Source: Companilactobacillus farciminis KCTC 3681 = DSM 20184 (GTDB taxonomy: Bacteria > Bacillota > Bacilli > Lactobacillales > Lactobacillaceae). From it: a stretch of 64,000 bases of DNA. The notes beneath the pieces are model-generated. The model was not told the origin of the DNA, did not search any database, and was given only the letters and a program-made list of their open reading frames with translations. The stretch is taken from the NCBI RefSeq assembly GCF_002706745.1, contig NZ_CP017702.1, positions 682,001 to 746,000 of the forward strand, written 5' to 3'. Both the position numbers and the translations under genes were made by a program. Numbering within the stretch: the stretch's first letter is position 1; every line of letters starts with the position of its first letter. Positions 1 to 64,000 of the stretch are shown piece after piece.

Positions 1-521
1 TCCATGATTCCGGAATTAACGCCGATGTATTTATTTTCGTTTTGTTGGCCCATCTTAACGAGGTCGATTTGGTCGATTCCTAAGTTGAAGACGTCATTTA
101 AGATATTACCCATTAGTAATTCGATTGAAGCAGAAGATGACAATCCAGCGCCATCCGGCAAGTTACCATGAACGTAAATGTTGAAGCCGTGGTCAATCTT
201 GTAGCCAGCTTGTTGAATTAAATAAATCATCCCTTTAAGATAATTTGACCAGTTATCTGCTTTTTTATAAGTTAAGTCGTCTAAAGTGACTGAAATAATT
301 CCTGTGTCTGGCAAATTAGCGGAATACATTTGAATTGTTTTGTCGTCTCGATTACCAAAAGCAGCGTAAGTTCCTAAACTGATAGCACATGGGAAGACGT
401 TACCACCGTTGTAGTCAGTGTGTTCACCGATTAGATTGATTCTACCAGGTGAGAAGAAGAGCTTTTCAGCAGTTTCGTTAAAAATATCTTGATATCCTTG
501 TAAAATTTCTTTCGTATCCAT
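1..521 (-). CDS. galK: Galactokinase, N-terminal 173 residues (runs off the window edge)
   Basis: GalK phosphorylates alpha-D-galactose to galactose-1-phosphate in the Leloir pathway. The reverse-strand translation begins MDTKEILQGYQDIF and contains the galactokinase signature FSPGRINLIGEHTDYNGG near residues 20-40. The GHMP-kinase ATP loop appears as NLPDGAGLSSSAS. The ATG at 519-521 is preceded by a GGAG ribosome site. The gene is cut by the window edge, so the C-terminal half cannot be judged. A good cre box lies 41 bp upstream, which fits carbon catabolite control. The identification is secure from two independent motifs. Confidence 0.93.
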   Translation of the reverse strand, partial: MDTKEILQGYQDIFNETAEKLFFSPGRINLIGEHTDYNGGNVFPCAISLGTYAAFGNRDDKTIQMYSANLPDTGIISVTLDDLTYKKADNWSNYLKGMIYLIQQAGYKIDHGFNIYVHGNLPDGAGLSSSASIELLMGNILNDVFNLGIDQIDLVKMGQQNENKYIGVNSGIM

Positions 522-561
522 AATCATTCTCCATTTTTACTAAATATTTACTTAACAAAAA

Positions 562-575
562 TGATAGCGCTTTCC
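562..575. promoter_or_regulatory. cre (CcpA) box upstream of galK
   Basis: The 14-mer TGATAGCGCTTTCC matches the catabolite-responsive element consensus TGWAARCGYTWWCW except at position 4 and the last base. It lies between divergent galK and degV, so CcpA repression of galK is the natural inference. Confidence 0.6.
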
Positions 576-670
576 GATAACTAAAACAAGTAGTATAGAT
601 TTAATTATTCCTATAAAATGTTATTATTATATGCATGAGTGCCCATACTGGAAAAAAGAGGAAGAATTCA

Positions 671-1537
671 ATGAAAACGGCAGTGGTAACTGATACAGCG
701 TCTTATTTGACACCCGAACAAATTAAAAAATATAACATTACTGTTTTACCAATTACAGTTATTTTGGGGAATAAGCAGTACAAAGAAACTGAGGAATTAA
801 CAGACCAAGAATTCTTTGATTATTTGCGTAACGAAAAAGAATTGCCAACGACTTCTCAAGTATCAATGGGACAAATTCAAGAAGCCTATGACCGTCTAGT
901 TGATGAGGGCTATGACACGATTATTTCGATTCACTTGTCATTAGGGATTACTTCCTTTATGGACAATTTGAGAATGTTCGTTAAGAGCTATGACAAGGCT
1001 AAAGTTTATCCATTCGATTCTATGGCCGCCAGTGGTGCAGAAGCTGACTTAGTCATGATGGCAGGATTACTTGCGCAACAAGGCGTTGAACCCACTGAAA
1101 TAATTAAACGTTTGGAAAATTTAAGAGATTCTACACACATTTTGTTTGCTGTCGATGACTTGAAGCACTTGAGTAGAACCGGACGTCTAAGCAACCATTC
1201 TGCTATTATTGGTAGTTTGTTGAATGTGAAGCCGTTGTTGACTTTTAAAGATGGTAAGATTTATGCGATTGCCAAAGAAAGAACCATGCACCGTGCTTAC
1301 AGAATGATTGCTACAGAAATTAAGAAATATACAGAAGAACACCCTGATTGGAATTTGCACATTACTGTTGTTGATTCTAACAACCGTGAAATGCTAGATA
1401 AGTGGTCGAATGATTTCCAAAAAGATTTTCCTAAAGCTAGAATTTCTAAGAGCCATTTAGGACCAGCTATTAGTGTTCACACCGGTGAAAAGACTATGGG
1501 TGTCGTCTGGGATAAGGATTTTGAAAATGAAAACTAG
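671..1537 (+). CDS. DegV-family protein (FakB-like fatty-acid-binding)
   Basis: DegV/FakB proteins bind a fatty acid and present it to the kinase FakA, feeding exogenous fatty acids into phospholipid synthesis. The N-terminus MKTAVVTDTASYLTPEQ and the segment HILFAVDDLKHLSRTGRLS are typical of the family. The length of 288 residues is normal. The ATG at 671 is chosen because AAGAGGAAG lies just upstream; an in-frame ATG at 635 lacks a comparable site. The last 11 bp overlap the following VOC gene, which implies translational coupling. A second paralogue lies at 9268-10104. The ligand is not visible from sequence. Confidence 0.85.
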   Translation: MKTAVVTDTASYLTPEQIKKYNITVLPITVILGNKQYKETEELTDQEFFDYLRNEKELPTTSQVSMGQIQEAYDRLVDEGYDTIISIHLSLGITSFMDNLRMFVKSYDKAKVYPFDSMAASGAEADLVMMAGLLAQQGVEPTEIIKRLENLRDSTHILFAVDDLKHLSRTGRLSNHSAIIGSLLNVKPLLTFKDGKIYAIAKERTMHRAYRMIATEIKKYTEEHPDWNLHITVVDSNNREMLDKWSNDFQKDFPKARISKSHLGPAISVHTGEKTMGVVWDKDFENEN

Positions 1538-1877
1538 AGTTGTATTGTACGTCAATGATGTTGATATGAGTGTTGATTTTTGGACAATGGAGTTTGGTGG
1601 CGAAGTCTCTGATCGTCAAACTTTAAATGGTGGCTATCAAAATGTCATCGTTAAAGTTTCATCAGAAATGGAATTGTCGATTTTTCCCAAAGACTATATC
1701 CAAATTTACGCTCCAGAAATTCCTGAGACTGTGCCATCATTGATGTTCTTCTCAGAAGACTTTTATCATTTGCATGAAGAAATTTTGAGTGCCAGTGAGA
1801 TCAGTGAAGTTAATGGTGTTTTGACCTTTAATTTCCAAGACCCTGAAGGCAATATGTTCGTCATGGCAAAAGCATAA
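1527..1877 (+). CDS. VOC (glyoxalase/bleomycin-resistance fold) protein
   Basis: This 116-residue protein begins MKTRVVLYVNDVDMSVDFW, where a short beta strand is followed by the helix typical of vicinal-oxygen-chelate proteins. It ends with FQDPEGNMFVMAKA, the usual C-terminal VOC strand (DPxGN). The ATG at 1527 lies inside the end of degV, so the two genes form a coupled pair. An upstream in-frame start would add residues read from the degV sequence and is not credible. Substrate and metal dependence cannot be inferred; many small VOC proteins have no assigned reaction. Confidence 0.72.
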   Translation: MKTRVVLYVNDVDMSVDFWTMEFGGEVSDRQTLNGGYQNVIVKVSSEMELSIFPKDYIQIYAPEIPETVPSLMFFSEDFYHLHEEILSASEISEVNGVLTFNFQDPEGNMFVMAKA

Positions 1878-1879
1878 GG

Positions 1880-1907
1880 TGAGTCCATTGTGGATTCATC
1901 TTTTTTT
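1880..1907 (+). terminator. Intrinsic terminator after the degV-VOC pair
   Basis: TGAGTCCA and TGGATTCA form an 8-bp stem with one G-T pair and a 3-nt loop, followed by a run of seven Ts. Confidence 0.75.
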
Positions 1908-1942
1908 GTACGATTCGTCCAGTTATTAGGCATAGTTTTTGT

Positions 1943-1971
1943 TTGCACAAGTTTTCGCATGACAATACAAT
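1943..1971 (+). promoter_or_regulatory. Sigma-A promoter for the GntR gene
   Basis: TTGCAC (1943-1948) and TACAAT (1966-1971) are separated by 17 bp and lie just upstream of the gene at 2000. Confidence 0.6.
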
Positions 1972-1999
1972 TTAAACAAGTGTCAGAAAGGAAACTATT

Positions 2000-2707
2000 A
2001 TGAATACTTTACATGAGCGATTGATGGATCAATTAACTAGTTACATTCAAACATTGCCAGCAAATACTAAATTACTTTCTGAAAGACAATTAGCGGATAA
2101 ATATCAAGTTTCACGCAATACTGTTCGTTTGGCGTTATTGGATTTGGAATCAACTGGGTTAGTTCGCCGAGTTCAAGGTCAGGGTACTTTTGTCAATCGA
2201 ATCAATCTTCAAAGTGACCTCGGCAGCAGCTATAAATTTGGCCAGCAAATGCGGCTGTTAGGGAAAATTCCTAGTACGAAGATTATTAGTTTTGAAGAAA
2301 AAGATGTTAATGCTTATTTTGCTAAAAACCTCAATTTAGAAATTGGTGAAAAGATATATAAAGTCAGGCGATTGCGTTTAGCTGACGATGAACCGATGAT
2401 GTTGGAGAGAAGCTTTTTGCCGGTGAAGTTATTTCCAAATTTGACTAAAGAAATGCTTGAAAATGATTCGATGTATAACGTCTTTGAACAAGAATTTGAC
2501 GAAAAAATCGATTACGCTGACGAGTATTTTTCAGCCGATGTTATTAGTAATTGTGACTGTGAATTTATGCAGTTAAAACCGGGAACGCCGTGTTTGCATT
2601 TGGAAAGAAAAACTTATGATGAACAAAAGCACATTATTGAGTTTACTTTGAGTACTGCTCGCAGTGATGAATTTGCTTATCATGTTAGACATAATTTAGA
2701 AAATTAA
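2000..2707 (+). CDS. GntR-family regulator, HutC/UTRA subfamily
   Basis: The protein is a predicted one-component transcription factor of 235 residues. Residues 1-70 form a GntR winged helix-turn-helix with the signature LSERQLADKYQVSRNTVRLAL followed by VRRVQGQGTFV. Residues about 90-230 form a UTRA ligand-binding domain (RRLRLADDEPMMLERSFLP, CLHLERKTYD). The ATG has a good AGAAAGGAAA site. UTRA repressors of this type usually sense sugar phosphates or related metabolites. The gene converges on scrA and might regulate sugar genes, but scrR is the more obvious regulator of the sucrose locus. The actual target is unknown. Confidence 0.85.
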   Translation: MNTLHERLMDQLTSYIQTLPANTKLLSERQLADKYQVSRNTVRLALLDLESTGLVRRVQGQGTFVNRINLQSDLGSSYKFGQQMRLLGKIPSTKIISFEEKDVNAYFAKNLNLEIGEKIYKVRRLRLADDEPMMLERSFLPVKLFPNLTKEMLENDSMYNVFEQEFDEKIDYADEYFSADVISNCDCEFMQLKPGTPCLHLERKTYDEQKHIIEFTLSTARSDEFAYHVRHNLEN

Positions 2708-2711
2708 AAAA

Positions 2712-2743
2712 GATGCTGAAAATTAGATCGGCATCTTTTTTTT
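2712..2743. terminator. Terminator between gntR and scrA
   Basis: GATGCTGA (2712-2719) pairs with TCGGCATC (2728-2735) with one wobble pair, followed by a run of Ts. The preceding run of As lets it act on the minus strand after scrA too. Confidence 0.75.
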
Positions 2744-2766
2744 GCGCTTATTTGATTTATGAAGGA

Positions 2767-4713
2767 TTAAGCAGTAGCAACCGGAGTTGTTTCAAGTGTT
2801 GGTTTAGTTAAAGCCACGATGTCATCACCTGAAGTGACATCAGATTTGTTCAAACGGTCGACGTCTGAATAAGTTGCACTGTTAGTTACGACGACCATAA
2901 CAGTTGTGTCGTAGCCAGCAGCTTGAATCTTTTGTAGATCGAAAGTTCCTAATAAATCACCTTTATTGACGTGTTGTCCTTGTGTGACGTTAGAAGTGAA
3001 GTATTGTCCTTTGAGATCAACTGTATCAATTCCTAAGTGAATCAAAATTTCGGCACCATCATCAGTTTGAATTCCGTAGGCGTGTTTTGTTTCATAGGCC
3101 ACAGTCAAAATTCCGTCAGCTACGGCATAGACGTTACCATCGTTAGGTTTGATGGCAGCACCTTTACCCATAATTTCAGCTGAGAAAACTTGGTCGTTAA
3201 CTTCGGATAAATTGATCAATTCACCACTGACTGGAGCAGCAATCATTTCGTCAGCGACTTCGATGTCTTTTCCTTCAGAAACAGGAGTGGCAGTCGTTAC
3301 TTTGTCGAATTTTTTACCGTAGGCGTATGTCAAAGTGAATCCTAAGGCGATACTGATAATGATACTGATGAAGAATGGTAGATAAGACTTAGGTGGTAGG
3401 GAGATGAAACCGATAATTCCGGCAGCACCTAAGGCACTGGATAAGACGTGGAAAATACCGATGATGATTGAAGAAATACCTGAAGCAATCATGGCACAGA
3501 AGAATGGGTAGCGAAGTTTCAAGTTAACACCAAAGATTGCAGGTTCAGTAATTCCTAGTAAAGCTGAAACACCAGCTGAAGAAGCTAGTCCTTTTTGCTT
3601 TTCATTTTTAGAGATAAAGAAGACAGCTAGACAGGCAGCACCTTGAGCAGCATTGGCCATTGAAGCGATTGGGAAGATGAAGTCTCCACCAGTTTTGGCA
3701 ATATTAGTTAGTAATTGAGTTTCAATAGCGGGGAAACTTTGGTGCAATCCAGTAACTACGATAGGTGAGTAGAAAGTACCAAAGATAGCTGTACCGATAA
3801 AGCCGGTTGTGTTGTACATCCAAACGATACCGTTAGTTAAAGCATCTGACAATGTTCTCATAACTGGTCCGACACCGATGAAAGTCAACAAGCCAGTGAT
3901 GATAACGGCAATTAACGGTGTAAAGATAAAGTCTGGTGTAGCAGGCATGTGTTTGTGAAGCCATTTTTCAATTGTAGCAAGTATCCAAGAAACAGCTAGA
4001 ACTGGTAAAACTTGTCCTTGATATCCAGCTTGAGCAACGTCCATACCGAAGATATTCCAGTAAGCCATCTTGCCAGAAGCCATCACATTAGCAACGTCAT
4101 AACCACTAACTAAACTAGGCATAACCATTGCCATACCGATAGCGGCACCAAGATAAGGATTACCACCAAAACGTTTCGTAGCAGAAAATCCAATCAAAAT
4201 TGGCATGAAAGTAAATGGTGCAGAAGCTAGTAAATTGATCAGTTCAGAAACACCTTTTAAGCCGGGATACATTTGAACGACTGATTGAGCCCCGAAGAGG
4301 TCTTGAGAAGTCAAAACATTGTTCAAAGCCATCAATAAACCACCAGCGACTAAAGCAGGAATCAAAGGTACGAAAATATCAGAAAGAAGTTTAACCAAAG
4401 CCATTACGGGGTTAGCTTTTTTGCCGTCAGTGGCAAGGTTTTTCAAGTCGTCGGGTGTGACTTCTTTTAAGCCAGTTTTTTTGATGAAGAAGGCATAAAC
4501 CTTATCAACATCACCAGGTCCGATAATGATTTGATATTGGCCGTTGATACTGAAAGTACCCTTGACGTCATCATCATTGTCCAAACCTTTTTGGTCGATT
4601 TTTTTAACATCTTTAACTACTAATCTCAATCGAGTAGCACAGTGGGCAGCAGCAATTAAGTTATCTTTGCCAACGTATTTGATTACTCGATCAGCAACTT
4701 GTTCATGATTCAT
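2767..4713 (-). CDS. scrA: Sucrose-type PTS permease EIIBCA
   Basis: The protein transports and phosphorylates a disaccharide, probably sucrose, at the membrane. Its 648 residues hold EIIB at 1-85 with phosphocysteine C25 in [13 protein letters not shown] follows at about 105-460 with many hydrophobic segments ([32 protein letters not shown]). A C-terminal EIIA of the glucose type spans about 485-635, with the active histidine near 559 in [13 protein letters not shown] strong AGGAGG site sits 8 bp before the ATG. Sucrose specificity is inferred from the divergent scrB-scrR genes and shared operator pattern. Trehalose or another glucoside cannot be excluded on sequence alone. Confidence 0.87.
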
Positions 4714-4737
4714 GATACGTTCCTCCTAAAAAATACA

Positions 4738-4751
4738 TGTAAGCGCTTTTC
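4738..4751. promoter_or_regulatory. cre box upstream of scrA
   Basis: TGTAAGCGCTTTTC is close to the CcpA consensus and lies 24 bp from the scrA start codon, downstream of its promoter. Roadblock repression by CcpA is the inference. Confidence 0.7.
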
Positions 4752-4759
4752 GTAATTTA

Positions 4760-4787
4760 ATAATACCTGCTTTTTAGAAAATGTCAA
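4760..4787 (-). promoter_or_regulatory. scrA promoter
   Basis: On the minus strand TTGACA (4787-4782) and TATTAT (4765-4760) are separated by 16 bp. The -35 box lies within the first LacI-type operator. Confidence 0.6.
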
Positions 4788-4797
4788 ACGTTTATCA
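4782..4797. promoter_or_regulatory. LacI-type (ScrR) operator 1
   Basis: TGTCAAACGTTTATCA is a near-palindrome centred on CG. It matches operator 2 in the pattern TGTnAAACGnTTnnCA and covers the scrA -35 box. Confidence 0.65.
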
Positions 4798-4859
4798 AAA
4801 ATAATTTGATTGTTTAATTGGGAATCAGAGAGCACGTTTAGAATAACAATTGTTATAAA

Positions 4860-4875
4860 TGTTAAACGATTGACA
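4860..4875. promoter_or_regulatory. LacI-type (ScrR) operator 2
   Basis: TGTTAAACGATTGACA shares the pattern TGTnAAACGnTTnnCA with operator 1, 78 bp away, and its last bases form the scrB -35 box. Confidence 0.65.
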
Positions 4876-4899
4876 ATTTGTAGTAAAAGCGGTTACAAT
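4870..4899 (+). promoter_or_regulatory. scrB promoter with overlapping cre-like site
   Basis: TTGACA (4870-4875) and TACAAT (4894-4899) are 18 bp apart. A cre-like sequence TAAAAGCGGTTACA (4884-4897) overlaps the -10 box. Confidence 0.65.
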
Positions 4900-4931
4900 G
4901 ATAACTAATCAAGGAAAGTCGAGTTAGAACA

Positions 4932-6359
4932 ATGATTACAAAATGGACGACAAAATTAAGATACTTACCATATAAGGATTGGCCAGCGGAACAAATCGCT
5001 GATATCAAACAAAATATCAATAATTCTCACTGGCGTCTGGGTTATCACATTCAACCTAGTAGTGGATTGATGAACGATCCAAATGGTTTTTCTTATTTCA
5101 ATAACCAGTGGCATTTGTTTTATCAATCGTTTCCTTACGGACCAGTGCATGGTTTGAAAAATTGGACCCACTTAACTTCTAAAGACTTAGTAAATTGGCA
5201 AGATCACGGACCAGCACTGTTGCCTGGGGATGCTCAAGATAGTCACGGTGCATATTCTGGTTCAGGTATCGTCGTTGATGACAAATTATTTCTAATGTAT
5301 ACCGGAAATGTCAGAGACAAAGACTGGGTCAGACATCCTAAACAAGATGGTGCGTGGTTGGACAAAAATAATCACTTACAAAAAATTGCGACACCATTGA
5401 TCGACCAAGTTAAATCAGGTTTCACTGACCATTTCCGTGATCCCCAAATTATTGAACACGACGGCCAATATTATTGTTTGATTGGTGCTAGAAAAAAAGA
5501 TGACACTGGACACGTCTTAGTTTATCAAGCACCAAACGTCACAGGACCTTGGTCATACAAGACTGAATTGAAATTTACTGATGAACAAATGGGTTACATG
5601 ATTGAGTGTCCTAATTTAGTCTTTATTGATGACAAACCAGTGTTGATCTTTTGTCCACAAGGAATTTCTCAGGATGTTTTGAAGCATCAAAATATTTATC
5701 CTAATGCCTATGTAGTCGGAGAAGGTTTTGACTGGGATAAATTTGAATTCAGCAATCCTTCAACTATTAAGAATTTAGACGAAGGATTCGACGTTTATGC
5801 AACTCAAGCATTCAATGCTCCAGACGGTCGAGTTTTATCGATAAGTTGGATTGGATTGCCTGATACGACTTATCCAAGTGACGTTGAAGGCTGGGCGCAT
5901 TGTTATAGTTTAGTTAAGGAACTAAAACTCATCGGGGGACAACTTTATCAACAACCAGTAGTGGAAAACAATCAATTAGTCGAAGCAACTATCGACTCAA
6001 AAGAAATTTCAGCACAAACAAAAATTTCAGCTGCAGTTAGTGGTTTAGAGGGAACTATTAAAATCACGACTGAAGAGGCTGAAGAAATAAAAATAATTAT
6101 CGATGCTCCTAATGGTAAAATATTAGTTGACCGCACCAAGGCAGGAATTCCTTTTGCAACTGACTTTGGCACAACGAGAAATGCGAAAGTAACGAAAGGA
6201 ATCAAACAATTAGACTTGTATTTGGATAATACTGTTTTTGAATTGTACGTCAATAATGGTGAACTAGTCTTTACCGGTAGGATTTTCCCACAAGGAAAGA
6301 AGTTCTTCGTGGAATCTGATTTACCAGTTACAAAACAGCGGTTAAAGAAGATTTACTGA
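4932..6359 (+). CDS. scrB: Sucrose-6-phosphate hydrolase (GH32)
   Basis: The enzyme cleaves sucrose-6-phosphate, delivered by the PTS, into glucose-6-phosphate and fructose in the cytoplasm. All three GH32 signatures are present: LMNDPNG with nucleophile D49, FRDPQ with D170, and MIECPN with acid/base E225. The C-terminal beta-sandwich (about 345-475) ends with VFELYVNNGELVFTGRIFP. The 475-residue length is standard and no signal peptide is present. An AAGGA site lies a rather long 16 bp before the ATG. The family's usual N-terminus matches MITKWTTKLRYLPYKDW, which supports this start. scrR follows 11 bp later. Confidence 0.92.
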   Translation: MITKWTTKLRYLPYKDWPAEQIADIKQNINNSHWRLGYHIQPSSGLMNDPNGFSYFNNQWHLFYQSFPYGPVHGLKNWTHLTSKDLVNWQDHGPALLPGDAQDSHGAYSGSGIVVDDKLFLMYTGNVRDKDWVRHPKQDGAWLDKNNHLQKIATPLIDQVKSGFTDHFRDPQIIEHDGQYYCLIGARKKDDTGHVLVYQAPNVTGPWSYKTELKFTDEQMGYMIECPNLVFIDDKPVLIFCPQGISQDVLKHQNIYPNAYVVGEGFDWDKFEFSNPSTIKNLDEGFDVYATQAFNAPDGRVLSISWIGLPDTTYPSDVEGWAHCYSLVKELKLIGGQLYQQPVVENNQLVEATIDSKEISAQTKISAAVSGLEGTIKITTEEAEEIKIIIDAPNGKILVDRTKAGIPFATDFGTTRNAKVTKGIKQLDLYLDNTVFELYVNNGELVFTGRIFPQGKKFFVESDLPVTKQRLKKIY

Positions 6360-6370
6360 GAGGATAAGTT

Positions 6371-7351
6371 ATGGCGACACTAGATGATATTGCAAAACTA
6401 GCTGGGGTATCAGCAACGACCGTTTCACGAGTAATCAACAATTATGGTTCTTTATCAGAGAAGACCAAGACAAAAGTTTTCTCAGCGATGCAAGAACTCA
6501 ATTATCAACCCAATAGTTTAGCTCGCTCACTCAAAGGTAAGAAAACTCAATTGATTGGTGTGATCTTGCCTGGTGTCAGCAATCCATTCTTTGGACAGAT
6601 GGTGCAAGAAATCGAAGATCAACTGTTCAAAAAAGGTTTTAAGATGATTCTTTGTAACGCTGGAAACGACGCTCAAAAGGAAAGAGATTACTTACGAATG
6701 TTGATGGCAAATCGAGTTGACGGAATAATTGCTGGTTCGCACAATTTGGGAATTGAGGAATACCAAAAAGTCGGATTACCAATTATTTCCTTTGACCGTT
6801 ACTTGTCAGACAATGTTCCTATTGTCAGTTCCGATAATTATCAAGGTGGACAACTAGCAGCTCAATCGTTGATCAGCAGTGGCAGTAAGAATCCACAAAT
6901 CATCACTGGTTCTAATCGCCCCAACAGTCCGACAAATTCCCGTTTGACTGGGTTTAAAGACGTCTTAGAAAAACATGATTTATCCTACAATTTGATTGAA
7001 TTGCCATTCAGTTCATCGCCAAATATTAAAAGTCTCAAAATCAAAGAATTATTGACCAATAAAAAAATCGACGGTATTTTTTGTACCGACGACTTAACAG
7101 CTTTGTTAGTTAAGCAACAAGCTCAAGCTCTGAATTTACAAATTCCAACCGATATTCGTTTAGTTGGTTATGATGGGACTAATTTCATTCAAAACTACCA
7201 TCCCGAATTGACAACTATCATGCAGCCGATTACTGATATCGTAACGATGATGATCGACTTGTTGTTGAAACGAATCGATGATCCAGATTGTCAGTTGGAA
7301 AAAAATTATGTTTTGCCCGTTAAATTGATCATGGGAAAAACCACTTTATAA
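6371..7351 (+). CDS. scrR: LacI-family repressor of the sucrose locus
   Basis: The predicted repressor has 326 residues. The N-terminal LacI helix-turn-helix reads MATLDDIAKLAGVSATTVSRVINN, followed by the hinge YQPNSLARSLKGKKT. A periplasmic-binding-protein-like domain covers residues 60-325 (GVILPGVSNPFF, DLTALLVKQQAQ). It is co-transcribed with scrB and probably binds the two CG-centred 16-bp operators in the scrA-scrB interval. Release by sucrose-6-phosphate or fructose is family knowledge, not visible here. Confidence 0.85.
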   Translation: MATLDDIAKLAGVSATTVSRVINNYGSLSEKTKTKVFSAMQELNYQPNSLARSLKGKKTQLIGVILPGVSNPFFGQMVQEIEDQLFKKGFKMILCNAGNDAQKERDYLRMLMANRVDGIIAGSHNLGIEEYQKVGLPIISFDRYLSDNVPIVSSDNYQGGQLAAQSLISSGSKNPQIITGSNRPNSPTNSRLTGFKDVLEKHDLSYNLIELPFSSSPNIKSLKIKELLTNKKIDGIFCTDDLTALLVKQQAQALNLQIPTDIRLVGYDGTNFIQNYHPELTTIMQPITDIVTMMIDLLLKRIDDPDCQLEKNYVLPVKLIMGKTTL

Positions 7352-7413
7352 AATAAAGTATTTTGCATTTCTTAGTTATCTATAAGTGAATGTAAGGTAC
7401 TTTATTTTTTTGA
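7351..7413 (+). terminator. Probable terminator after scrR
   Basis: AAATAAAGTA (7351-7360) pairs with TACTTTATTT (7398-7407), and Ts follow. The 37-nt loop is long, so confidence is moderate. Confidence 0.5.
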
Positions 7414-7465
7414 AAATGCTTATAAAACTTATATGATACAATGAGAACCGAATTTGGAGGTACTT

Positions 7466-8044
7466 ATGGAAAATATCTTAGTTGTTGAAGATGATGCGGA
7501 ATTTAACCGTATTATGTGTACGTATTTACTGCGTAATGGATATAGTGTACAAGGATATCAAGATCCGATGGAAGCTTTTGATAAGTTCTATACTAATAAG
7601 TATTCTTTGATAATTTCCGATATAATGATGCCCAAAATTAATGGATTTGATTTCGTTAAAGATATTCGTGAGAAAGACAGTGAAATTCCAATTTTATTCA
7701 TAACAGCATTGGATGACTTTGGTTCAAAACAGAGAGGTTTTCACGAAGGTATCGACGATTATATGGTCAAACCGATAGATATGGATGAAATGGCTATTTA
7801 CAACGATGGCAAGGAAATCGATATCTCGCCAAGAGAATTTACAGTCCTTTTTAAACTATTGTCACATCCTAAAAAGATTTTTACCCGAAGTGATCTGATG
7901 GGGGAATTTACAGGGATGATGGATGATAATAGTTTGAGAACAGTTGATGTTTACATTACAAAATTACGAAAATTATTTGCTGAAACTGATAGTTTTAAGA
8001 TAGTTACATTTCATGGATTTGGATACAAGGCGGTGATCAAATGA
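7466..8044 (+). CDS. OmpR-family response regulator lacking the receiver-effector linker
   Basis: The gene encodes the partner of the downstream histidine kinase. The receiver domain keeps D9, D10, phospho-acceptor D52 (IISDIMMP), T80 and K102 (YMVKPID). A winged-helix effector follows (SPREFTVLFKLLS, LRTVDVYITKLRKLF, FHGFGYKAV). The protein has only 192 residues against about 225-235 for the family. The text jumps from KPIDMDEMA straight to IYNDGKEIDIS, so about 30-35 residues are missing. These would form receiver helix alpha-5 and most of the effector N-terminal sheet. The reading frame is intact. GGAGG lies 5 bp before the ATG; an in-frame TTG at 7454 is too close to that site. The gene overlaps the kinase by 4 bp. 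Confidence 0.88.
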   Translation: MENILVVEDDAEFNRIMCTYLLRNGYSVQGYQDPMEAFDKFYTNKYSLIISDIMMPKINGFDFVKDIREKDSEIPILFITALDDFGSKQRGFHEGIDDYMVKPIDMDEMAIYNDGKEIDISPREFTVLFKLLSHPKKIFTRSDLMGEFTGMMDDNSLRTVDVYITKLRKLFAETDSFKIVTFHGFGYKAVIK

Positions 8045-9117
8045 ACTTAGGAAGTATGAAAATATCATTTGGTAGATCTAAGGATAGTCGTGTTACTGCT
8101 CCGATGATTTCATGGCCACTCATTTTGAGTGTTATGGGTTTTATGGCTATCTTGATTGCTGTACAAGCTGTAATTGTTGATGCACTTGAAAATAACATTG
8201 GTCTAATGGTAATTGGATTGATGAGTTATTTGGTTTTTGTCTGCTTAATTTTGACGGGAATCATTTGGTTAGTCTGGCGCCAGGTAATCGGGATTAGACT
8301 GCGAGAAATTGCAAGATCGGCTCAAAAAGTTGCAGCGGGGGATTTCAGTGTTCAAATACCAATCGATCCCAAAAAGAGTAAATTAAATGAAATTGACGTT
8401 TTAGTTAAGGATTTTAATATGATGGTGGATGATTTGAATAGCAACGAAATGCTTAAAAGCGACTTCATTTCAAATGCATCTCACGAAATAAAAACGCCTT
8501 TATCAGTTATTCGAAGTTATACCAAAGCTTTAAAGGATAATGTATATTCCGAGAATGAAAAAGGGAACTACATAGACACTATAATAAAGGCAACAGAAAG
8601 ATTGAATAAAATCGTAACTGATATTTTGAGGCTCAGCAAGTTAGAGAATCAGCAGTCACCTTTAGGGAAAAAGAAATATCAATTGAGTGAACAATTGCGT
8701 AAATGTTCATTGGAATTCATGGATAAATGGCAAGCAAAAAATATCGATTTTGATATTGATGTTGAAGATGTAGTAGTTGATTATGACGATTCCTTAATGG
8801 AAATAGTTTGGAATAACTTATTGTCAAATGCTGTTAAATACACCAATCAAGGTGGAGAAATAAAAGTCGCTTCTGAAGTAGTTGATGGAAAGGTGTCAAT
8901 CAGTGTTTACAATTCAGGGGATGGAATGGATAAAGTTACTCGCCGACGAGTATTTGAAAAGTTTTATCAGGGAGATACTTCGCATGCTTCTGAGGGAAAC
9001 GGCCTAGGATTAGCGCTCGTAAAAAGAATCATGGATTTAGTAAATGGGAAGATATTTGTTGATAGTGCACCTGGCAAAGGAGCTACTTTTACCGTAGTAC
9101 TTGATACTGAAAATTGA
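8041..9117 (+). CDS. Sensor histidine kinase with a minimal extracytoplasmic loop
   Basis: The 358-residue kinase has two transmembrane helices (about 22-47 and 53-78) separated by only a few residues. The signal is therefore likely sensed within or at the membrane. A HAMP linker covers about 80-132. The dimerisation/phosphorylation box SNASHEIKTPLSVIRSY places the phospho-histidine at H148. The N box is NNLLSNAVKYT and the G box GNGLGLALVKRI. The start overlaps the response regulator stop (ATGA). Neighbours do not reveal the stimulus. Confidence 0.9.
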   Translation: MNLGSMKISFGRSKDSRVTAPMISWPLILSVMGFMAILIAVQAVIVDALENNIGLMVIGLMSYLVFVCLILTGIIWLVWRQVIGIRLREIARSAQKVAAGDFSVQIPIDPKKSKLNEIDVLVKDFNMMVDDLNSNEMLKSDFISNASHEIKTPLSVIRSYTKALKDNVYSENEKGNYIDTIIKATERLNKIVTDILRLSKLENQQSPLGKKKYQLSEQLRKCSLEFMDKWQAKNIDFDIDVEDVVVDYDDSLMEIVWNNLLSNAVKYTNQGGEIKVASEVVDGKVSISVYNSGDGMDKVTRRRVFEKFYQGDTSHASEGNGLGLALVKRIMDLVNGKIFVDSAPGKGATFTVVLDTEN

Positions 9118-9128
9118 GTTAAAGAATG

Positions 9129-9174
9129 AAATAGACTTAACAATCCAATAATGGTTGTTAAGTCTATTTTTTTA
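9129..9174 (+). terminator. Terminator after the two-component system
   Basis: A 15-bp stem (9129-9143 with 9155-9169, AAATAGACTTAACAA) is followed by a T run. Confidence 0.85.
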
Positions 9175-9267
9175 AATTTAACATTTCATTAACAAAATAT
9201 TGCAAGTTCATAAATATGAGTAAGTTAAAGTTACTTTGTTAGTTCAAGTAATGAGGAGAAATAAAAG

Positions 9268-10104
9268 ATGAAATGGAATATTGTAACTGATTCAAGTTGT
9301 GACTTATTTTCAAAAGATTATCAAAAAGGTGATATAAAATTTTCAAGCGTACCATTTAATATTCAAATAGGAGCAGAGTCTTTTCGAGATGATGAACAAT
9401 TAAATAAGAAAAAATTATTGAATTTAATCAATGAAGGGGATGTTGGTAAGACTTCATGTCCAGCACCTGAAGATTGGTTAGAACAATTTAGACAACCTGG
9501 CAATATCATTGCACTCACGATATCGTCCAGCCTTTCAGGTAGTTTGAATAGCGCATCAGTAGCCAAACAAATGATTCTAGAAGAAAATCCTGATAAAAAG
9601 ATTGAAATTATTGATTCTAAATCTGCCGGTCCTGAATTAGCACTTTGTGTGGAACAGATGGAAACTTGGATTCAACGGGGTATGTCGTTTGATGAAGTAG
9701 TTTTTGCAACCAAAAAATTTCTTGAAGAGACACACATATTGTTTATGTTGAAATCGTTCAAACACTTAATAGCGAATGGAAGATTGAGTAGAATCAAAGC
9801 ACTGTTAGCTCAAACATTTAACGTTTTAGGAATTGGCTATGGAAATGAAAATGGTGAAATAGTTGTTAAAGACAAGACTAGAGGTTCGAAAAAGGCCATT
9901 AAAATTTTGATTCAGTCAATGAAAGCCGATGGTTTTGCAGGAGGAAAAGTATGTATCAGCCATTGTGAAAATCCTAAATTTGTAAAGACATTGAAGCAAA
10001 ATATTTTAGATTCTTGGCATAATGCGGAGATTCTTGTGTTACCAACGAGAGGTTTGTGCAGTTACTATGCTGAACAAGGAGGATTAATCGTCAGTTATAA
10101 CTAA
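9268..10104 (+). CDS. DegV-family protein, second paralogue
   Basis: The 278-residue protein starts MKWNIVTDSSCDLFS and contains SSSLSGSLNSA and HILFMLKSFKHLIANGRLSRI, all typical of DegV/FakB fatty-acid-binding proteins. A GAGGAG site precedes the ATG. It differs strongly from the paralogue at 671-1537, so the two probably prefer different acyl chains. FakB paralogues often do, but nothing in this window shows it. The hemolysin III gene follows 17 bp later and is likely co-transcribed. Confidence 0.85.
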   Translation: MKWNIVTDSSCDLFSKDYQKGDIKFSSVPFNIQIGAESFRDDEQLNKKKLLNLINEGDVGKTSCPAPEDWLEQFRQPGNIIALTISSSLSGSLNSASVAKQMILEENPDKKIEIIDSKSAGPELALCVEQMETWIQRGMSFDEVVFATKKFLEETHILFMLKSFKHLIANGRLSRIKALLAQTFNVLGIGYGNENGEIVVKDKTRGSKKAIKILIQSMKADGFAGGKVCISHCENPKFVKTLKQNILDSWHNAEILVLPTRGLCSYYAEQGGLIVSYN

Positions 10105-10121
10105 GACAGGAGGTTAAATTC

Positions 10122-10841
10122 GTGGATGATTTTTTGAATAAGTATATATTTATTTATACTGATAAATATTTTGGCAGAGCAAAAGAAAACAAATATGGGT
10201 TGCCGAAATATACCAACTCTGAGGAAAGACTTAATACTATTTCTCATATCATTGGGATTTTTATTGGTATTGGAGCCGTGATAACTAGTCTCGTAACTCC
10301 GTATTCTAATCTGGGAAAACTTAGTGGCGTTATTTTCGGTATATCGTTAATCCTTTTATATGGCGTTTCAGCGACTTATCATGGTATTCCAATGACTTTT
10401 GTGAACTGGAAAAAAAGATTTAGAATATTGGATCATAGTTCCATATTTATTCTGATTGCTGGGACTGGTACGCCATTGATTTTGAGACAAATTGCTAAAA
10501 CAGCAGATGAGTCTGAATGGATATTTTATTCTCTAATTTGGATTTTAGCTGTAGTAGGTGTTTTGTTACTATCTATTAGCATAAAGAGATTTAAGAGTAT
10601 TGCGACAGTTATGTATGTTGTAATGGGAGTTGTATTGGCTATTCGTTCCAGCAGCTTTCTCCACATTATGGGATCGACAGGTGTTGCTCTTTTGTTAAGT
10701 GGTGGATTGGTCTACTTAGTAGGTTTGTTATTTTATGGGCTAGGAACTAGAAAAGAAGGAATGCATGCAATTTTTCATATTTTATGTATGGTAGGTAGTA
10801 TCTTGCATTGTATTTGTATTTTTGGATTCGTATTGGTTTAG
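10122..10841 (+). CDS. Hemolysin III / PAQR-family membrane protein
   Basis: This 239-residue protein has about seven hydrophobic segments (ISHIIGIFIGIGAVITSLV, LSGVIFGISLILLYGVSATY, ending LHCICIFGFVLV). Conserved family positions are visible: EERLNTISHIIG near the N-terminus, SATYH and the C-terminal histidines (AIFHILCMVGSILHCI). The start is GTG at 10122, supported by AGGAGG 8 bp upstream. Bacterial members are named for hemolysin III, but their normal role is probably membrane lipid homeostasis. Co-transcription with a fatty-acid-binding DegV protein fits that idea. Confidence 0.85.
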   Translation: MDDFLNKYIFIYTDKYFGRAKENKYGLPKYTNSEERLNTISHIIGIFIGIGAVITSLVTPYSNLGKLSGVIFGISLILLYGVSATYHGIPMTFVNWKKRFRILDHSSIFILIAGTGTPLILRQIAKTADESEWIFYSLIWILAVVGVLLLSISIKRFKSIATVMYVVMGVVLAIRSSSFLHIMGSTGVALLLSGGLVYLVGLLFYGLGTRKEGMHAIFHILCMVGSILHCICIFGFVLV

Positions 10842-10850
10842 AGTTTGGTA

Positions 10851-10896
10851 AAAAAATACGTTAAATTGAGATTTTACTCAACTTAACGTATTTTTT
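10851..10896. terminator. Bidirectional terminator
   Basis: A 20-bp stem (10851-10870 with 10877-10896) with one A-C mismatch is flanked by A and T runs. It serves the hemolysin III gene and the converging methyltransferase gene. Confidence 0.85.
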
Positions 10897-10900
10897 AGTT

Positions 10901-12283
10901 TTATCTTCTAATAAGTTTAACAACTGTTTCAACATGAGGAGTCTGTGGGAACATATCAACTGGTTGTAAGTAAACCACACGATATGAATCAGACAAACGA
11001 ACTAGATCTTTTGCCAAAGTTGAAGGGTTACATGATACGTAAACTAATTTGTTAACGGGGTTGCGTGTCAAAGTTGTTAATAACTTGTTATCAAGTCCAG
11101 TTCTTGGTGGATCGACGACAATAGCGTTAACTTCCTTGCCTTCTTTTAAGAGCTTTGGATAAATTTCATCGGCTGAACCAACGTAGTAGTCAGTATTGTC
11201 GACTTCATTTAATTTAGCATTTTCTTTGGCATCTTCAATTGCTTCAGGGATGATTTCGATACCGTAGACGTGTTTTACTTTGTTAGCCATTGTGATACCG
11301 ATTGTACCGACACCACAGTACGCATCTAACAAGACATCACGTTGGTTGGGTTCTAGGGCTTCATTGACTAAATCGTAAAGTTTGTCAGTTTGAAGTGAGT
11401 TTAGTTGCAAGAAGGCTCTAGGTGAGAAGTTAAATAGGTAACCGTTGATATCTTCTTGTAAGTATTTGTCACCCCACAAGAGTTTAGTTTCATCGCCCCA
11501 AACGCCAGCTTTGTCTTCTTTGTTGATGTTTTGAGAAATTGAACTAACTTCAGGAATCTCTTCTTGAATACGTTCAATCAATTGGTGTTCTTTGATGAAC
11601 TTAGGTGAACGAGTGATGAAGGTAACTTGTAATTGGTTAAATTCAACTGATTCACGGATAACAATCATGCTCAAGATACCAGATTTAGTTTCCGGATTGA
11701 AAACAGGAATTTCTAAGTCCTTGACCATTTGAACAATTTTTCTCATCGCTGACATCGTCAAGTCCATTTGAGTTGGCATTTCTTTGAGGTCAACTAATTC
11801 TTGAGTACCTGTTTTGTACAAGCCACAACGGATTTCACCATCGATTTCTTGGATAGGGAATTGCGCTTTGTTACGGTACTTCTCTTGTTGGACTGAGGCC
11901 GCAGTTGGTTTGATCATGTATTTTTGATAAGCGTAAGGCTTATACTTGTCGAGTGATTCACGTAAAATGTTAGCTTTGAAGTGAAGTTGTTCCTTGTATT
12001 TGATGTGGGCAAATTCTAACCCACCAACTTCATCAGCCAATTTAGGTGTTTCGGGATTTCTAAAACGGGATGCTTGTCTGATCTTGTGGATACGACCATT
12101 TAAGAAGCGTTCATGAACATCGGTAATTTCACAGACGATGACATCTTCCGGCACCGCTTTAGGAACGAAGACGATAACGTGTTTGAAGAAACCAATCCCT
12201 TCACCATTGATTCCGATACGTTTGATAGTTAATGGAAATCTATCGCCGACTTTTAATTCTTGCGTAATATTATTTGTATGCAT
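10901..12283 (-). CDS. rlmCD: 23S rRNA (uracil-5-)-methyltransferase, RlmCD type
   Basis: The enzyme transfers a methyl group from SAM to C5 of uridines in 23S rRNA. The N-terminal TRAM domain (residues 8-65: FPLTIKRIGINGEGIGF) is followed by a RumA-like body. The SAM-binding motif is LLDAYCGVGTIGI, DPPRTGLDN provides the proline loop, and the catalytic cysteine lies in VSCNPSTLAKDL near residue 415. The 460-residue length is normal. AAAGGAAA precedes the ATG. Which of the two classical positions (or both) it modifies cannot be read from sequence; Gram-positive homologues are often dual-specific. Confidence 0.85.
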   Translation of the reverse strand: MHTNNITQELKVGDRFPLTIKRIGINGEGIGFFKHVIVFVPKAVPEDVIVCEITDVHERFLNGRIHKIRQASRFRNPETPKLADEVGGLEFAHIKYKEQLHFKANILRESLDKYKPYAYQKYMIKPTAASVQQEKYRNKAQFPIQEIDGEIRCGLYKTGTQELVDLKEMPTQMDLTMSAMRKIVQMVKDLEIPVFNPETKSGILSMIVIRESVEFNQLQVTFITRSPKFIKEHQLIERIQEEIPEVSSISQNINKEDKAGVWGDETKLLWGDKYLQEDINGYLFNFSPRAFLQLNSLQTDKLYDLVNEALEPNQRDVLLDAYCGVGTIGITMANKVKHVYGIEIIPEAIEDAKENAKLNEVDNTDYYVGSADEIYPKLLKEGKEVNAIVVDPPRTGLDNKLLTTLTRNPVNKLVYVSCNPSTLAKDLVRLSDSYRVVYLQPVDMFPQTPHVETVVKLIRR

Positions 12284-12349
12284 TATTTTTCCTTTGAATG
12301 ATTTTGAGATAAACTACTAATGAGTATAACATGGTGAGGTAAAAATATA

Positions 12350-13126
12350 TTGGCAAAAGTAACGAAGATTCAAGCACAAAAACGAAAAGGACGCTACAAT
12401 GTCTTTCTTGACGGACAGTATGCGTTTCCAGTAGCAGAGACGACTTTGATTGAATTTCGTCTGATGAACGGAGTCGAATTAACTGATGACCAAATCAAAG
12501 AAATCAAAGATCGTGAAAACGTCAATAAAGCTTATGGCGATGCGGTCAATTATTTGAGCTACCAATTGCGAACTGAAAAAGAAATCAAAGATTACCTCTA
12601 TAAAAAAGAATATCATCGTGATGCCGTTGATGATGTCATTGCTAGACTAGAAAAATTGCATTATTTAGATGATGGAAATTACGCTAAAAGTTTTATCAAT
12701 ACACAATTACGAACAACTGCTAATGGTCCTAAAATTATCGAACAAAAACTTCATCAAAAAGGTGTTCCAGATACGATAATTCAAGATAAGCTGTTTGAAA
12801 TCGATGAAGACACCTTAATCGAGAATGCGACTGAATTTGCTAAAAAACAAGCTCGTAAACAAAAGCGGGCCTCATTTTCACAGATGCTGACGAAGATTAA
12901 ACAAAGTCTTTATCAAAAAGGCTATAATAACGAAATTATCGAAGAAGCGCTTAAGAGTTTGGAATTGGAACCAGACGAAGACGATGAATTGGAAAAGTTA
13001 CGTAAATTAGTCCAAAAAGTTGAGCATCGTTATGATAAGCCAGAAAAATTGATCAAGTATTTAATGACCAAAGGCTTTCATTTTGACGAGATTAAAAAAG
13101 TTTTGTCTGAAGATTCTGATGACTAG
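12350..13126 (+). CDS. recX: Recombination regulator RecX
   Basis: RecX binds RecA filaments and limits recombination and SOS activity. The 258-residue protein shows the repeated three-helix modules of the family (EIKDYLYKKEYHRDAVDDVIARLEKL followed by YLDDGNYAKSFI, then NGPKIIEQKLHQKGV). The start is TTG at 12350; GGTGAGGT lies 9 bp upstream and no ATG is available nearby. It diverges from rlmCD with a 66-bp interval. Confidence 0.88.
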   Translation: MAKVTKIQAQKRKGRYNVFLDGQYAFPVAETTLIEFRLMNGVELTDDQIKEIKDRENVNKAYGDAVNYLSYQLRTEKEIKDYLYKKEYHRDAVDDVIARLEKLHYLDDGNYAKSFINTQLRTTANGPKIIEQKLHQKGVPDTIIQDKLFEIDEDTLIENATEFAKKQARKQKRASFSQMLTKIKQSLYQKGYNNEIIEEALKSLELEPDEDDELEKLRKLVQKVEHRYDKPEKLIKYLMTKGFHFDEIKKVLSEDSDD

Positions 13127-13140
13127 GGTTAATTAAATAT

Positions 13141-13310
13141 GCCGTCGTCCGCAAAAATCCTGTGGCTGGCTGGAACATAGCCGACGTGATTTTGAGCTTT
13201 TGCATAAACCAAGTGCGCAAAAGCTCAAAACTCAGTCTTATTCTAAGCAACAAGTTGCTAAGAATAATTTGGCTATTGAGCCGCCACAGGATTTTTGCTC
13301 CCGACTAGAT
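13141..13310 (+). repeat. Structured intergenic element, copy 1a
   Basis: This is one of four related elements. The closing stem pairs 13151-13166 with 13283-13298 (GCAAAAATCCTGTGGC). Inside lie hairpin A (TTTTGAGCTTTTGC 13190-13203 with 13217-13230, 14 bp perfect) and hairpin B (TTATTCTAAGCAA 13238-13250 with 13255-13267, one mismatch). ATAGCC/GGCTAT can extend the closing helix. The left end reads GTCGTCC and the right end CCCGACTAGAT. No ORF with a ribosome site runs through it. Confidence 0.75.
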
Positions 13311-13388
13311 TCCAAATTCTATTTAAATAGAGTCAGACACATACTTTTTTAATAACAGCTCAGTTTCTTTGTATCAATTCATAAAAAA

Positions 13389-13442
13389 AGAAGATACTAC
13401 TAAAACCACAGCAATATACTGCAATTTTAATAATATCTTCTA
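13389..13442. repeat. Hairpin between the paired elements 1a and 1b
   Basis: AGAAGATACTACTAAAA pairs with TTTTAATAATATCTTCT, using G-T pairs at two positions. It lies in the 175-bp AT-rich spacer separating the two inverted elements. T-rich flanks could make it a terminator, although the nearest gene end is 260 bp away. Confidence 0.5.
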
Positions 13443-13483
13443 TTAATTTTCTGAAGTTATATATATAAAGATAGAAACCACTA

Positions 13484-13652
13484 TTTAGTCGGGAGAGAGG
13501 TACTGGAAAATGCTCAGCCGTGAAATTTTTGTTAGCAATTTATTGCTTACAAAAAGCCCAATCTTGAAGACTTTGCCCGATTTTGGTTTTAGCAAAGGCT
13601 CCAAGTTGTGGGCACATTCTCCAGCGTTTTCCAGTGCCGAACGGACGACGGC
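13484..13652 (-). repeat. Structured intergenic element, copy 1b (inverted relative to 1a)
   Basis: The closing stem pairs GGTACTGGAAAATGCT (13499-13514) with 13623-13638 through two G-T pairs. Hairpin B is 13526-13538 with 13543-13555. Hairpin A is CTTGAAGACTTTGC (13563-13576) with GCAAAGGCTCCAAG (13592-13605). The start TTAGTCGGGAG is the inverse of the 1a right end. The outer flanks of 1a and 1b (ATGCCGTCGTCC and GGACGACGGCAT) are also inverted repeats of each other. Confidence 0.75.
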
Positions 13653-13771
13653 ATCTTAACCCTAATCAAACTTAAGAATAAACTATATTTAATAACGATA
13701 TCTTTCAATCGTTTCACAGCTCTGTTATAATTTTTTTGGATAAGAATTAGATTTGAGAAAGCTGGTAAGTT

Positions 13772-14305
13772 ATGCAGATTCCTAGAGAAGGGGATTACGT
13801 AGCAATCCAGAGTTATAAGCATGATGGTCATTTACATCGTACTTGGCGTGAAACAATGGTGCTAAAGACAAGTGAAAACGAAATTATTGGTTGTAATGAG
13901 AATACTCTTGTCACAGAAGCAGATGGACGTCGTTGGGTAACTAGAGAGCCCGCACTGGTCTATTTTCATAAGAAGTATTGGTTCAATATCATTACTATGA
14001 TAAGAGAGAGTGGAGTATCTTATTACTGCAATCTAGCGACACCTTTTGCTTTAGACAAAGAGGCCATCAAATATATTGATTACGATTTAGATGTTAAAGT
14101 TTTCCCAGATGGGGAGAAAAGATTACTCGATGTGGATGAATATGCCGCACACAGTAAGATGTGGAATTATCCACCAGAAATAGATACGATTTTACATTAT
14201 AATGTCGACGTTTTAATTGATTGGATCGATAAAGGCAAGGGACCATTTTCACAAGCTTATGTTGATCTTTGGATGCAAAGATATAAGGAACTGTCACACC
14301 ATTAG
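13772..14305 (+). CDS. DUF402 nucleoside tri-/diphosphate phosphatase (Ntdp-like)
   Basis: The 177-residue protein matches the Gram-positive DUF402 group. It starts [19 protein letters not shown] and carries the family core [46 protein letters not shown] and [14 protein letters not shown]. Metal-binding acidic residues of the fold (YDLD, DVDEY) are present. Characterised members hydrolyse nucleoside tri- and diphosphates with metal ions; that activity is inferred here. The gene stands alone between the element pair and a terminator. Confidence 0.82.
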
Positions 14306-14324
14306 GATTGCTATATCCTGATTA

Positions 14325-14350
14325 GGCTGCCGTAATGGTAGTCTTTTTTT
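14325..14350 (+). terminator. Terminator after the DUF402 gene
   Basis: GGCTGCC (14325-14331) pairs with GGTAGTC (14337-14343) using two G-T pairs, followed by seven Ts. Confidence 0.7.
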
Positions 14351-14360
14351 ATAGGCAATT

Positions 14361-14402
14361 AAAAAATCCGTACCAACTAAAAATAGTTGATACGGATTTT
14401 TT
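14361..14402. terminator. Terminator at the end of the sulfur operon
   Basis: AAAAAATCCGTACCAACTA pairs with TAGTTGATACGGATTTTTT with one mismatch around a 4-nt loop. It lies just past the stop of the ABC ATPase gene and can act in both directions. Confidence 0.85.
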
Positions 14403-14409
14403 TGAGGTT

Positions 14410-15165
14410 TTATTTTGTGGTCTTTTCGTCATTAAAGGTAATACCGGATAGGAAGTCTTTAATTCTAGTTGTGGGATGATTGAAGAACTTATCAGGAGTG
14501 TCATCGAAGAGGATATCGCCATCTTCAACGAAGACAATCTTGTCCGCAACTGAACGAGCAAATTCCATATTGTGGGTCACGATAATCATCGATTGTCCCA
14601 TTTTACTGAGTTCTTCTAGAATCAAAAGAACTTGTGTTTCTAGCTCTGGATCCAAAGCACTCGTTGGTTCATCCAACAAGACGTATTCTGGATTCATTGC
14701 TAAAGCACGACAGATAGAGATACGTTGTTGTTGACCACCAGACAATTGACTAGGGAAACGATCAGCGTATTCTCCTAAGCCAACTTGTTCTAGCAATTTA
14801 CGAGCTTTTTCTTCAGTTTCTTGCTTAGGTCTTTTTAGAACAGTGATTGGTGCGGTAGTAATATTTTGCAACACGGTTAAATTAGGGAAGAGATTCCAGT
14901 TTTGGAAAACCATGCTAGTTTTTTTACGAATATCAAAACTGAGTTTCTTAGAAACAGGTTGGGAATAGTCTAATTTGATATCACCAAAATCTAGGATTCC
15001 ACTTTCTGGACGAACGAGTAAATCAAGTGAACGAAGCAAAGTTGATTTACCTGAACCAGAAGGTCCTAAAATAACTGTAGTTTTACCGGATGGAAAATCG
15101 ACACTCAAGTCTTTTAAAACTTCTTTGCCATCATATTTTTTAACAATATTTTTAACAGAGATCAT
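14410..15165 (-). CDS. Amino-acid (probably cystine) ABC transporter ATPase
   Basis: The 251-residue ATPase energises uptake by the adjacent permease. Walker A is GPSGSGKST, the ABC signature LSGGQQQR, Walker B YVLLDEPTSALD, and the switch histidine lies in VTHNM. These features place it in the polar-amino-acid subfamily (GlnQ/TcyC). It overlaps the permease stop by one base and is last in a minus-strand operon. Cystine as substrate is inferred from cysK and the CysE/MetA-like gene upstream in the same transcription unit. Confidence 0.88.
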   Translation of the reverse strand: MISVKNIVKKYDGKEVLKDLSVDFPSGKTTVILGPSGSGKSTLLRSLDLLVRPESGILDFGDIKLDYSQPVSKKLSFDIRKKTSMVFQNWNLFPNLTVLQNITTAPITVLKRPKQETEEKARKLLEQVGLGEYADRFPSQLSGGQQQRISICRALAMNPEYVLLDEPTSALDPELETQVLLILEELSKMGQSMIIVTHNMEFARSVADKIVFVEDGDILFDDTPDKFFNHPTTRIKDFLSGITFNDEKTTK

Positions 15166-15860
15166 TAAGCTTCACTCCCTTTAACATATTTTGAAGTTCT
15201 GCGTTCTAGATAGTGTTGCAAGAAAGTAAGCAACGTACAGATCACAGCGTAAAGGGCAGCGGCTAACGTGTACATTAGTAGTGGTTGATAGTTTTTGGCA
15301 GTGATTTGTTGACTGACTTGGAACATTTCCAAGATCGTGATTGAACTAGCCAAAGACGTATCCTTTACCAAACTAATGAATGAGTTAGAAAGTGGTGGTA
15401 AAGCAATTCTGACAGCTTGAGGCAAAACGATTTTCATCAAGGTTTGCTTAGTTGTGAAGTTCAGTGTAAAGGCAGCGTCCCATTGATCTTGAGGAACTGA
15501 TAACAAGGCTGAACGAATTGTTTCTGAAGCATAAGCACCAGTGTTCATTGAGAAACCAATTACCGCCGCAATGAAGGGTGATAATTGAATTCCGGCACTA
15601 GGTAGACCGAAGAAAATAATGAACAATTGAACTAGCAATGGGGTTGAACGAAAGACCCAAACGTAGAAGTTAGCGATGGCTCTTAGAACTAGCCAAGGAT
15701 ATTTGATCAACTTGTTTTCACTAGGTTGAATGAATTTAATCAAAGCTGTTAAAACGGCTAAGATCAATCCGAAGAAAAACGAAACTAGAGCTAGGGGAAT
15801 GGTGTACTGCAACATCGCAGTAATCATTTCCGGCAATGACGTAATGATAATGTGCCACAT
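15165..15860 (-). CDS. Amino-acid (probably cystine) ABC transporter permease
   Basis: This 231-residue membrane protein carries the HisMQ-type permease motif: TGAYASETIRSALLSVPQDQWDAAFTLNFT, with the EAA loop continuing to IVLPQAVRIALPPL. About five transmembrane segments are visible (IPLALVSFFFGLILAVLTAL near the start). A single permease gene suggests a homodimer, as in TcyB systems. It sits between the binding-protein gene (28 bp) and the ATPase (overlap). Confidence 0.87.
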   Translation of the reverse strand: MWHIIITSLPEMITAMLQYTIPLALVSFFFGLILAVLTALIKFIQPSENKLIKYPWLVLRAIANFYVWVFRSTPLLVQLFIIFFGLPSAGIQLSPFIAAVIGFSMNTGAYASETIRSALLSVPQDQWDAAFTLNFTTKQTLMKIVLPQAVRIALPPLSNSFISLVKDTSLASSITILEMFQVSQQITAKNYQPLLMYTLAAALYAVICTLLTFLQHYLERRTSKYVKGSEA

Positions 15861-15888
15861 GAAATAAAAATCCTCCTGGGTTTAATGA

Positions 15889-16671
15889 TTATTTTTTAGT
15901 GATATCTTCACCGAAGTACTTAATAGAAAGTTTCTTCAAAGTTCCATCTTTTTGAAGTTCTTTAGTAGCTTTAGTTACATCTTTACTTAACTTAGTTGAC
16001 TTCTTGTTGAAGATTGGAGCAATTTTTGAAGATTTAAGTTTGCTTTCTGGAACGGTGATGTACTTAAGGTCAGTGTTCTTGTGATCTTTCTTCCATGTTA
16101 AGAAGGCTTCTTTAGAATTAAAGGCACCCTTGACACGTCCTTGGTCGATCATTGACATTGAAGTTTGGAAATCACTTGAAGGAACTACATCGGCACCGAA
16201 TTTCTTAGCATCATTGTAGTTATCTGTACCAGTACCGGCAGCAATCTTTTGACCCTTGATATCGTCAACGGAATTGATACCTGTACCATCTTTAGTAATA
16301 ACAACGGATCTTGAGTAAACATAAGGTGTTGAGAAGAGATATTGTTTCTTACGTGAAGCATTTTCAGCCACGTTATTGATAACAACATCGAAAGTATTAG
16401 AATTCAAACCGGCAATCAATGAATCCCATTTTGTTGGAACAAACTTAGCTTTTAGACCAAGCTTCTTGGCAACGGCTTTACCATAATCAACTTCAAATCC
16501 TTTAAGCTTACCATCTTCACGGTATGAATAAGGAGCATAAGTTCCTTCCAAACCAATTGTTAGTGTACCTTTAGTTTTAGTATCACTAGCATTCTTGTTA
16601 CTTGAGCAACCTGTCAAAACCAAGATCAAGGCGACAAGTGTAGTTAATATTAAAGCAATGCGCTTTTTCAT
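15889..16671 (-). CDS. Amino-acid (probably cystine) ABC transporter substrate-binding lipoprotein
   Basis: The 260-residue protein is a lipoprotein with lipobox LVLTGC (C22). It has the family-3 solute-binding fold: LTIGLEGTYAPYSYREDGKLKGFEVDYGKAVAKKL, FDVVINNVAENASRKKQYLFSTPY and GTGTDNYNDAKKF. It resembles TcyA/FliY cystine-binding proteins more than glutamine-binding ones, a judgement from memory of the families. AGGGGGA precedes the ATG. The 81-bp gap from cysK shows no clear terminator, so the transporter probably shares the cysK transcript. Confidence 0.85.
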   Translation of the reverse strand: MKKRIALILTTLVALILVLTGCSSNKNASDTKTKGTLTIGLEGTYAPYSYREDGKLKGFEVDYGKAVAKKLGLKAKFVPTKWDSLIAGLNSNTFDVVINNVAENASRKKQYLFSTPYVYSRSVVITKDGTGINSVDDIKGQKIAAGTGTDNYNDAKKFGADVVPSSDFQTSMSMIDQGRVKGAFNSKEAFLTWKKDHKNTDLKYITVPESKLKSSKIAPIFNKKSTKLSKDVTKATKELQKDGTLKKLSIKYFGEDITKK

Positions 16672-16752
16672 TTTAAAAAATCCCCCTATATATAGAAAAT
16701 CATCATTTACTATTCTCGCATAAAATAAAGCTTGTTAAAAAGATTATGACTT

Positions 16753-17676
16753 TTAAAAGTTAAATAAATCAGTTGAAAGATATCTTTCACCATTATCTGG
16801 AGCAACTGTTACGACTGTTTTTCCTTTGCCAAGCTTTTTAGCAATCTCGATGGCACCAAAGATGTTAGCACCAGCGGAGATACCTGGTAGGAATCCTTCT
16901 TTGTGACTAACTTTTTGAGCCATCTTGATAGCTTGATCACTAGTTACTTCAACGATATCTGAATATGAGTTTTTATCCAAAGTGTCAGGGATGAATCCAG
17001 CACTGATACCTTGAATTTTGTGAGCACCAGTTTTTCCTTCTTTTAGTAGAGGAGATTCAGCGGCTTCTAGAGCGTAAACTTTCACATCAGGGTATGCCTT
17101 AGTTAAAGCGTGACTAACGCCTGAGAGAGTACCACCAGTACCGACACCGGCAACGAAACCATCAACTGGAGTGTCACCAAAAGCTTCAACGATTTCTTTT
17201 CCAGTAGTAGCTTCGTGAATAGCAGGGTTAGCTGGGTTTTGGAATTGCATTGGCATGAAGTAACCATTCTCGTTGGCTAAGTCAGTAGCTTTCTTGATAG
17301 CACCACCCATACCTTTTGAACCAGGTGTCAAGATCAATTCTGTACCATAGCCTTGCATCAATTTACGACGTTCGATACTCATAGTTTCTGGCATAGTGAT
17401 GATCAAGTGATAACCTTTAGCAGCAGCAACTAATGAAAGACCAATACCAGTGTTACCAGAAGTAGGTTCAACTAGAGTGTCGCCGGGCTTGATCTTACCA
17501 GCTTTTTCAGCAGCTTCGATCATTGATAAAGCGATTCGATCCTTGATTGAGCTACCAGGATTGAAGAATTCCAATTTTACGTAAACGTCAGCGGCGTCTT
17601 CTGGTACGACTTTGTTGAGCTTTACGATAGGTGTGTTTCCAATAAGTTCAGTAATATTTTGTGCAATTTTTGTCAT
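16753..17676 (-). CDS. cysK: Cysteine synthase (O-acetylserine sulfhydrylase)
   Basis: The enzyme makes L-cysteine from O-acetylserine and sulfide using PLP. The 307-residue sequence shows the PLP lysine in [10 protein letters not shown], the substrate loop [11 protein letters not shown], the phosphate-binding GTGGTLSGV and the C-terminal [17 protein letters not shown]. It lies 13 bp after the MetA/CysE-like gene. That gene probably provides its substrate, and both are preceded by the Cys-codon leader. Confidence 0.93.
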
Positions 17677-17689
17677 AATGATTCTCTCC

Positions 17690-18484
17690 TTAGCAAGTAG
17701 TTAATTTATGTTCCGCAACTGTTTGTAACCAATTGTTGTAAAAATTTTGTTGAGTCTGTTTCCAAGAAAATACTGGTTTTTGGTCTAGTGGTGAATAATA
17801 ACCTGTAGCAGGCATGGGATGCTTGATCTTAGGACTGCCTTGTTCACGTTTTAATTCATCATCTAGTCCATCTTTTTGGTATTCCAAATGTGAAAAAATA
17901 AATGTTTGATGTTTTTTAATTGATTCAACCAAAGTCAACAAGCCATTTTCGCTGACAGCGTCGATTACTAAATCGGGATTCTCCATTAATTGTTGATGAT
18001 CCATTTCGGCATTGCGAGCATGCGGTGCTGGAAAATTATCGCCGATATTGTTGAGCAGTGGGGTATCAGTTAAAATTTGATTTTGGAAAACTCCGAAAGT
18101 TTTATGCGGTAAGATTTTTTTGTCGATATCATATAGTCTATTCAAGGCGGCCATGGCGCCCCAACAGACATAAAGTTGAGGAATATTTAATTGATCGAGT
18201 AGGTCGATTAAATCGTTGATTTCATCAAAGTACGAAACTTGAGGAAAATCTAACTTTTCAACTGGACTGCCGGTAATGATAAAGCCGTCTAGGTCTTTGA
18301 TCTCATCCAAATTCAATGGTTCCATATTGTCAGTGATGCTTGAATCGAGTTGACGGTCAACATAACGAGTAGCTGAATAATAAAATTTAATTTCTACTTC
18401 ATCGCCAAGCACTATTTGAAAATTACGCATCGTATCGAGTTTATTTTGCATTAAATTAAGAATTCCAATTTTGATAGGTTCCAC
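17690..18484 (-). CDS. MetA-family O-acyltransferase, probably serine acetyltransferase by context
   Basis: The 264-residue protein has the homoserine O-acyltransferase fold of the glutamine-amidotransferase-like class. Nucleophile C107 lies in [11 protein letters not shown]199 and E201 in FSHLEYQ, and PHARNAE is the substrate-loop motif. GTG at 18484 is the start because AAGGAGTT lies 7-8 bp upstream; the open frame beyond it runs through the leader terminator and is not translated. Adjacency to cysK and the Cys leader suggests that it acylates serine for cysteine synthesis. I recall lactobacillar members being reported with serine acetyltransferase activity. Homoserine acylation for methionine remains possible. 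Confidence 0.8.
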
Positions 18485-18505
18485 AAGTAACTCCTTCCTA
18501 AGTAG

Positions 18506-18546
18506 AAAAACAAAAAAAGCGAAGCCGACTAATGTCAACTTCGCTT
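18506..18546 (-). terminator. Leader terminator (attenuator) of the cysteine operon
   Basis: On the minus strand AAGCGAAGTTGAC (18546-18534) pairs with GTCGGCTTCGCTT (18529-18517) over 13 bp with two wobble pairs and an ATTA loop. TTTTTTTGTTTTT follows. It ends only about 20 bp before the GTG start of the acyltransferase gene and 29 bp after the leader ORF stop. Confidence 0.85.
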
Positions 18547-18574
18547 GATAGTTTTAGTTTGCACTACTTGATTA

Positions 18575-18673
18575 TCAATTGAGTGGTATTAGACATGCTG
18601 AAAAAGTATAGTAATGTTCGTTCATTACTACACAACAACATGATTCAACTTGTTTTTGATTAAAATTCAACAT
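18575..18673 (-). CDS. Cysteine-rich leader peptide (candidate attenuator uORF)
   Basis: A 32-codon ORF starts at ATG 18673-18671, with a perfect AGGAGG at 18686-18681 (7-nt spacing). It begins MLNFNQKQVES, then has three consecutive Cys codons (TGT TGT TGT, 18640-18632), then VVMNEHYYTFSACLIPLN. Four of 32 residues are Cys. Directly after the Cys run a hairpin TAGTAATG/CATTACTA (18630-18623 with 18616-18609) lies inside the ORF. The intrinsic terminator follows downstream, then the acyltransferase and cysK. The layout matches classical amino-acid attenuators. I could not define a convincing antiterminator; UUGAUA (18578-18573) with UAUCAA (18550-18545) is a weak candidate. Confidence 0.75.
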   Translation of the reverse strand: MLNFNQKQVESCCCVVMNEHYYTFSACLIPLN

Positions 18674-18708
18674 GTCTAATTCCTCCTGCAATTAAGATGG
18701 TTCAAATT

Positions 18709-18733
18709 TACAATTAAAAAAACAATAAGTCAA
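18709..18733 (-). promoter_or_regulatory. Probable promoter of the cysteine operon leader
   Basis: On the minus strand TTGACT (18733-18728) is followed after about 18 bp by TAAATT. It lies immediately after the stop codon of the upstream membrane-protein gene and about 40 bp before the leader ATG. The -10 match is weak. Confidence 0.45.
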
Positions 18734-18736
18734 GAA

Positions 18737-19198
18737 TTATTTCTTTTTCTCTGAGTAAATTGAAAGTGATTCAAATTCAAGATAAGATGCCAAAGTAAGT
18801 GATACGACTAGGATTAAGACTAACCAGCCAAGTGTTCGACCAAGAATCAAAGTTAGTGGTAAAAATGTCGCTACCAAATAGATACTGAGAACTGATAAGC
18901 AAAAGTCGACGGCTAAATTGGCACCGATAACTAGTTTACTTCTTTCCAAAATGAAGAAGAAAAGCAATTCTTTTAAAACTTTACGTGTTGAACTTCGATA
19001 CATAATCAAAACGGGACGTTGGGCAATAACTTTGACCGCAAACATACCGAAAGCACCAACGATTCCACCGACAATGATTCTCCAAGTTAAAGCGTGTAAA
19101 ACTAATGAGTTATAAGAAACGCCAATAATCGACAGACAAAGAATGTAAGGGATTATAAAGAAGAATAAATAGATTACCGCAATTTTTTTATTAGACAT
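18737..19198 (-). CDS. Small integral membrane protein of unknown function
   Basis: I do not recognise this family. The protein has 153 residues from ATG 19198 (MSNKKIAVIYLFF), chosen because AGGGAG precedes it; an upstream in-frame ATG at 19270 has no such site. Four hydrophobic segments are visible: residues 6-28, a WRIIVGGIVGAFGMFAV stretch, a long FCLSVLSIYLVATFLPLTLILG segment and LGWLVLILVVSLTLASYL. The middle cytoplasmic part is basic (RSSTRKVLKELL). It diverges from the CorC-like gene and lies just upstream of the cysteine leader, without evidence of shared function. Confidence 0.65.
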   Translation of the reverse strand: MSNKKIAVIYLFFFIIPYILCLSIIGVSYNSLVLHALTWRIIVGGIVGAFGMFAVKVIAQRPVLIMYRSSTRKVLKELLFFFILERSKLVIGANLAVDFCLSVLSIYLVATFLPLTLILGRTLGWLVLILVVSLTLASYLEFESLSIYSEKKK

Positions 19199-19327
19199 TT
19201 TAGAAAACTCCCTATATACTGATAGACCTATTTTATCATTAAAAAGGCTTATTGTTGAATACAATAACACCTGTTATAATTGTTTTGTTTATATTTAAGT
19301 TTACATATGAAAGAGAGTGCGAGTTAA

Positions 19328-20683
19328 ATGAGTGGTGACTCTTCTGGAGCGTCGCTTTCTGGGCAGCTGATTTTAATAATAGTTTTGACGTTATTAAATG
19401 CTTTTTTTGCAGCAGGCGAGATGGCGATTGTATCCGTGAATAAAACGTCCGTTGAAGGAAAAGTAAAAGATGGCAGTAAAAAGGCCAAGAAAATTTTACA
19501 TATGATCAATGAACCAAATAAATTTTTGTCGACGATTCAAGTGGCAATCACTTTAGCTGGGTTCTTATCATCAGCTAGTGCGGCAACGACCTTGAGCGCT
19601 AGGATGGAAGTTTTGATTGGAGAATTTCCTGGTAGTAAGGAAATTTCTGTTATCGTTATAACGATAATTTTGTCCTTTATTACGTTAGTTTTAGGAGAAT
19701 TGTATCCTAAACGTATAGCGCTACAACGACCTTACCAAGTAGCTAGTTTCACCCAGCCAATGATCAGCTTTTTCGGCTTGATTTTGAAGCCTTTTGTCTG
19801 GTTGTTGGAAGCAACGATTAATCTGTTGATCAAGATCACACCGATTGATTTTGACCAGGCGGATGAACCGATTACCAGAAATGAAATGATTGCGACCTTG
19901 AGAAAGTCTCGTAATAGTGGAACGATTAATTCTGATGAATATCAGATGTTACAAGGAATTATTCGTTTTGGAGATAAGACAGCACGAGAAATTATGGTTC
20001 CAAGAACAGATACTTTTATGATTGATATCAATGATCCGGTCAGTGAAAATATCGATGCTATTTTGAATCAACCGTATTCTCGAATCCCAGTTTACGGTGG
20101 AGATAAGGATAATATCATTGGAATTATCCATATCAAAGACTTATTGAAGAAGTCTCGTGAAGTCGGTTTTGAAAAAATCAATTTGAAATCGATCATGACA
20201 GAGCCATTGTTTGTTCCTGAAGCTACCAATATTGATACATTGTTGTTGAAGATGCGTAGCACGCAAACGCAAATTTCAATGGTTGTTGATGAATATGGTG
20301 GTATCGTTGGTCTTGCAACTATTGAAGATATTTTGGAAGAAATTGTTGGAGAAATCGACGATGAGTACGATCCGGTAACTAAGAATTTCCAAAGATTAGG
20401 TGCAAATAAGTTTTCTGTTGTCGGCTTGATGACCGTGGAAGACTTTGATGAACTCTTTGAAGAAGAAATTCAAGTCGACGATGTCGATACGATTGCTGGA
20501 TATTTGATCATGCAAATCGGTGAGATTCCTGATGCCAAACATCCCAAGTCCTATACCTTGGATGATGGTGTAACAATTACATCTGGTGAATTGAATGGTT
20601 CACGAATTGAAAATGTTATCGTAACGGTTCCTGATGGTAAACTAAAGAATGTAACTACTAATATGTATAAAGAGAAATACTAG
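19328..20683 (+). CDS. CNNM/CorC-HlyC family membrane protein with CBS domains
   Basis: This 451-residue protein has an N-terminal DUF21 membrane domain (residues 10-200: ILIIVLTLLNAFFAAGEMAIVSVNKTSVE, LGELYPKRIALQRP). A CBS pair follows at about 215-340 (MVPRTDTFMIDIND, YSRIPVYGGDKDNIIGIIHIKDLL, MVVDEYGGIVGLATIEDILEEIVGEI). A C-terminal CorC_HlyC domain covers about 350-440. Homologues act in magnesium or cobalt efflux and resistance; this is inference for the present copy. The stop codon sits inside the terminator loop. Confidence 0.87.
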   Translation: MSGDSSGASLSGQLILIIVLTLLNAFFAAGEMAIVSVNKTSVEGKVKDGSKKAKKILHMINEPNKFLSTIQVAITLAGFLSSASAATTLSARMEVLIGEFPGSKEISVIVITIILSFITLVLGELYPKRIALQRPYQVASFTQPMISFFGLILKPFVWLLEATINLLIKITPIDFDQADEPITRNEMIATLRKSRNSGTINSDEYQMLQGIIRFGDKTAREIMVPRTDTFMIDINDPVSENIDAILNQPYSRIPVYGGDKDNIIGIIHIKDLLKKSREVGFEKINLKSIMTEPLFVPEATNIDTLLLKMRSTQTQISMVVDEYGGIVGLATIEDILEEIVGEIDDEYDPVTKNFQRLGANKFSVVGLMTVEDFDELFEEEIQVDDVDTIAGYLIMQIGEIPDAKHPKSYTLDDGVTITSGELNGSRIENVIVTVPDGKLKNVTTNMYKEKY

Positions 20684-20699
20684 TGTATTTCTTTTTTTT
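20673..20699 (+). terminator. Terminator overlapping the CorC-like stop codon
   Basis: AGAAATAC (20673-20680) pairs with GTATTTCT (20685-20692) around TAGT, which contains the stop codon; eight Ts follow. Confidence 0.75.
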
Positions 20700-20766
20700 C
20701 GAGGAAAATTATGTTGTAAATAAATTACTGATTTATCCAATTTTGAATTTTATATATAGGAAGGAA

Positions 20767-20796
20767 ATGCGTAGAATTTTGTTTTTACGCGCTTAA
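20767..20796 (+). CDS. Nine-codon upstream ORF before prfC
   Basis: ATG at 20767 opens MRRILFLRA and stops at TAA 20794-20796, four bases before the prfC ATG. The only good Shine-Dalgarno-like sequence (AGGAAGGAA, 20758-20766) is next to this ORF and 33 nt from prfC. GCGTAGAA/TTTTTACGC can form a hairpin over the ORF. Either the mini-ORF is translated and coupled to prfC, or the hairpin brings the distant ribosome site near the prfC start. Both are inference. Confidence 0.4.
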   Translation: MRRILFLRA

Positions 20797-20799
20797 AAA

Positions 20800-22377
20800 A
20801 TGGATCAAAAACAATTAGACCAAGAAGTAAATAAACGTAGAACTTTTGCTATCATCTCTCACCCGGATGCCGGTAAAACTACTATTACTGAACAAATGTT
20901 GTACTTTGGTGGGGTTATTCGTTCTGCCGGTACAGTTAAAGCTAAAAAGTCTGGACAATTTGCTACCAGTGACTGGATGGAGATTGAAAAGAAACGTGGA
21001 ATCTCCGTTACTAGTTCGGTTATGCAATTCCACTATCATGACAAGGATATCAACATCTTGGATACCCCAGGACACGAGGATTTCTCTGAAGATACTTACC
21101 GTACTTTGATGGCTGTTGATGCTGCCGTCATGGTTATCGACTCCGCTAAAGGTATTGAACCTCAAACTAAGAAGTTATTTAAAGTTGTTAAAAAACGTGG
21201 CATTCCAATCTTCACTTTCATGAACAAGTTGGACCGTGATGGTCGTGATCCACTAGATTTGATTGCTGAACTTGAAGAATTACTAAATATCGAAGGTTGT
21301 GCAATGAACTGGCCAATCGGTATGGGTAAGGAACTAAAAGGTTTGATCGATATTCGTAACAATCGTTTGGAACTTTATCGAAAAGATGGCGATGACCGTT
21401 TCTTGCCAATGAATGATGAAGGACAACTAGTCGAACACAATCCAATCGAAGAAGAGGGCGTTTACGAACAAGCTCAAGGTGAAGTTGACTTAATCAAAGA
21501 GGCCGGTAATGAATTCGACCTTGAAAAGATCCAAGCTGGTAACCAAACTCCAGTCTTCTTTGGTTCTGCTTTGACAAACTTTGGTGTTGAAACATTCTTG
21601 AATACTTTCTTAGATTTGGCTCCAGCTCCTGCTGAACACAAGCAACAAGATAGTGATGAGGTAGTTAAACCCGATGACCCAGAATTCTCTGGCTTTGTCT
21701 TCAAGATTCAAGCTAATATGAATCCTAATCACCGTGATAGAATCGCCTTTGTCAGAATTTGTTCAGGTGAGTTTGTCAGAGGAATGGATGTTAAACTACA
21801 AAGAACTGGCAAAGTTATGCGTTTGAACAATGCGACGGAATTTATGTCTGACCAAAGAGAAACGGTTAAGACTGCGGTTGCTGGCGATATCGTGGGACTT
21901 TATGATACGGGTAATTTCCAAATTGGCGATACTATTTATACCGGTAAGAAATCAGTTCAATTCGAAGATTTACCACAATTTACGCCAGAAATGTTCATGG
22001 AAGTTCAAGCTAAGAACGTTATGAAACAAAAGTCATTCCATAAAGGTATGCAACAGCTAGTCCAAGAAGGTGCCGTTCAATTGTATAAGAAATATACTAC
22101 TAACGACTATATCTTGGGTGCTGTTGGTCAACTACAATTTGAAGTCTTCCAATTTAGAATGAAGAATGAATATAATTGTGACGTTGTCATGAAACCAATC
22201 GGCTCAAGAATTGCTCGTTGGATCGACCCAGAACAATTAGACCCAGCTATGTCTTCAACTAGAAATATGCTTGTTAAAGATTTAGACGACAAACCATTGT
22301 TCTTATTTGAAAATAAATTTGCTGAGAACTGGTTTGCTAACAAATATCCAGATGTTAAGTTAAGTTCAAAATTATAG
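20800..22377 (+). CDS. prfC: Peptide chain release factor 3 (RF3)
   Basis: RF3 is a GTPase that recycles RF1/RF2 from the ribosome after termination. The 525-residue protein shows G1 [10 protein letters not shown]2 [12 protein letters not shown]3 DTPGHEDF and G4 [10 protein letters not shown]. The RF3-specific middle ([14 protein letters not shown]) and C-terminal regions ([18 protein letters not shown]) follow. The length is standard. No Shine-Dalgarno sequence lies within 15 nt of this ATG, which is unusual for the region (see the upstream ORF). Confidence 0.94.
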
Positions 22378-22378
22378 G

Positions 22379-22403
22379 AAATCGCTGAATGGCGGTTTTT
22401 TTT
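22379..22403 (+). terminator. Terminator after prfC
   Basis: AAATCGC pairs with GCGGTTT around TGAAT(G), followed by a T run. The stem is short. Confidence 0.6.
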
Positions 22404-22785
22404 ATTGTAAAATTTTAGTGGTAGTACAAAAATTCACAATAAAGGAGGTCGAAAAAAAGTACTTCATAAAGCCTGAGCCTGTAGCATTCGGAGATTTTTT
22501 ATCTCAAAATTTAAAATAATATAATTCTAACTACCGATTATTTTATCAATAATTATTCGTAATATTTCTGTAATTATTCGGGGATTTTTAGTGATATTTA
22601 TCAGATATTCCTTAATCAGATATAGAAATTCTTTAGATTCTTAAGGATTTCTTAAAGTCAAGTAACAAAAAATTACAATTTATTTTCGAATGTTTAATTC
22701 TTGTTACAAATCTTGAGTTTTATTGAAAGTGCTTTTTTTAAATAGTAGTCTATAACTAGATTATTTATTAAGGGGTAACCAATCT
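22404..22785. other. 380-bp AT-rich intergenic region upstream of the GH73 gene
   Basis: No full gene is visible. AAAGGAGG at about 22441-22448 is followed by an open frame reading KKYFIKPEPVAFGDFLSQNLK to a stop, without a standard start codon; it may be a gene remnant. The rest is AT-rich with two AATTATTCG copies and long tracts likely to be the promoter region and 5' UTR of the hydrolase gene (GGGG ribosome site at about 22773). Confidence 0.4.
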
Positions 22786-23790
22786 ATGTCTAAAAAAAAT
22801 CTACTTACAAGTGCTTTAGTACTTGGTACATTAGCTGCAACCGCTACACCTTCTGTAGTGTCAGCTGCAACAACTGAGGATGCTAGTCAAGCTGCATCAC
22901 AAGCAGGTACCGAACAAGTAAATAACAAATCAGAAGATAATAAAACTAATATCATTGCCGGATCAGACGAAAAGAAAGCTGATACAACTGTTGCTAACTC
23001 TGCAACTGTTCAAGCAGCTAGTGAATCCGCAACAAATGCTTCAAGAACTACTGCAATTATTCAAGCCGCTTCAGGAATCACACAAGCACAACAACAAGCT
23101 TTCTTAGCTAGTGCTGTGCCAATGGCTCAAAAGGCAGCTTCACAATATGGGGTTTATACTTCAGTTATGTTGGCTCAAGCTATTCTTGAAAGTGCATGGG
23201 GTACTTCAACTTTAGCTACACAAGGCCACAACCTTTTTGGTATTAAAGGTGATTACAATGGCGCTTATGTAACAATGCCAACATCAGAATGGAGTGCTTC
23301 TCAAGGTTGGTACACAATCAACGCCAACTTCAGAAAGTACCCAAGTTACTACGAATCATTTGCTGACAATGGTAACAAGCTTCGTAACGGTGTTGCTTGG
23401 AATTCAAGTTATTACAGTGGTACTTGGAAAGAAAATACTAGTTCATATAAGGATGCTACTGCTTGGCTACAAGGTAGATACGCAACAGCTCCAAACTATG
23501 CTTCATCATTGAACAATTTGATTCAAGCTTACAATCTAACTCAATACGACGGTAATGCTGAAACAAACGGTGGTTCACAAACTAACAGCAATACTATTAA
23601 TGTAAATAACACTAATGGTAATTATGTTCCATTGTTGGCTTTCAACAGTGATGGTTCTGCTAAGAAGATTACTAACCGTGCTTTAGCAAACAACACACCT
23701 TGGTATACTGACCAAACTAAATCATATAACGGTCACACATACTATCGTGTTGCTACTAACGAATGGGTTGAAGATACATATTTAGCTTAA
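22786..23790 (+). CDS. Secreted GH73 N-acetylglucosaminidase with C-terminal SLAP domain
   Basis: The enzyme is a predicted autolysin cutting peptidoglycan glycan chains. The 334 residues comprise a signal peptide (cleavage near VVSAA, residue 28), a Ser/Ala/Thr-rich linker, and a GH73 domain at about 97-250. Catalytic E135 lies in LAQAILESAWGTS; LFGIKGDYNG and KYPSYYESFADNG are conserved. A C-terminal SLAP-type domain follows (about 280-334: KKITNRALANNTPWYTDQTKSYNGHTYYRVATNEWV) and probably attaches it to the cell wall. The same SLAP text recurs in the NlpC/P60 gene at 30193. Confidence 0.9.
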   Translation: MSKKNLLTSALVLGTLAATATPSVVSAATTEDASQAASQAGTEQVNNKSEDNKTNIIAGSDEKKADTTVANSATVQAASESATNASRTTAIIQAASGITQAQQQAFLASAVPMAQKAASQYGVYTSVMLAQAILESAWGTSTLATQGHNLFGIKGDYNGAYVTMPTSEWSASQGWYTINANFRKYPSYYESFADNGNKLRNGVAWNSSYYSGTWKENTSSYKDATAWLQGRYATAPNYASSLNNLIQAYNLTQYDGNAETNGGSQTNSNTINVNNTNGNYVPLLAFNSDGSAKKITNRALANNTPWYTDQTKSYNGHTYYRVATNEWVEDTYLA

Positions 23791-23804
23791 TTTGATTTTA
23801 TTGG

Positions 23805-23830
23805 ACGTTCTCTTAGGGGGACGTTTTTTT
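23805..23830 (+). terminator. Terminator after the GH73 gene
   Basis: ACGTTCTC (23805-23812) pairs with GGGGACGT (23817-23824) with G-T pairs, followed by seven Ts. Confidence 0.7.
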
Positions 23831-23908
23831 GTTGCATTAGTTGTTGTCCTAAGGGTCTTATTCGTTTATTATTAGTAAATGTATTTTTAAAATGAGAGAG
23901 TAGTTTAT

Positions 23909-25243
23909 ATGAATGAAAAGTTAACTTGGAGAAATTTATTTTTTATCGGCTTAATGTTATTTGGATTGTTTTTTGGAGCTGGAAATTTAATTTTCCCCGT
24001 ATTTTTAGGACAACAAGCTGGTAGTAATGTCTTTGGCGCTATTATCGGATTGTTGATAACGGGAGTGGGATTGCCACTTCTAGGAGTTGCCAGTATGGGA
24101 ATGACTGGTAGCAACAGTGTCTTTGACTTAGCAGAAAAAGTTAATCGACCTTTTGCCTATATTTTTACGATTTTGTTGTATTTGACGATGGGACCATTGT
24201 TTGCGATTCCACGTTTGGCAACAATTTCTTTTCAGTTGGGTTTGGCACCATTCATCAGTAAAAACCATCAAAGTTTCGTTCTGCTGATTTTTTCAGCTTT
24301 ATTTTTCGGCTTAACTTTTTGGTTAGCGAGAAAACCTAGTAAGTTGATGACGTATGTTGGTAAGTGGTTGACGCCAATTTTCTTGATTTTGTTAGGAATT
24401 TTAGTAGTGACAGCTTTCATCAAACCAATGGGGAGTTTAAATGTGGCTCCTCAAGGTCAATACGTTGATCATGCCATCTTGAGTGGTTTTACTGAAGGTT
24501 ACAATACGATGGATGCCTTAGCCTCATTGGCATTTGGCGTAGTGGTAATCGACACGATCAAGTCATTAGGAGTAAAACATCCCCAACAAATTGCTAAAGA
24601 TACGATCAAATCCGGTTTGATCAGTGTGATTTTAATGGGAATCATCTATGCTTTCTTGGCTTTGATAGGGACGATGAGTGTCAATAAATTTCCTTTGGCA
24701 GCTAATGGTGGAGTGACTTTGGCTCAAGTATTCAATTATTATTTTGGTTCTTTTGGTAGTTTGTTATTAGCTCTGATTGCTATCATTGCCTGTTTAAAAA
24801 CTTCTATTGGTTTAACTTCGGCTTTTGGTGAAACAGCTACAGAAATGTTTCCTAAATTCAATTATCAGGCTGTTTTAGCCTTGGCAATTGGTTTGTCATT
24901 TTTAGTTGCTAATATTGGTCTAACGAAGTTGATCAATTATTCGACACCGGTGTTAATGTTCTTATATCCATTGGCTATCGTTTTGATCATAATTTCAGTT
25001 TTGAATCCAATCATTGGTGAATCAAAGTGGTTATTCGGCATCACAGTTTTGTTCACTCTGATACCTGCGCTTTTTGCCGGAATTGCTGCCTTGCCTAAAA
25101 CAATGCAAAGTGGATTTATTCAACAAATTTTAGCTTGGAATCAATATTTGCCATTGTCAAAATTGAGTCTAGGTTGGGTAATACCAGCTTTGTTTGGTTT
25201 AGTATTTGGTTTTATAATTAGCCGCTTTAAAAGTGAAAAATAA
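23909..25243 (+). CDS. brnQ: Branched-chain amino acid:cation symporter
   Basis: The 444-residue protein has about twelve transmembrane segments and the BrnQ family opening LFFIGLMLFGLFFGAGNLIFP. Conserved LTMGPLFAIPRLATISF and TEGYNTMDALASLAFGVVVI follow. It imports leucine, isoleucine and valine with a cation. The gene is monocistronic, ends in a strong GC-rich terminator, and has a GAGAG ribosome site. Confidence 0.92.
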   Translation: MNEKLTWRNLFFIGLMLFGLFFGAGNLIFPVFLGQQAGSNVFGAIIGLLITGVGLPLLGVASMGMTGSNSVFDLAEKVNRPFAYIFTILLYLTMGPLFAIPRLATISFQLGLAPFISKNHQSFVLLIFSALFFGLTFWLARKPSKLMTYVGKWLTPIFLILLGILVVTAFIKPMGSLNVAPQGQYVDHAILSGFTEGYNTMDALASLAFGVVVIDTIKSLGVKHPQQIAKDTIKSGLISVILMGIIYAFLALIGTMSVNKFPLAANGGVTLAQVFNYYFGSFGSLLLALIAIIACLKTSIGLTSAFGETATEMFPKFNYQAVLALAIGLSFLVANIGLTKLINYSTPVLMFLYPLAIVLIIISVLNPIIGESKWLFGITVLFTLIPALFAGIAALPKTMQSGFIQQILAWNQYLPLSKLSLGWVIPALFGLVFGFIISRFKSEK

Positions 25244-25255
25244 ATATAACTAAAT

Positions 25256-25279
25256 AACCCCGGCATGCCGGGGTTTTAT
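25256..25279 (+). terminator. Terminator after brnQ
   Basis: AACCCCGGC pairs with GCCGGGGTT around a 2-nt centre, followed by Ts. It is one of the most GC-rich stems in the window. Confidence 0.85.
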
Positions 25280-25699
25280 TGTATAAAAATAGACATGAGC
25301 TTACTCATATCAATATAATTAAGGCATCCAAACCAATCATAAAGGAGTATTCATGTCCATATCTATTTTACAATAATCGATTACTACAATTCATCATTCT
25401 TTTACTCGTTTTTCCAAATTGGTGAACTTATGTGATATTTTGAGAACTTCAAATATTAAAAAGTCTAAAGTCATCAAGGTTTATTTTCGTTATCACGGTC
25501 GTCAATGTATGGAAGACAGTTGATTTTTAAGATATTTATTACGTTACTTCTTATCTTCCCAACGTTCTCCGCAGTTTGAGTTTGAATATTAATGTCTACA
25601 GCAAAAAGATTTGTGACTTCTCAAAAGGTATAATGTCAATTCGATATATGAACTATTTATACTATTTTTTTGTTAAATTTCTAAAAATTTGATGTACAA
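25280..25699. other. Intergenic region with possible decayed coding sequence
   Basis: This stretch has no intact ORF. In one frame an AAAGGAG site precedes ATG at 25353 (MSISILQ, then stop). The frame reopens as FTRFSKLVNLCDILRTSN and YFRYHGRQCMEDS, and a neighbouring frame continues as QLIFKIFITLLLIFPTFSAV. The pattern of restarts looks like an eroded gene, perhaps a transposase N-terminus, but I cannot identify it. Confidence 0.35.
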
Positions 25700-25763
25700 A
25701 AATAGCATCTGTGCTAGAAAATAAGTTCCAAATTTGGATTCACATTCTAGACAGATGCTATTT
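25700..25763. terminator. Long hairpin 3' of the SDR gene
   Basis: AAATAGCATCTGT-CTAGAA (25700-25719) pairs with TTCTAG-ACAGATGCTATTT (25745-25763), about 18 bp with one internal mismatch and a 25-nt loop. It lies on the 3' side of the minus-strand SDR gene. Confidence 0.55.
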
Positions 25764-25828
25764 GCTTATATTTTTATATGTACGTTATTAATAATATCTA
25801 CTAATGTTTTCTAGCAATCAAAGTTTGA

Positions 25829-26569
25829 TTAGGCTAATTGTTCAATAGGACGCACATTGATTTCACTAATTGAAACATTATCGGGTGAATCAATTGCATG
25901 TACGACTTCAGCGGCAACTTGATCAGCGGAAAGTGATCTATTAACATTTTTATGCAGAGCTGCTTCTGCTGAACGAGCTTCTGCATCAGGAATAGTATTG
26001 AACAGTTCCGTATCAACAGTACCCGGTGTAACAATTGTCGATTTAATGTGGTTCATGGCTTCTTCCTGCCGTAAACCGTCCATGATTGCACGAACAGCAA
26101 ACTTAGTACCACTATAGACTGCAAAGCCTGGAAATACTTTATGTCCGGCAGTAGAACTAGTTGTTAGTATATGTCCTGAACGTTGCTTCTCCATAGTTGG
26201 TAATACAGCGGAAATACCATTCAGAACGCCCATAACATTTATATCAAGCATACGTTGCCAGTCATTACGGTGCTTTTCAGCTAAAGGACTGTTAGGCATA
26301 ATTCCTGCATTATTAAACAAAACATCGATTCTACCAAACTTATCGATCGTATCTTGAACAGCAGTTTCAAATGCTGTGTAATCTGTGACATCAAGCGACT
26401 CAATTAGTATTTCAGCCTCTGGAAATTCCTGTTGAATTTCATTCAGTCTGTCTTCACGCCGAGCAATTAAAACTAATTTTGAGCCAGCACTAGCTAAACG
26501 TTTTGCAGTTGCAGCGCCGATTCCACTTGAAGCACCGGTAATCATAATAACTTTTTCATTTAATTGCAC
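25829..26569 (-). CDS. Short-chain dehydrogenase/reductase
   Basis: This is a classical SDR of 246 residues and a predicted NAD(P)-dependent oxidoreductase. The cofactor motif is GASSGIGAATAKRL at about 12-25, NNAGI is present, and the catalytic set is S in LTTSSTAG with YSGTK (Tyr-x3-Lys). The RR-containing stretch after beta-2 (LIARREDRL) suggests an NADP preference. The start is GTG at 26569 with GGAGGAAG upstream. It is last in the LysR-hydrolase-cyclophilin-like-SDR cluster. The substrate is unknown. Confidence 0.87.
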   Translation of the reverse strand: MQLNEKVIMITGASSGIGAATAKRLASAGSKLVLIARREDRLNEIQQEFPEAEILIESLDVTDYTAFETAVQDTIDKFGRIDVLFNNAGIMPNSPLAEKHRNDWQRMLDINVMGVLNGISAVLPTMEKQRSGHILTTSSTAGHKVFPGFAVYSGTKFAVRAIMDGLRQEEAMNHIKSTIVTPGTVDTELFNTIPDAEARSAEAALHKNVNRSLSADQVAAEVVHAIDSPDNVSISEINVRPIEQLA

Positions 26570-26580
26570 AATTCTTCCTC

Positions 26581-27072
26581 CTAATCCATCGAGAGTGTGA
26601 CGGTGACACTATCTTTACCAATTAATTCTTTCAATTGCTTAGCATTAATGTCATTAATTTTTCCTAGTCGGGTAAAATTCCATGAGTTAGGTGCATAATA
26701 CAAAACAAATTTATTTCCTTGATACAAGATAAGATCCCCTGCTTTAGTCATAATCGATGTATCATTACGTGGGAAATTCTCTCCTAGGTCACCAACTTTT
26801 TCCATTCCTTCAAAATCATTTAATTTAATCGTTTTAGGACCATTGGCTAGCCATTTGCTTAAAGCTCGTGTCGATGAATTATCGACCATAGTTGCTGTTA
26901 ATTTCTTTTGTTTAATTTCTAGATTAAGCATTTTCTTATGTGTGCGGACTGTTTGTCTAGTTATTGGGTCGGTAATTTGATTAGCAATTTTTTGAGAACG
27001 GATTTCAGCACTAACTACGAAAATTCCAATAACTAATAACGCTACTCCTATCCAAAGTGTTTTTTTATACAT
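26581..27072 (-). CDS. Membrane-anchored cyclophilin-like-fold protein
   Basis: The 163-residue protein has an N-terminal hydrophobic anchor (residues 5-24: TLWIGVALLVIGIFVVSAEI). An extracytoplasmic domain of about 110 residues resembles the small bacterial cyclophilin-like family: TATMVDNSSTRALSKWL, DLILYQGNKFVLYYAPNSWNFTRLGKI. The true cyclophilin active site is not evident, so isomerase activity should not be assumed. It overlaps the hydrolase stop by 8 bp and lies 11 bp before the SDR gene. Such domains often accompany oxidoreductase and hydrolase genes in lactobacilli, but the role is unknown. Confidence 0.65.
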   Translation of the reverse strand: MYKKTLWIGVALLVIGIFVVSAEIRSQKIANQITDPITRQTVRTHKKMLNLEIKQKKLTATMVDNSSTRALSKWLANGPKTIKLNDFEGMEKVGDLGENFPRNDTSIMTKAGDLILYQGNKFVLYYAPNSWNFTRLGKINDINAKQLKELIGKDSVTVTLSMD

Positions 27073-28012
27073 TCTTAGTTAAAAAATCAGTGATTTTATC
27101 GAACGGTATTAGATCTACTTTGTCGTATAGATCAACGTGATTTGCACCAGGTACGATGAACAATTCTCGTGGCTCCTTAGCTTGTTTGTAAACATCTTCA
27201 CTGAAGTAACGTGAATGGGCATTTTCGCCGGCGATTAATAGGATTGGACGAGGTGCAATATCATCAACGTGATTTAATAGTGAAAAATTCATAAAGGCAG
27301 GCATACTTGACATGGTGTGCTGTGCCAATGCATTGTGATGATATCCACGTGGCTGGAGATAAAAATCAGCAAATTCTTTAGCTACTGGAGTTGGATTTTC
27401 TTCAGTTAAAGCTGAGAGTTGCATACTACGAGATTCAAGTACTGGTCGGCCAGTTTTAAAATCTTCATAACGTTGTTCTGCAATCTCATCTAACAATTGT
27501 TTACGTTGTTCTTCAGTTTGAGTGTCTCCAAGACCATTGCGGATGTAACGAGAAATATCATACATACTTGTAGTTACAACTGCCTTAATACGAGGATCAA
27601 TTTGTGCTGCACTTAATGCAAATCCACCACTACCACAAACACCAATAGCAGCAATTTGATTTTTATTTACAAATTCACGTGTTCCGAGATAATCAACTCC
27701 GGCACTAAAATCTTCAACGTAAATTTCAGGTGATGAAACGAAACGTGGATGTCCACCACTATATCCATAAAAGGATGGATCAAAGGCCAAAGCAACGAAT
27801 CCTCGTTCAGCCATTGTTTGAGCATAAATACCAGGAGCTTGTTCTTTAGTTCCACCGTAAGGGCCCCCAACAAGAATAGCGTGATGTTGTTGTGATGCAT
27901 CAAATTCCTTCGGCAAATATAAATCTGCATCCAAATTAATTCCAAATCGGTTAGGATACGAAACCGTGGTTCTAGTTACTTTATCACTTAATTCAAAAAT
28001 GTAATTGTCCAT
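27065..28012 (-). CDS. Alpha/beta hydrolase with a cysteine nucleophile position
   Basis: The 315-residue protein has the alpha/beta-hydrolase fold: LVGGPYGGTKEQAPGIYAQ for the oxyanion region and FDPSFYGYSGG. The nucleophile elbow AIGVCGSGGF has C126 where most members have Ser. The acid is likely in PRPILLIAGENAHS and the histidine near 292 in PGANHVDLYD. Cysteine elbows occur in dienelactone-hydrolase-like groups. AGAAGG precedes the ATG at some distance. LysR lies upstream in the same direction. The substrate is unknown. Confidence 0.78.
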   Translation of the reverse strand: MDNYIFELSDKVTRTTVSYPNRFGINLDADLYLPKEFDASQQHHAILVGGPYGGTKEQAPGIYAQTMAERGFVALAFDPSFYGYSGGHPRFVSSPEIYVEDFSAGVDYLGTREFVNKNQIAAIGVCGSGGFALSAAQIDPRIKAVVTTSMYDISRYIRNGLGDTQTEEQRKQLLDEIAEQRYEDFKTGRPVLESRSMQLSALTEENPTPVAKEFADFYLQPRGYHHNALAQHTMSSMPAFMNFSLLNHVDDIAPRPILLIAGENAHSRYFSEDVYKQAKEPRELFIVPGANHVDLYDKVDLIPFDKITDFLTKNV

Positions 28013-28119
28013 AATAAAAATTCAACCTTCTTTTTCTTAGTTGCTTTCTTAAAGCATGAATTTATTATATATGCACATCACAGGAATGTTAAATACTTAT
28101 ATCAAACTTTTAGATATTA

Positions 28120-28986
28120 CTATTTTGTATTTCTGACGTGTTCAATAAAGGCGTTCGCTGTAGATGATAGTTGCCGTTGCTTTTCCCAAACTAAAAAGCT
28201 CTTACTCTTTATCTCTTGGGCTACTGGTTTAAACACAACCCCTTCAAAATGACTATCTAGGCTCAATCCAAATGCAACACCCGCACCAGTACGTGCTAGC
28301 AATGCAGCATTATAAAGTAAGTTATAAGTTGCCACTACATTACTAGAACTGTAAAAATCACCTAACCAGTTGATGACACTATTACGAACCATAAGTTGGT
28401 TCATCATGATGAGCGGTACATTCTCTAGATCCTTGGCATGGATCTCATCCAAATTAGCAAGTGGAGAATCTTCGGCAATTAATACTCCGATTTTCTCCTG
28501 TTCATTCAGTTCAAGGGAATTGTAATCTCCTAGGTCCGTTGGATTCATCAGTAGGCCAACGTCTAATAAACCTTGATGCAATCGATCCTTAATTTCACTC
28601 GCAGCTCCAGTATGCATATGAAAACTAACTTCTGGATAGAGATGTCGAAATTCGGACATACTAGTTGCTAGTTGATTCATGCTTTTTAATTCACCACATC
28701 CTAAACGGATTTCACCAGAAATAAACTGATCATTTCTAGAAATTTCAAGTTCAGTTTTTTCAACTAATCCTAAAATATCGGCAGCACGATGCCGTAATAG
28801 TCGACCATCGTTTGTTAACGTTATACCATGTTGACCTCGGGCAAATAATTTAGTACCCAATTCATCTTCCAGTTGCTTAATCTGGCGTGATAAGGTTGGC
28901 TGGGTGACATGTAATGTTTCGGCAGCTTTAGTAATATTTGATTCGTTTGCCACGACGTAAAAATAGTTTAATGCTCTTAGTTCCAT
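28120..28986 (-). CDS. LysR-family transcriptional regulator
   Basis: The 288-residue protein has an N-terminal winged helix-turn-helix (MELRALNYFYVVANESNITKAAETLHVTQPTLSRQIKQLEDELGTKLF in overlapping parts). A LysR substrate-binding domain follows at about 90-288 (GEIRLGCGELKSMNQLA, GAGVAFGLSLDS). It is transcribed in the same direction as the hydrolase, cyclophilin-like and SDR genes, 107 bp upstream, and probably regulates that cluster. The inducer is unknown. Confidence 0.87.
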   Translation of the reverse strand: MELRALNYFYVVANESNITKAAETLHVTQPTLSRQIKQLEDELGTKLFARGQHGITLTNDGRLLRHRAADILGLVEKTELEISRNDQFISGEIRLGCGELKSMNQLATSMSEFRHLYPEVSFHMHTGAASEIKDRLHQGLLDVGLLMNPTDLGDYNSLELNEQEKIGVLIAEDSPLANLDEIHAKDLENVPLIMMNQLMVRNSVINWLGDFYSSSNVVATYNLLYNAALLARTGAGVAFGLSLDSHFEGVVFKPVAQEIKSKSFLVWEKQRQLSSTANAFIEHVRNTK

Positions 28987-29073
28987 CGGAATTCTCCCAT
29001 TTCTTTATTATATTTTTTTTATTATAGAAATAACTATCAACTGCTATGCCAAACAAAAAGCGATTTTCTAAAA

Positions 29074-29328
29074 CAAATTAGTCGTTCAAGAAAGTTACAA
29101 TCGAATAGGGCATTTTTTATCTTATTTTCAAATTTTATCATTATTACATTTATCCCAAAATATCTTGTTGTTATTTACATTCACTAAAATAGCGTTATAC
29201 TTTTAAAATGTTAAACAGCTATATGTGAGGCTCAGAAATACAATTTGAGTATTTCCTAAATTAAATTATAGCTTAACGTCTAACAATCTTATGTTAATTA
29301 TATAAATAATATAGAGGAGACCTAACGA
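29074..29328 (+). promoter_or_regulatory. Promoter and structured 5' UTR of the RibD-like gene
   Basis: TTTACA (29174-29179) and TATACT (29196-29201) are 16 bp apart, giving a leader of about 120 nt. AGCTATA (29217-29223) pairs with TATAGCT (29267-29273), enclosing GAAATAC/GTATTTC (29235-29241 with 29249-29255). It does not match the FMN riboswitch consensus. The rest of the 340-bp interval between lysR and this gene shows nothing I recognise. Confidence 0.45.
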
Positions 29329-30063
29329 ATGATTAAACGACCTTTTGTAACACTTTATATTCTCATGTCCATTGATGGTCAAATTACAGGTCCTTTTGGC
29401 AAAGCGCCTGCTGCCAAAGAGTCCGGAAAAGTCTTTAATGAATTTAATTTTGACGATAAGGATGGTGAAAATTTCCACTTTCAAGGATGGCTTTATGGTA
29501 GTAAAACTTCACTTTCATACTTTACTCACGAAATTTCAAGCCTGCCCGAAAACGATGTACCTGTACCTAGTGGCGATTTCTTGCCAGACCAAAATGCTAG
29601 CCGATACTATATTGCCTTAGATCGTACTGGAAAATTGGGATGGGAGAGTAATTTAACAGCTTATAATGGTCATTCTGCAAATGTTCTGGAAGTTATTACT
29701 GAGCAAGTATCAAATAAGTATAAAGCTTTTTTAAGAAAAAAAAATATCCCTTACATAATCTGTGGAGCTACTGAAATCGATTTAGAATTAATGTTGTCAA
29801 AACTGTATTCTAAGCTCAATATGACGCATGTCATGCTAGGTGGTGGTGGAATCCTAAATTGGAGTTTTGTTTCCGCTGGTCTATGTGATGAGGTTAATTT
29901 TGTTATTGCCCCCGCTATCGATGGAACAACCGATAGTACTCCAGTATTTAACGGTGCCTTTAGCAAGAATCATCAACCAATTGGATTTAAACTAAAATCA
30001 ATTGAAGTTTATGAAAAAAATACTATTCTCGTTAAATACTTAGTGGATAAAAAAAATATATAA
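29329..30063 (+). CDS. RibD C-terminal-domain reductase (dihydrofolate-reductase-like fold)
   Basis: This 244-residue protein matches the stand-alone RibD_C family. It opens PFVTLYILMSIDGQITGPFG (Asp-Gly after the first strand) and contains YIALDRTGKLGWESN, YIICGATEIDLE, and the nucleotide-binding MLGGGGILNWSFVSAGLCDEVNFVIAPAIDG. No deaminase domain is present, and no other riboflavin gene is nearby, so a different NADPH-dependent reduction is likely. AGAGGAG precedes the ATG. It is monocistronic with its own promoter and terminator. Confidence 0.8.
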   Translation: MIKRPFVTLYILMSIDGQITGPFGKAPAAKESGKVFNEFNFDDKDGENFHFQGWLYGSKTSLSYFTHEISSLPENDVPVPSGDFLPDQNASRYYIALDRTGKLGWESNLTAYNGHSANVLEVITEQVSNKYKAFLRKKNIPYIICGATEIDLELMLSKLYSKLNMTHVMLGGGGILNWSFVSAGLCDEVNFVIAPAIDGTTDSTPVFNGAFSKNHQPIGFKLKSIEVYEKNTILVKYLVDKKNI

Positions 30064-30070
30064 AAAAATG

Positions 30071-30119
30071 CATCTATTCAGGTTAGTCGCAACGAACTAT
30101 GTCTGAATAGATGTTTTTT
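30071..30119 (+). terminator. Terminator after the RibD-like gene
   Basis: CATCTATTCAG (30071-30081) pairs with CTGAATAGATG (30103-30113), followed by seven Ts. Confidence 0.8.
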
Positions 30120-30192
30120 TGATTGTACTTGATTCAGGAAAATACTACACTAATGGTGTAATTATAAATTGTTTTATAGGGGTAAAACGTTT

Positions 30193-31539
30193 ATGAAGAA
30201 AGAAATTATCACGACTTTTTTAATTAGTGCCAGTATTTTAGGGACGATGGCGATTGCTAAGCCAGTCAAAGCTGACAGTATTAAGGGAGTCGTCACAACT
30301 AAGAATATGGCGCGTCTGTACAATAATGAAGGGAAATTGATTGGTAACCGAGCTTTAGCTAATAATACGCCTTGGGTCACTGATCAAAGAATCGATTTGA
30401 ATGGTGTCGGTTCGGTCTATCGTGTCGCAACTAATGAGTTTGTCAAAGCAAGCGATGTGGAATTGCAACACGGGCAAGCTAGCGCTGGAACTGTCAAAGT
30501 CGGAAATAACGGAGCTTTAGTCTACAGTTATAGCGATGGCAGGTATACTGCAGCTGACAACAAATTGTCCGTAGGTAGCATGTGGAAGTATAGTCGAGTT
30601 GATAATGCTGACGGTAAGACTTGGTATCAAATCGCTACTGACATGTGGATCAACAGCAATGATGCGACAAAGTACAATGGCCTCGAAGTTGAAAATACCG
30701 GAACAGCTACAATTGCTTATGCTTCAGATGTTGGACTCGATTTATGGCAGGGTTTTGGAAATGACAAGGTCGCTACAGGTAGAAAATTAGCCAATGGAAC
30801 TAGTTGGAAGTTCTTTGATAAAGTAGTTGATTTCAATGGGGATGCTTGGTATGAAATCGGTAGTAATCAGTGGATTTCAGGAGCTTTTACCAAGATTCAT
30901 AATGATAAATTTACTCAATCAGCAGCTCAAGTCTGGGATCCAAATTATGCTGCAGTAAAAGCAGACAAGAAGACGGCTATTTATTCTGATGGCAATTTTA
31001 ATTCGGCAACGAATAGCAGCATCGATGCTGGTAAAATTGAACAAGTAGTTTCAACTGTTTTGACTGGCAATACAATTTGGTATGAGAAGAGTGACGGCGG
31101 CTGGTTGCCATCAACTGCCGTCAGTGAAATATCCGTGAAGAGAAGTCCGGTTAGTCTGAATGGTAAAACTAGAAGTGAAGTAATAGAAGAAATCGTCAAT
31201 GTTGCTAAACAACAATTGGGTAAACCTTACGTTTGGAATGGTAAAGGTCCAAATAATTTTGACTGTTCGGGACTAATGCAATATGTCTTTCGTCAAGTAA
31301 CTGGTCAAAATATCGGTGGTTGGACGGTTCCTCAAGAATCTGCTGGAACTAAGGTTTCCGTCAATCAATTGGAACGTGGAGACCTAGTCTTTTGGGGAAA
31401 TGCCGGAGCAACTTATCACGTCGGTTTGTATCTTGGCAATAACCAATATCTCAATGCTTTAAAACCTGGTACTAATGTGAAGATAGATTCAATTTCAAAT
31501 AGTTTCAAACCATCATTTGGAGTGAGAATTTTTTATTAA
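30193..31539 (+). CDS. Secreted NlpC/P60 endopeptidase with SLAP repeats
   Basis: The protein is a predicted peptidoglycan hydrolase that cuts stem peptides. From ATG 30193 it has 448 residues: a signal peptide ending near KPVKADS, about four SLAP-like cell-wall-binding repeats over 35-310 (NRALANNTPWVTDQ, GRKLANGTSWKFFD and related), and a C-terminal NlpC/P60 domain. Catalytic Cys is C358 in NNFDCSGLMQYVF and His is H409 in YHVGLYLG. AGGGG lies 10 bp before the ATG, which excludes the longer TTG frame. It heads a surface-protein island. Confidence 0.9.
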   Translation: MKKEIITTFLISASILGTMAIAKPVKADSIKGVVTTKNMARLYNNEGKLIGNRALANNTPWVTDQRIDLNGVGSVYRVATNEFVKASDVELQHGQASAGTVKVGNNGALVYSYSDGRYTAADNKLSVGSMWKYSRVDNADGKTWYQIATDMWINSNDATKYNGLEVENTGTATIAYASDVGLDLWQGFGNDKVATGRKLANGTSWKFFDKVVDFNGDAWYEIGSNQWISGAFTKIHNDKFTQSAAQVWDPNYAAVKADKKTAIYSDGNFNSATNSSIDAGKIEQVVSTVLTGNTIWYEKSDGGWLPSTAVSEISVKRSPVSLNGKTRSEVIEEIVNVAKQQLGKPYVWNGKGPNNFDCSGLMQYVFRQVTGQNIGGWTVPQESAGTKVSVNQLERGDLVFWGNAGATYHVGLYLGNNQYLNALKPGTNVKIDSISNSFKPSFGVRIFY

Positions 31540-31545
31540 TCAACA

Positions 31546-31584
31546 AAAAATAGTCCTGTTGAAAATTTCAACGGGGCTATTTTT
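31546..31584. terminator. Bidirectional terminator
   Basis: AAAAATAGTCCTGTTGAAA pairs with TTTCAACGGGGCTATTTTT with two wobble or mismatch positions. It serves the NlpC/P60 gene and the converging mini-SLAP gene. Confidence 0.8.
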
Positions 31585-31592
31585 GAGAGATC

Positions 31593-31904
31593 CTATTTTT
31601 CTAAGGATACATCATTAACTTTGACGAATTCATCTTTGCCAACTTTGTAATACTTTTGACCTTTGATTGAGGTCTTTTCTTTAGGTGTGCAAGTCTTACC
31701 TTTAGTTAAACAACGAGATAATTTCTTGCCTTTTTCATTATATAGTTGAGCTTTAGCTACCTTAACTTTGATCTTTGAACTAGAACTGCATTTCGTGGCA
31801 GCTTGAACTACGGCTACGTTAGAAACGGCTGGGATAATAGTAGTTACTGAAGCACCAGCGGATAGCAATGAAGCAAACAAAAGACTTTTTTGAATTAATT
31901 TCAT
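31593..31904 (-). CDS. Small secreted SLAP-domain protein with a Cys pair (paralogue 1)
   Basis: The 103-residue protein consists of a signal peptide (MKLIQKSLLFASLLSAGAS, cleavage near VVQAA) and one SLAP-like unit. In the usual RxLxxGxxW core, cysteines occur instead: SRCLTKGKTCTP, with a further Cys in TKCSSSSK. The unit ends KYYKVGKDEFVKVNDV, as in longer SLAP proteins. A disulfide is possible. The neighbouring gene 32021-32455 is a clear paralogue with the same signal peptide. It is probably a wall-associated exported protein of unknown role. Confidence 0.72.
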   Translation of the reverse strand: MKLIQKSLLFASLLSAGASVTTIIPAVSNVAVVQAATKCSSSSKIKVKVAKAQLYNEKGKKLSRCLTKGKTCTPKEKTSIKGQKYYKVGKDEFVKVNDVSLEK

Positions 31905-32020
31905 AATTTTTATCTCCTTGAACTAACTTTCAGTAATAAAATGATAACGATTAATTTGTTATCAAAAATATCTTAACTCATAAATGATCAAGTAGTGCTT
32001 TCAAGACGTTGTCGAAATGT

Positions 32021-32455
32021 CTATGAAATCAAGGTGCTGTTGTTCATTTGTGAGATATTGCCTTTGTAATCTTTGTAGTAGGTATGATTGTAAAAGGCGT
32101 TTTGGTCACCAATCTTGCAGACGGTACCTTGAGTTAAGCATTTGCCAATCTTTTCACCTTTTTTATTGTAAAGTTGAGCTTTAGGGACATTTACTTCCAA
32201 ACGGTAGTCGTTAGCTTCGATAGTTGAAACCATGTCTTCATCAGTTTGATTGTCGTTAGTTAAGATCTTGACATCTTCGCCTTTGACAAATTTATCCTTG
32301 CCAATTTTGAAGAAGTAAGCATTGGCAGTTGTACCTTTGACGACTGTGGCAGCTTGAACAGCACCGTTGCCATTAGTAATAACGGGGATAGTTGCAGCAC
32401 CCATTCCGACAGCAAATAATGAAGCGAACAAAAGACTCTTTTGAACTAATTTCAT
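32021..32455 (-). CDS. Small secreted SLAP-domain protein with a Cys pair (paralogue 2)
   Basis: The 144-residue protein starts with a signal peptide almost identical to its neighbour (MKLVQKSLLFASLFAVGMG). The first SLAP segment is truncated and keeps only the end (AYFFKIGKDKFVKGEDVKI). The second segment is nearly complete: VPKAQLYNKKGEKIGKCLTQGTVCKI, ending YYKDYKGNISQM. The two Cys residues sit in the same places as in paralogue 1. The pair probably arose by tandem duplication followed by divergence. A ribosome site AAGGAG precedes both genes, with similar 5' flanks. Confidence 0.7.
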   Translation of the reverse strand: MKLVQKSLLFASLFAVGMGAATIPVITNGNGAVQAATVVKGTTANAYFFKIGKDKFVKGEDVKILTNDNQTDEDMVSTIEANDYRLEVNVPKAQLYNKKGEKIGKCLTQGTVCKIGDQNAFYNHTYYKDYKGNISQMNNSTLIS

Positions 32456-32600
32456 GATTTTTATCTCCTTTGAACTACATACAATATAAATTAATTTTCT
32501 GAAAAAGATAGCTAGGTTTTTATTAATATTCTGTTATCAAAAGATATAATAACTTATTATTTTTCAAAAGGGTTGTTTGACGTGTAGCCATTGTGTATAT

Positions 32601-32648
32601 AAAAAGAAGACCTCGCAAATCAAAATATGATTGCAAGATCTTCTTTTT
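32601..32648 (-). terminator. Terminator after the SpaA adhesin gene
   Basis: AAAAAGAAGACCTCGCAAATC pairs with GATTGCAAGATCTTCTTTTT with three non-canonical positions. It lies just past the adhesin stop on the minus strand. Confidence 0.75.
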
Positions 32649-32656
32649 CAGAAAGC

Positions 32657-35224
32657 TTAATAACTAAGCTTCTTGATCCAATATTTGAGAAGTAAGAACA
32701 AAGCGATAAACAATCCGCTAATCATCATGAATAAGCCGTTTTCATTACCAGTTTGTGGGAATGTGCCTTTTTCGTATGATGATTGACCAGAAGTAGGAAT
32801 TGTTGAAGTGCTTGTTCCACTAGTTGGAACAGATGGTTTCAAACTAGGACTCATATTGGATGATGTACCAGGAATCACTGGATATGGTGTGGAAGAACTA
32901 GGGGCTTCTTCAACGCCTTGTGTGCCAGGAATTTCTGGATAAACAGGTTCAGCGTTGCTTGGAGCTTCAGGTTGACTAGGACTTTCTGGACTAGTTACAG
33001 AAGGTTCAGTAGTACTTGGAGTTTCAGGTTCTTCAGGACTTTCTGGATTAATTACAGGAGGTTCAGTAGTACCTGGGTTTTCAGGTTGACTAGGACTTTC
33101 TGGATTAGTTACAGGAGGTTCAGTAGTACTTGGAGCTTCAGGTTCACTAGGATTTGTTGGATTAGTTGTAGGAGGTTCAACAGTACCAGGATTTTCGGGT
33201 TCACTAGGATTTGTTGGACCAGTTACAGGAGGTTCAGTGGTACTTGGATTTTCTGGACTTGTTGTAGGAGGTGTTGTAGTACCAGGTTTTTCAGGTTCTC
33301 CGGGTACTACAGGGATATCTTCTTCAATTAAAGTATCCTTAGCTTCTACTTGAGTAGTTTCACCTTTAGAAATAGTAAAGCTGATTGGTTGAAGACTTGA
33401 TTGATAGCCTTCAGGAGCTTTAGTTTCGACGAATGAATAAGTACCAGTTGGTAAATCAGGAACAGTGATTTGACCATTGGAATCAGTAGTCAAACCAGTT
33501 TGAAGAATTGCTCCAGTGCTATCTACCAAATCATAAACAGCGCCAGGCAAAACTTTACTAATATCGCTGGAATCAACTTTTGTTAAAACAACGCTACCAG
33601 TTTCTGGTGTGGTATCAAGGGCAGTGTTGAATTTTTCAAGAGCCAATGGAGTAGTTTGATTTAAAGCAATTGTAAAGTTCAATGGTGTAGCATCCAATTC
33701 ATAACCGGGAGCGGCAGCAGTTTCAACTAAGGAGTAGTCGCCAACAGGCAAGTCGTCGATAGCCAATTTACCGCTACTGTCAGTTACAAGTCCACTTTGG
33801 ATAACTTTACCAGTACTATCTAATAATTCGAAGGTAGCGCCAGCAATAGGATTCTTAGTTTCAGCATCTGCTTTAGTTAAGATGACTGAACCAGGAATAG
33901 ATTTATCGGCTTGACTGACTTTGAGATCAGTGTTGCCGTCAGCATCTGGAATAGTGAATTCGATTGGACTGGAATTGATCAAATAACCATCAGGAGCTTT
34001 TACTTCGGTCATGGTATAAGAACCATAAGGTAAATTCTTGATATTGATTTGACCATTTTCATCAGTTTCAGCATTTGAAATAATGACGTAGCCAGTTCCG
34101 TTAGCTAATTGATATTCAGCACCACTCAAAGCTTTGCCAGTGGCTGAATCAGTCTTTTGCAAGGAAATAGATCCGACATTTTCATCACCATTACCAGTTC
34201 CGAAACCACCCCAAGAAGTGGAGGCACTAATGTTGTATGATCCTTCGCTTGAAGCCATGGTTGCGTTGTTAGTCCAAGTAGTTGAACCATCTGCATTAGT
34301 TCCGGTAACTTTAACTCTGTAGTAAATATCAACGGCAGTAGTTACATTTTCTGGGAAGGAGATGATAACTTTGTTGCCATCAGTAGTTACTGTTGGATTT
34401 AGTTGTTGACCATTGCTTACAAAACCACCAGTTCCGTAAGATCCACCGATAGCACTCAAAGAACCGGGGATGTACTCTTGGTTAGGACCTAAAGTATCAG
34501 TGATAACAACGCCACTTAAGTTGTGCTCGTTAGGGTTAAAAGCAATATTCCAAGTCAATTCATTTGGAACGTTGTTAGCATCAAACCCAGAGACCCAACC
34601 TAATTTGTTAAACATCCAATCTTCGCCTTCAGTATTATTGCTAGTATTAGTACCTTTTGCAACTAAGGTCAAAGTACCTTTACGATTAGCATTAGTATTG
34701 GATAGGACGTCGTTGAATGTTAAGGTACCAACTGTTTCACCATTTTTGATAGTAGCTGTACCAATTTCGACGTTACTACTATTGTAAATAGGGAAAGACA
34801 AATCAGCATTGGCAACGACACCTTCAGGTAAAGTAAATTGAGTTGTGTCGCCAGTATTGATTTGAACGCCATCAGGAATACTCCAGTTATAATTTACTTT
34901 GTAATTTAACCAAGTATATAAGTTATCACTTGGAGTAACCGGGTTACCGTTGATATCAGTCAAAGTAGCATCTTCAGCACCTAAGCCAGTGATTGTCAAA
35001 GCTTTAGGCGTTATCGTTGGACTAGTAGATGTCGTTTGACTCGTCGTGCTAGTCGTTGGAGCGGTTGTTGTAGTTGCAGTGCTCCCAGGCGGAGAGGTCG
35101 TGGTCTCAGTTGGAGTTGTCGTCGTTGTAGCAGCTTGAACTGAAATTTGGGGAACAAAGAAGATTAGAAATGCTAGAAACAATCCGATTAAGGATGCAAC
35201 AATCAATGATTTTTTCATTTTCAT
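32657..35224 (-). CDS. LPXTG-anchored SpaA-type surface adhesin
   Basis: The 855-residue protein is exported and sortase-anchored. A signal peptide ends near VQAA (32) and a Thr/Ser-rich segment follows. Residues about 75-340 resemble an SdrG/collagen-adhesin A-region (YNWSIPDGVQINTGDTTQF, GVVITDTLGPNQEYIPGSL). Three SpaA prealbumin-like repeats cover about 350-630 (SISLQKTDSATGKALSGAEY, SVILTKADAETKNPIAGATF, SVVLTKVDSSDISKVLPGAVY), each ending in an FTI-type strand. A Pro/Glu-rich stalk follows, then the sorting signal FPQTGNENG, a hydrophobic helix and KKLSY. The motif is FPQTG rather than LPQTG. GGGAG precedes the ATG. The ligand is unknown. Confidence 0.88.
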   Translation of the reverse strand: MKMKKSLIVASLIGLFLAFLIFFVPQISVQAATTTTTPTETTTSPPGSTATTTTAPTTSTTSQTTSTSPTITPKALTITGLGAEDATLTDINGNPVTPSDNLYTWLNYKVNYNWSIPDGVQINTGDTTQFTLPEGVVANADLSFPIYNSSNVEIGTATIKNGETVGTLTFNDVLSNTNANRKGTLTLVAKGTNTSNNTEGEDWMFNKLGWVSGFDANNVPNELTWNIAFNPNEHNLSGVVITDTLGPNQEYIPGSLSAIGGSYGTGGFVSNGQQLNPTVTTDGNKVIISFPENVTTAVDIYYRVKVTGTNADGSTTWTNNATMASSEGSYNISASTSWGGFGTGNGDENVGSISLQKTDSATGKALSGAEYQLANGTGYVIISNAETDENGQINIKNLPYGSYTMTEVKAPDGYLINSSPIEFTIPDADGNTDLKVSQADKSIPGSVILTKADAETKNPIAGATFELLDSTGKVIQSGLVTDSSGKLAIDDLPVGDYSLVETAAAPGYELDATPLNFTIALNQTTPLALEKFNTALDTTPETGSVVLTKVDSSDISKVLPGAVYDLVDSTGAILQTGLTTDSNGQITVPDLPTGTYSFVETKAPEGYQSSLQPISFTISKGETTQVEAKDTLIEEDIPVVPGEPEKPGTTTPPTTSPENPSTTEPPVTGPTNPSEPENPGTVEPPTTNPTNPSEPEAPSTTEPPVTNPESPSQPENPGTTEPPVINPESPEEPETPSTTEPSVTSPESPSQPEAPSNAEPVYPEIPGTQGVEEAPSSSTPYPVIPGTSSNMSPSLKPSVPTSGTSTSTIPTSGQSSYEKGTFPQTGNENGLFMMISGLFIALFLLLKYWIKKLSY
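32930..33290 (-). repeat. In-gene tandem repeats encoding the Pro-rich stalk
   Basis: Imperfect 42-bp-scale units encode blocks such as PENPGTTEPPV and NPSEPEAPSTTEPP about eight times. They lie between the SpaA repeats and the sorting signal, so copy-number change would alter stalk length without shifting the frame. Confidence 0.75.
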
Positions 35225-35550
35225 TAAAAAGCATCTCCCTTATAATGCGATAAGTTATTAAAAAATAGTAACTTTATTATTGGTGCCGAACCCATACATA
35301 TTCTCGTTACAACTAGAGTATATGACCTAGTCAAAAACAAGTAAATAAAATAGATCAATTAATTAATTATACCATTGTGATAATATTTCTTATATATACC
35401 AATCATAGAGATGCAAATAAAAACACTTCAAATCCATGGACGTTTTATCTATTGATTTGAAGTGTTTTTACTTGAAAGTTATAAAAAATCGAAACAAATT
35501 ATTAACTAAAATATGTTATAGTGATGCCAAAAATAGTGGTGGTGAGGATA
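35225..35550. other. Divergent intergenic region with a long hairpin
   Basis: AAAACACTTCAAATC (35420-35434) pairs with GATTTGAAGTGTTTT (35454-35468), and a T run follows. It looks like a terminator, yet it lies between two divergently transcribed genes with no gene ending there. The remainder is AT-rich promoter-like sequence. Confidence 0.5.
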
Positions 35551-36141
35551 ATGGAAAAAGTTGATCGACGTGTACAAAAAACTAATCAATCCTTACAATT
35601 AGCGTTTAAAAAATTAGCTAAGACAACTAGGTACCGAGATATTACAGTTAAGCAATTAACTAAAACAGCTCAGATCAATCGGAAGACTTTTTATTTGCAC
35701 TACGATTCAATCGACGACTTTTCAGCAATGGTTGCGGATGAAATTTCTGAAAAAATTTTACAGTTGATTTTGGAAAAGCCACTTAGAGAAGGTTTGTCAG
35801 TCCCTGGGTTTATCTTCGATAAAGTATTTGATTTCTTTTCCCAATCACGAGAATTCTATACTTTCATGATGACGTCGGCCGATTATAGTTTTATCGGACA
35901 ACAAGTAGAGACAATGGTTTCCAGAGGTTTGGCTGATGCTATTTTAAAAGAATTTGATCTTTGTAAATTGGACGCCTATGTCTGTGCTAGTTTTTTGATT
36001 CGTAATACTTTGATGCTGTTTCGGATATATAACGATGGACAAGTGCATCTTGATAGAAGTGAATTTAGAGATCGTCTGATCCGGCTTAATTCATCAGGAT
36101 TAAAGAGCTTTTTGGATATTAACCGTAATTTGGAAAATTAA
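35551..36141 (+). CDS. TetR-like transcriptional regulator
   Basis: The 196-residue protein begins MEKVDRRVQKTNQSLQLAFKKLA, followed by a TetR-type helix-turn-helix: YRDITVKQLTKTAQINRKTFYLHYDSIDDF. The C-terminal ligand domain resembles the TetR_C group that often accompanies DhaS-like regulators (FYTFMMTSADYSFIGQQVE). The ATG at 35551 is preferred because GGTGAGGA precedes it; in-frame ATGs at 35521/35524 lack one. It may regulate rpoN downstream or the divergent adhesin, but nothing proves either. Confidence 0.82.
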   Translation: MEKVDRRVQKTNQSLQLAFKKLAKTTRYRDITVKQLTKTAQINRKTFYLHYDSIDDFSAMVADEISEKILQLILEKPLREGLSVPGFIFDKVFDFFSQSREFYTFMMTSADYSFIGQQVETMVSRGLADAILKEFDLCKLDAYVCASFLIRNTLMLFRIYNDGQVHLDRSEFRDRLIRLNSSGLKSFLDINRNLEN

Positions 36142-36199
36142 TTTTTTAGAGAGGAATACAAATTACTTAAAAAGCGCTATCATTATATTAGTTATTAAA

Positions 36200-36213
36200 T
36201 GAAAGCGTTGTTA
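36200..36213. promoter_or_regulatory. cre-like box upstream of rpoN
   Basis: TGAAAGCGTTGTTA matches the CcpA consensus except near the 3' end. AAAAAGCGCTATCA (about 36170-36183) is a second, weaker candidate. Confidence 0.4.
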
Positions 36214-36230
36214 AGAAGGGAGTGAATCTG

Positions 36231-37508
36231 ATGGAATTAAAACAAAACTTGAATCAAAAACAAGTTCAGGGATTGTCTTTGACTCAAGGTATGCGTCAGT
36301 CCATTTTAATATTGCAGTCTGATGCAATTGATTTAGCAGATTATTTAAATGAACAAAGTTTGGAGAATCCATTATTTGACGTCCATGTCAATTTGGATAT
36401 GCCATTTATTGAAAATAGTAATAATACTTCATATCAAATTAAAGATGAACAACAATCATTATTTGAATATTTATTAGATCAAGTCCAGTTAACGATGAGA
36501 AAGACACCTTTGCGGGACTTAGTTATTTATTTGATTGAACAATTAGATCCAAATGGTTATTTGACTTTGTCAGATAAAGAAATTTTTGAGGAAGTAAAAG
36601 ATATTACGCCAATTATGTTGCTCGATGCCAAAACATTGTTGCAACAATTAGACCCTCCAGGGATTGGAGCTCGTGATTTAAGAGAGTGCTTATACTTGCA
36701 AGCTCAAGCAGATAACGCCAACGCAGAGGTTATGTCCATGTTGAGCGATAACTTTGAATTATTCACTAAACATGAGTGGAAGCAATTGAAGCGTAGTTTG
36801 AAGATTTCTAATGTTGAGTTGCAAAAAGATATTAGTTTTATTCAATCGTTGTCAGCTAATCCGGGTCAAAGATATACATCACAAAATGAACAGTATGTCG
36901 TCCCAGAATTGCAAGTTAAAAAGAATCAAGATAAATTGACTTTGTCGATCACTAAATATGGACAACCACAGTTGGTTTTCGCTGAAGAAACATATGACCG
37001 CTTAGTTAAATCAACCGATGATGATGTTCAAAAATATATTCACGATAAATATAATCAATACAAGACTTTGGAATACAATTTACAACGTCGAATTGATACT
37101 ATTTCAATCATTGGTAGATGTATTGTCAGAGCTCAATATCAGTTCTTCATGCAAAATACTCAAGCCTTAGAGCCACTATTGATCAGGGATGTTGCTCAAA
37201 AGTTGCAGATCAGTGAATCAACAGTCAGTCGAACAATCAATGGTAAATACATTCAGACTGACTTTGGTATTTTTGAATTGAAGCGTTTCTTCTCCCGTCG
37301 TAGTAAGGTAACTGTGGGTGAGGATAAGTCAGTTGATCAAGTTAAAGTTAAGATCAAAGATATCATCAATGATGAAGATAAAAAGAAACCATTGAGTGAC
37401 CAAAAGATTTCCGACATGCTACAAGAAGATGGATTAAAAATTGCTCGTCGGACAGTAGCCAAGTATCGTGAACAATTAGGTTTCCCATCAACTAGTCGTC
37501 GTATTTGA
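36231..37508 (+). CDS. rpoN: RNA polymerase sigma-54 factor
   Basis: Sigma-54 directs RNA polymerase to -24/-12 promoters and needs an AAA+ activator. The 425-residue protein has the Gln-rich region I (LNQKQVQGLSLTQGMRQSILILQ), the core-binding domain (LDPPGIGARDLRECLYLQA), the helix-turn-helix (KLQISESTVSRTINGKYIQT) and the RpoN box ARRTVAKYREQLGFPSTSRR near the C-terminus. The ATG at 36231 follows AAGGGAG by 8 bp. In lactic acid bacteria sigma-54 usually serves mannose-type PTS genes with a LevR/ManR activator. No such activator or -24/-12 promoter was seen in this window. Confidence 0.93.
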   Translation: MELKQNLNQKQVQGLSLTQGMRQSILILQSDAIDLADYLNEQSLENPLFDVHVNLDMPFIENSNNTSYQIKDEQQSLFEYLLDQVQLTMRKTPLRDLVIYLIEQLDPNGYLTLSDKEIFEEVKDITPIMLLDAKTLLQQLDPPGIGARDLRECLYLQAQADNANAEVMSMLSDNFELFTKHEWKQLKRSLKISNVELQKDISFIQSLSANPGQRYTSQNEQYVVPELQVKKNQDKLTLSITKYGQPQLVFAEETYDRLVKSTDDDVQKYIHDKYNQYKTLEYNLQRRIDTISIIGRCIVRAQYQFFMQNTQALEPLLIRDVAQKLQISESTVSRTINGKYIQTDFGIFELKRFFSRRSKVTVGEDKSVDQVKVKIKDIINDEDKKKPLSDQKISDMLQEDGLKIARRTVAKYREQLGFPSTSRRI

Positions 37509-37530
37509 AAAAATAAAAAAGATTTATCGA

Positions 37531-37571
37531 AGCATCTGTTCGGATTTAATGCTGTCCGAATAGATGCTTTT
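37531..37571 (+). terminator. Terminator after rpoN
   Basis: AGCATCTGTTCGGA (37531-37544) pairs with TCCGAATAGATGCT (37555-37568) with one G-T pair, followed by Ts. Confidence 0.8.
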
Positions 37572-37598
37572 TGCTATGGAGGACAGAATTTTAACACT
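37572..37598 (-). repeat. Terminal fragment of the structured intergenic element
   Basis: TGCTATGGAGGACAGAATTT and the next bases match the end of copy 3 (TGCTGTGGAGGACGGAATTT, 49324 on) and the reverse complement of the start of copy 2. Only the end and flank remain; the hairpins are absent. Confidence 0.55.
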
Positions 37599-37704
37599 AA
37601 CCAAATTTGGAAAAGAATCAAAAGTTTTACACTATTTTTAATAAAAATCGCTTTTTGGCATAAAATATTTGTATAATGTATTAACCAAAGAGGGGAATAT
37701 ATTT

Positions 37705-38631
37705 ATGAATATTGGACAATTGATAAATCAAATCATTTTGATGTTTGGTTTAATGCTGATTGGGGTTTTGATCAATAAGTTAAAATTTATGCACGCACAA
37801 ACCTCTAGTGATTTAACCAACGTCTTGTTGTATATCGTTTCACCATGTTTAATCATCAACGCTTTTGAACAACCTTATTCTGATTCACGGATCAAGCAAT
37901 TTTTGTTGGCAATTTTGGGAGTTGTCATCTTGTACGTTGTAGAGATTATTGTTGCCAAGTTAGTTTTTGGACGTTTAAAAAATGAGAATCTCAGACGTAT
38001 TGCCCAATATGGCAGTATTTATTCGAATGCCGGTTTTATGGGGATTCCTCTGATCAGTTCTTTATTCGGTGCACCGGGAGTATTTTTTGCGGTCGTATCT
38101 TTGGCAGGTTTTAATATTTTTAGTTGGACTCAAGGAGTTTCTCTATTTAAAACTAATGAAAATGAGGAGAAAACTGATTGGCAGCAGGTTTTATTGAATC
38201 CAAATATTATTGCAATTGTTTTGGGCGTTTTCTTGTTTGTTTTTTCAATTAAGATTCCCAGCGTTCCTAACCAAATCATCAAATACATCGGTTCTGTCAA
38301 TACGCCTTTATCGATGATTGTTATTGGTAACAGTTTGGGGAATATCACTTTTAGTAAAAAGATGTTGAACAAAGAAATTGGTTTGACGATTATCTTACGT
38401 AATTTACTATTTCCAATTATCGCTATTTTCATCCTGCAATTTTTGGGAGTGACTGGCATTGCCTTTTATACAACAGTAGTGATGGCAGCCTGTCCAGTTG
38501 CTGGATTAGTAGTTTTGTTCACTTTACAGGCACAAGGGGATGCTGCTCCAGCAATTTCTTTGATGAGTTTGTCGACAATTTTGAGTTTAATTACGATTCC
38601 TTTGGTTTTTGCTTTGGGAAATGTTTTATAA
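37705..38631 (+). CDS. AEC-family transporter
   Basis: The 308-residue membrane protein belongs to the auxin efflux carrier family, whose bacterial members include malate and other organic-acid permeases. About ten hydrophobic segments are present (LINQIILMFGLMLIGVLINKL at the start). Conserved features are NVLLYIVSPCLIINAF, YGSIYSNAGFMGIPLI and MAACPVAGLVVLFTLQ. The ATG at 37705 follows AGAGGGG; the upstream frame from 37669 lacks a ribosome site. Direction and substrate of transport cannot be told. It is monocistronic. Confidence 0.83.
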   Translation: MNIGQLINQIILMFGLMLIGVLINKLKFMHAQTSSDLTNVLLYIVSPCLIINAFEQPYSDSRIKQFLLAILGVVILYVVEIIVAKLVFGRLKNENLRRIAQYGSIYSNAGFMGIPLISSLFGAPGVFFAVVSLAGFNIFSWTQGVSLFKTNENEEKTDWQQVLLNPNIIAIVLGVFLFVFSIKIPSVPNQIIKYIGSVNTPLSMIVIGNSLGNITFSKKMLNKEIGLTIILRNLLFPIIAIFILQFLGVTGIAFYTTVVMAACPVAGLVVLFTLQAQGDAAPAISLMSLSTILSLITIPLVFALGNVL

Positions 38632-38651
38632 GACCGGAAGGTCTTTTTTTA
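38630..38651 (+). terminator. Terminator after the AEC transporter gene
   Basis: AGACC pairs with GGTCT around GGAA, followed by seven Ts. Confidence 0.7.
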
Positions 38652-38789
38652 TAAAAATCGCTAATTGAGAAAATACGGTAATTTATTGCTGTGATGAATC
38701 AATGATTTATGCGATTTGAGGTATTTTTGCAAACATATGTTCCCCTTATGTGATATAATTACGATACCAAATCATGGGAGAGGGTTCAT

Positions 38790-39959
38790 ATGGTCTTAAA
38801 GGGTATCAAACTACGTATTTATCCAGATAGTTACCAAAAGGAACTGATTGAATATAATTTTGGCGCTAATCGTTTTGTTTGGAACAATATGTTAGACATG
38901 ATGATCAAACGTCATGAAAATAATCCTGATTTGAAATCTTTGAAAGCATTCGACTTGAACTATATTTTAACAACTTTCAAAAAAGAACACACTTGGCTAA
39001 AGAAAGCTGAAAGCACTAGTCTTCAAGTTTCTAATAAAGATTTATTTGAGGCTTATAAAGGTTTCTTTAGTAAAAAGCGTAAGTTTCCACGATTCAAAAG
39101 TAAGAAATATCCAAAACAAAGTTATCAATCTAAATTTGTTAATAACAATGTTGCAATACTTGATGATTCTTATATCAAGTTACCTAAACTTGGAGTAATG
39201 AAATATAAGAACAAAAAATCAATTCCTAGTGTAATCAAGTACGTGACTATTCGTAAATCATTGACTAACAAATATTACGCTATTCTTACGGTTGATGAAG
39301 ATATTACTCAATTACCAAGGACAAACAGGTCTGTCGGTCTTGATATGGGTGTTTGTGACCTAGTAATCTGTTCAGACGGAAGTAAGTATAAGACTATCCG
39401 TTTTGATAGGAAACTTGCTAAAAAGAAACACTATTGGGAAAAACGATTAGCTAGAAGACGTAATCAAGCTCTAAGGGATATTCAGTATAAAAAGAAATTT
39501 GGATTGATTGATCCAAAGCCTTTAGAACAATATTCGAACTATATGAGGGCAAAACTCATGGTAGCTAAGTATAGTGAGAAAATTGCTAACCAACGAAAAA
39601 ACTACCTTCATAAAATAACTCGTGAATTAGTTGAGAATAATGATTTGATTGTTATTGAAGATTTGAAAACCAAAAATCTTCTTGGTAATCATAAACTATC
39701 ACGTGCTATTGCTAACCAATCATGGAGAGCATTAAGGTTAATGCTTGAATACAAATGTGAATGGTACGGTAAGAAATTTCTGGTTGTTAATCCATTCAAG
39801 ACTAGTCAAATCTGTTCCAACTGTGGTTACGATGATGGTAAACATGAGTTAGATATTAGAGAATGGGATTGTCCTAGTTGTGGTATTCATCATGATCGCG
39901 ACATCAATGCAAGTAAAAATATATTAAATAATGGCTTGGAACAAGCCTTAGTAAAATAG
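38790..39959 (+). CDS. tnpB: TnpB RNA-guided nuclease (IS605 OrfB)
   Basis: The 389-residue protein appears intact. The N-terminal helix-turn-helix/wedge part (MVLKGIKLRIYPDSYQKELI, FVWNNMLDMM) is followed by a RuvC nuclease. All three acidic residues are present: D185 in VGLDMGVCDL, E290 in LIVIEDLKTKNL and D371 in HDRDINASKNI. The zinc ribbon uses C342, C345, C361 and C364. TnpB proteins cleave DNA at sites specified by an omega-RNA from the element's 3' end, which favours retention of the element. The ATG has a GGGAGAGGG site. Confidence 0.9.
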   Translation: MVLKGIKLRIYPDSYQKELIEYNFGANRFVWNNMLDMMIKRHENNPDLKSLKAFDLNYILTTFKKEHTWLKKAESTSLQVSNKDLFEAYKGFFSKKRKFPRFKSKKYPKQSYQSKFVNNNVAILDDSYIKLPKLGVMKYKNKKSIPSVIKYVTIRKSLTNKYYAILTVDEDITQLPRTNRSVGLDMGVCDLVICSDGSKYKTIRFDRKLAKKKHYWEKRLARRRNQALRDIQYKKKFGLIDPKPLEQYSNYMRAKLMVAKYSEKIANQRKNYLHKITRELVENNDLIVIEDLKTKNLLGNHKLSRAIANQSWRALRLMLEYKCEWYGKKFLVVNPFKTSQICSNCGYDDGKHELDIREWDCPSCGIHHDRDINASKNILNNGLEQALVK

Positions 39960-40047
39960 TTCTGGCCTCTACTGACTAGTTGAAATACTAGTTGGCAAGT
40001 ATGGAATGTTCCTAGAAGCTCGGTACTTTAGTGCCGATGTAGTTCAC
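39960..40047 (+). ncRNA. Putative omega-RNA scaffold / element right end
   Basis: The 88 bp after the tnpB stop hold two hairpins and end in GATGTAGTTCAC, as in IS605 right ends. In TnpB systems the omega-RNA spans the 3' end of tnpB plus this region. Its guide is the sequence just beyond, here beginning TGTTCAAAATTAG at 40048. Extent and expression are inference. Confidence 0.55.
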
Positions 40048-40096
40048 TGTTCAAAATTAGAAAAAGTGCTTCAATTATTAAAACGAGGTGATTGAA

Positions 40097-40927
40097 ATGT
40101 TAACTGATGGACACACGCATACACAGTTTTGTCCACATGGCAGTGGTCAAGACGCTGAATTAATGATCCAACGGGCAATCAAGTTGGGTTTCAAGAAGTA
40201 CTGTATTACTGAACATGCACCTTTGCCACCGGACTTTAAAGATGACTATGCAGGAACTGAAGAGGGGCTGACTGAAGCTTCAATGGCAAGTTCTGACTTG
40301 GAAAAATACTTTCAGGAAATGACCCGTTTGCAAAAGAAGTATCAATCTGAAATTAAAATTACGATTGGTTTTGAAGTGGATTATTTGCCAGGTTTTGAAG
40401 ACTGGACTAAAGATTTTTTGGATGAATATGGCCCTAGAACGCAAGAAAATATTTTGTCAGTTCACTTTATGCGAGGAACTGATCAGAAGTTATGGTGCGT
40501 TGATTTTGGCGTGGATGATTTTCAACAAGGATTCAAAAGCTTATTAGAACGACCTCAAGATGTCTTTACGCATTATTTTCAAACAGTTAGAAATTCTGTT
40601 CAGGCGGATTTAGGAACTTATCGTCCAATCAGAATTGGTCACATGAGTTTAGTCAGAAAGTATCAAGACTATTTCCATTTACCAAGTCACTATGACGAGA
40701 AGAATTTACTGTTGGTTGATGAAATTTTGCAAGATGTTAAACAACAAGATCGACAATTGGATTTAAATTTAGCTGGATTGTATAAACCTTTTTGCAATGA
40801 TTTTTATCCAGGCCAATCGATTTTAACTCGTGCCCAAAAGTTAGACATACCGCTAATTTATGGATCCGATGCTCACGATATTTTGTCAGTTGGTCGGGGT
40901 TATCATTTAGTAAAAGTGCTAAATTAA
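40097..40927 (+). CDS. hisK: Histidinol-phosphatase, PHP type
   Basis: The enzyme removes phosphate from L-histidinol phosphate, the penultimate step of histidine synthesis. The 276-residue PHP-fold protein begins MLTDGHTHTQFCPHGSGQDAE with the metal-binding DxHxH pattern. Further metal ligands lie in ITEHAPLP, IGFEVDYLP and YGSDAHDILSVG. ATG 40097 follows GAGGTGA by 5 bp; the in-frame GTG at 40088 overlaps that site. The gene lies upstream of the T-box and so is not under its control. The TnpB element ends about 50 bp before it. Confidence 0.88.
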   Translation: MLTDGHTHTQFCPHGSGQDAELMIQRAIKLGFKKYCITEHAPLPPDFKDDYAGTEEGLTEASMASSDLEKYFQEMTRLQKKYQSEIKITIGFEVDYLPGFEDWTKDFLDEYGPRTQENILSVHFMRGTDQKLWCVDFGVDDFQQGFKSLLERPQDVFTHYFQTVRNSVQADLGTYRPIRIGHMSLVRKYQDYFHLPSHYDEKNLLLVDEILQDVKQQDRQLDLNLAGLYKPFCNDFYPGQSILTRAQKLDIPLIYGSDAHDILSVGRGYHLVKVLN

Positions 40928-40951
40928 ACTTGACAAATTAAAAAGCAGCTT

Positions 40952-40980
40952 ATATCATTAGAAACAATTTAAATGATATC
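40952..40980 (+). terminator. Weak hairpin after hisK
   Basis: ATATCATT and AATGATAT form an 8-bp AT-only stem with no clear T run. Its role as terminator is doubtful. Confidence 0.3.
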
Positions 40981-41035
40981 TAATAATTCTAATTTAAATT
41001 TAATTTTAATGATAAAAATAATGATTAGGAAAAGT

Positions 41036-41268
41036 AGTTGACCCGACCTTTACAGAGAGTTCTTGGCAGTGGAAAGAGAACATGGTGGTCAGTGAATCCA
41101 CACCTATGAATTGCAGAGCTGAACAAAGTAGGCTTTGCCGATCGGTTTCGTTATCCGAGTTGACTCAGCCAACGTGAGGTTTAATCCGCAAGGGTTAGAC
41201 GAAATGAGGTGGAACCGCGCAAATTACGTCCTCTTAGCAATTTATTTTGCTAAGGGGATTTTTTTATC
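41036..41268 (+). promoter_or_regulatory. T-box leader (histidine) of the his operon
   Basis: The leader has the conserved T-box sequence AATGAGGTGGAACCGCG (about 41203-41219) and a terminator (CCTCTTAGCAA 41230-41240 with TTGCTAAGGGG 41247-41257, then seven Ts). Stem I holds AGAGAGT, and the specifier region GAATCCACACCTATGAATTGC offers CAC (His) at 41099 or 41101. Uncharged tRNA-His should stabilise the antiterminator and allow transcription of hisZ onward. Confidence 0.88.
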
Positions 41269-41298
41269 TAATTTTTTATTTCAGGGGAGGTCAAGAAA

Positions 41299-42465
41299 AT
41301 GAAAAACAATTTATTACCATTGGGAACTCGAGATGAATTTGGTGTTCGTTCTGAAGAAAAGCAACGCATTATCGGGGTGATTCAACGACATTTTAATAAT
41401 TTAGGCTTTGCAAGAATCTCGACGCCAATCATTGAGAAACAAGCCGTTTTTCAACCTTACCAATTGGTCAATTCAAAAATGTATCGCTTGTTGGATCAAG
41501 AAGGCGACACGATTGTTTTAAGACCTGACTTGACCTTACCAATTGCGAGATTTCTCAGCTCAACAAGTATTCCTTTGCCACAAAAATTTTGTTACGTGGG
41601 TGATATTTTTCGACTTAGTCGCAGCCTTTCTGGTTCATACAATCAACTGACTCAAGCGGGAATTGAATTGGTTGGTTATCAGTCGACCAAAGCTGAATTG
41701 GAATGTCTGATTAATATTTATGATTTGAGCCAAGAAATTTTAGATGAACAAATAACGATTGAATTAGGATATGCCGATTTTGCCAAAATCTTTCTCGATA
41801 TTTTTACTACTGATGTTGATTTGAGAAGGCAAATAGCTCAAGCCTTGTTCGATAAAAAAATAACTGAATATGAACGCTTGATATCCTCTTTTGAAGATCA
41901 GCGTTTGTATCCTTTGTTAAAAAAATGGCCGCGACTTTTTGGAGAACCAGATGTTATTTTCCAAGAATTAAATCAATATGAGTTGCCGGAATCAGTGACA
42001 TTACGATTGAAAAAAATCAAAGAAATTGTTCTCTTAGTTAGACAGGTTCTTCCCAAGCAACAATTGGCCATCGATTTAAGTAGTCGTGCTCCACAGCAAT
42101 ATTACACTGGTTTGACCTTTCGAGGGTTCGCCAAAAGTGGGGAAGATTATATTTTCAGTGGCGGACGTTATGACAATTTATTAGCTAATTTTCAAGCTCA
42201 AAATGAACCAGCAGTAGGTATGGGAATTGACATCGACTTATTAACAGACTTATGTGTAAAAAAATTCAATCGTATACCAAAAACATTAGTCTTTAGTTCG
42301 ATAAAGAATTGGTCAAAGGCACAAGCACTGGTAAAGAAATTGCCAAATGCGACTTTATCTTTGAGTAATACGAAAGTAGAGGCTGTAAAAGAGGCTCAAA
42401 AACTTCAAGCTAAATTGATTGATATTGAGGAGGATGAAGATGAATTTGAAAATAGCTCTAACTAA
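41299..42465 (+). CDS. hisZ: ATP phosphoribosyltransferase regulatory subunit HisZ
   Basis: HisZ resembles class II histidyl-tRNA synthetase but lacks aminoacylation. It forms the octameric ATP phosphoribosyltransferase with short HisG. The 388 residues begin NNLLPLGTRDEFGVRSEEK; motif 2-like VLRPDLTLPIARFL and CYVGDIFRLS, YYTGLTFRGFA and FSGGRYDNLL are visible. GGGGAGG lies upstream of the ATG. It is the first gene after the T-box. The 3' end overlaps hisG by 26 bp. Confidence 0.9.
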   Translation: MKNNLLPLGTRDEFGVRSEEKQRIIGVIQRHFNNLGFARISTPIIEKQAVFQPYQLVNSKMYRLLDQEGDTIVLRPDLTLPIARFLSSTSIPLPQKFCYVGDIFRLSRSLSGSYNQLTQAGIELVGYQSTKAELECLINIYDLSQEILDEQITIELGYADFAKIFLDIFTTDVDLRRQIAQALFDKKITEYERLISSFEDQRLYPLLKKWPRLFGEPDVIFQELNQYELPESVTLRLKKIKEIVLLVRQVLPKQQLAIDLSSRAPQQYYTGLTFRGFAKSGEDYIFSGGRYDNLLANFQAQNEPAVGMGIDIDLLTDLCVKKFNRIPKTLVFSSIKNWSKAQALVKKLPNATLSLSNTKVEAVKEAQKLQAKLIDIEEDEDEFENSSN

Positions 42466-43081
42466 AGGTCGAGTTGAAAAGCAAGTCATTCCACTATTAG
42501 AAAAAGCCGGAATTGATTGTACCCAGTTACGAAATAAAAAAAGGCGTTTGATATTTAATTCCACATCACAACCTTTTGAATTTATCTTAGCCAAAGGTCC
42601 TGATGTCACAACTTTTTTGGAACGAGGAGTAGTCGATATAGGCATTGTCGGTAGCGATATTTTGACCGAACATCGCAACAGCCAATATGAATTGCTAGAT
42701 TTACAGACGGGAAAATGTCAATTTGTCTTAGCATCGACTAACGACTTCGACCCAGATGAACCTAAACGAAAGATTATTGGAACTAAATATCCCAATATCA
42801 CCAAAGATTATTTCGATACTCTTGGTCAAGATGTGGAAATAATCAAGATTGAAGGATCAGTCGAATTAGCACCTTTAATCGGTTTGACAGATGCCATCGT
42901 TGATATTACTGAAACAGGAACCACATTACGTGAAAACAATTTAAAAGTTTTTGATTATTTGAATAAGGTTTCCACTCGGGTAGTCGTCAATCGTATGGCT
43001 TTGAAACAGCATCCCCAAGAAATTTTTGAGTTTGTAGATCAACTAAAAAAAGTCGTTACTGAAGAAAAGGCTCTTTCTTAA
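42440..43081 (+). CDS. hisG: ATP phosphoribosyltransferase catalytic subunit (short form)
   Basis: The enzyme condenses ATP and PRPP in the first step of histidine synthesis. The 213-residue short form lacks the C-terminal regulatory domain and requires HisZ. It opens MNLKIALTKGRVEKQVIPLLEKAG, has LAKGPDVTTFLERGVVDIGIVGSDIL, and the PRPP loop LIGLTDAIVDITETGTTLRENN. ATG 42440 lies 6 bp after GAGGAGG inside the end of hisZ. It is separated from hisD by a 311-bp interval containing structured element copy 2. Confidence 0.92.
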   Translation: MNLKIALTKGRVEKQVIPLLEKAGIDCTQLRNKKRRLIFNSTSQPFEFILAKGPDVTTFLERGVVDIGIVGSDILTEHRNSQYELLDLQTGKCQFVLASTNDFDPDEPKRKIIGTKYPNITKDYFDTLGQDVEIIKIEGSVELAPLIGLTDAIVDITETGTTLRENNLKVFDYLNKVSTRVVVNRMALKQHPQEIFEFVDQLKKVVTEEKALS

Positions 43082-43101
43082 TCTTGGTTAGTGTAAGTAT
43101 T

Positions 43102-43270
43102 CCGTCCTCCATAGCAAAGAAAATTTGGTTGGAACAATGTGGGCACGACTTGGAGCCTTTGCTAAGACCAAAACCAGGCAAAGTCTTCAAGCTCGACCTT
43201 TCACTAGGCAATAAATTGCCAAGAGAAATTTCACATTTGAGCCAATTTTCTTTACTATTCCGGACTAGAT
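43102..43270 (+). repeat. Structured intergenic element, copy 2 (inside the his operon)
   Basis: The closing stem pairs TAGCAAAGAAAATT (43112 on) with AATTTTCTTTACTA (to 43257), with one mismatch. Hairpin A is CTTGGAGCCTTTGC (43149-43162) with GCAAAGTCTTCAAG (43178-43191). Hairpin B is TTTCACTAGGCAA (43199-43211) with TTGCCAAGAGAAA (43216-43228), two mismatches. The right end reads CCGGACTAGAT. It lies between hisG and hisD. A short ORF over it (43084-43272) has no ribosome site and is judged spurious. Confidence 0.75.
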
Positions 43271-43321
43271 AGAAATTCTATTTTATTTTCTTAATTATTT
43301 GGAATAAATAACAGAAGACGT

Positions 43322-43366
43322 TATCTAGTCGAGAGTGACGGCACTTTAAATCTAATTAAATTTAAG
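43322..43366 (-). repeat. Deleted second element with conserved flank
   Basis: CTAGTCGAGAG (43325-43335) matches the start of copy 1b. It is followed directly by CGGCACTTTAAATCTAATTA (43339 on), which matches the outer flank of copy 1b (13650 on). The locus thus looks like the 1a-1b arrangement with the body of the second element lost. Confidence 0.5.
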
Positions 43367-43392
43367 AAAGAAGAAAAAAGAGGCAGGTAAAA

Positions 43393-44679
43393 ATGAAAAT
43401 TTATCAAAAGAGCTTAACTGAATTGGAACAAATCGTTCAAAACAAAACACGTCAATTGACGGATCCAAAGGTTGAACAGGCCGTTAGTCAGATTATTGAA
43501 CAAGTTGCTGAAAATGGTGATACGGCTGTTCGTAATTATGAAGAAAAATTTGATCAAGTGAAATTGACCGATTTTAAATTAGATCAAGCGGTGATTGACG
43601 AAGCTTACGAAACTTTAGACGAAAATGTCAAACAAGCTTTGTTATTAGCAAAGAAAAATATCACAAGTTTTCACCAAAAAGAAGTCAGCAAGGGTTTCAT
43701 CGATTCAGAGCAGGTCGGTGTTTTGCGAGGTCAAAAATTATTGCCTTTGGAAAAGGTTGGCTTATACGTTCCTGGTGGCACGGCTGCTTATCCTTCAACA
43801 ATTTTAATGAGTGCTCTACCTGCCAAGATTGCTGGGGTCAAAGAAATAATCATGGTTACGCCACCACAAAAAGATGGTATTTCTAAGGCTGTTTTAGCTG
43901 CTGCCAAGATTGCTGGAATCGATTCAATTTATCAAGTTGGCGGTGCTCAAGCAATTGCTGCTTTAGCTTTTGGAACAGAGACAATTCCACGAGTTGACAA
44001 GATTGTTGGTCCCGGAAATATCTTTGTTGCAACTGCCAAGAAACAAGTTTTTGGCCAGGTAGCTATCGATATGGTGGCGGGTCCTTCAGAAATTGGTATT
44101 ATAGCAGACGACCAGGCTGATCCTAAACAGTTAGCAGCTGATTTACTATCCCAAGCAGAGCATGATAAATTAGCTCGTCCTATCTTAGTAACCGACAGTG
44201 AAAAATTAGCCCAAGCAGTCAGTCAAAACGTTGATTTACAACTAAAGACCTTGCCACGACAAGAGATTGCTCAAGCATCAGTTTTGAACAAAGGATTCAT
44301 TGCTATCGTAAAAGAACCAGCTGATATGTTTACTTTGATGAATTTGATAGCACCAGAACACTTGGAAATTCAATTGGAAAATCCAACTCAATATCTCAAT
44401 CAAATTAAAAATGCCGGATCAGTTTTCTTAGGCAAATATGCTTCTGAACCATTGGGAGATTACGTTGCTGGTCCTAATCACATCTTACCAACGGGTGGTA
44501 CAGCCAGATTTTCATCTCCACTAGGCGTATATGATTTCGTTAAAAGAACTTCATTTATTCAATACACAAAGCCGGCACTAGCTAAAGAGGCCAAAGCTAT
44601 TACGACATTAGCACGAGTAGAAGGATTGGAAGCACACGCAAGAGCCATCGAATCAAGATTTGATAAATATTATGAATAA
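43393..44679 (+). CDS. hisD: Histidinol dehydrogenase
   Basis: The zinc enzyme oxidises L-histidinol to histidine in two NAD-dependent steps. The 428-residue sequence includes LPLEKVGLYVPGGTAAYPST, KIVGPGNIFVATAKKQVFG, IDMVAGPSEIGI, the metal and catalytic region LLSQAEHD, and APEHLEI with the conserved Glu-His pair. GNHILPTGGTARF is represented by PNHILPTGGTARFSSPL. AGGCAGG precedes the ATG. hisB follows 15 bp later. Confidence 0.94.
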   Translation: MKIYQKSLTELEQIVQNKTRQLTDPKVEQAVSQIIEQVAENGDTAVRNYEEKFDQVKLTDFKLDQAVIDEAYETLDENVKQALLLAKKNITSFHQKEVSKGFIDSEQVGVLRGQKLLPLEKVGLYVPGGTAAYPSTILMSALPAKIAGVKEIIMVTPPQKDGISKAVLAAAKIAGIDSIYQVGGAQAIAALAFGTETIPRVDKIVGPGNIFVATAKKQVFGQVAIDMVAGPSEIGIIADDQADPKQLAADLLSQAEHDKLARPILVTDSEKLAQAVSQNVDLQLKTLPRQEIAQASVLNKGFIAIVKEPADMFTLMNLIAPEHLEIQLENPTQYLNQIKNAGSVFLGKYASEPLGDYVAGPNHILPTGGTARFSSPLGVYDFVKRTSFIQYTKPALAKEAKAITTLARVEGLEAHARAIESRFDKYYE

Positions 44680-44694
44680 TGCGAGGGAAAAAAG

Positions 44695-45279
44695 ATGAGA
44701 CAAGCAACGATTGAACGCAATACTAAGGAAACACAAATTAAGATGACATTGAATTTGGATGATCAGAGTCAAGTAGATATTGACACTGGGATTGGTTTTT
44801 TGAATCACATGTTGAACCTCTTCGCTAAACACGGACGCTTTGGTTTGGTAGTGAAAGTTAATGGCGATTTAGACGTTGATCCACATCACACGACTGAAGA
44901 TACCGGTATCGTTTTGGGTGAATGTATCAAGCAGGCGTTAGGTCAAAAAGTCGGTATCGAAAGATTTGGAACTCAATTCGTACCAATGGATGAAACTTTA
45001 GGTCAGGTCAGTTTGGATCTCAGTGGTCGCTCATATTTAGTCTTTGATGCTTTGTTCGAAAATCCTCGTTTGGGTGGTTTAGATACTGAAACGGTCGAAG
45101 ATTTTTTCCAAGCTGTTGCTTTCAGCGCTGAAATGAATTTGCACGCTCGAATCCTTTATGGTCGAAATACTCACCACAAGGTAGAGAGCTTATTCAAGGC
45201 CTTCGGTCGAGCTTTACGTCAAGCAGTAACAGTTAATCCTGAAATTATTGGAGTCAATTCTACGAAAGGTGTGATCTGA
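44695..45279 (+). CDS. hisB: Imidazoleglycerol-phosphate dehydratase
   Basis: The manganese enzyme converts imidazoleglycerol phosphate to imidazoleacetol phosphate. This is the monofunctional 194-residue form. It shows [19 protein letters not shown], the metal motif [14 protein letters not shown] and the second motif [17 protein letters not shown]. The phosphatase activity found on HisB in enterobacteria is supplied here by hisK. Its stop shares a base with the hisH start (TGATG). Confidence 0.94.
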
Positions 45280-45896
45280 TGTTTGCAATCGTCGATTATG
45301 ATACTGGAAACACCCAAAATCTCAAAAAAGCCTTAGATTATTTACAAATAAAAAATCAATTAACGGCTGATCCGACAACTATCCTTCAAGCAGAAGCGGT
45401 AATTTTACCCGGAGTGGGGGCATTCAAGCCAGCCATGCAAGCTCTAGAAGACCGTAATTTAGTGTCAGTTTTGAAACAAGTCAAAGAAAAGCAAATTCCC
45501 ATATTAGGCATTTGTCTAGGAATGCAATTGTTGTTCGAATCTAGTGAAGAATACGGACTTACTAAAGGCTTAGGTTTTATTAAAGGTCAGGTCAAAGCAA
45601 TCCCCAAACGCCAACTAAAAATCCCACAAATGGGTTGGAATCAAAATCAAGCTTTCATACAAACTAGTTTTCCAATCGATCAAAGATACACTTATTTCGT
45701 TCATTCTTACTATGCAGACTGTTCTTTGGAAAACATTGTAGCCGGAGTAGATTATGGGCAATTGATTCCTAGCTTAGTTCAGAATGGCAAAGTTGTCGGC
45801 ATGCAATTTCATCCCGAGAAGAGCGGTCAAGTCGGATTAGATTTGTTGAAGAATTTCCAAAGGATGGTGAATGAAGATGATTTTTCCCGCAATTGA
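45279..45896 (+). CDS. hisH: Imidazole glycerol phosphate synthase glutaminase subunit
   Basis: HisH hydrolyses glutamine and channels ammonia to HisF. The 205-residue class I amidotransferase has the nucleophile in ILGICLGMQLLFESS and the His-Glu dyad in GMQFHPEKSG. The N-terminus FAIVDYDTGNTQNLKKAL is typical. It overlaps hisB by one base and hisA by 26 bp. Confidence 0.93.
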   Translation: MFAIVDYDTGNTQNLKKALDYLQIKNQLTADPTTILQAEAVILPGVGAFKPAMQALEDRNLVSVLKQVKEKQIPILGICLGMQLLFESSEEYGLTKGLGFIKGQVKAIPKRQLKIPQMGWNQNQAFIQTSFPIDQRYTYFVHSYYADCSLENIVAGVDYGQLIPSLVQNGKVVGMQFHPEKSGQVGLDLLKNFQRMVNEDDFSRN

Positions 45897-46596
45897 TTTA
45901 AAAAATGGTCAAAGCGTACGTTTGTTTCAAGGTGATTATCAAGTAGTGACGATGATTAACGCTAATCCAATACAACAGGCAAAGCAGATTGAAATATCTG
46001 GTGTTAAGCAGCTGCATTTAGTTGATTTGGATGGAGCTAAAAGTGGCCAGCCAGAAAATCTCGCAATAATCAGACAAATTCGTCAAGTTTTCACTGGCTT
46101 TTTGGAACTGGGCGGTGGTATTAGAACTTATCAAATTGCTCAACAATATTTGAAATTAGGAATTGATCGAATTGTAATTGGTTCAGCAGCTTTGAAAAAT
46201 CCTCAGTTGGTGAAACAGTTGATCGATGATTTCGGCGCTTCAAAAATTGCTATTGGAATTGACGGTAAGAATGGACAAGTAGCGACTGAAGGCTGGTTGG
46301 AGCAGTCAAAGGTAAAAATGAGCAGCTTGATTGCTAAAATGAATGAATTTGGAGCCAAAAACTTCATCGTCACGGATGTCAGTCGAGATGGTACGATGCA
46401 AGGTCCTAATCTAAATTTATTGGGAGATTTGAAAGAAGAAATTCCACAGGTAAATTTAATTGCTAGCGGTGGAATTCGTAATATTGAAGATTTAAAAGCT
46501 TTGAAAAGAATGGGAATTGATCAGAGTATTATCGGCAAAGCTATCTTTGAAAAGACGATTTCTCTAGCTCAAATTTTGGAGGTGGAAAAATGTTAG
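45871..46596 (+). CDS. hisA: ProFAR isomerase
   Basis: HisA isomerises ProFAR to PRFAR by an Amadori rearrangement. The 241-residue beta-alpha barrel has catalytic Asp residues in [19 protein letters not shown] and [14 protein letters not shown], and phosphate loops in LGGGIRT and [11 protein letters not shown] 45871 sits 7 bp after AAAGG; ATG 45877 is a possible alternative. It overlaps hisH and hisF. Confidence 0.93.
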
Positions 46597-47342
46597 CCAA
46601 AAGAATTATTCCTTGTCTTGATGTCGATGACGGTCGTGTCAAGAAAGGCGTTAATTTCGTAAATTTAACTGATGTCGGCGATCCCGTTGAAATAGCAGCC
46701 GAATATCAAAAGCAAGGTGCAGATGAATTGGTGTTCTTGGATATTTCTGCAACGAATCAAAAACGACAGACAACAATTAATATGGTAGAAAAAGTTTCCC
46801 GGCAAGTTTTCATGCCTTTGACCATTGGTGGGGGAATTAAATCGGTGGCTGGCATGGATCGACTTTTAAAAGTTGGAGCAGATAAGATTGCTATTAATTC
46901 AGCTGCCGTCAATAATCCTCAATTGATCAGTCAAGGTGCTCAAAAATTTGGCAATCAATGTATCGTAGTTGCTATCGATGTTAAAAAGATAGCCGACAAA
47001 TACGTCGTTTATGTAAATGGTGGACAAAAAAAGACTGATTTGGATGCAATAGCTTGGGCTAAGAAAGTCGTTGAACTTGGAGCAGGAGAATTGTTAGTCA
47101 CGAGTATGGATAAAGATGGTACTAAAGATGGCTTTGATATTGAATTATATCAAGCACTCAATCAAGTAGTTGACGTACCAATCATTGCTTCAGGTGGTGC
47201 AGGCAAAGTCGAAGATTTCAGTCAAGCTTTCTTAAAAGCCGATGTTGATGGAGCTTTAGCAGCTTCAGTCTTTCATTTTGGCGAATTAACAATTGCGGAT
47301 GTGAAAAAATCTCTAAAATCCAAAGGAGTGATTGTTAGATGA
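46590..47342 (+). CDS. hisF: Imidazole glycerol phosphate synthase cyclase subunit
   Basis: HisF uses ammonia from HisH to convert PRFAR to imidazoleglycerol phosphate and AICAR. The 250-residue barrel has Asp in [18 protein letters not shown] and in [10 protein letters not shown]. Phosphate-binding GGGIKS and IASGGAGK and the segment [16 protein letters not shown] are also present. GGAGG precedes the ATG, which overlaps hisA by 7 bp. Confidence 0.94.
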
Positions 47343-47653
47343 TACAACCAGATTTTTCAAAAGGGCTCTTAACTACTGTCGTGGTCGATGCAACAACTAA
47401 AGATGTCTTAATGGTTGCTTGGATGAATCAAGAGAGCTATCAAAAAACTCTAACTAGTGGTCAAACGTGGTTTTGGTCGCGTTCTAGAAAATGTTTATGG
47501 CATAAAGGCGAAACTAGTAGCAATACCCAAGATGTCATTGATTTAACTTTAGACTGTGATCTCGATACTTTATTAGTTACGGTCAATCCTCATGGTCCAG
47601 CTTGTCATACCGGCAATCGAACTTGTTTTTTTAATCCCGTGAGAGAAGGTTAA
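47339..47653 (+). CDS. hisI: Phosphoribosyl-AMP cyclohydrolase
   Basis: HisI opens the purine ring of phosphoribosyl-AMP. The 104-residue stand-alone enzyme has [23 protein letters not shown], the motif LWHKGETS, the metal-binding DCDLDTLLV, and the zinc cysteines in [14 protein letters not shown]. It overlaps hisF by 4 bp. HisI and HisE are separate genes here, whereas many bacteria fuse them. Confidence 0.93.
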
Positions 47654-47655
47654 TT

Positions 47656-47988
47656 ATGCAAAATTTAGATGAATTATATAACTTAGTCAAAGAGCGTCAA
47701 AACAATCCTAAGAAGGGTTCATATACTGATTATTTGTTTTCTGAAGGTTTGGATAAAATTTTAAAAAAGGTCGGTGAAGAGTCAACCGAAGTGATCGTTG
47801 CTGCTAAGAATCCCGGCAAAAAACGTGGTGATGGCGAATTAGTCTACGAATCGGCTGATTTGTTGTATCACCTTTGCGTTTTATGGGCTCAACAGGGCGT
47901 CACTTTTGACCAGATCAAAGAAGAATTGGCTAAAAGAGAAGGTCTGATGAGTCAGTTTAAAGATCGTCCTGAAATCAAAGATTTGTAA
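47656..47988 (+). CDS. hisE: Phosphoribosyl-ATP pyrophosphohydrolase
   Basis: HisE cleaves phosphoribosyl-ATP to phosphoribosyl-AMP and pyrophosphate. The 110-residue all-helical enzyme has the MazG-like metal motif in [15 protein letters not shown] and [17 protein letters not shown]. It begins 2 bp after the hisI stop and is followed 12 bp later by hisC. Confidence 0.92.
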
Positions 47989-48000
47989 GAGGCTATTAAT

Positions 48001-49074
48001 ATGAAGAAAATCATTCAAGAATTGAACCCATATATTCCAGAGAAACCGTTACAACAATTACAAGAAGAATTAGGACTTGAGAAAATTGTCCGTTTGTCAG
48101 CTAATGAGAATCCTTACGGGACCTCACCTAAAGTTAAAGAAGCTATTTTGAATTGGAACTACGATTTAAGCAATCGCTATCCAGATAGTTCAGCTCAAGA
48201 ATTACGTAATTTAGTGGCCGAAAAATTTTCTCTAGATCCTAGTCAGATTGTCTTTGGCGTTGGGTTAGACGAAGTCATAGTTATGCTATCGCGAGTCTTT
48301 TTACAACCGGGGGATGAAGAACTCGTCAGCGTGCCGACATTTTCGGAATATGCACTGCACGCTGAAATTGAAGAAGCAGTTATTAAGGAAGTTGCTACTA
48401 AAGAAAATGGTCAAATAGATTTTTCCGCATTGTTAAAAAATATTACTGCTAAAACTAAATTGGTTTGGTTGTGCAATCCGAATAATCCTACTGGTACTTA
48501 TGAGACCGTGTCGTCAATCGAAGAATTTGTTAAGCAAGTTCCCAAAGAAACAATGGTCCTAGTCGATGAAGCTTATATTGATTTTGTGACGGAAGAAAAT
48601 CCCACGACAGCGATGAATCTAACTAAGAAATATCCAAATATCGTCGTTATGCGTACTTTTTCTAAAGCATATGGCCTCGCTAATTTTCGAGTAGGATATG
48701 CAGTCTTTTCAAATCAAATCGCAGGTGAAGTTCAAAAGGTTCGTCTGCCTTATAATGTCAGCTCAATAGCCCAAACTGCAGCGATTGCAGCCTTCAAAGA
48801 TCAAAGTTTTGTCGATGAAGTTGTTGCTAAAAACGCAATCGAACGAGCTAAGTATGAAGAGCTTTTCCAAAAATTAGGTTTGAAATTTTATCACAGTCAG
48901 GCCAATTTCATATTCTTTAAAGCAGATTCAGCCCAAGAGTTAGCTCAAGTTTTGTTAAAGAATGGTTATTTAATTAGAACTGGATTGCGTCCTAGTTGGT
49001 TACGGCTATCCATTGGTACCCCAGATGATAATCTAAAAATACAAAAGATCATTACTGATTTTTTGGTTTCTTAA
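48001..49074 (+). CDS. hisC: Histidinol-phosphate aminotransferase
   Basis: The PLP enzyme transfers an amino group from glutamate to imidazoleacetol phosphate. The 357-residue sequence begins IIQELNPYIPEKPLQQLQEE and shows LSANENPYGTSPKV, LCNPNNPTGT, VDEAYIDF and the PLP lysine in RTFSKAYGLANFRVGY. The C-terminal R in TGLRPSWLRLSIGT binds the substrate carboxylate or phosphate. It is the last gene of the his operon. Confidence 0.94.
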   Translation: MKKIIQELNPYIPEKPLQQLQEELGLEKIVRLSANENPYGTSPKVKEAILNWNYDLSNRYPDSSAQELRNLVAEKFSLDPSQIVFGVGLDEVIVMLSRVFLQPGDEELVSVPTFSEYALHAEIEEAVIKEVATKENGQIDFSALLKNITAKTKLVWLCNPNNPTGTYETVSSIEEFVKQVPKETMVLVDEAYIDFVTEENPTTAMNLTKKYPNIVVMRTFSKAYGLANFRVGYAVFSNQIAGEVQKVRLPYNVSSIAQTAAIAAFKDQSFVDEVVAKNAIERAKYEELFQKLGLKFYHSQANFIFFKADSAQELAQVLLKNGYLIRTGLRPSWLRLSIGTPDDNLKIQKIITDFLVS

Positions 49075-49107
49075 TGGGCAATTTCTTTTATTTTTATATG
49101 ATTCGAA

Positions 49108-49140
49108 AATAGCATCTACTAGATGGGGTAGGTGCTATTA
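49108..49140 (+). terminator. Hairpin after hisC
   Basis: AATAGCATCTAC (49108-49119) pairs with GTAGGTGCTATT (49128-49139) with one G-T pair. No strong T run follows, so its strength as a terminator is uncertain. Confidence 0.5.
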
Positions 49141-49168
49141 ATCTGTTTATATAAGAAATAAAACCACT

Positions 49169-49338
49169 ATCCAGTCCGAAACAGCAAAGCAAATTGGCTC
49201 AAATGTGAAATTATTCTTAGCAATTTATTGCTTAGAATAAGGTCGAGCTTGAAGACTTTGCCCGGTTTTGGTCTTAGCAAAGGCTCCAAGTCGTGCCCAC
49301 ATTGTTCCAGCCAAGTTTGCTTTGCTGTGGAGGACGGA
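49169..49338 (-). repeat. Structured intergenic element, copy 3 (after hisC, inverted relative to copy 2)
   Basis: The closing stem pairs ACAGCAAAGCAAA (49181-49193) with TTTGCTTTGCTGT (49316-49328), 13 bp perfect, plus TTGG/CCAA across a bulge. Hairpin B is TTATTCTTAGCAA (49211-49223) with TTGCTTAGAATAA (49228-49240). Hairpin A is CTTGAAGACTTTGC (49248-49261) with GCAAAGGCTCCAAG (49277-49290). It starts CCAGTCC and ends GGAGGACGG. The upstream sequence AAACCACTAT also precedes copy 1b. Confidence 0.75.
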
Positions 49339-49441
49339 ATTTTAGTACAAACTTATAATTAATTTCGATTTGTTAAAGACATCACTTTTAGAATACGCTA
49401 TCATAAATATATAGAATAAAAATAATGAAGTGGGTGTCATT

Positions 49442-50458
49442 ATGAATGTTGCTTTGATCGTAACAATCGTATTAGTTATGGCAGTGGTTTTTGTTAATGG
49501 TTGGACCGATGCGCCCAATGCTATTGCTACAGCAGTATCGACTAGAGTATTACGACCTAATATTGCTATCTATATTGCGGTAGTAATGAACTTTTTGGGT
49601 GCTTTAGTAATGACCTTTTTCAATGCTCAAGTCGCGGAAACAATCAGTAATATCGTCAGTTTTGATGGTGCAGGCAATACTAGTCAGATTGCTTTAGCAG
49701 CTTCTTTGTTTGCTATTGTCACTTGGGCGGTAGCAGCTTGGTGGTTTGGAATTCCTACAAGTGAGTCGCATGCTTTGATTGCTGGGTTAACTGGAGCAGC
49801 GATGGCCTTGGGTGGTCTGAACGCAGTTAATATGACAGAGTGGTGGAAAGTCATCATTGGTTTGATTGTTTCAACTGTTTTTGGACTCGGTGGTGGCTAT
49901 ATCATTACCAAACTCGTTATTTTAATCTTTCGACCAATCAATCGTTTGATTGCCAATAAATTCTTCACCGTTGGACAAGCTCTCAGTGCAATGGCAATGG
50001 CTTTCTTGCATGGTGCTCAAGATGGGCAAAAGTTCATGGGCGTATTCATGTTGACACTTTATTACAATGGTTTGGTTGGTAAGACGGCTGGCGGTGGTTT
50101 CGCAATTCCGATTTGGGTCATGGTCTTGTGTTCAGTCACGATGGGATTAGGAACTTCAGTTGGTGGAATGCGGATCATTAAATCTGTTGGGATGGATATG
50201 GTTAAGTTGGAGAGATATCAAGGTTTTTCTGCCGATTTGGGTGCAGCAATCACGTTGTTTTTCTCATCTTTATTTGGAATTCCGGTTTCAACTACGCATA
50301 CTAAAACAACCGCAATCATGGGAGCTGGTGCTGCGAAAAGATTTTCTTCCGTTGATTGGAGCGTCGTTCGAGATATGGTCTTAGCGTGGGTCTTAACTTT
50401 TCCTGGCTGTGGCTTGATAGCTTACTTTATGTCAAAATTATTTATGGCAATTTTCTAG
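49442..50458 (+). CDS. pit: Inorganic phosphate transporter, PiT family
   Basis: The protein is a predicted low-affinity cation- or proton-coupled phosphate permease of 338 residues with about nine transmembrane segments. The duplicated PiT signature is present: VNGWTDAPNAIATAVSTR at the N-terminus and ALSAMAMAFLHGAQDGQKFMG in the second half. GIPTSESHALIAGLTGAA and GIPVSTTHTKTTAIMGAG are the matching second motifs. ATG 49442 is preferred over GTG 49430, which contains the likely ribosome site. The DUF47 gene follows 12 bp later. Confidence 0.9.
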   Translation: MNVALIVTIVLVMAVVFVNGWTDAPNAIATAVSTRVLRPNIAIYIAVVMNFLGALVMTFFNAQVAETISNIVSFDGAGNTSQIALAASLFAIVTWAVAAWWFGIPTSESHALIAGLTGAAMALGGLNAVNMTEWWKVIIGLIVSTVFGLGGGYIITKLVILIFRPINRLIANKFFTVGQALSAMAMAFLHGAQDGQKFMGVFMLTLYYNGLVGKTAGGGFAIPIWVMVLCSVTMGLGTSVGGMRIIKSVGMDMVKLERYQGFSADLGAAITLFFSSLFGIPVSTTHTKTTAIMGAGAAKRFSSVDWSVVRDMVLAWVLTFPGCGLIAYFMSKLFMAIF

Positions 50459-50470
50459 GGGGCAAACGAG

Positions 50471-51100
50471 ATGGTTTTCAAAAAGAAGAAGTTTGATTTT
50501 TTTATTGCAATGGAGCATATGTCGAGTGATGCATTAAAATCTAGTGAATTGCTCAATGAAATTATAAATAATTTTGATACTAAGAAATTGTTGGAGCAGA
50601 GCCAAAAGATACATGAAATTGAAGCTGATGGTGATGAGGATGTTAAGGAAATCATGCACGAATTGTATATTTCTTTTATCACGCCAATCGACCGTGAAGA
50701 TATCGTTCAATTAGTTGATAAATTAGACAATATCATTGATGGTATCAATGGTTTGACTTATGAATTTCATTATCTAAATGTGCAGGAATTACGTCCAAAC
50801 ACAGAAGAATTTATGGATTTGATTTGCCAAGCTGTTAAAGCCGTTCAGCAATCAGTCCGTGAGTTTTCACATTATAAAAATTCCAAGACTTTACAAAAAA
50901 ACGTCGACCAAGCTAATCATATTGAATCCTTAGGAGACAATCTTTATACTAAAGAGCTCAGTCAATTATTTAGAGAAGAAGATATTGATCCAATCGACGT
51001 TATTCGTTGGCAAAAAGTTTATGCTGGTTTTGAACGAGTGCTCGATGCTTGTGAAGATTGTGCTGATGTTATTACCGGTTTGGTTATTAAAAATAGTTAG
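50471..51100 (+). CDS. DUF47 / PhoU-like accessory protein of Pit
   Basis: The 209-residue helical protein is a typical DUF47 member: KFDFFIAMEHMSSDALKSSELL, IHEIEADGDEDVKEIMHEL, FITPIDREDIVQLVDKLDNIIDGI and FERVLDACEDCADVITGLVIK. It resembles PhoU, and members are co-transcribed with Pit transporters, which they are thought to regulate. GGGGG precedes the ATG. A strong terminator follows. Confidence 0.88.
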   Translation: MVFKKKKFDFFIAMEHMSSDALKSSELLNEIINNFDTKKLLEQSQKIHEIEADGDEDVKEIMHELYISFITPIDREDIVQLVDKLDNIIDGINGLTYEFHYLNVQELRPNTEEFMDLICQAVKAVQQSVREFSHYKNSKTLQKNVDQANHIESLGDNLYTKELSQLFREEDIDPIDVIRWQKVYAGFERVLDACEDCADVITGLVIKNS

Positions 51101-51106
51101 ATATCA

Positions 51107-51164
51107 AAATCCCATTAAATTGGATGTTTTCTATTGGAAAATATCAATTTAATGGGATTTCTTT
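51107..51164 (+). terminator. Terminator after the pit-DUF47 pair
   Basis: AAATCCCATTAAATTG (51107-51122) pairs perfectly with CAATTTAATGGGATTT (51145-51160), 16 bp. Confidence 0.75.
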
Positions 51165-51306
51165 GTAATCGTTTTCTGGTAATGAAAAGTAGTCTTTACC
51201 GTTTGTGAATCAAATTAATCGTTTTTATATAGTAAAATAATTATACATAAATGATTAAAAAATTATGTATGTGGCGAATAATTATTGTTATTAAGGGGAA
51301 ATAAAA

Positions 51307-54300
51307 ATGAAAAAGAAGAAGCTTTGTGTCATAACATTAGCCTTATTCTTTATATCATTCCTAATCGGTTTCTTAGAAATAAATAACGTATTAGCAGCTG
51401 CACCAACTAAAGAGGAAGTTTATAAAGCTGCCCCTGAAGGAATAGATGTCAAAGAATTTTTAACACTTCCAGAAGAATATTCTCGAAGAGAAGGCGAACC
51501 ATTCAAGAATCAAGCTACAATTATTGAGAAAGGCAATAGTACATACAATAATCCAACTGAAATCATACAAATGTTAGATAGCGGTGGAGATCAAAACCAA
51601 ATAGCCGCATTTTGGGGAACCTATAAAGATCCAAATGACAATTCAAAATATTATAACTATTTTGACCTAACAAAAAGACAAACAATTTCAGCTTGGATTT
51701 ATTTGGGTGATACTTTTTATGATGAAACTGATCCAGAATCAGGTAAAACTTCAGATGGAATCGCTCTTGTTATACAAAATGATAGTCGTGGTGATTTAGC
51801 TATTGCTAGAGGTGCTCAGGAGTACTTCGAAGACCCAGCTTATGGAGAAACTTTGGGGGTATGGGGTAGTGGTCAAGATGGATACGATCCGCCCTCTAAT
51901 AAGACTGTCTTGTCTGGTAGAACATTTGATTTGGATAAAAGTGCTATTCAAAACAGTATAGCTTTGGAGTTCGACACGATCAGAAATGCTAATAAATTTG
52001 TGATGTACACAAATTATATTGATGATTTCTTTGATGGTTTATCGACCTCGGGTTCTAATATGGTTAAAGGACAACATATTGCTTTTGGATATCCTGGAGA
52101 AAGTGATACATATGAAGGATTTATGGAAACCTCTTTTTTAGGTCTAGAATACTTTCACTATGGTTTAAATCATAAAGGGCAGATTCATAACTTATACTTA
52201 TCTGGATATGATTTTGATGAATCGACAGACAATTCTTGGCGCCACATTACAGTGGATTACACTCCGCCAACTGAGGGCTCTAATGCCGCCCATATTTCTT
52301 ATATTTACAATGATAAAAATTACGACGGAACAGCTAAGTCTTATCGCAATTGGGATAAAAGAATAAATCAAGAAATTGATATTAGTAAAATTAAGGGAGA
52401 TAGTGGTAATACCAAGGTAAGGTGGGGCTTTACAGCCGCTACTGGTTCTCCAAATTCAGTTCCTAAAGATTATGCAATTTTATTCCAACAAATGCCTAAC
52501 GTTGCTAATGCCGATGCTTCAACGTCATTATATGATTTGTCGCAGTACGATTCTTCAGGAAAGTTAGGACGTAAAATTAGTGATTTGGAAAAAAAGGAAA
52601 CTACAGAGTCAAAGGATGATCCCAAATTCAACGTTTCTAATAAAGATAAATTAAGATTCGATTATGAGATCATTTATAATTCTGGTTTTACTGGTACAGG
52701 AGAATTAACCACTGTCATTAATTTACCTGAACAAGTTGATTTTAAACTAGGTATTAATGAAGATTTAGCCGACGATACAATCGGTCAAATTATTTACAGT
52801 GATGGCAACAATGACAAAACGACTGATATTTCTGTCAGTGATATTACTACGGATGCTGACGGTAATCAGATCATTAATTTAAAACTAGGCGCTTTGAAAG
52901 TTGAAAATGAAAAGTTGTCAATTCAATTGTACGGTCAAGCAAACGCTGATAAAACGTCAACGACTGTTGCTAATAAGCACATTTCATATAAGGGACAATA
53001 TTATATTGATGATGCAATGAGTCCTTCGTTTATTATCAACGACAGTTTGGAAGCTGAAACTACTGACGAGTTAACCAAAGACGTCGCTTATGAAGATGAT
53101 TTTAATTTGTCAGGAAAGTTAAAGTATACAAATGGTTCGAAGATGGATAGTGATACGAAAGTCTATACTGTTATTAATGGTAAAACACGTTTAGCCAATG
53201 GTAGCTTGATGATTGCTAGTGATGAATTATCAGCTGATTTTGATATTTCTATGATTTCTGCGTCAACTAATAATAGTTGGTTGAAAGTTGGCGAAAATAA
53301 GGTTCAAGTGTATGCAGTTGATAGTATGAATCGCGTTTCTAATTCGATTGAATATACGATTAATGTTGCAGATTTTACCAATTTAATCATAACTTCCGAT
53401 AAATTAGACCATTCACTTTATACGCATCAAAAGTCATCATTAGAAGCTACTTTGAAATATGATAACGATGCAGACTTTTATCCCTCAATAATGGTCTGGC
53501 ATCACATTATTAATGGTGAAGATTTCACTTACATTTATGATAAAAATAAGCCAGTAGCCTCATTAGACTATTCCCGAGAAGTATTAGGAACTGACTTAAA
53601 AGTTGGTAAAAATACGATTGATGTTTATGTAACAGATGGAGTTAGAAAGTCTAATACATTAACTTACACTTATGACGTGTTAGAAAAAGAATTGATTGCA
53701 AAGGCCGACGAATCAACGCAAAATATTACTGTTGATAATAATGATCCAGTAACTTTATTAGGGTCATTTTACTATAGTGATAATTCAAAATTTACTTCTA
53801 CAGATGGGTCAAAAGTTTCGTATGTTATTAAGACTGAATTAGGTGAGCAAGATCCAGTTGCAGTTTATAATACTGAAGGAAAAATCGATCTGAGAATCAA
53901 ACCAATCTTAAATAACGTTACAGTTGGAATTGATTTTAATGATTTTGATAAAATAATAAAAGATAGTAAACACCCTGGGTTAAGAGAAGGAAAAAATGAA
54001 ATTTATGTGACGGTCCAGGATGGTACTTACAAGTCTAATACCTTAGTCTATACGATCAATGTACCTAAGTTGCATTCAGAAATAACTACTGAATCGCCGG
54101 TTATTGTAGCTAGAAGTATCTTTCATGATAACCATCCAAAGTATACTTATTACATATACTGACGGTGAAAATTATTATATTTCTCAAACTGATTTGCGTG
54201 AATTTTATTCTAGCCCCAATATTGATACTCATATAGACTTTAACCAGGGAACAAACGTTGAAAAATTCTTACAAACGGCTGACTTTGAAAGTTTCTTTGA

Positions 54301-54817
54301 CTGGGGTGATTTGAATCTTTCAACTAAGGAAGAGAATGAAATTAGTCTGATTACTTACGATAATTATGGTAGAAAGAGCAACACTATCAATTATTCAGTT
54401 ATTTACCAAAATAAAGATCTGTCACTAGACGTAAACGATTACCGCTTCAATCCAGTTAACTTAGGTGGAAAAAAGTTGATTTCACGTCAAGGAGATTGGG
54501 ATGTAAAGGTAAATAGTTACAATGCCAAATGTCAATTATTTGCTCAACAGACGAGTGACTTTGTTTTAGAAAATAATTTTAATACGGTTATGAACGCTGG
54601 GATGATTTTCAAAGATGAAAATGATGACGTTCGTTCCTTAATAGATGAGAAACAATTGATAGCTTATGACTCAACTGGTGGAAAAGTTGATAAGGTCACT
54701 GATGTTGCTGACGCTTGGGATAGTGATGAAGGTATCTTGTTACAATTAAATGGTTTGAATTTGCCAGGAGAATATTCAAGTGAATTAACTTGGACCTTAG
54801 TTGATAGTGATATGTAA
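51307..54817 (+). pseudogene. Frameshifted lectin-domain / Ig-like repeat / WxL-like surface protein
   Basis: Frame 1 runs 51307-54162 (951 residues) and a second frame, open from before 54125, runs to 54817. Together they make one protein of about 1169 residues if one base is skipped near 54140-54160. It has a signal peptide (to about VLAAAP) and an L-type lectin-like domain at about 45-400 (AFWGTYKDPNDNSKYYNYFDLT, SIALEFDTIRN, GHIAFGYPG-like HIAFGYPGESD). A long linker and about four repeats follow, each ending like SNTLTYTYDV or SNTINYSVIY. The C-terminus LPGEYSSELTWTLVDSD resembles WxL domains. The break falls within a repeat, and the merged text YYI-YTDGENYY reads smoothly. Mutation, sequencing error or phase variation are all possible. 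Confidence 0.72.
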
Positions 54818-54820
54818 AAA

Positions 54821-54857
54821 AAGACCTCGTTAGATTAATTTCTAGCGAGGTCTTTTG
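54821..54857. terminator. Bidirectional terminator
   Basis: AAGACCTCGTTAG (54821-54833) pairs with CTAGCGAGGTCTT (54842-54854) with one G-T pair; A and T runs lie on the two sides. Confidence 0.8.
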
Positions 54858-54860
54858 ATC

Positions 54861-55886
54861 CTAAATATTTAAATATTTACTTTCAATATAGTAGCCATCT
54901 TTTAATTCAGCCCAAACGCTGTAGTTGTCGAGTTGGACCAATTGTTTAACAAAAACATTTTGACCACCTTGATAGCGTTGATTGTCCATGTCACCGTAAG
55001 GAGTCTTCCAAGCAGTGATGTATTGGTCACGATAATACATGATTTTGACAGCCTTATTGATTGGCATGTTGTCGATAACCGAGTAAGTGTAACTGATATT
55101 TTCGGCCGATTGAGCAAGTGGACTGTTCAACATTTCTTGACGAGGTGATGTTTGTTTGATGATTTTAGTAGCGATACTTTCAGTACTAGGAACCCAAGTA
55201 TTGCCACCCAAGTTGTACCAAACTGTTCCGTTGTATGTTTCTTGAACAGCTCGATAGACTTTCCAAGAAGTTCCGTAAGGCAAAGTTTTTTCTAGAGGAA
55301 CTTTATTGAGTGGTTGATCAAAGACTTTTACGTTAGCGGAAGTTTCGACGAATAGGTCTTTATTAGTTCGATATTTTTTAATAGGAAGAACATTGTAAAT
55401 ATATTCTTGTTCCTGAACTTTAGATGTGAATTGACCGTTAGCTTTTTTAGGAGAGTGGACTAAGAAATGGTCAGCTTCTTCTAAAGGTTGCGTATCGAAT
55501 TCGCGATTTAAGTCACCAACCAAGTATTGCGGATCAGAAATCAATTTACCTTCAGTATTGCGATGGTAAACAATTACCGGAGCCGAAAGCTGACTGGCAT
55601 AAACTAGATAGATTCCGTCAGAATTGGGGATGAATGTTTGTTGGAAGTTAGTTACTGAGGACAAAACATATCCGGGTATTTCTTGCCAAGGAATATCTAA
55701 TTTATCTAAATAATGGCCTTTGATAGTGACCGGTTTAGCGATATCTTTACCCAAAGAATTGACATAGTGGACCTTGATCTCAACATCATCGCGGGTTAAT
55801 TTTTTGATTTTAGGTGATAATACATCATTTTCCATAGTCTTTTCCCCGTTATGGGAAAAATGGTGCTGACGAGTTTTCTTTCCCAT
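54861..55886 (-). CDS. MucBP- and SLAP-like repeat protein without a signal peptide
   Basis: The 341-residue protein has two MucBP-like segments at about 32-170 (VEIKVHYVNSLGKDIAKPVTIKGHY and APVIVYHRNTEGKLISDPQYL). A SLAP/SH3-like unit follows at about 180-235 (EKTLPYGTSWKVYRAVQETYNGTVWYNLGGNTWV) and another at about 265-341 ending YYIESKYLNI. AGAAGGGAA lies 7 bp before the ATG. The N-terminus (MGKKTRQHHFSHNGEK) is charged with no hydrophobic segment, although all recognisable domains are normally extracellular. It may have lost its signal, be cytoplasmic, or leave by another route. It converges on the frameshifted gene. Confidence 0.7.
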   Translation of the reverse strand: MGKKTRQHHFSHNGEKTMENDVLSPKIKKLTRDDVEIKVHYVNSLGKDIAKPVTIKGHYLDKLDIPWQEIPGYVLSSVTNFQQTFIPNSDGIYLVYASQLSAPVIVYHRNTEGKLISDPQYLVGDLNREFDTQPLEEADHFLVHSPKKANGQFTSKVQEQEYIYNVLPIKKYRTNKDLFVETSANVKVFDQPLNKVPLEKTLPYGTSWKVYRAVQETYNGTVWYNLGGNTWVPSTESIATKIIKQTSPRQEMLNSPLAQSAENISYTYSVIDNMPINKAVKIMYYRDQYITAWKTPYGDMDNQRYQGGQNVFVKQLVQLDNYSVWAELKDGYYIESKYLNI

Positions 55887-56177
55887 AATAATTCCCTTCT
55901 AACATTAAATTATTGTCATTCTAACATGAAAAAATCAGTAGGATTCCTTTTATATAGGTATCTTAAAGATATTTAAAGGAAAAATAATAAACAGTAAAGA
56001 CTTTTTTAACAATTTTGCCACAAGTGAGTATTATGGAATAAATTTTTTTCTAAAAGTCAAATGAATCGTCTTAAAACATATATCACTTTTATAAAAATAA
56101 TATTGTGTAATGTGAATTAATATACTATTTGTATCGTGATATAATTTCTTCGCTAATATGAAGAAAGGGGTTTCATC

Positions 56178-58148
56178 ATGAAGAAATTAAACGTTAAATG
56201 GGCTTTCCTAATTGCCATGTTAACATTTATGGCTGCATGCCTTTTCTCTGACAAGATTCAGCGAGAAGTATCGGCCAATGAAGAGATTCCCGTAGAAGAT
56301 ATCACACCTTATAAAACACCAACTGGAGATGTTAGAAAATTTTTAGGTATTTGGATGACATCTGGTTATAATCTCCAGCCACAACCAAATAACTATACCG
56401 TAGTTGATAGTTCGACAACTCTGAGAACTGACCAAGGGAGATCCTTTTGGACAGCACTTTTTACTATAACATCATGGGCACACTATCAATGGTATGAAAC
56501 AACTGATGGAACAAAATGGACTGAAGTCTCTAAAAAGAATGGTGGAACAAAGAAGAATTTAACAGTTACTCCTAAAGAAATAGGTACGAAATATTATCAA
56601 CAGGAAGTACAGTGGTACATGGCAATTCCAACGATTCTTGCACCAACCGTCTATTCAAAAGTTGCGGCTGTTCATGCCTTAGATAAACACGTTTCTGCAA
56701 CTGACGTTGAGGTTTCAGTCGATGATGATTATATTTATAACTATGATTCCGAAATTACTACAACTTCAACTTATGCTCACGCTAAAGTTACGCCTACTAA
56801 TTTTACTGGCGATATCAAGTGGAGCATCGATAATACTGATTTAGCAACGATTGATGAAGATTCCGGATTGATCACGGCTAATACGAGAACTAAATCGGGA
56901 GTTGTTACGGTAACGGCAACAGCTATCAACAATGACGGTACTAAGGTTTCTGGCAGTGCTGAAGTTACCGTTGGTGGTGGTTTGGAAGATCAAACTGTCA
57001 AAGCCGGAGAAACCGCTAAATTTGAATTGATGGGTAATATTGGCGAGTTTGATGAACAGGAAGATATGAATTATTCGATTCGTTGGTTCAAAGAAGATCC
57101 AATTACGCATGAACAATCAGAAATCGAAGTTGGTAATAATGCAACTTCACATACAACTCCTAAGACGACTTTAAATGATGATGGTACGTTATTCTTTGCT
57201 TATATCACGGTTAAAGCTAATGGTAAAACTTATGAGTATACGACTAATGAAGCAACTTTGCACGTTTTACCCGATGGAGGTCCGGATATTTCTCTAGAAG
57301 ATACTTTGGAAAATAAGACCTTTGACAATAGCAGTGATAATTCGACCAATCTCTATGACGTTAATAGCGATGATAATGTAGTCTTTAAAACCACTATTAC
57401 TAACAATAGTAGTAGCGGACAACTAAAAGATGCAACGTACAATTTGCCATTACGTGCTGGAACAACGATTAATAAGGTTACTTTGGATGATCAAGAATTA
57501 AGTGATACGGATTATGAAGTCAAAAAAGATTCGGATTCCAATGAATTGACTCTAATTGTAAAGAATATCAATCTAGGTATTCAGAAGTCAGCCGATTTGG
57601 TAGTTGATACCACGGTAGGGACAGTCAATAAGCGTGAAAGTTATCGTTCAATTGCTTATTTGACGGGAACAGATGATTCCGGAAGCAGTGTCCAAAAAAT
57701 CGGTACGCCACGTTCTTTGAATTTAACGACTAATAAATTGGAGTATACGATCAAAGATATTGACTATGGTTCAATCAAACCAATTGGCAACGATCAAGTG
57801 ATTTTCCGCCAAAACAATGAGAGCAATTGGCCAGATAATGTTATGGACGTCGACGATATGAGAAGAGATAAAACACCAATCACCTTGTCAGTTTCTCAAG
57901 ACAGTGATTTTGTTAGTGAAGATAGCAAGAATACCTTGGCTGGACATTTGAAATTTTTTGATGACGATTATGAACAGGACTTATTAACTGGTTCAGCCAT
58001 CATTTCTCAAACAAAATCGGGTCAAGAAATGACTTCTTTAAGCTGGCAAGCAGATAAAGGAATCCTTTTAGAATTGGACAATAAGCAATTAAATGCCTCA
58101 GGTAATTACGAAACGAAATTAAACTGGGTCTTTACCGACAGTATTTAA
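56178..58148 (+). CDS. Secreted WxL-like protein with a BIG2-type domain
   Basis: The 656-residue protein has a signal peptide (WAFLIAMLTFMAACLFSDK, cleavage near VSANE). An N-terminal region includes an Ig-like part with WYETTDGTKWTEVSK. A BIG2-like domain lies at about 175-265 (VTPTNFTGDIKWSIDNTDLATID, SGLITANT). A second Ig-like unit (GLEDQTVKAGETAKFEL) and a DUF11-like segment (VFKTTITNNSSSGQLKDATY) follow. The C-terminal ~150 residues end NASGNYETKLNWVFTDS and resemble WxL wall-binding domains. The canonical Trp-x-Leu pair is not clear. It probably associates non-covalently with the wall; partner and ligand are unknown. Confidence 0.7.
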   Translation: MKKLNVKWAFLIAMLTFMAACLFSDKIQREVSANEEIPVEDITPYKTPTGDVRKFLGIWMTSGYNLQPQPNNYTVVDSSTTLRTDQGRSFWTALFTITSWAHYQWYETTDGTKWTEVSKKNGGTKKNLTVTPKEIGTKYYQQEVQWYMAIPTILAPTVYSKVAAVHALDKHVSATDVEVSVDDDYIYNYDSEITTTSTYAHAKVTPTNFTGDIKWSIDNTDLATIDEDSGLITANTRTKSGVVTVTATAINNDGTKVSGSAEVTVGGGLEDQTVKAGETAKFELMGNIGEFDEQEDMNYSIRWFKEDPITHEQSEIEVGNNATSHTTPKTTLNDDGTLFFAYITVKANGKTYEYTTNEATLHVLPDGGPDISLEDTLENKTFDNSSDNSTNLYDVNSDDNVVFKTTITNNSSSGQLKDATYNLPLRAGTTINKVTLDDQELSDTDYEVKKDSDSNELTLIVKNINLGIQKSADLVVDTTVGTVNKRESYRSIAYLTGTDDSGSSVQKIGTPRSLNLTTNKLEYTIKDIDYGSIKPIGNDQVIFRQNNESNWPDNVMDVDDMRRDKTPITLSVSQDSDFVSEDSKNTLAGHLKFFDDDYEQDLLTGSAIISQTKSGQEMTSLSWQADKGILLELDNKQLNASGNYETKLNWVFTDSI

Positions 58149-58183
58149 AAAACGAAGTGGATAAATGTCCGCTTCGTTTTTTT
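58149..58183 (+). terminator. Terminator after the WxL-like gene
   Basis: AACGAAGTGGA pairs with TCCGCTTCGTT with one G-T pair, followed by Ts. Confidence 0.8.
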
Positions 58184-58245
58184 GGTAAAAATCACAATGT
58201 TCCAATATAATTAAGATAATGTAAAAATAGAGGTGGGTGATATTA

Positions 58246-58800
58246 ATGAAAAAGTATTTTTTGGGAATCGTTTTATTGTTGATGACAGGAGTGATTGTTG
58301 GTTGTTCTAACGGATCTAATAGTTCTGACAATAACTCAGCAGCTAATAGTGAGTTAGTCGAAAAAACTAAGGTCAGCGTCAATGAGGCCATCAAAGTCTA
58401 TCAAAAGAACTTTCCTAAAGCTGATATTGTTTCGATTGAATTGGAAAAGCATTTGGGCAAGCCAGTTTATACGATTGAGGGTGCTGACAAAACGACCGAA
58501 TATCAGCTCAACATTAATGCCATCAATAAGAAGATTAAGCAAAAGTCAGAAGAACCTTTGGATGAAGAAGACCGTTCTGAAGCTAAGACAGAAAAGTTAA
58601 ATCTGAAAAAGATAATCAGTTTAAAAAAGGCTGCTCAAATTGCTCAAAAAGCTGCTAAAGGTGGAAAAGCTACGGAATTTAAATTAGAGCAAGACTTAGG
58701 CGTGACTTTTTGGGAAGTTAAAGTAGTTAATGGCAGTTCTGAAACTGAAGTGCAAATTCATGCTCAAAAGGGTAAAGTTCTTAAAACTGAAAAAGATTAA
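58246..58800 (+). CDS. PepSY-domain lipoprotein
   Basis: The 184-residue lipoprotein has a lipobox IVGC with C20 and a Ser/Asn linker. Two PepSY units follow: residues about 45-100 (VNEAIKVYQKNFPKADIVSIEL, GKPVYTIEGADKTTEYQLNI) and about 120-184 (LKKAAQIAQKAAKGGKATEF, GVTFWEVKVVNGSSETEVQI). PepSY proteins may inhibit proteases or modulate envelope enzymes; no function is proven for this copy. ATG 58246 follows GAGGTGGG. It lies alone between two terminators. Confidence 0.85.
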   Translation: MKKYFLGIVLLLMTGVIVGCSNGSNSSDNNSAANSELVEKTKVSVNEAIKVYQKNFPKADIVSIELEKHLGKPVYTIEGADKTTEYQLNINAINKKIKQKSEEPLDEEDRSEAKTEKLNLKKIISLKKAAQIAQKAAKGGKATEFKLEQDLGVTFWEVKVVNGSSETEVQIHAQKGKVLKTEKD

Positions 58801-58809
58801 TTATGATAC

Positions 58810-58842
58810 AAAAAAACACGAAGCAAATGGCTTCGTGTTTTT
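58810..58842. terminator. Bidirectional terminator
   Basis: AAAAACACGAAGC pairs perfectly with GCTTCGTGTTTTT around AAATG. It serves the PepSY gene and clpE. Confidence 0.85.
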
Positions 58843-58857
58843 GTTTAGCACCACTAA

Positions 58858-61056
58858 TTATTCTTCAGTATCAGGTGCACTATACTTAGAAATTTTAATT
58901 TCATCTTTGTCGACGTGAGCTTCTAGTTGTTTATCCTTTGGATGATCTAAGAAGTAGTCGGCAACTTTATCTTCAATTTGTTCTTCAATCACACGACGAA
59001 GTGGACGAGCACCCATCTTAGGGTTGTAGCCCAAATCAACTAATTTATCTTTAGCATCTTTAGTTACATGAATGCTTAGACCTTGATCAGCAATCATCTT
59101 GTTGGTGTCATCTAGCATTAAGTCGACGATCTTCAAGAGGTTGTCCTTAGTCAAGGAGTTGAATTCAACGATACCATCGAATCTGTTTAAGAATTCTGGT
59201 TTGAAGTATTCAGATAAGCGATTCATGATTGAATTTGTTTGACCATTTGCTTCAGCACTGAATCCGACATTAGCTTCTTGCACACCTTGTCCGGCATTTG
59301 AAGTCATGATGATGATAGTGTCTTTGAAACTGACAGTTCTACCTTGAGAGTCTGTCAAACGACCGTCATCGAGGATCTGCAAGAACATGTGCATAACATC
59401 AGGATGAGCCTTTTCAATTTCATCTAGTAGAACTAGACTGTATGGATTACGACGAACTTTTTCAGTCAATTGACCGGCTTCTTCGTAACCGACATACCCT
59501 GGAGGCGAACCGATCAACTTAGAAATTGAATGCTTTTCCATGTACTCAGACATGTCGAAACGAATCATTGAATCCTCAGAACCGAATAGTTCACGAGCAA
59601 GTTGTTTAGCAAGTTCAGTTTTACCAACACCAGTAGGTCCAACGAATAGGAAGGAACCGATTGGACGACCGGACTTGTTAAAACCAACTCTGTTACGACG
59701 AATTGCACGTGCTACATCACCGACGGCCTTATCTTGACCAATCAAGTGCTTCTTCAAATCTGGTTCCAAGTTCTTTAATTGAGCTTGTTCGTTAGATTGT
59801 AATTCACCGACAGGGATGTTGGTCTTTTCTTCGATAATTTTTTCGATTTCTTTATCGGTAACGATATTTTGACCAGCGGGTTCATCTTTGTTGCTGTTCT
59901 TCATATCTTGGAATTTTGTAACTTGATCACGATAATAAGCGGCTTTTTCGTAATCTTCATTACGTAGGGCAGCTTGCTTTTGGACTTCAGCATCAGAGAT
60001 CTTGTTGTCTAAGTCAGCTACGTCAACGTGATTGATTTGTAGATTCTTCTTTGAACCAGCTTCATCGATCAAATCAATGGCTTTATCAGGCAAGAATCTA
60101 TCTTGAATGTAACGAGCTGATAGTTCAGCAGCAGCCTTGATAGCCTCATTAGAGTATTTAACGTGATGATAATCTTCATATTTAGGTTGAAGACCCTTGA
60201 GAATTTGAACAGTTTCATCGACTGTTGGCTCGTTGACTTGAACGGGTTGAAGACGACGTTCTAGGGCAGAGTCTTTTTCAATGGTCCGATATTCATTTAA
60301 AGTGGTTGCACCGACTAGTTGAATGTCGCCACGAGCTAGGGCAGGTTTCAAAACGTTCCCAGCATCCATGCCACCTTCAGCGTTACCAGCACCAACGATT
60401 TCGTGAATTTCATCAATGAAGAGGATGATATTCTTATTCTTTTGGAGTTCGTTGATAAGTTGTTGCATTCTTTGTTCAAATTGACCACGGACACCAGTAC
60501 CTTGAACTAGGGAAACAACGTCTAAACGTACAACATGTTTGTTTTGTAGTTTTTCTGGTACATCGCCATCAACAATCTTTTGAGCAAGACCTTCAACAAC
60601 AGCAGTTTTACCAACACCTGCTTCACCAATTAAAACAGGGTTGTTCTTAGTTCTTCTATTTAATATTTCAATTACTCGATTAATTTCCTTGTCACGACCA
60701 ATGACCGGATCAATCTGTCCTTTTTTAGCAAGGTCAGTAAGATCGACACCGTATTGATCTAAGACTCCGTTACCTCTAGGTCTGCGACCATTTCCATTGC
60801 CGCCACCAGTTTGGGTTTGGGGACCTTGTTGCTCGAAAGCATTAGGTTGTTGTGCGCCGTTTAAGGCGTTGAACAAGTCTTCAAAACTAGAAAATCCACC
60901 GTTCGGATTTTGTGCCATATTATTCATACCTTCGTTAGCTTGATTTCTTAATTTTTGATAACAGTTTTGGCAGAGATTGATTTCTGTCCTTTGACCGTTA
61001 ACACTTGTATAAAGATGAATTGTTGCTTCATTCTTATGACAATTCTGACATAACAT
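58858..61056 (-). CDS. clpE: ClpE ATPase (stress chaperone, ClpP partner)
   Basis: ClpE is an HSP100 ATPase that unfolds or disaggregates proteins, often for ClpP. From ATG 61056 it has 732 residues. The N-terminal zinc finger uses C3, C6, C29 and C32 ([21 protein letters not shown]). A Gly/Asn-rich linker, AAA1 ([21 protein letters not shown]), a UVR-type coiled coil ([17 protein letters not shown]) and AAA2 ([24 protein letters not shown]) follow in order. AAAGGTGGGG precedes this ATG; a GTG two codons earlier is too close. A CIRCE operator overlaps its promoter. Confidence 0.93.
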
Positions 61057-61094
61057 ACGCACCCCACCTTTCCTCTATCACAGGATACAACGGT

Positions 61095-61123
61095 AGTATA
61101 TAATTAGCACTCGACGAATGCAA
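61095..61123 (-). promoter_or_regulatory. clpE promoter
   Basis: On the minus strand TTGCAT (61123-61118) and TATACT (61100-61095) are 17 bp apart. The -35 box lies within the CIRCE operator. Confidence 0.65.
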
Positions 61124-61130
61124 GTGCTAA
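61104..61130. promoter_or_regulatory. CIRCE operator (HrcA) controlling clpE
   Basis: TTAGCACTC (61104-61112), a 9-nt spacer and AAGTGCTAA (61122-61130) match the CIRCE consensus with one mismatch. No CtsR heptad repeat was seen nearby. Confidence 0.85.
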
Positions 61131-61208
61131 GTCTTGAGATTGAAAAATTTTATTATATTAATAGTAGATAAAAATATTTTTTCAAATTTCTTTGAAAAAG
61201 TTTGATAA

Positions 61209-61247
61209 TATAAACGCTTTCAGGCAGTAGCGTTGTAAGCGTTAAAC
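61209..61247. promoter_or_regulatory. Two cre-like boxes upstream of ptsHI
   Basis: TATAAACGCTTTCA (61209-61222; TGAAAGCGTTTATA on the other strand) and TGTAAGCGTTAAAC (61234-61247) each differ from the cre consensus near one end. They are about 135-175 bp before ptsH. Confidence 0.45.
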
Positions 61248-61382
61248 GTCTTATCGCAGTTGACTTATATTAACTTTTTTTGAGCATGCCCCTTGTGAAA
61301 AATGAAAGATAATGGTAAATTAATTAGTGAATATTTGTAGTATTACTACAGAATTTTATAACTATATGGTGAGGTATTTATT

Positions 61383-61649
61383 ATGGAAAAGAAAGAATTT
61401 CACATTATTGCAGAAACAGGAATCCACGCACGTCCAGCTACTATGTTGGTACAAGCAGCTAGCAAGTTCAGCTCAGACATCAACATCGAATTTTCAGGTA
61501 AATCAGTAAACTTGAAGTCAATCATGGGTGTTATGTCACTAGGTGTTGGCCAAGGTGCTGACGTTACAATTACAGCCGATGGTGACGATGCTGCTGACGC
61601 AATCGTAGCTATTACAGATACAATGACAAAGGAAGGTTTGGCAGAATAA
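61383..61649 (+). CDS. ptsH: Phosphocarrier protein HPr
   Basis: HPr passes phosphate from enzyme I to the sugar-specific EIIA domains. When phosphorylated on serine it is the CcpA co-regulator. The 88-residue protein has H15 in [11 protein letters not shown] and regulatory S46 in [10 protein letters not shown]. The overlapping longer frame at 61327 is a different frame and is rejected. GGTGAGG precedes the ATG. The stop overlaps the ptsI start (TAATGG). Confidence 0.96.
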
Positions 61650-63373
61650 TGGTTAAAACTATTAAAGGGATTGCAGCTAGTGATGGTATCGCAACTGCAG
61701 AAGCATACCTTTTAGTTCAACCAGATTTGTCTTTCACTAAGAAAAGTATTTCAGATGCTGATGCAGAAATCAGTCGTCTTAAAGATGCTATTTCAACATC
61801 AGATGATGAACTAACAAAAATCAGAGATACCGCTAAGGAATCTCTAGGTGAAGAAGAAGCTCAAGTCTTTGATGCACATAAGATGATTTTGGCTGATCCA
61901 GAATTTACGGGTGCCGTTGAACAAGAAGTAAAAGATAAGAATGTTAATGCAGAACAAGCATTGCACGATGTATCAGAAAACTTCATTGCTATCTTTGAAG
62001 GAATGACAGACAACCCATATATGCAAGAAAGAGCAGCCGATGTACGCGATGTCACAAAGCGTGTTATGGCTCATCTACTAGGTGTAGCATTACCAAATCC
62101 AGCATTGATCGACCACGAAGTCGTTATCGTTGCTCATGATTTGACACCAAGTGATACTGCTCAATTAAACAAAAAGTATGTTAAAGGTTTCGTTACTGAT
62201 ATTGGTGGTCGTACAGCCCACTCAGCTATTATGGCTCGTTCTTTGGAACTACCTGCTGTTGTTGGTACAGATACAATCACTAAAGACGTTAAAGAAGGCG
62301 ATACAGTCATCGTTGATGGTTTAGACGGTGCTGCAATTGTTGAACCTACTGATGACGATATCAAACATTACACTGAATTAGCCAAGAAGTTTGCCGAAGA
62401 AAAAGCAGAATGGGAAAAATTAAAGGACGAACCTTCAGTTACAGCTGATGGCAATCACTTTGACATTGCTGCTAATATCGGTACTCCTGATGATTTACAA
62501 GGTGTTATTGAAAATGGTGCCGAAGGTGTCGGTTTGTATCGTACAGAATTCTTGTACATGCAATCAGATAAACTTCCAACTGAAGATGATCAATTTGAGG
62601 CCTACAAGAAGGTTCTTGAAGGAATGAAAGGTAAGCCAGTCGTTGTCCGTACAATGGATATCGGTGGTGACAAACACTTGCCATACCTACCACTTCCAGA
62701 AGAAATGAACCCATTCCTAGGTTACCGTGCTATCCGTATCAGTTTGGATAGACAAGAAATCTTCAGAACACAACTAAGAGCCTTGCTACGTGCATCTGCT
62801 TTTGGTAACTTACGTATCATGTTCCCAATGATTGGTACATTGCAAGAATTTAGAGATGCTAAGAAGGTCTTTGAAGAAGAAAAGGCTAACTTAGTTAACG
62901 ACGGCGTTAAGGTTTCCGACGACATTCAATTAGGAATGATGATGGAAGTTCCTGCAGCTGCTGTTCTTGCTGACCAATTTGCTAAAGAAGTTGACTTCTT
63001 CAGTATTGGAACAAATGATTTGATTCAATATACTATGGCTGCTGATCGTGGTAATGAACACGTTTCATACCTATACCAACCATATAACCCTTCAATCTTG
63101 AGATTGATCAAACATGTTATTGAATCAGCTCATAAAGAAGGCAAGTGGGCTGGTATGTGTGGTGAAGCTGCTGGTGACAACACAATGCTTCCACTACTAT
63201 TGAGCATGGGTCTTGATGAATACTCAATGAGTGCAACATCAGTACTTCGTGTAAGAAGTTTGATGAAGAAGTTGAGCACAAAGGACTTAGCTACATTAGC
63301 TGACCGTGCTGTTAATGAATCAATCACTAATGAAGATAACAAGAAGCTTGTTGAAGAATATCTAAACAAGTAA
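61649..63373 (+). CDS. ptsI: PTS enzyme I (phosphoenolpyruvate-protein phosphotransferase)
   Basis: Enzyme I transfers phosphate from phosphoenolpyruvate to HPr. The 574-residue protein has the phospho-histidine H191 in [13 protein letters not shown], the PEP-binding barrel ([44 protein letters not shown]) and the catalytic cysteine in [10 protein letters not shown]. It is translationally coupled to ptsH. Together they energise scrA and other EII permeases. Confidence 0.96.
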
Positions 63374-63387
63374 TTTGTATTAAAAAA

Positions 63388-63418
63388 AAGAGTTCGCATT
63401 TTGCGAGCTCTTTTTTTT
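63388..63418. terminator. Terminator after ptsHI
   Basis: AAGAGTTCGCA pairs with TGCGAGCTCTT with one G-T pair, followed by eight Ts; an A run on the other side lets it serve the converging regulator. Confidence 0.85.
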
Positions 63419-63419
63419 G

Positions 63420-63995
63420 TTAAAATTTTCCATTTAATAAAGCATTTAAGTAATCATCGGCTGTTTTAGTATCAATTTCAGGTTCATCGAATAGACACCA
63501 TTCGAGCATCCCAATTAACAGATCGCTGAAAAAACGTGACAGCATTTTGGCAGGAACTTGATTGGAAGGATTGTCAGCACAATATTGGTAGACTACCTTG
63601 TTGACCTCGTTTTTTAAATATCCGGACATATTGTGCCAAAGGTGTGAATTAACTCCATTATTTTGCTTAATGCTGTTCAAAAGTGATTCATTGCTGTGGA
63701 AAAATCCCAGTAATAAATTAAAAACGTTCACCAAAGTATTACGATCAGAGGTATCCTTTGATAACTGTTCGAGTACATCTTTAGCAATGTAGGACCAGAG
63801 ATATTGAAGTAAGTCGATTTTGTCATCGAAATAGTTGTAAAAGGTAGCTCTTGGGTATTCGCTTCTTTGGCAAATATCATTAACTGTGATTTTATCAAAT
63901 TCTTTTTCGCTTAATTCCTCAAACATAGCAATTCGAAAAGCTTTTAATGTTCTTTTAGCTCCTAAGGTCAGGTGTTTAGTCACATCTATCTTCAT
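63420..63995 (-). CDS. TetR-like transcriptional regulator
   Basis: The 191-residue protein has an N-terminal helix-turn-helix (FDKITVNDICQRSEYPRATFYNYFDDKIDLLQYLW) typical of TetR regulators. The C-terminal ligand-binding helices (LLGFFHSNESLLNSI, MLSRFFSDLLIGMLEWCLFDEPEID) follow. The start MKIDVTKHLTLGAKRTLKAF lies 5 bp from the window edge, so its ribosome site and divergent neighbour are not visible. The target is unknown. Confidence 0.82.
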   Translation of the reverse strand: MKIDVTKHLTLGAKRTLKAFRIAMFEELSEKEFDKITVNDICQRSEYPRATFYNYFDDKIDLLQYLWSYIAKDVLEQLSKDTSDRNTLVNVFNLLLGFFHSNESLLNSIKQNNGVNSHLWHNMSGYLKNEVNKVVYQYCADNPSNQVPAKMLSRFFSDLLIGMLEWCLFDEPEIDTKTADDYLNALLNGKF

Positions 63996-64000
63996 ATATA

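Follow-up and report, generated by a model that had tools for sequence, protein, structure and literature searches.

A cysteine-codon leader peptide upstream of a Companilactobacillus cysteine operon as a probable ribosome-mediated transcription attenuator

The 64-kb stretch of Companilactobacillus farciminis DNA analysed here (64,000 nucleotides; the window) contains a short leader ORF upstream of an operon of cysteine genes. The leader, its signals, the RNA elements around it and the operon genes are all encoded on the minus strand. The leader ORF (18673-18575) has 32 codons and encodes MLNFNQKQVESCCCVVMNEHYYTFSACLIPLN. It is preceded by a Shine-Dalgarno (SD) sequence, AGGAGG (18687-18682), and contains three consecutive TGT codons, Cys12-Cys13-Cys14 (18640-18632), with a fourth TGT at codon 27 (18595-18593). 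A hairpin, P2 (18606..18633), begins inside the third Cys codon and pairs over 11 bp (18633-18623/18616-18606). An intrinsic terminator (18512..18546), with a stem of 13 pairs (18546-18534/18529-18517) and a T-rich tail that gives the U-tract (18518-18512), lies 5' of the first structural gene. The original prediction had noted the SD sequence, the ORF with its TGT run and later fourth Cys, and the terminator; the hairpin is also present, at 11 bp instead of the predicted 8 bp. A putative promoter, TTGACT-17-TAAATT (18705..18733), lies further upstream, with TTGACT at 18733-18728 and TAAATT at 18710-18705. Promoter-like -35/-10 pairs alone are not above chance, with 2 found against 1.7 expected; TTGAC is present 5' of the leader in 36/36 genomes of the genus. 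Terminator-like sites, namely the terminator stem and the P2 hairpin, number 2 against 0.1 expected in shuffles. The layout is that of a leader-peptide attenuator: an SD-led short ORF, predicted to be translated, near the inferred 5' end of the transcript, a run of codons for the operon's end product, and an intrinsic terminator between the ORF and the first gene.

The first gene of the operon is a metA/HTS-like gene with a GTG start (17690..18484), whose product matches Pfam PF04204 above the cut-off and the NCBIfam MetA models below theirs. It is followed by cysK, encoding cysteine synthase A (16753..17676; TIGR01139, above cut-off), and by the genes of an ABC transporter: a family-3 solute-binding protein (15889..16671), a permease (15165..15860) and an ATPase (14410..15165). 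The best NCBIfam matches of these three proteins are all cystine systems and all fall below cut-off, so that cystine is the likely rather than the proven substrate. By analogy with L. paracasei (PMC6004538), the metA/HTS-like product may act as a serine O-acetyltransferase (CysE function). The five matched PDB sequences all carry the name homoserine O-succinyltransferase, and the CysE function is therefore given as an analogy. The predicted cysE/metA-cysK-cystine transporter operon thus stands for the metA-like gene and cysK, with the cystine type of the transporter likely and the CysE assignment analogical. The gene on the other side of the leader (18740-19198, 153 aa) adjoins it in 36/36 genus genomes and gave no match in Pfam or NCBIfam. 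Elsewhere, the window holds a T-box on the plus strand (41012-41236; Rfam RF00230, 122.5 bits).

Across the genus, the cystine-type transporter is found 3' of the leader in 36/36 genomes, and metA plus cysK in 29/36. The transporter alone was found behind the leader in G009 and G027, and a second transporter set occupies the metA-cysK place in G013, G018, G021, G023 and G005. Since the transporter is constant while metA-cysK is missing in 7/36 genomes, the leader tracks cysteine supply and not one gene. Some of the operon genes look broken: metA has an internal stop in G006, and metA and the ATPase gene of G016 and the permease gene of G013 each match in two pieces.

Six-frame reading of the window yields 983 ORFs of 15-60 codons, 2 of which contain three consecutive Cys codons (CCC). 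Two ORFs in this size range have a first-half ATG behind GGAGG or AGGAG, and one of them is the leader. The original prediction proposed that the ORF and its Cys run should be conserved in related genomes. A profile search with the leader peptide (E <= 0.01) found a match in 36/36 genomes of our Companilactobacillus set, and on this conservation the leader is not a chance ORF. An SD-like motif is present in all 36. The CCC run is kept in 35/36, with C-C-T in C. metriopterae, and the Cys codons swap synonymously between TGT and TGC. The first Cys codon is number 12 in 23/36, 13 in 11/36 and 14 in 2/36 genomes; the codons 5' of the run vary freely with the frame kept. The fourth Cys codon is lost in four genomes that read its stretch in another frame, and is thus dispensable. 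Persistence of the terminator after loss of the Cys codons or the ORF, which the original prediction named as evidence against it, was looked for in these relatives and not seen, with C-C-T in one genome.

The upstream regions of the genus loci L001-L029 were also read from a MetA protein search, which matched in 39/60 genomes. In G029 (L013/L112) the leader is present, though the first reading of the upstream region suggested its absence. At this locus, the intact leader-terminator is separated from metA by about 460 additional bases, in which an inverted repeat was noticed by eye. The window species is close to C. futsaii and C. formosensis. A DNA pattern describing the end of the leader was run against 84,980 named species genomes, a scan from which records of the window's own genome were possibly left out, and found 26 stretches, all in Companilactobacillus.

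Covariation was assessed by comparing the genus alignment with 500 shuffles, which ignore relatedness. In P2, 97.7% of cells are paired, and changes on both sides occur in 7/11 pairs and 25 cells, as high as in 0/500 shuffles; its 9 further pair types were reached by 123/500. The terminator is 96.4% paired, with 49 double-changed cells (0/500 shuffles) and 6 such pairs (26/500), and its further pair types were reached by 500/500. The compensatory changes that the original prediction proposed to score are thus present in both stems.

The original prediction also noted a weak complementarity of 6 bp, UUGAUA with UAUCAA, beside the terminator arm. We propose that it forms the core of a larger antiterminator, in which the last codons and the stop of the leader (CUAAU..CUC..UUGAUA) would pair with the terminator 5' arm and loop. 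The proposed 5' strand (18573..18592) consists of CTAAT (18592-18588), CTC (18583-18581) and TTGATA (18578-18573), and includes the leader stop codon (18577-18575), which lies within this strand in 36/36 genomes. The 3' strand (18529..18550) consists of TATCAA (18550-18545), AAG (18541-18539) and, in the terminator loop, ATTAG (18533-18529). If each genome is allowed its own register out of three offsets, core pairs one to four form in 36/36 genomes, five pairs in 26/36 and all six in only 17/36. CUC/GAG pairs fully in 31/36, with a mismatch in the window's own CUC/AAG (4 genomes), and CUAAU pairs with the terminator loop in 35/36. In the plain alignment the antiterminator is 96.0% paired (10/500 shuffles), with 5 double-changed cells (4/500) confined to 1/14 pairs, a count that 460/500 shuffles reach. 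Its support inside the genus is conservation more than covariation. One core pair changes from G-C to A-U in 5 genomes, which a tree built from four neighbouring proteins resolves into 2 events. The 3' arm of P2 had been considered as a trp-like antiterminator strand (CATTAC/GTAGTG in the linker, by eye), an idea dropped because this pairing fails in the G001/G008 group.

Beyond the original reading, the start region of the leader can also pair with the antiterminator 5' strand. This helix, P1, has its 5' arm in the start-codon region (18666..18680) and its 3' arm at 18588..18602 (paired as 18602-18588), which overlaps the antiterminator strand AT3. P1 is 87.7% paired (8/500 shuffles) with 2 double-changed pairs (161/500), a weak covariation in the genus.

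A covariance model of P2 and the terminator was searched against 397 genomes of the family and 295 of the order. Strong matches were obtained in another genus, g52, in both of the genomes covered (G092, 69.6 bits; G125, 66.1 bits), while the family outside the genus and g52 reached at most 37.7 bits. The g52 leaders contain CCC and precede the same transporter, 62-75% identical. Their P2 hairpins are written in other letters and have 8 and 9 bp. The antiterminator cores read CTTAAA/TTTAAG or TGAAAT/ATTTCA, with CTC/GAG and CTAAT/ATTAG kept (2/2). The leader of G125 stops early, within the P2 3' arm, so that the stop-codon rule fails there. A 42% identical relative of the 153-aa upstream gene is also located upstream of the leader in G125. 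The best match of the order search outside the family was G599 (40.7 bits), where a CCC leader lies ahead of a cystathionine gamma-synthase-like gene and a family-3 binding protein. Eight weak covariance matches were read at that stage and G599 alone was real; six (G329, G388, G093, G071, G463, G057) are terminators behind coding genes, and G455 is not a Cys leader. Further relatives may be present among the remaining weak matches. The leader peptide search of the 397 family genomes found nothing outside the genus better than E 0.001 and missed the two g52 genomes; reading three of the four peptide matches fetched outside the genus (L057, L058, L060) showed that none of the three is a leader.

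The G599 peptide was matched in 31/105 genomes of its family, f3, which gene similarity to a named E. faecalis record suggests to be Enterococcaceae. Among 39 fetched matches, G705 and G497 were dropped as false, leaving 37 leaders in 29 genomes. CCC is present in 35/37. A loop pairing, CT(A/G)TT/AATAG, has five pairs in 37/37, and the stretch from CT(A/G)TT to the loop, folded alone, gives it a probability >0.5 in 36/37. A start-codon pairing of five pairs, the start codon included, is likewise present in 37/37, in other letters than the P1 of the genus. The stop codon lies inside CTATTAA in 29/37 and later in 8/37, and the number of the first Cys codon ranges from 10 to 18. A peptide profile search of the 295 order genomes added G504, G450, G631 and G538, placing the leader in at least 33/105 f3 genomes, and found leaders in G044 and G537 of family f9; a match in G503 was false. 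The first gene behind each f3 or f9 leader resembles a cysteine synthase, a cystathionine gamma-synthase or a family-3 binding protein. Six such proteins were compared with NCBIfam under a strict limit of E 1e-60: four hit enzymes of these kinds, and the other two, both binding proteins, had no hit.

Two named species carry leaders of this kind. In E. faecalis NZ_CP143580.1, a Cys-run leader (L219:1195-1332) is annotated as the 45-aa hypothetical protein WP_002355203.1, which is probably a leader peptide. On the L. paracasei plasmid NZ_CP016356.1 (L218:1330-1515), the CCC leader MTQSMFNAINCCCRTTRFWRCSAC and a terminator precede cysK2-ctl1-cysE2-like genes; its layout is common with that of the window's leader and its letters are not alike. 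In both, the Cys run is followed by a hairpin, a start-region pairing is predicted and a terminator is present. Folding did not show an antiterminator with the terminator loop in either, and we therefore count them as Cys-run leaders and not as support for the antiterminator.

On the sequence evidence, the element is very probably a ribosome-mediated transcription attenuator that senses charged Cys-tRNA. Attenuation through Cys codons, as originally predicted, finds comparative support in the retained CCC run (35/36), the compensatory changes of P2 and the terminator, and the constant cystine-type transporter (36/36). A ribosome would begin to translate the leader during transcription. With ample cysteine, it would pass the three Cys codons and reach the stop codon on the antiterminator 5' strand. 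There it would cover this strand, allowing the terminator to fold and transcription to end ahead of metA/cysE. When Cys-tRNA is short, the ribosome would stall at codons 12-14 and leave the strand free to pair with the emerging terminator 5' arm and loop, so that the operon would be transcribed. Its output would be O-acetylserine synthesis, cysteine synthase and cystine uptake. In the absence of a loaded ribosome, that strand would instead be taken up by the start region (P1), making termination the default.

We folded the RNA with ribosomes represented as masks of 28 nt, a chosen footprint, and with the transcript extended 5 or 12 nt past the start of the terminator loop. At +5 nt, the antiterminator core exceeds a probability of 0.5 in 15/36 genus genomes with no ribosome and in 15/36 with a ribosome at the first Cys codon. 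The count is 32/36 with a ribosome at the start, 31/36 with ribosomes at both Cys and start, and 0/36 with one at the stop. The corresponding numbers of the 36 genomes at +12 nt are 4 (none), 4 (Cys), 21 (start), 21 (Cys and start) and 0 (stop). For f3, with RNA ending at AATAG, the loop pairing exceeds 0.5 in 9 of the 37 leaders without a ribosome, 9 with Cys, 17 with start, 34 with Cys and start, and 0 with stop; ribosomes at stop and start together leave it in 3/37. The model is clear that a ribosome at the stop would block the antiterminator. In the genus, it is occupancy of the start and not the Cys stall that frees the strand in the model, while in f3 the modelled stall adds to start occupancy (17/37 to 34/37). 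The need of the stall for an occupied start site depends on letting the RNA of the model pair around the stalled ribosome.

When the terminator has been transcribed in full, it prevails in each of the six masked states (mean 0.97), and also in 6/6 genomes shown with the Cys and start masks. Since the full terminator wins at equilibrium, the switch must act kinetically, before the terminator 3' arm emerges. The spacing in the genus would just admit a second ribosome beside one stalled at Cys. In 8/37 f3 loci the first Cys codon is already at position 10, too close to the start for two 28-nt footprints to fit without overlap; there, crowding of the start would come from the stalled ribosome. This overlap weakens a two-ribosome reading, as does the result that, in the genus, start occupancy without a Cys stall also frees the strand.

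Could the peptide, rather than the RNA, be the selected product? A conserved small peptide might act by nascent-chain arrest or be functional itself, with its C-terminus (YYTFS.CLIPLN) under selection; this C-terminus is strongly conserved in the 31 in-frame genomes compared, a set that leaves out the more diverged G034. Four genomes (G018, G023, G021, G005) argue against it. Their P2 loop has 10 nt, while the 32 in-frame genomes have loops of 3, 6 or 9 nt. With the 10-nt loop, the reading frame changes downstream of the Cys run, and two more bases near the end restore the position of the stop. A stretch of 36 nt is on average 88.5% identical in RNA to the 31 in-frame genomes, and encodes LLYYF(G/S)MPNTT where in-frame genomes have, for example, HYYTFSACLIPL. 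As the RNA is kept, the peptide replaced and the stop returned, selection in these four genomes acts on the RNA. The frame shift thus exchanges the conserved C-terminus that nascent-chain arrest would call for. The near-end codons CTA, CTC and AAT are invariant across the 31 in-frame genomes, the residues ahead of the Cys run do vary, and 8/37 f3 loci end in another frame. A peptide-based mechanism is accordingly very improbable. Because the Cys codons swap synonymously and the later frame shifts preserve the RNA, selection maintains codon identity in the Cys run and RNA sequence beyond it; the frame shifts found in nature point to the Cys codons as the one part that counts as codons, the remainder counting as RNA. 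A chance open frame before the ordinary terminator of the upstream gene has next to no probability. The abundance of short ORFs in the window would allow one, but neither the presence of the leader throughout the genus, nor the retention of its Cys run through synonymous changes, nor its recurrence in other families before cysteine-type genes would be expected.

Direct sensing of cysteine or tRNA-Cys by a T-box or another riboswitch, with the ORF incidental, has precedent in the Cys T-box that precedes a cysteine-type ABC operon in L. paracasei (PMC6004538), and the genome that contains the window has 25 T-box matches, 7 of them over cut-off. None of the 25 is at the leader locus, however. Rfam gave no match up to E = 1 in 18480-18760, the T-box family RF00230 included, and none at gathering in 9 related loci. 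What is conserved is instead the ORF, P2 and the strands of the antiterminator and terminator, which makes direct sensing a highly unlikely explanation. More weight attaches to an attenuator that switches through P1, P2 and occupancy of the start site rather than through the antiterminator described above, although we still regard it as unlikely. P1 is predicted to be stable without a bound ribosome (mean 0.94-0.96), the f3 leaders have a start-codon pairing too, written in other letters, a ribosome at the start is enough to free the strand in most modelled genus genomes (32/36), and at equilibrium the full terminator outcompetes the antiterminator. Against it stands the complementarity of the terminator loop to the leader strand in 35/36 genus, 2/2 g52 and 37/37 f3 leaders, which a switch by P1 alone does not require. 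Attenuation by a ribosome at the Cys codons remains the reading we prefer.

The trp/his-type leader-peptide attenuators of Proteobacteria combine a short ORF, a codon run for the pathway amino acid, a terminator and an alternative antiterminator. The window's leader is like them in its short ORF, amino-acid codon run, terminator and proposed alternative antiterminator. It is unlike them in its amino acid, cysteine, and in the proposed antiterminator strand, which carries the stop and last codons of the leader and would pair with the terminator loop and 5' arm and also with the leader start region.

Cys runs have been reported upstream of cysteine genes in other bacteria. The uORFC-8-2 motif of Rhodobacterales cysS is a predicted transcription attenuator with a terminator and two adjacent Cys codons, as a rule codons 14 and 15 (PMC8632094). 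Compared by its description, it differs from the window's leader in phylum, in its gene (cysS), in having two Cys codons and in a first stem that contains them. In mycobacteria, upstream leaderless polycysteine ORFs (Canestrari 2020) are reported by a citing paper (PMC13236596) to control cysteine genes by translation attenuation; unlike these, the window's ORF is SD-led and has an intrinsic terminator. Leader-peptide attenuation in Firmicutes includes the Listeria Rli60 ilv leader, tested by mutation (PMC5864092), and the predicted His leaders of bacilli (PMC2965389), which by their descriptions differ in the amino acid (branched-chain, His). The Cys T-box of L. paracasei controls a cysteine-type ABC operon in the same family of bacteria as the window and differs in that, by the T-box model, it binds tRNA directly without a leader peptide (PMC6004538). 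In Firmicutes, leader-peptide attenuation is rarely described and T-boxes are the usual solution, a view that is partly general background and partly drawn from PMC2965389. We found no description of a cysteine leader in Lactobacillales or other Firmicutes in the open-licence literature. The kind of device is thus known, and a description of this cysteine leader family was not found there.

Relatives of the leader occur in several Lactobacillales lineages. In another strain of L. paracasei, the cysK2-ctl1-cysE2 operon is induced without cysteine and has high 5'-UTR coverage (PMC6004538). In that study, a terminator was found, premature termination was proposed, and no T-box or S-box was identified. 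A Cys leader would offer a testable answer to this riboregulator gap.

The shared-strand architecture would make the element a variant of known attenuators, if shown by experiment. It is conceivable, but on balance doubtful, that these leaders form an undescribed Lactobacillales family of self-gating Cys attenuators. In such a family, the strand near the end of the leader, usually with the stop codon, would have three partners: the leader's start site, the arm and loop of the terminator, and the ribosome that terminates translation. Readthrough would need both a Cys stall and an occupied or crowded start, and in f3 a second Cys mini-ORF would add a sensor at the level of translation.

Such a mini-ORF, M-C-C-(C/R/H), was observed in 14/15 f3 loci (L176-L216) with a cystathionine gamma-synthase-like first gene, and is absent from G654 and the other 22 f3 loci. 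By its sequence, it is a candidate for a second, translation-level cysteine sensor. It lies at most 600 nt 3' of the terminator, mostly behind a clear SD sequence, and in two cases it overlaps the start of the gene (TAATATG).
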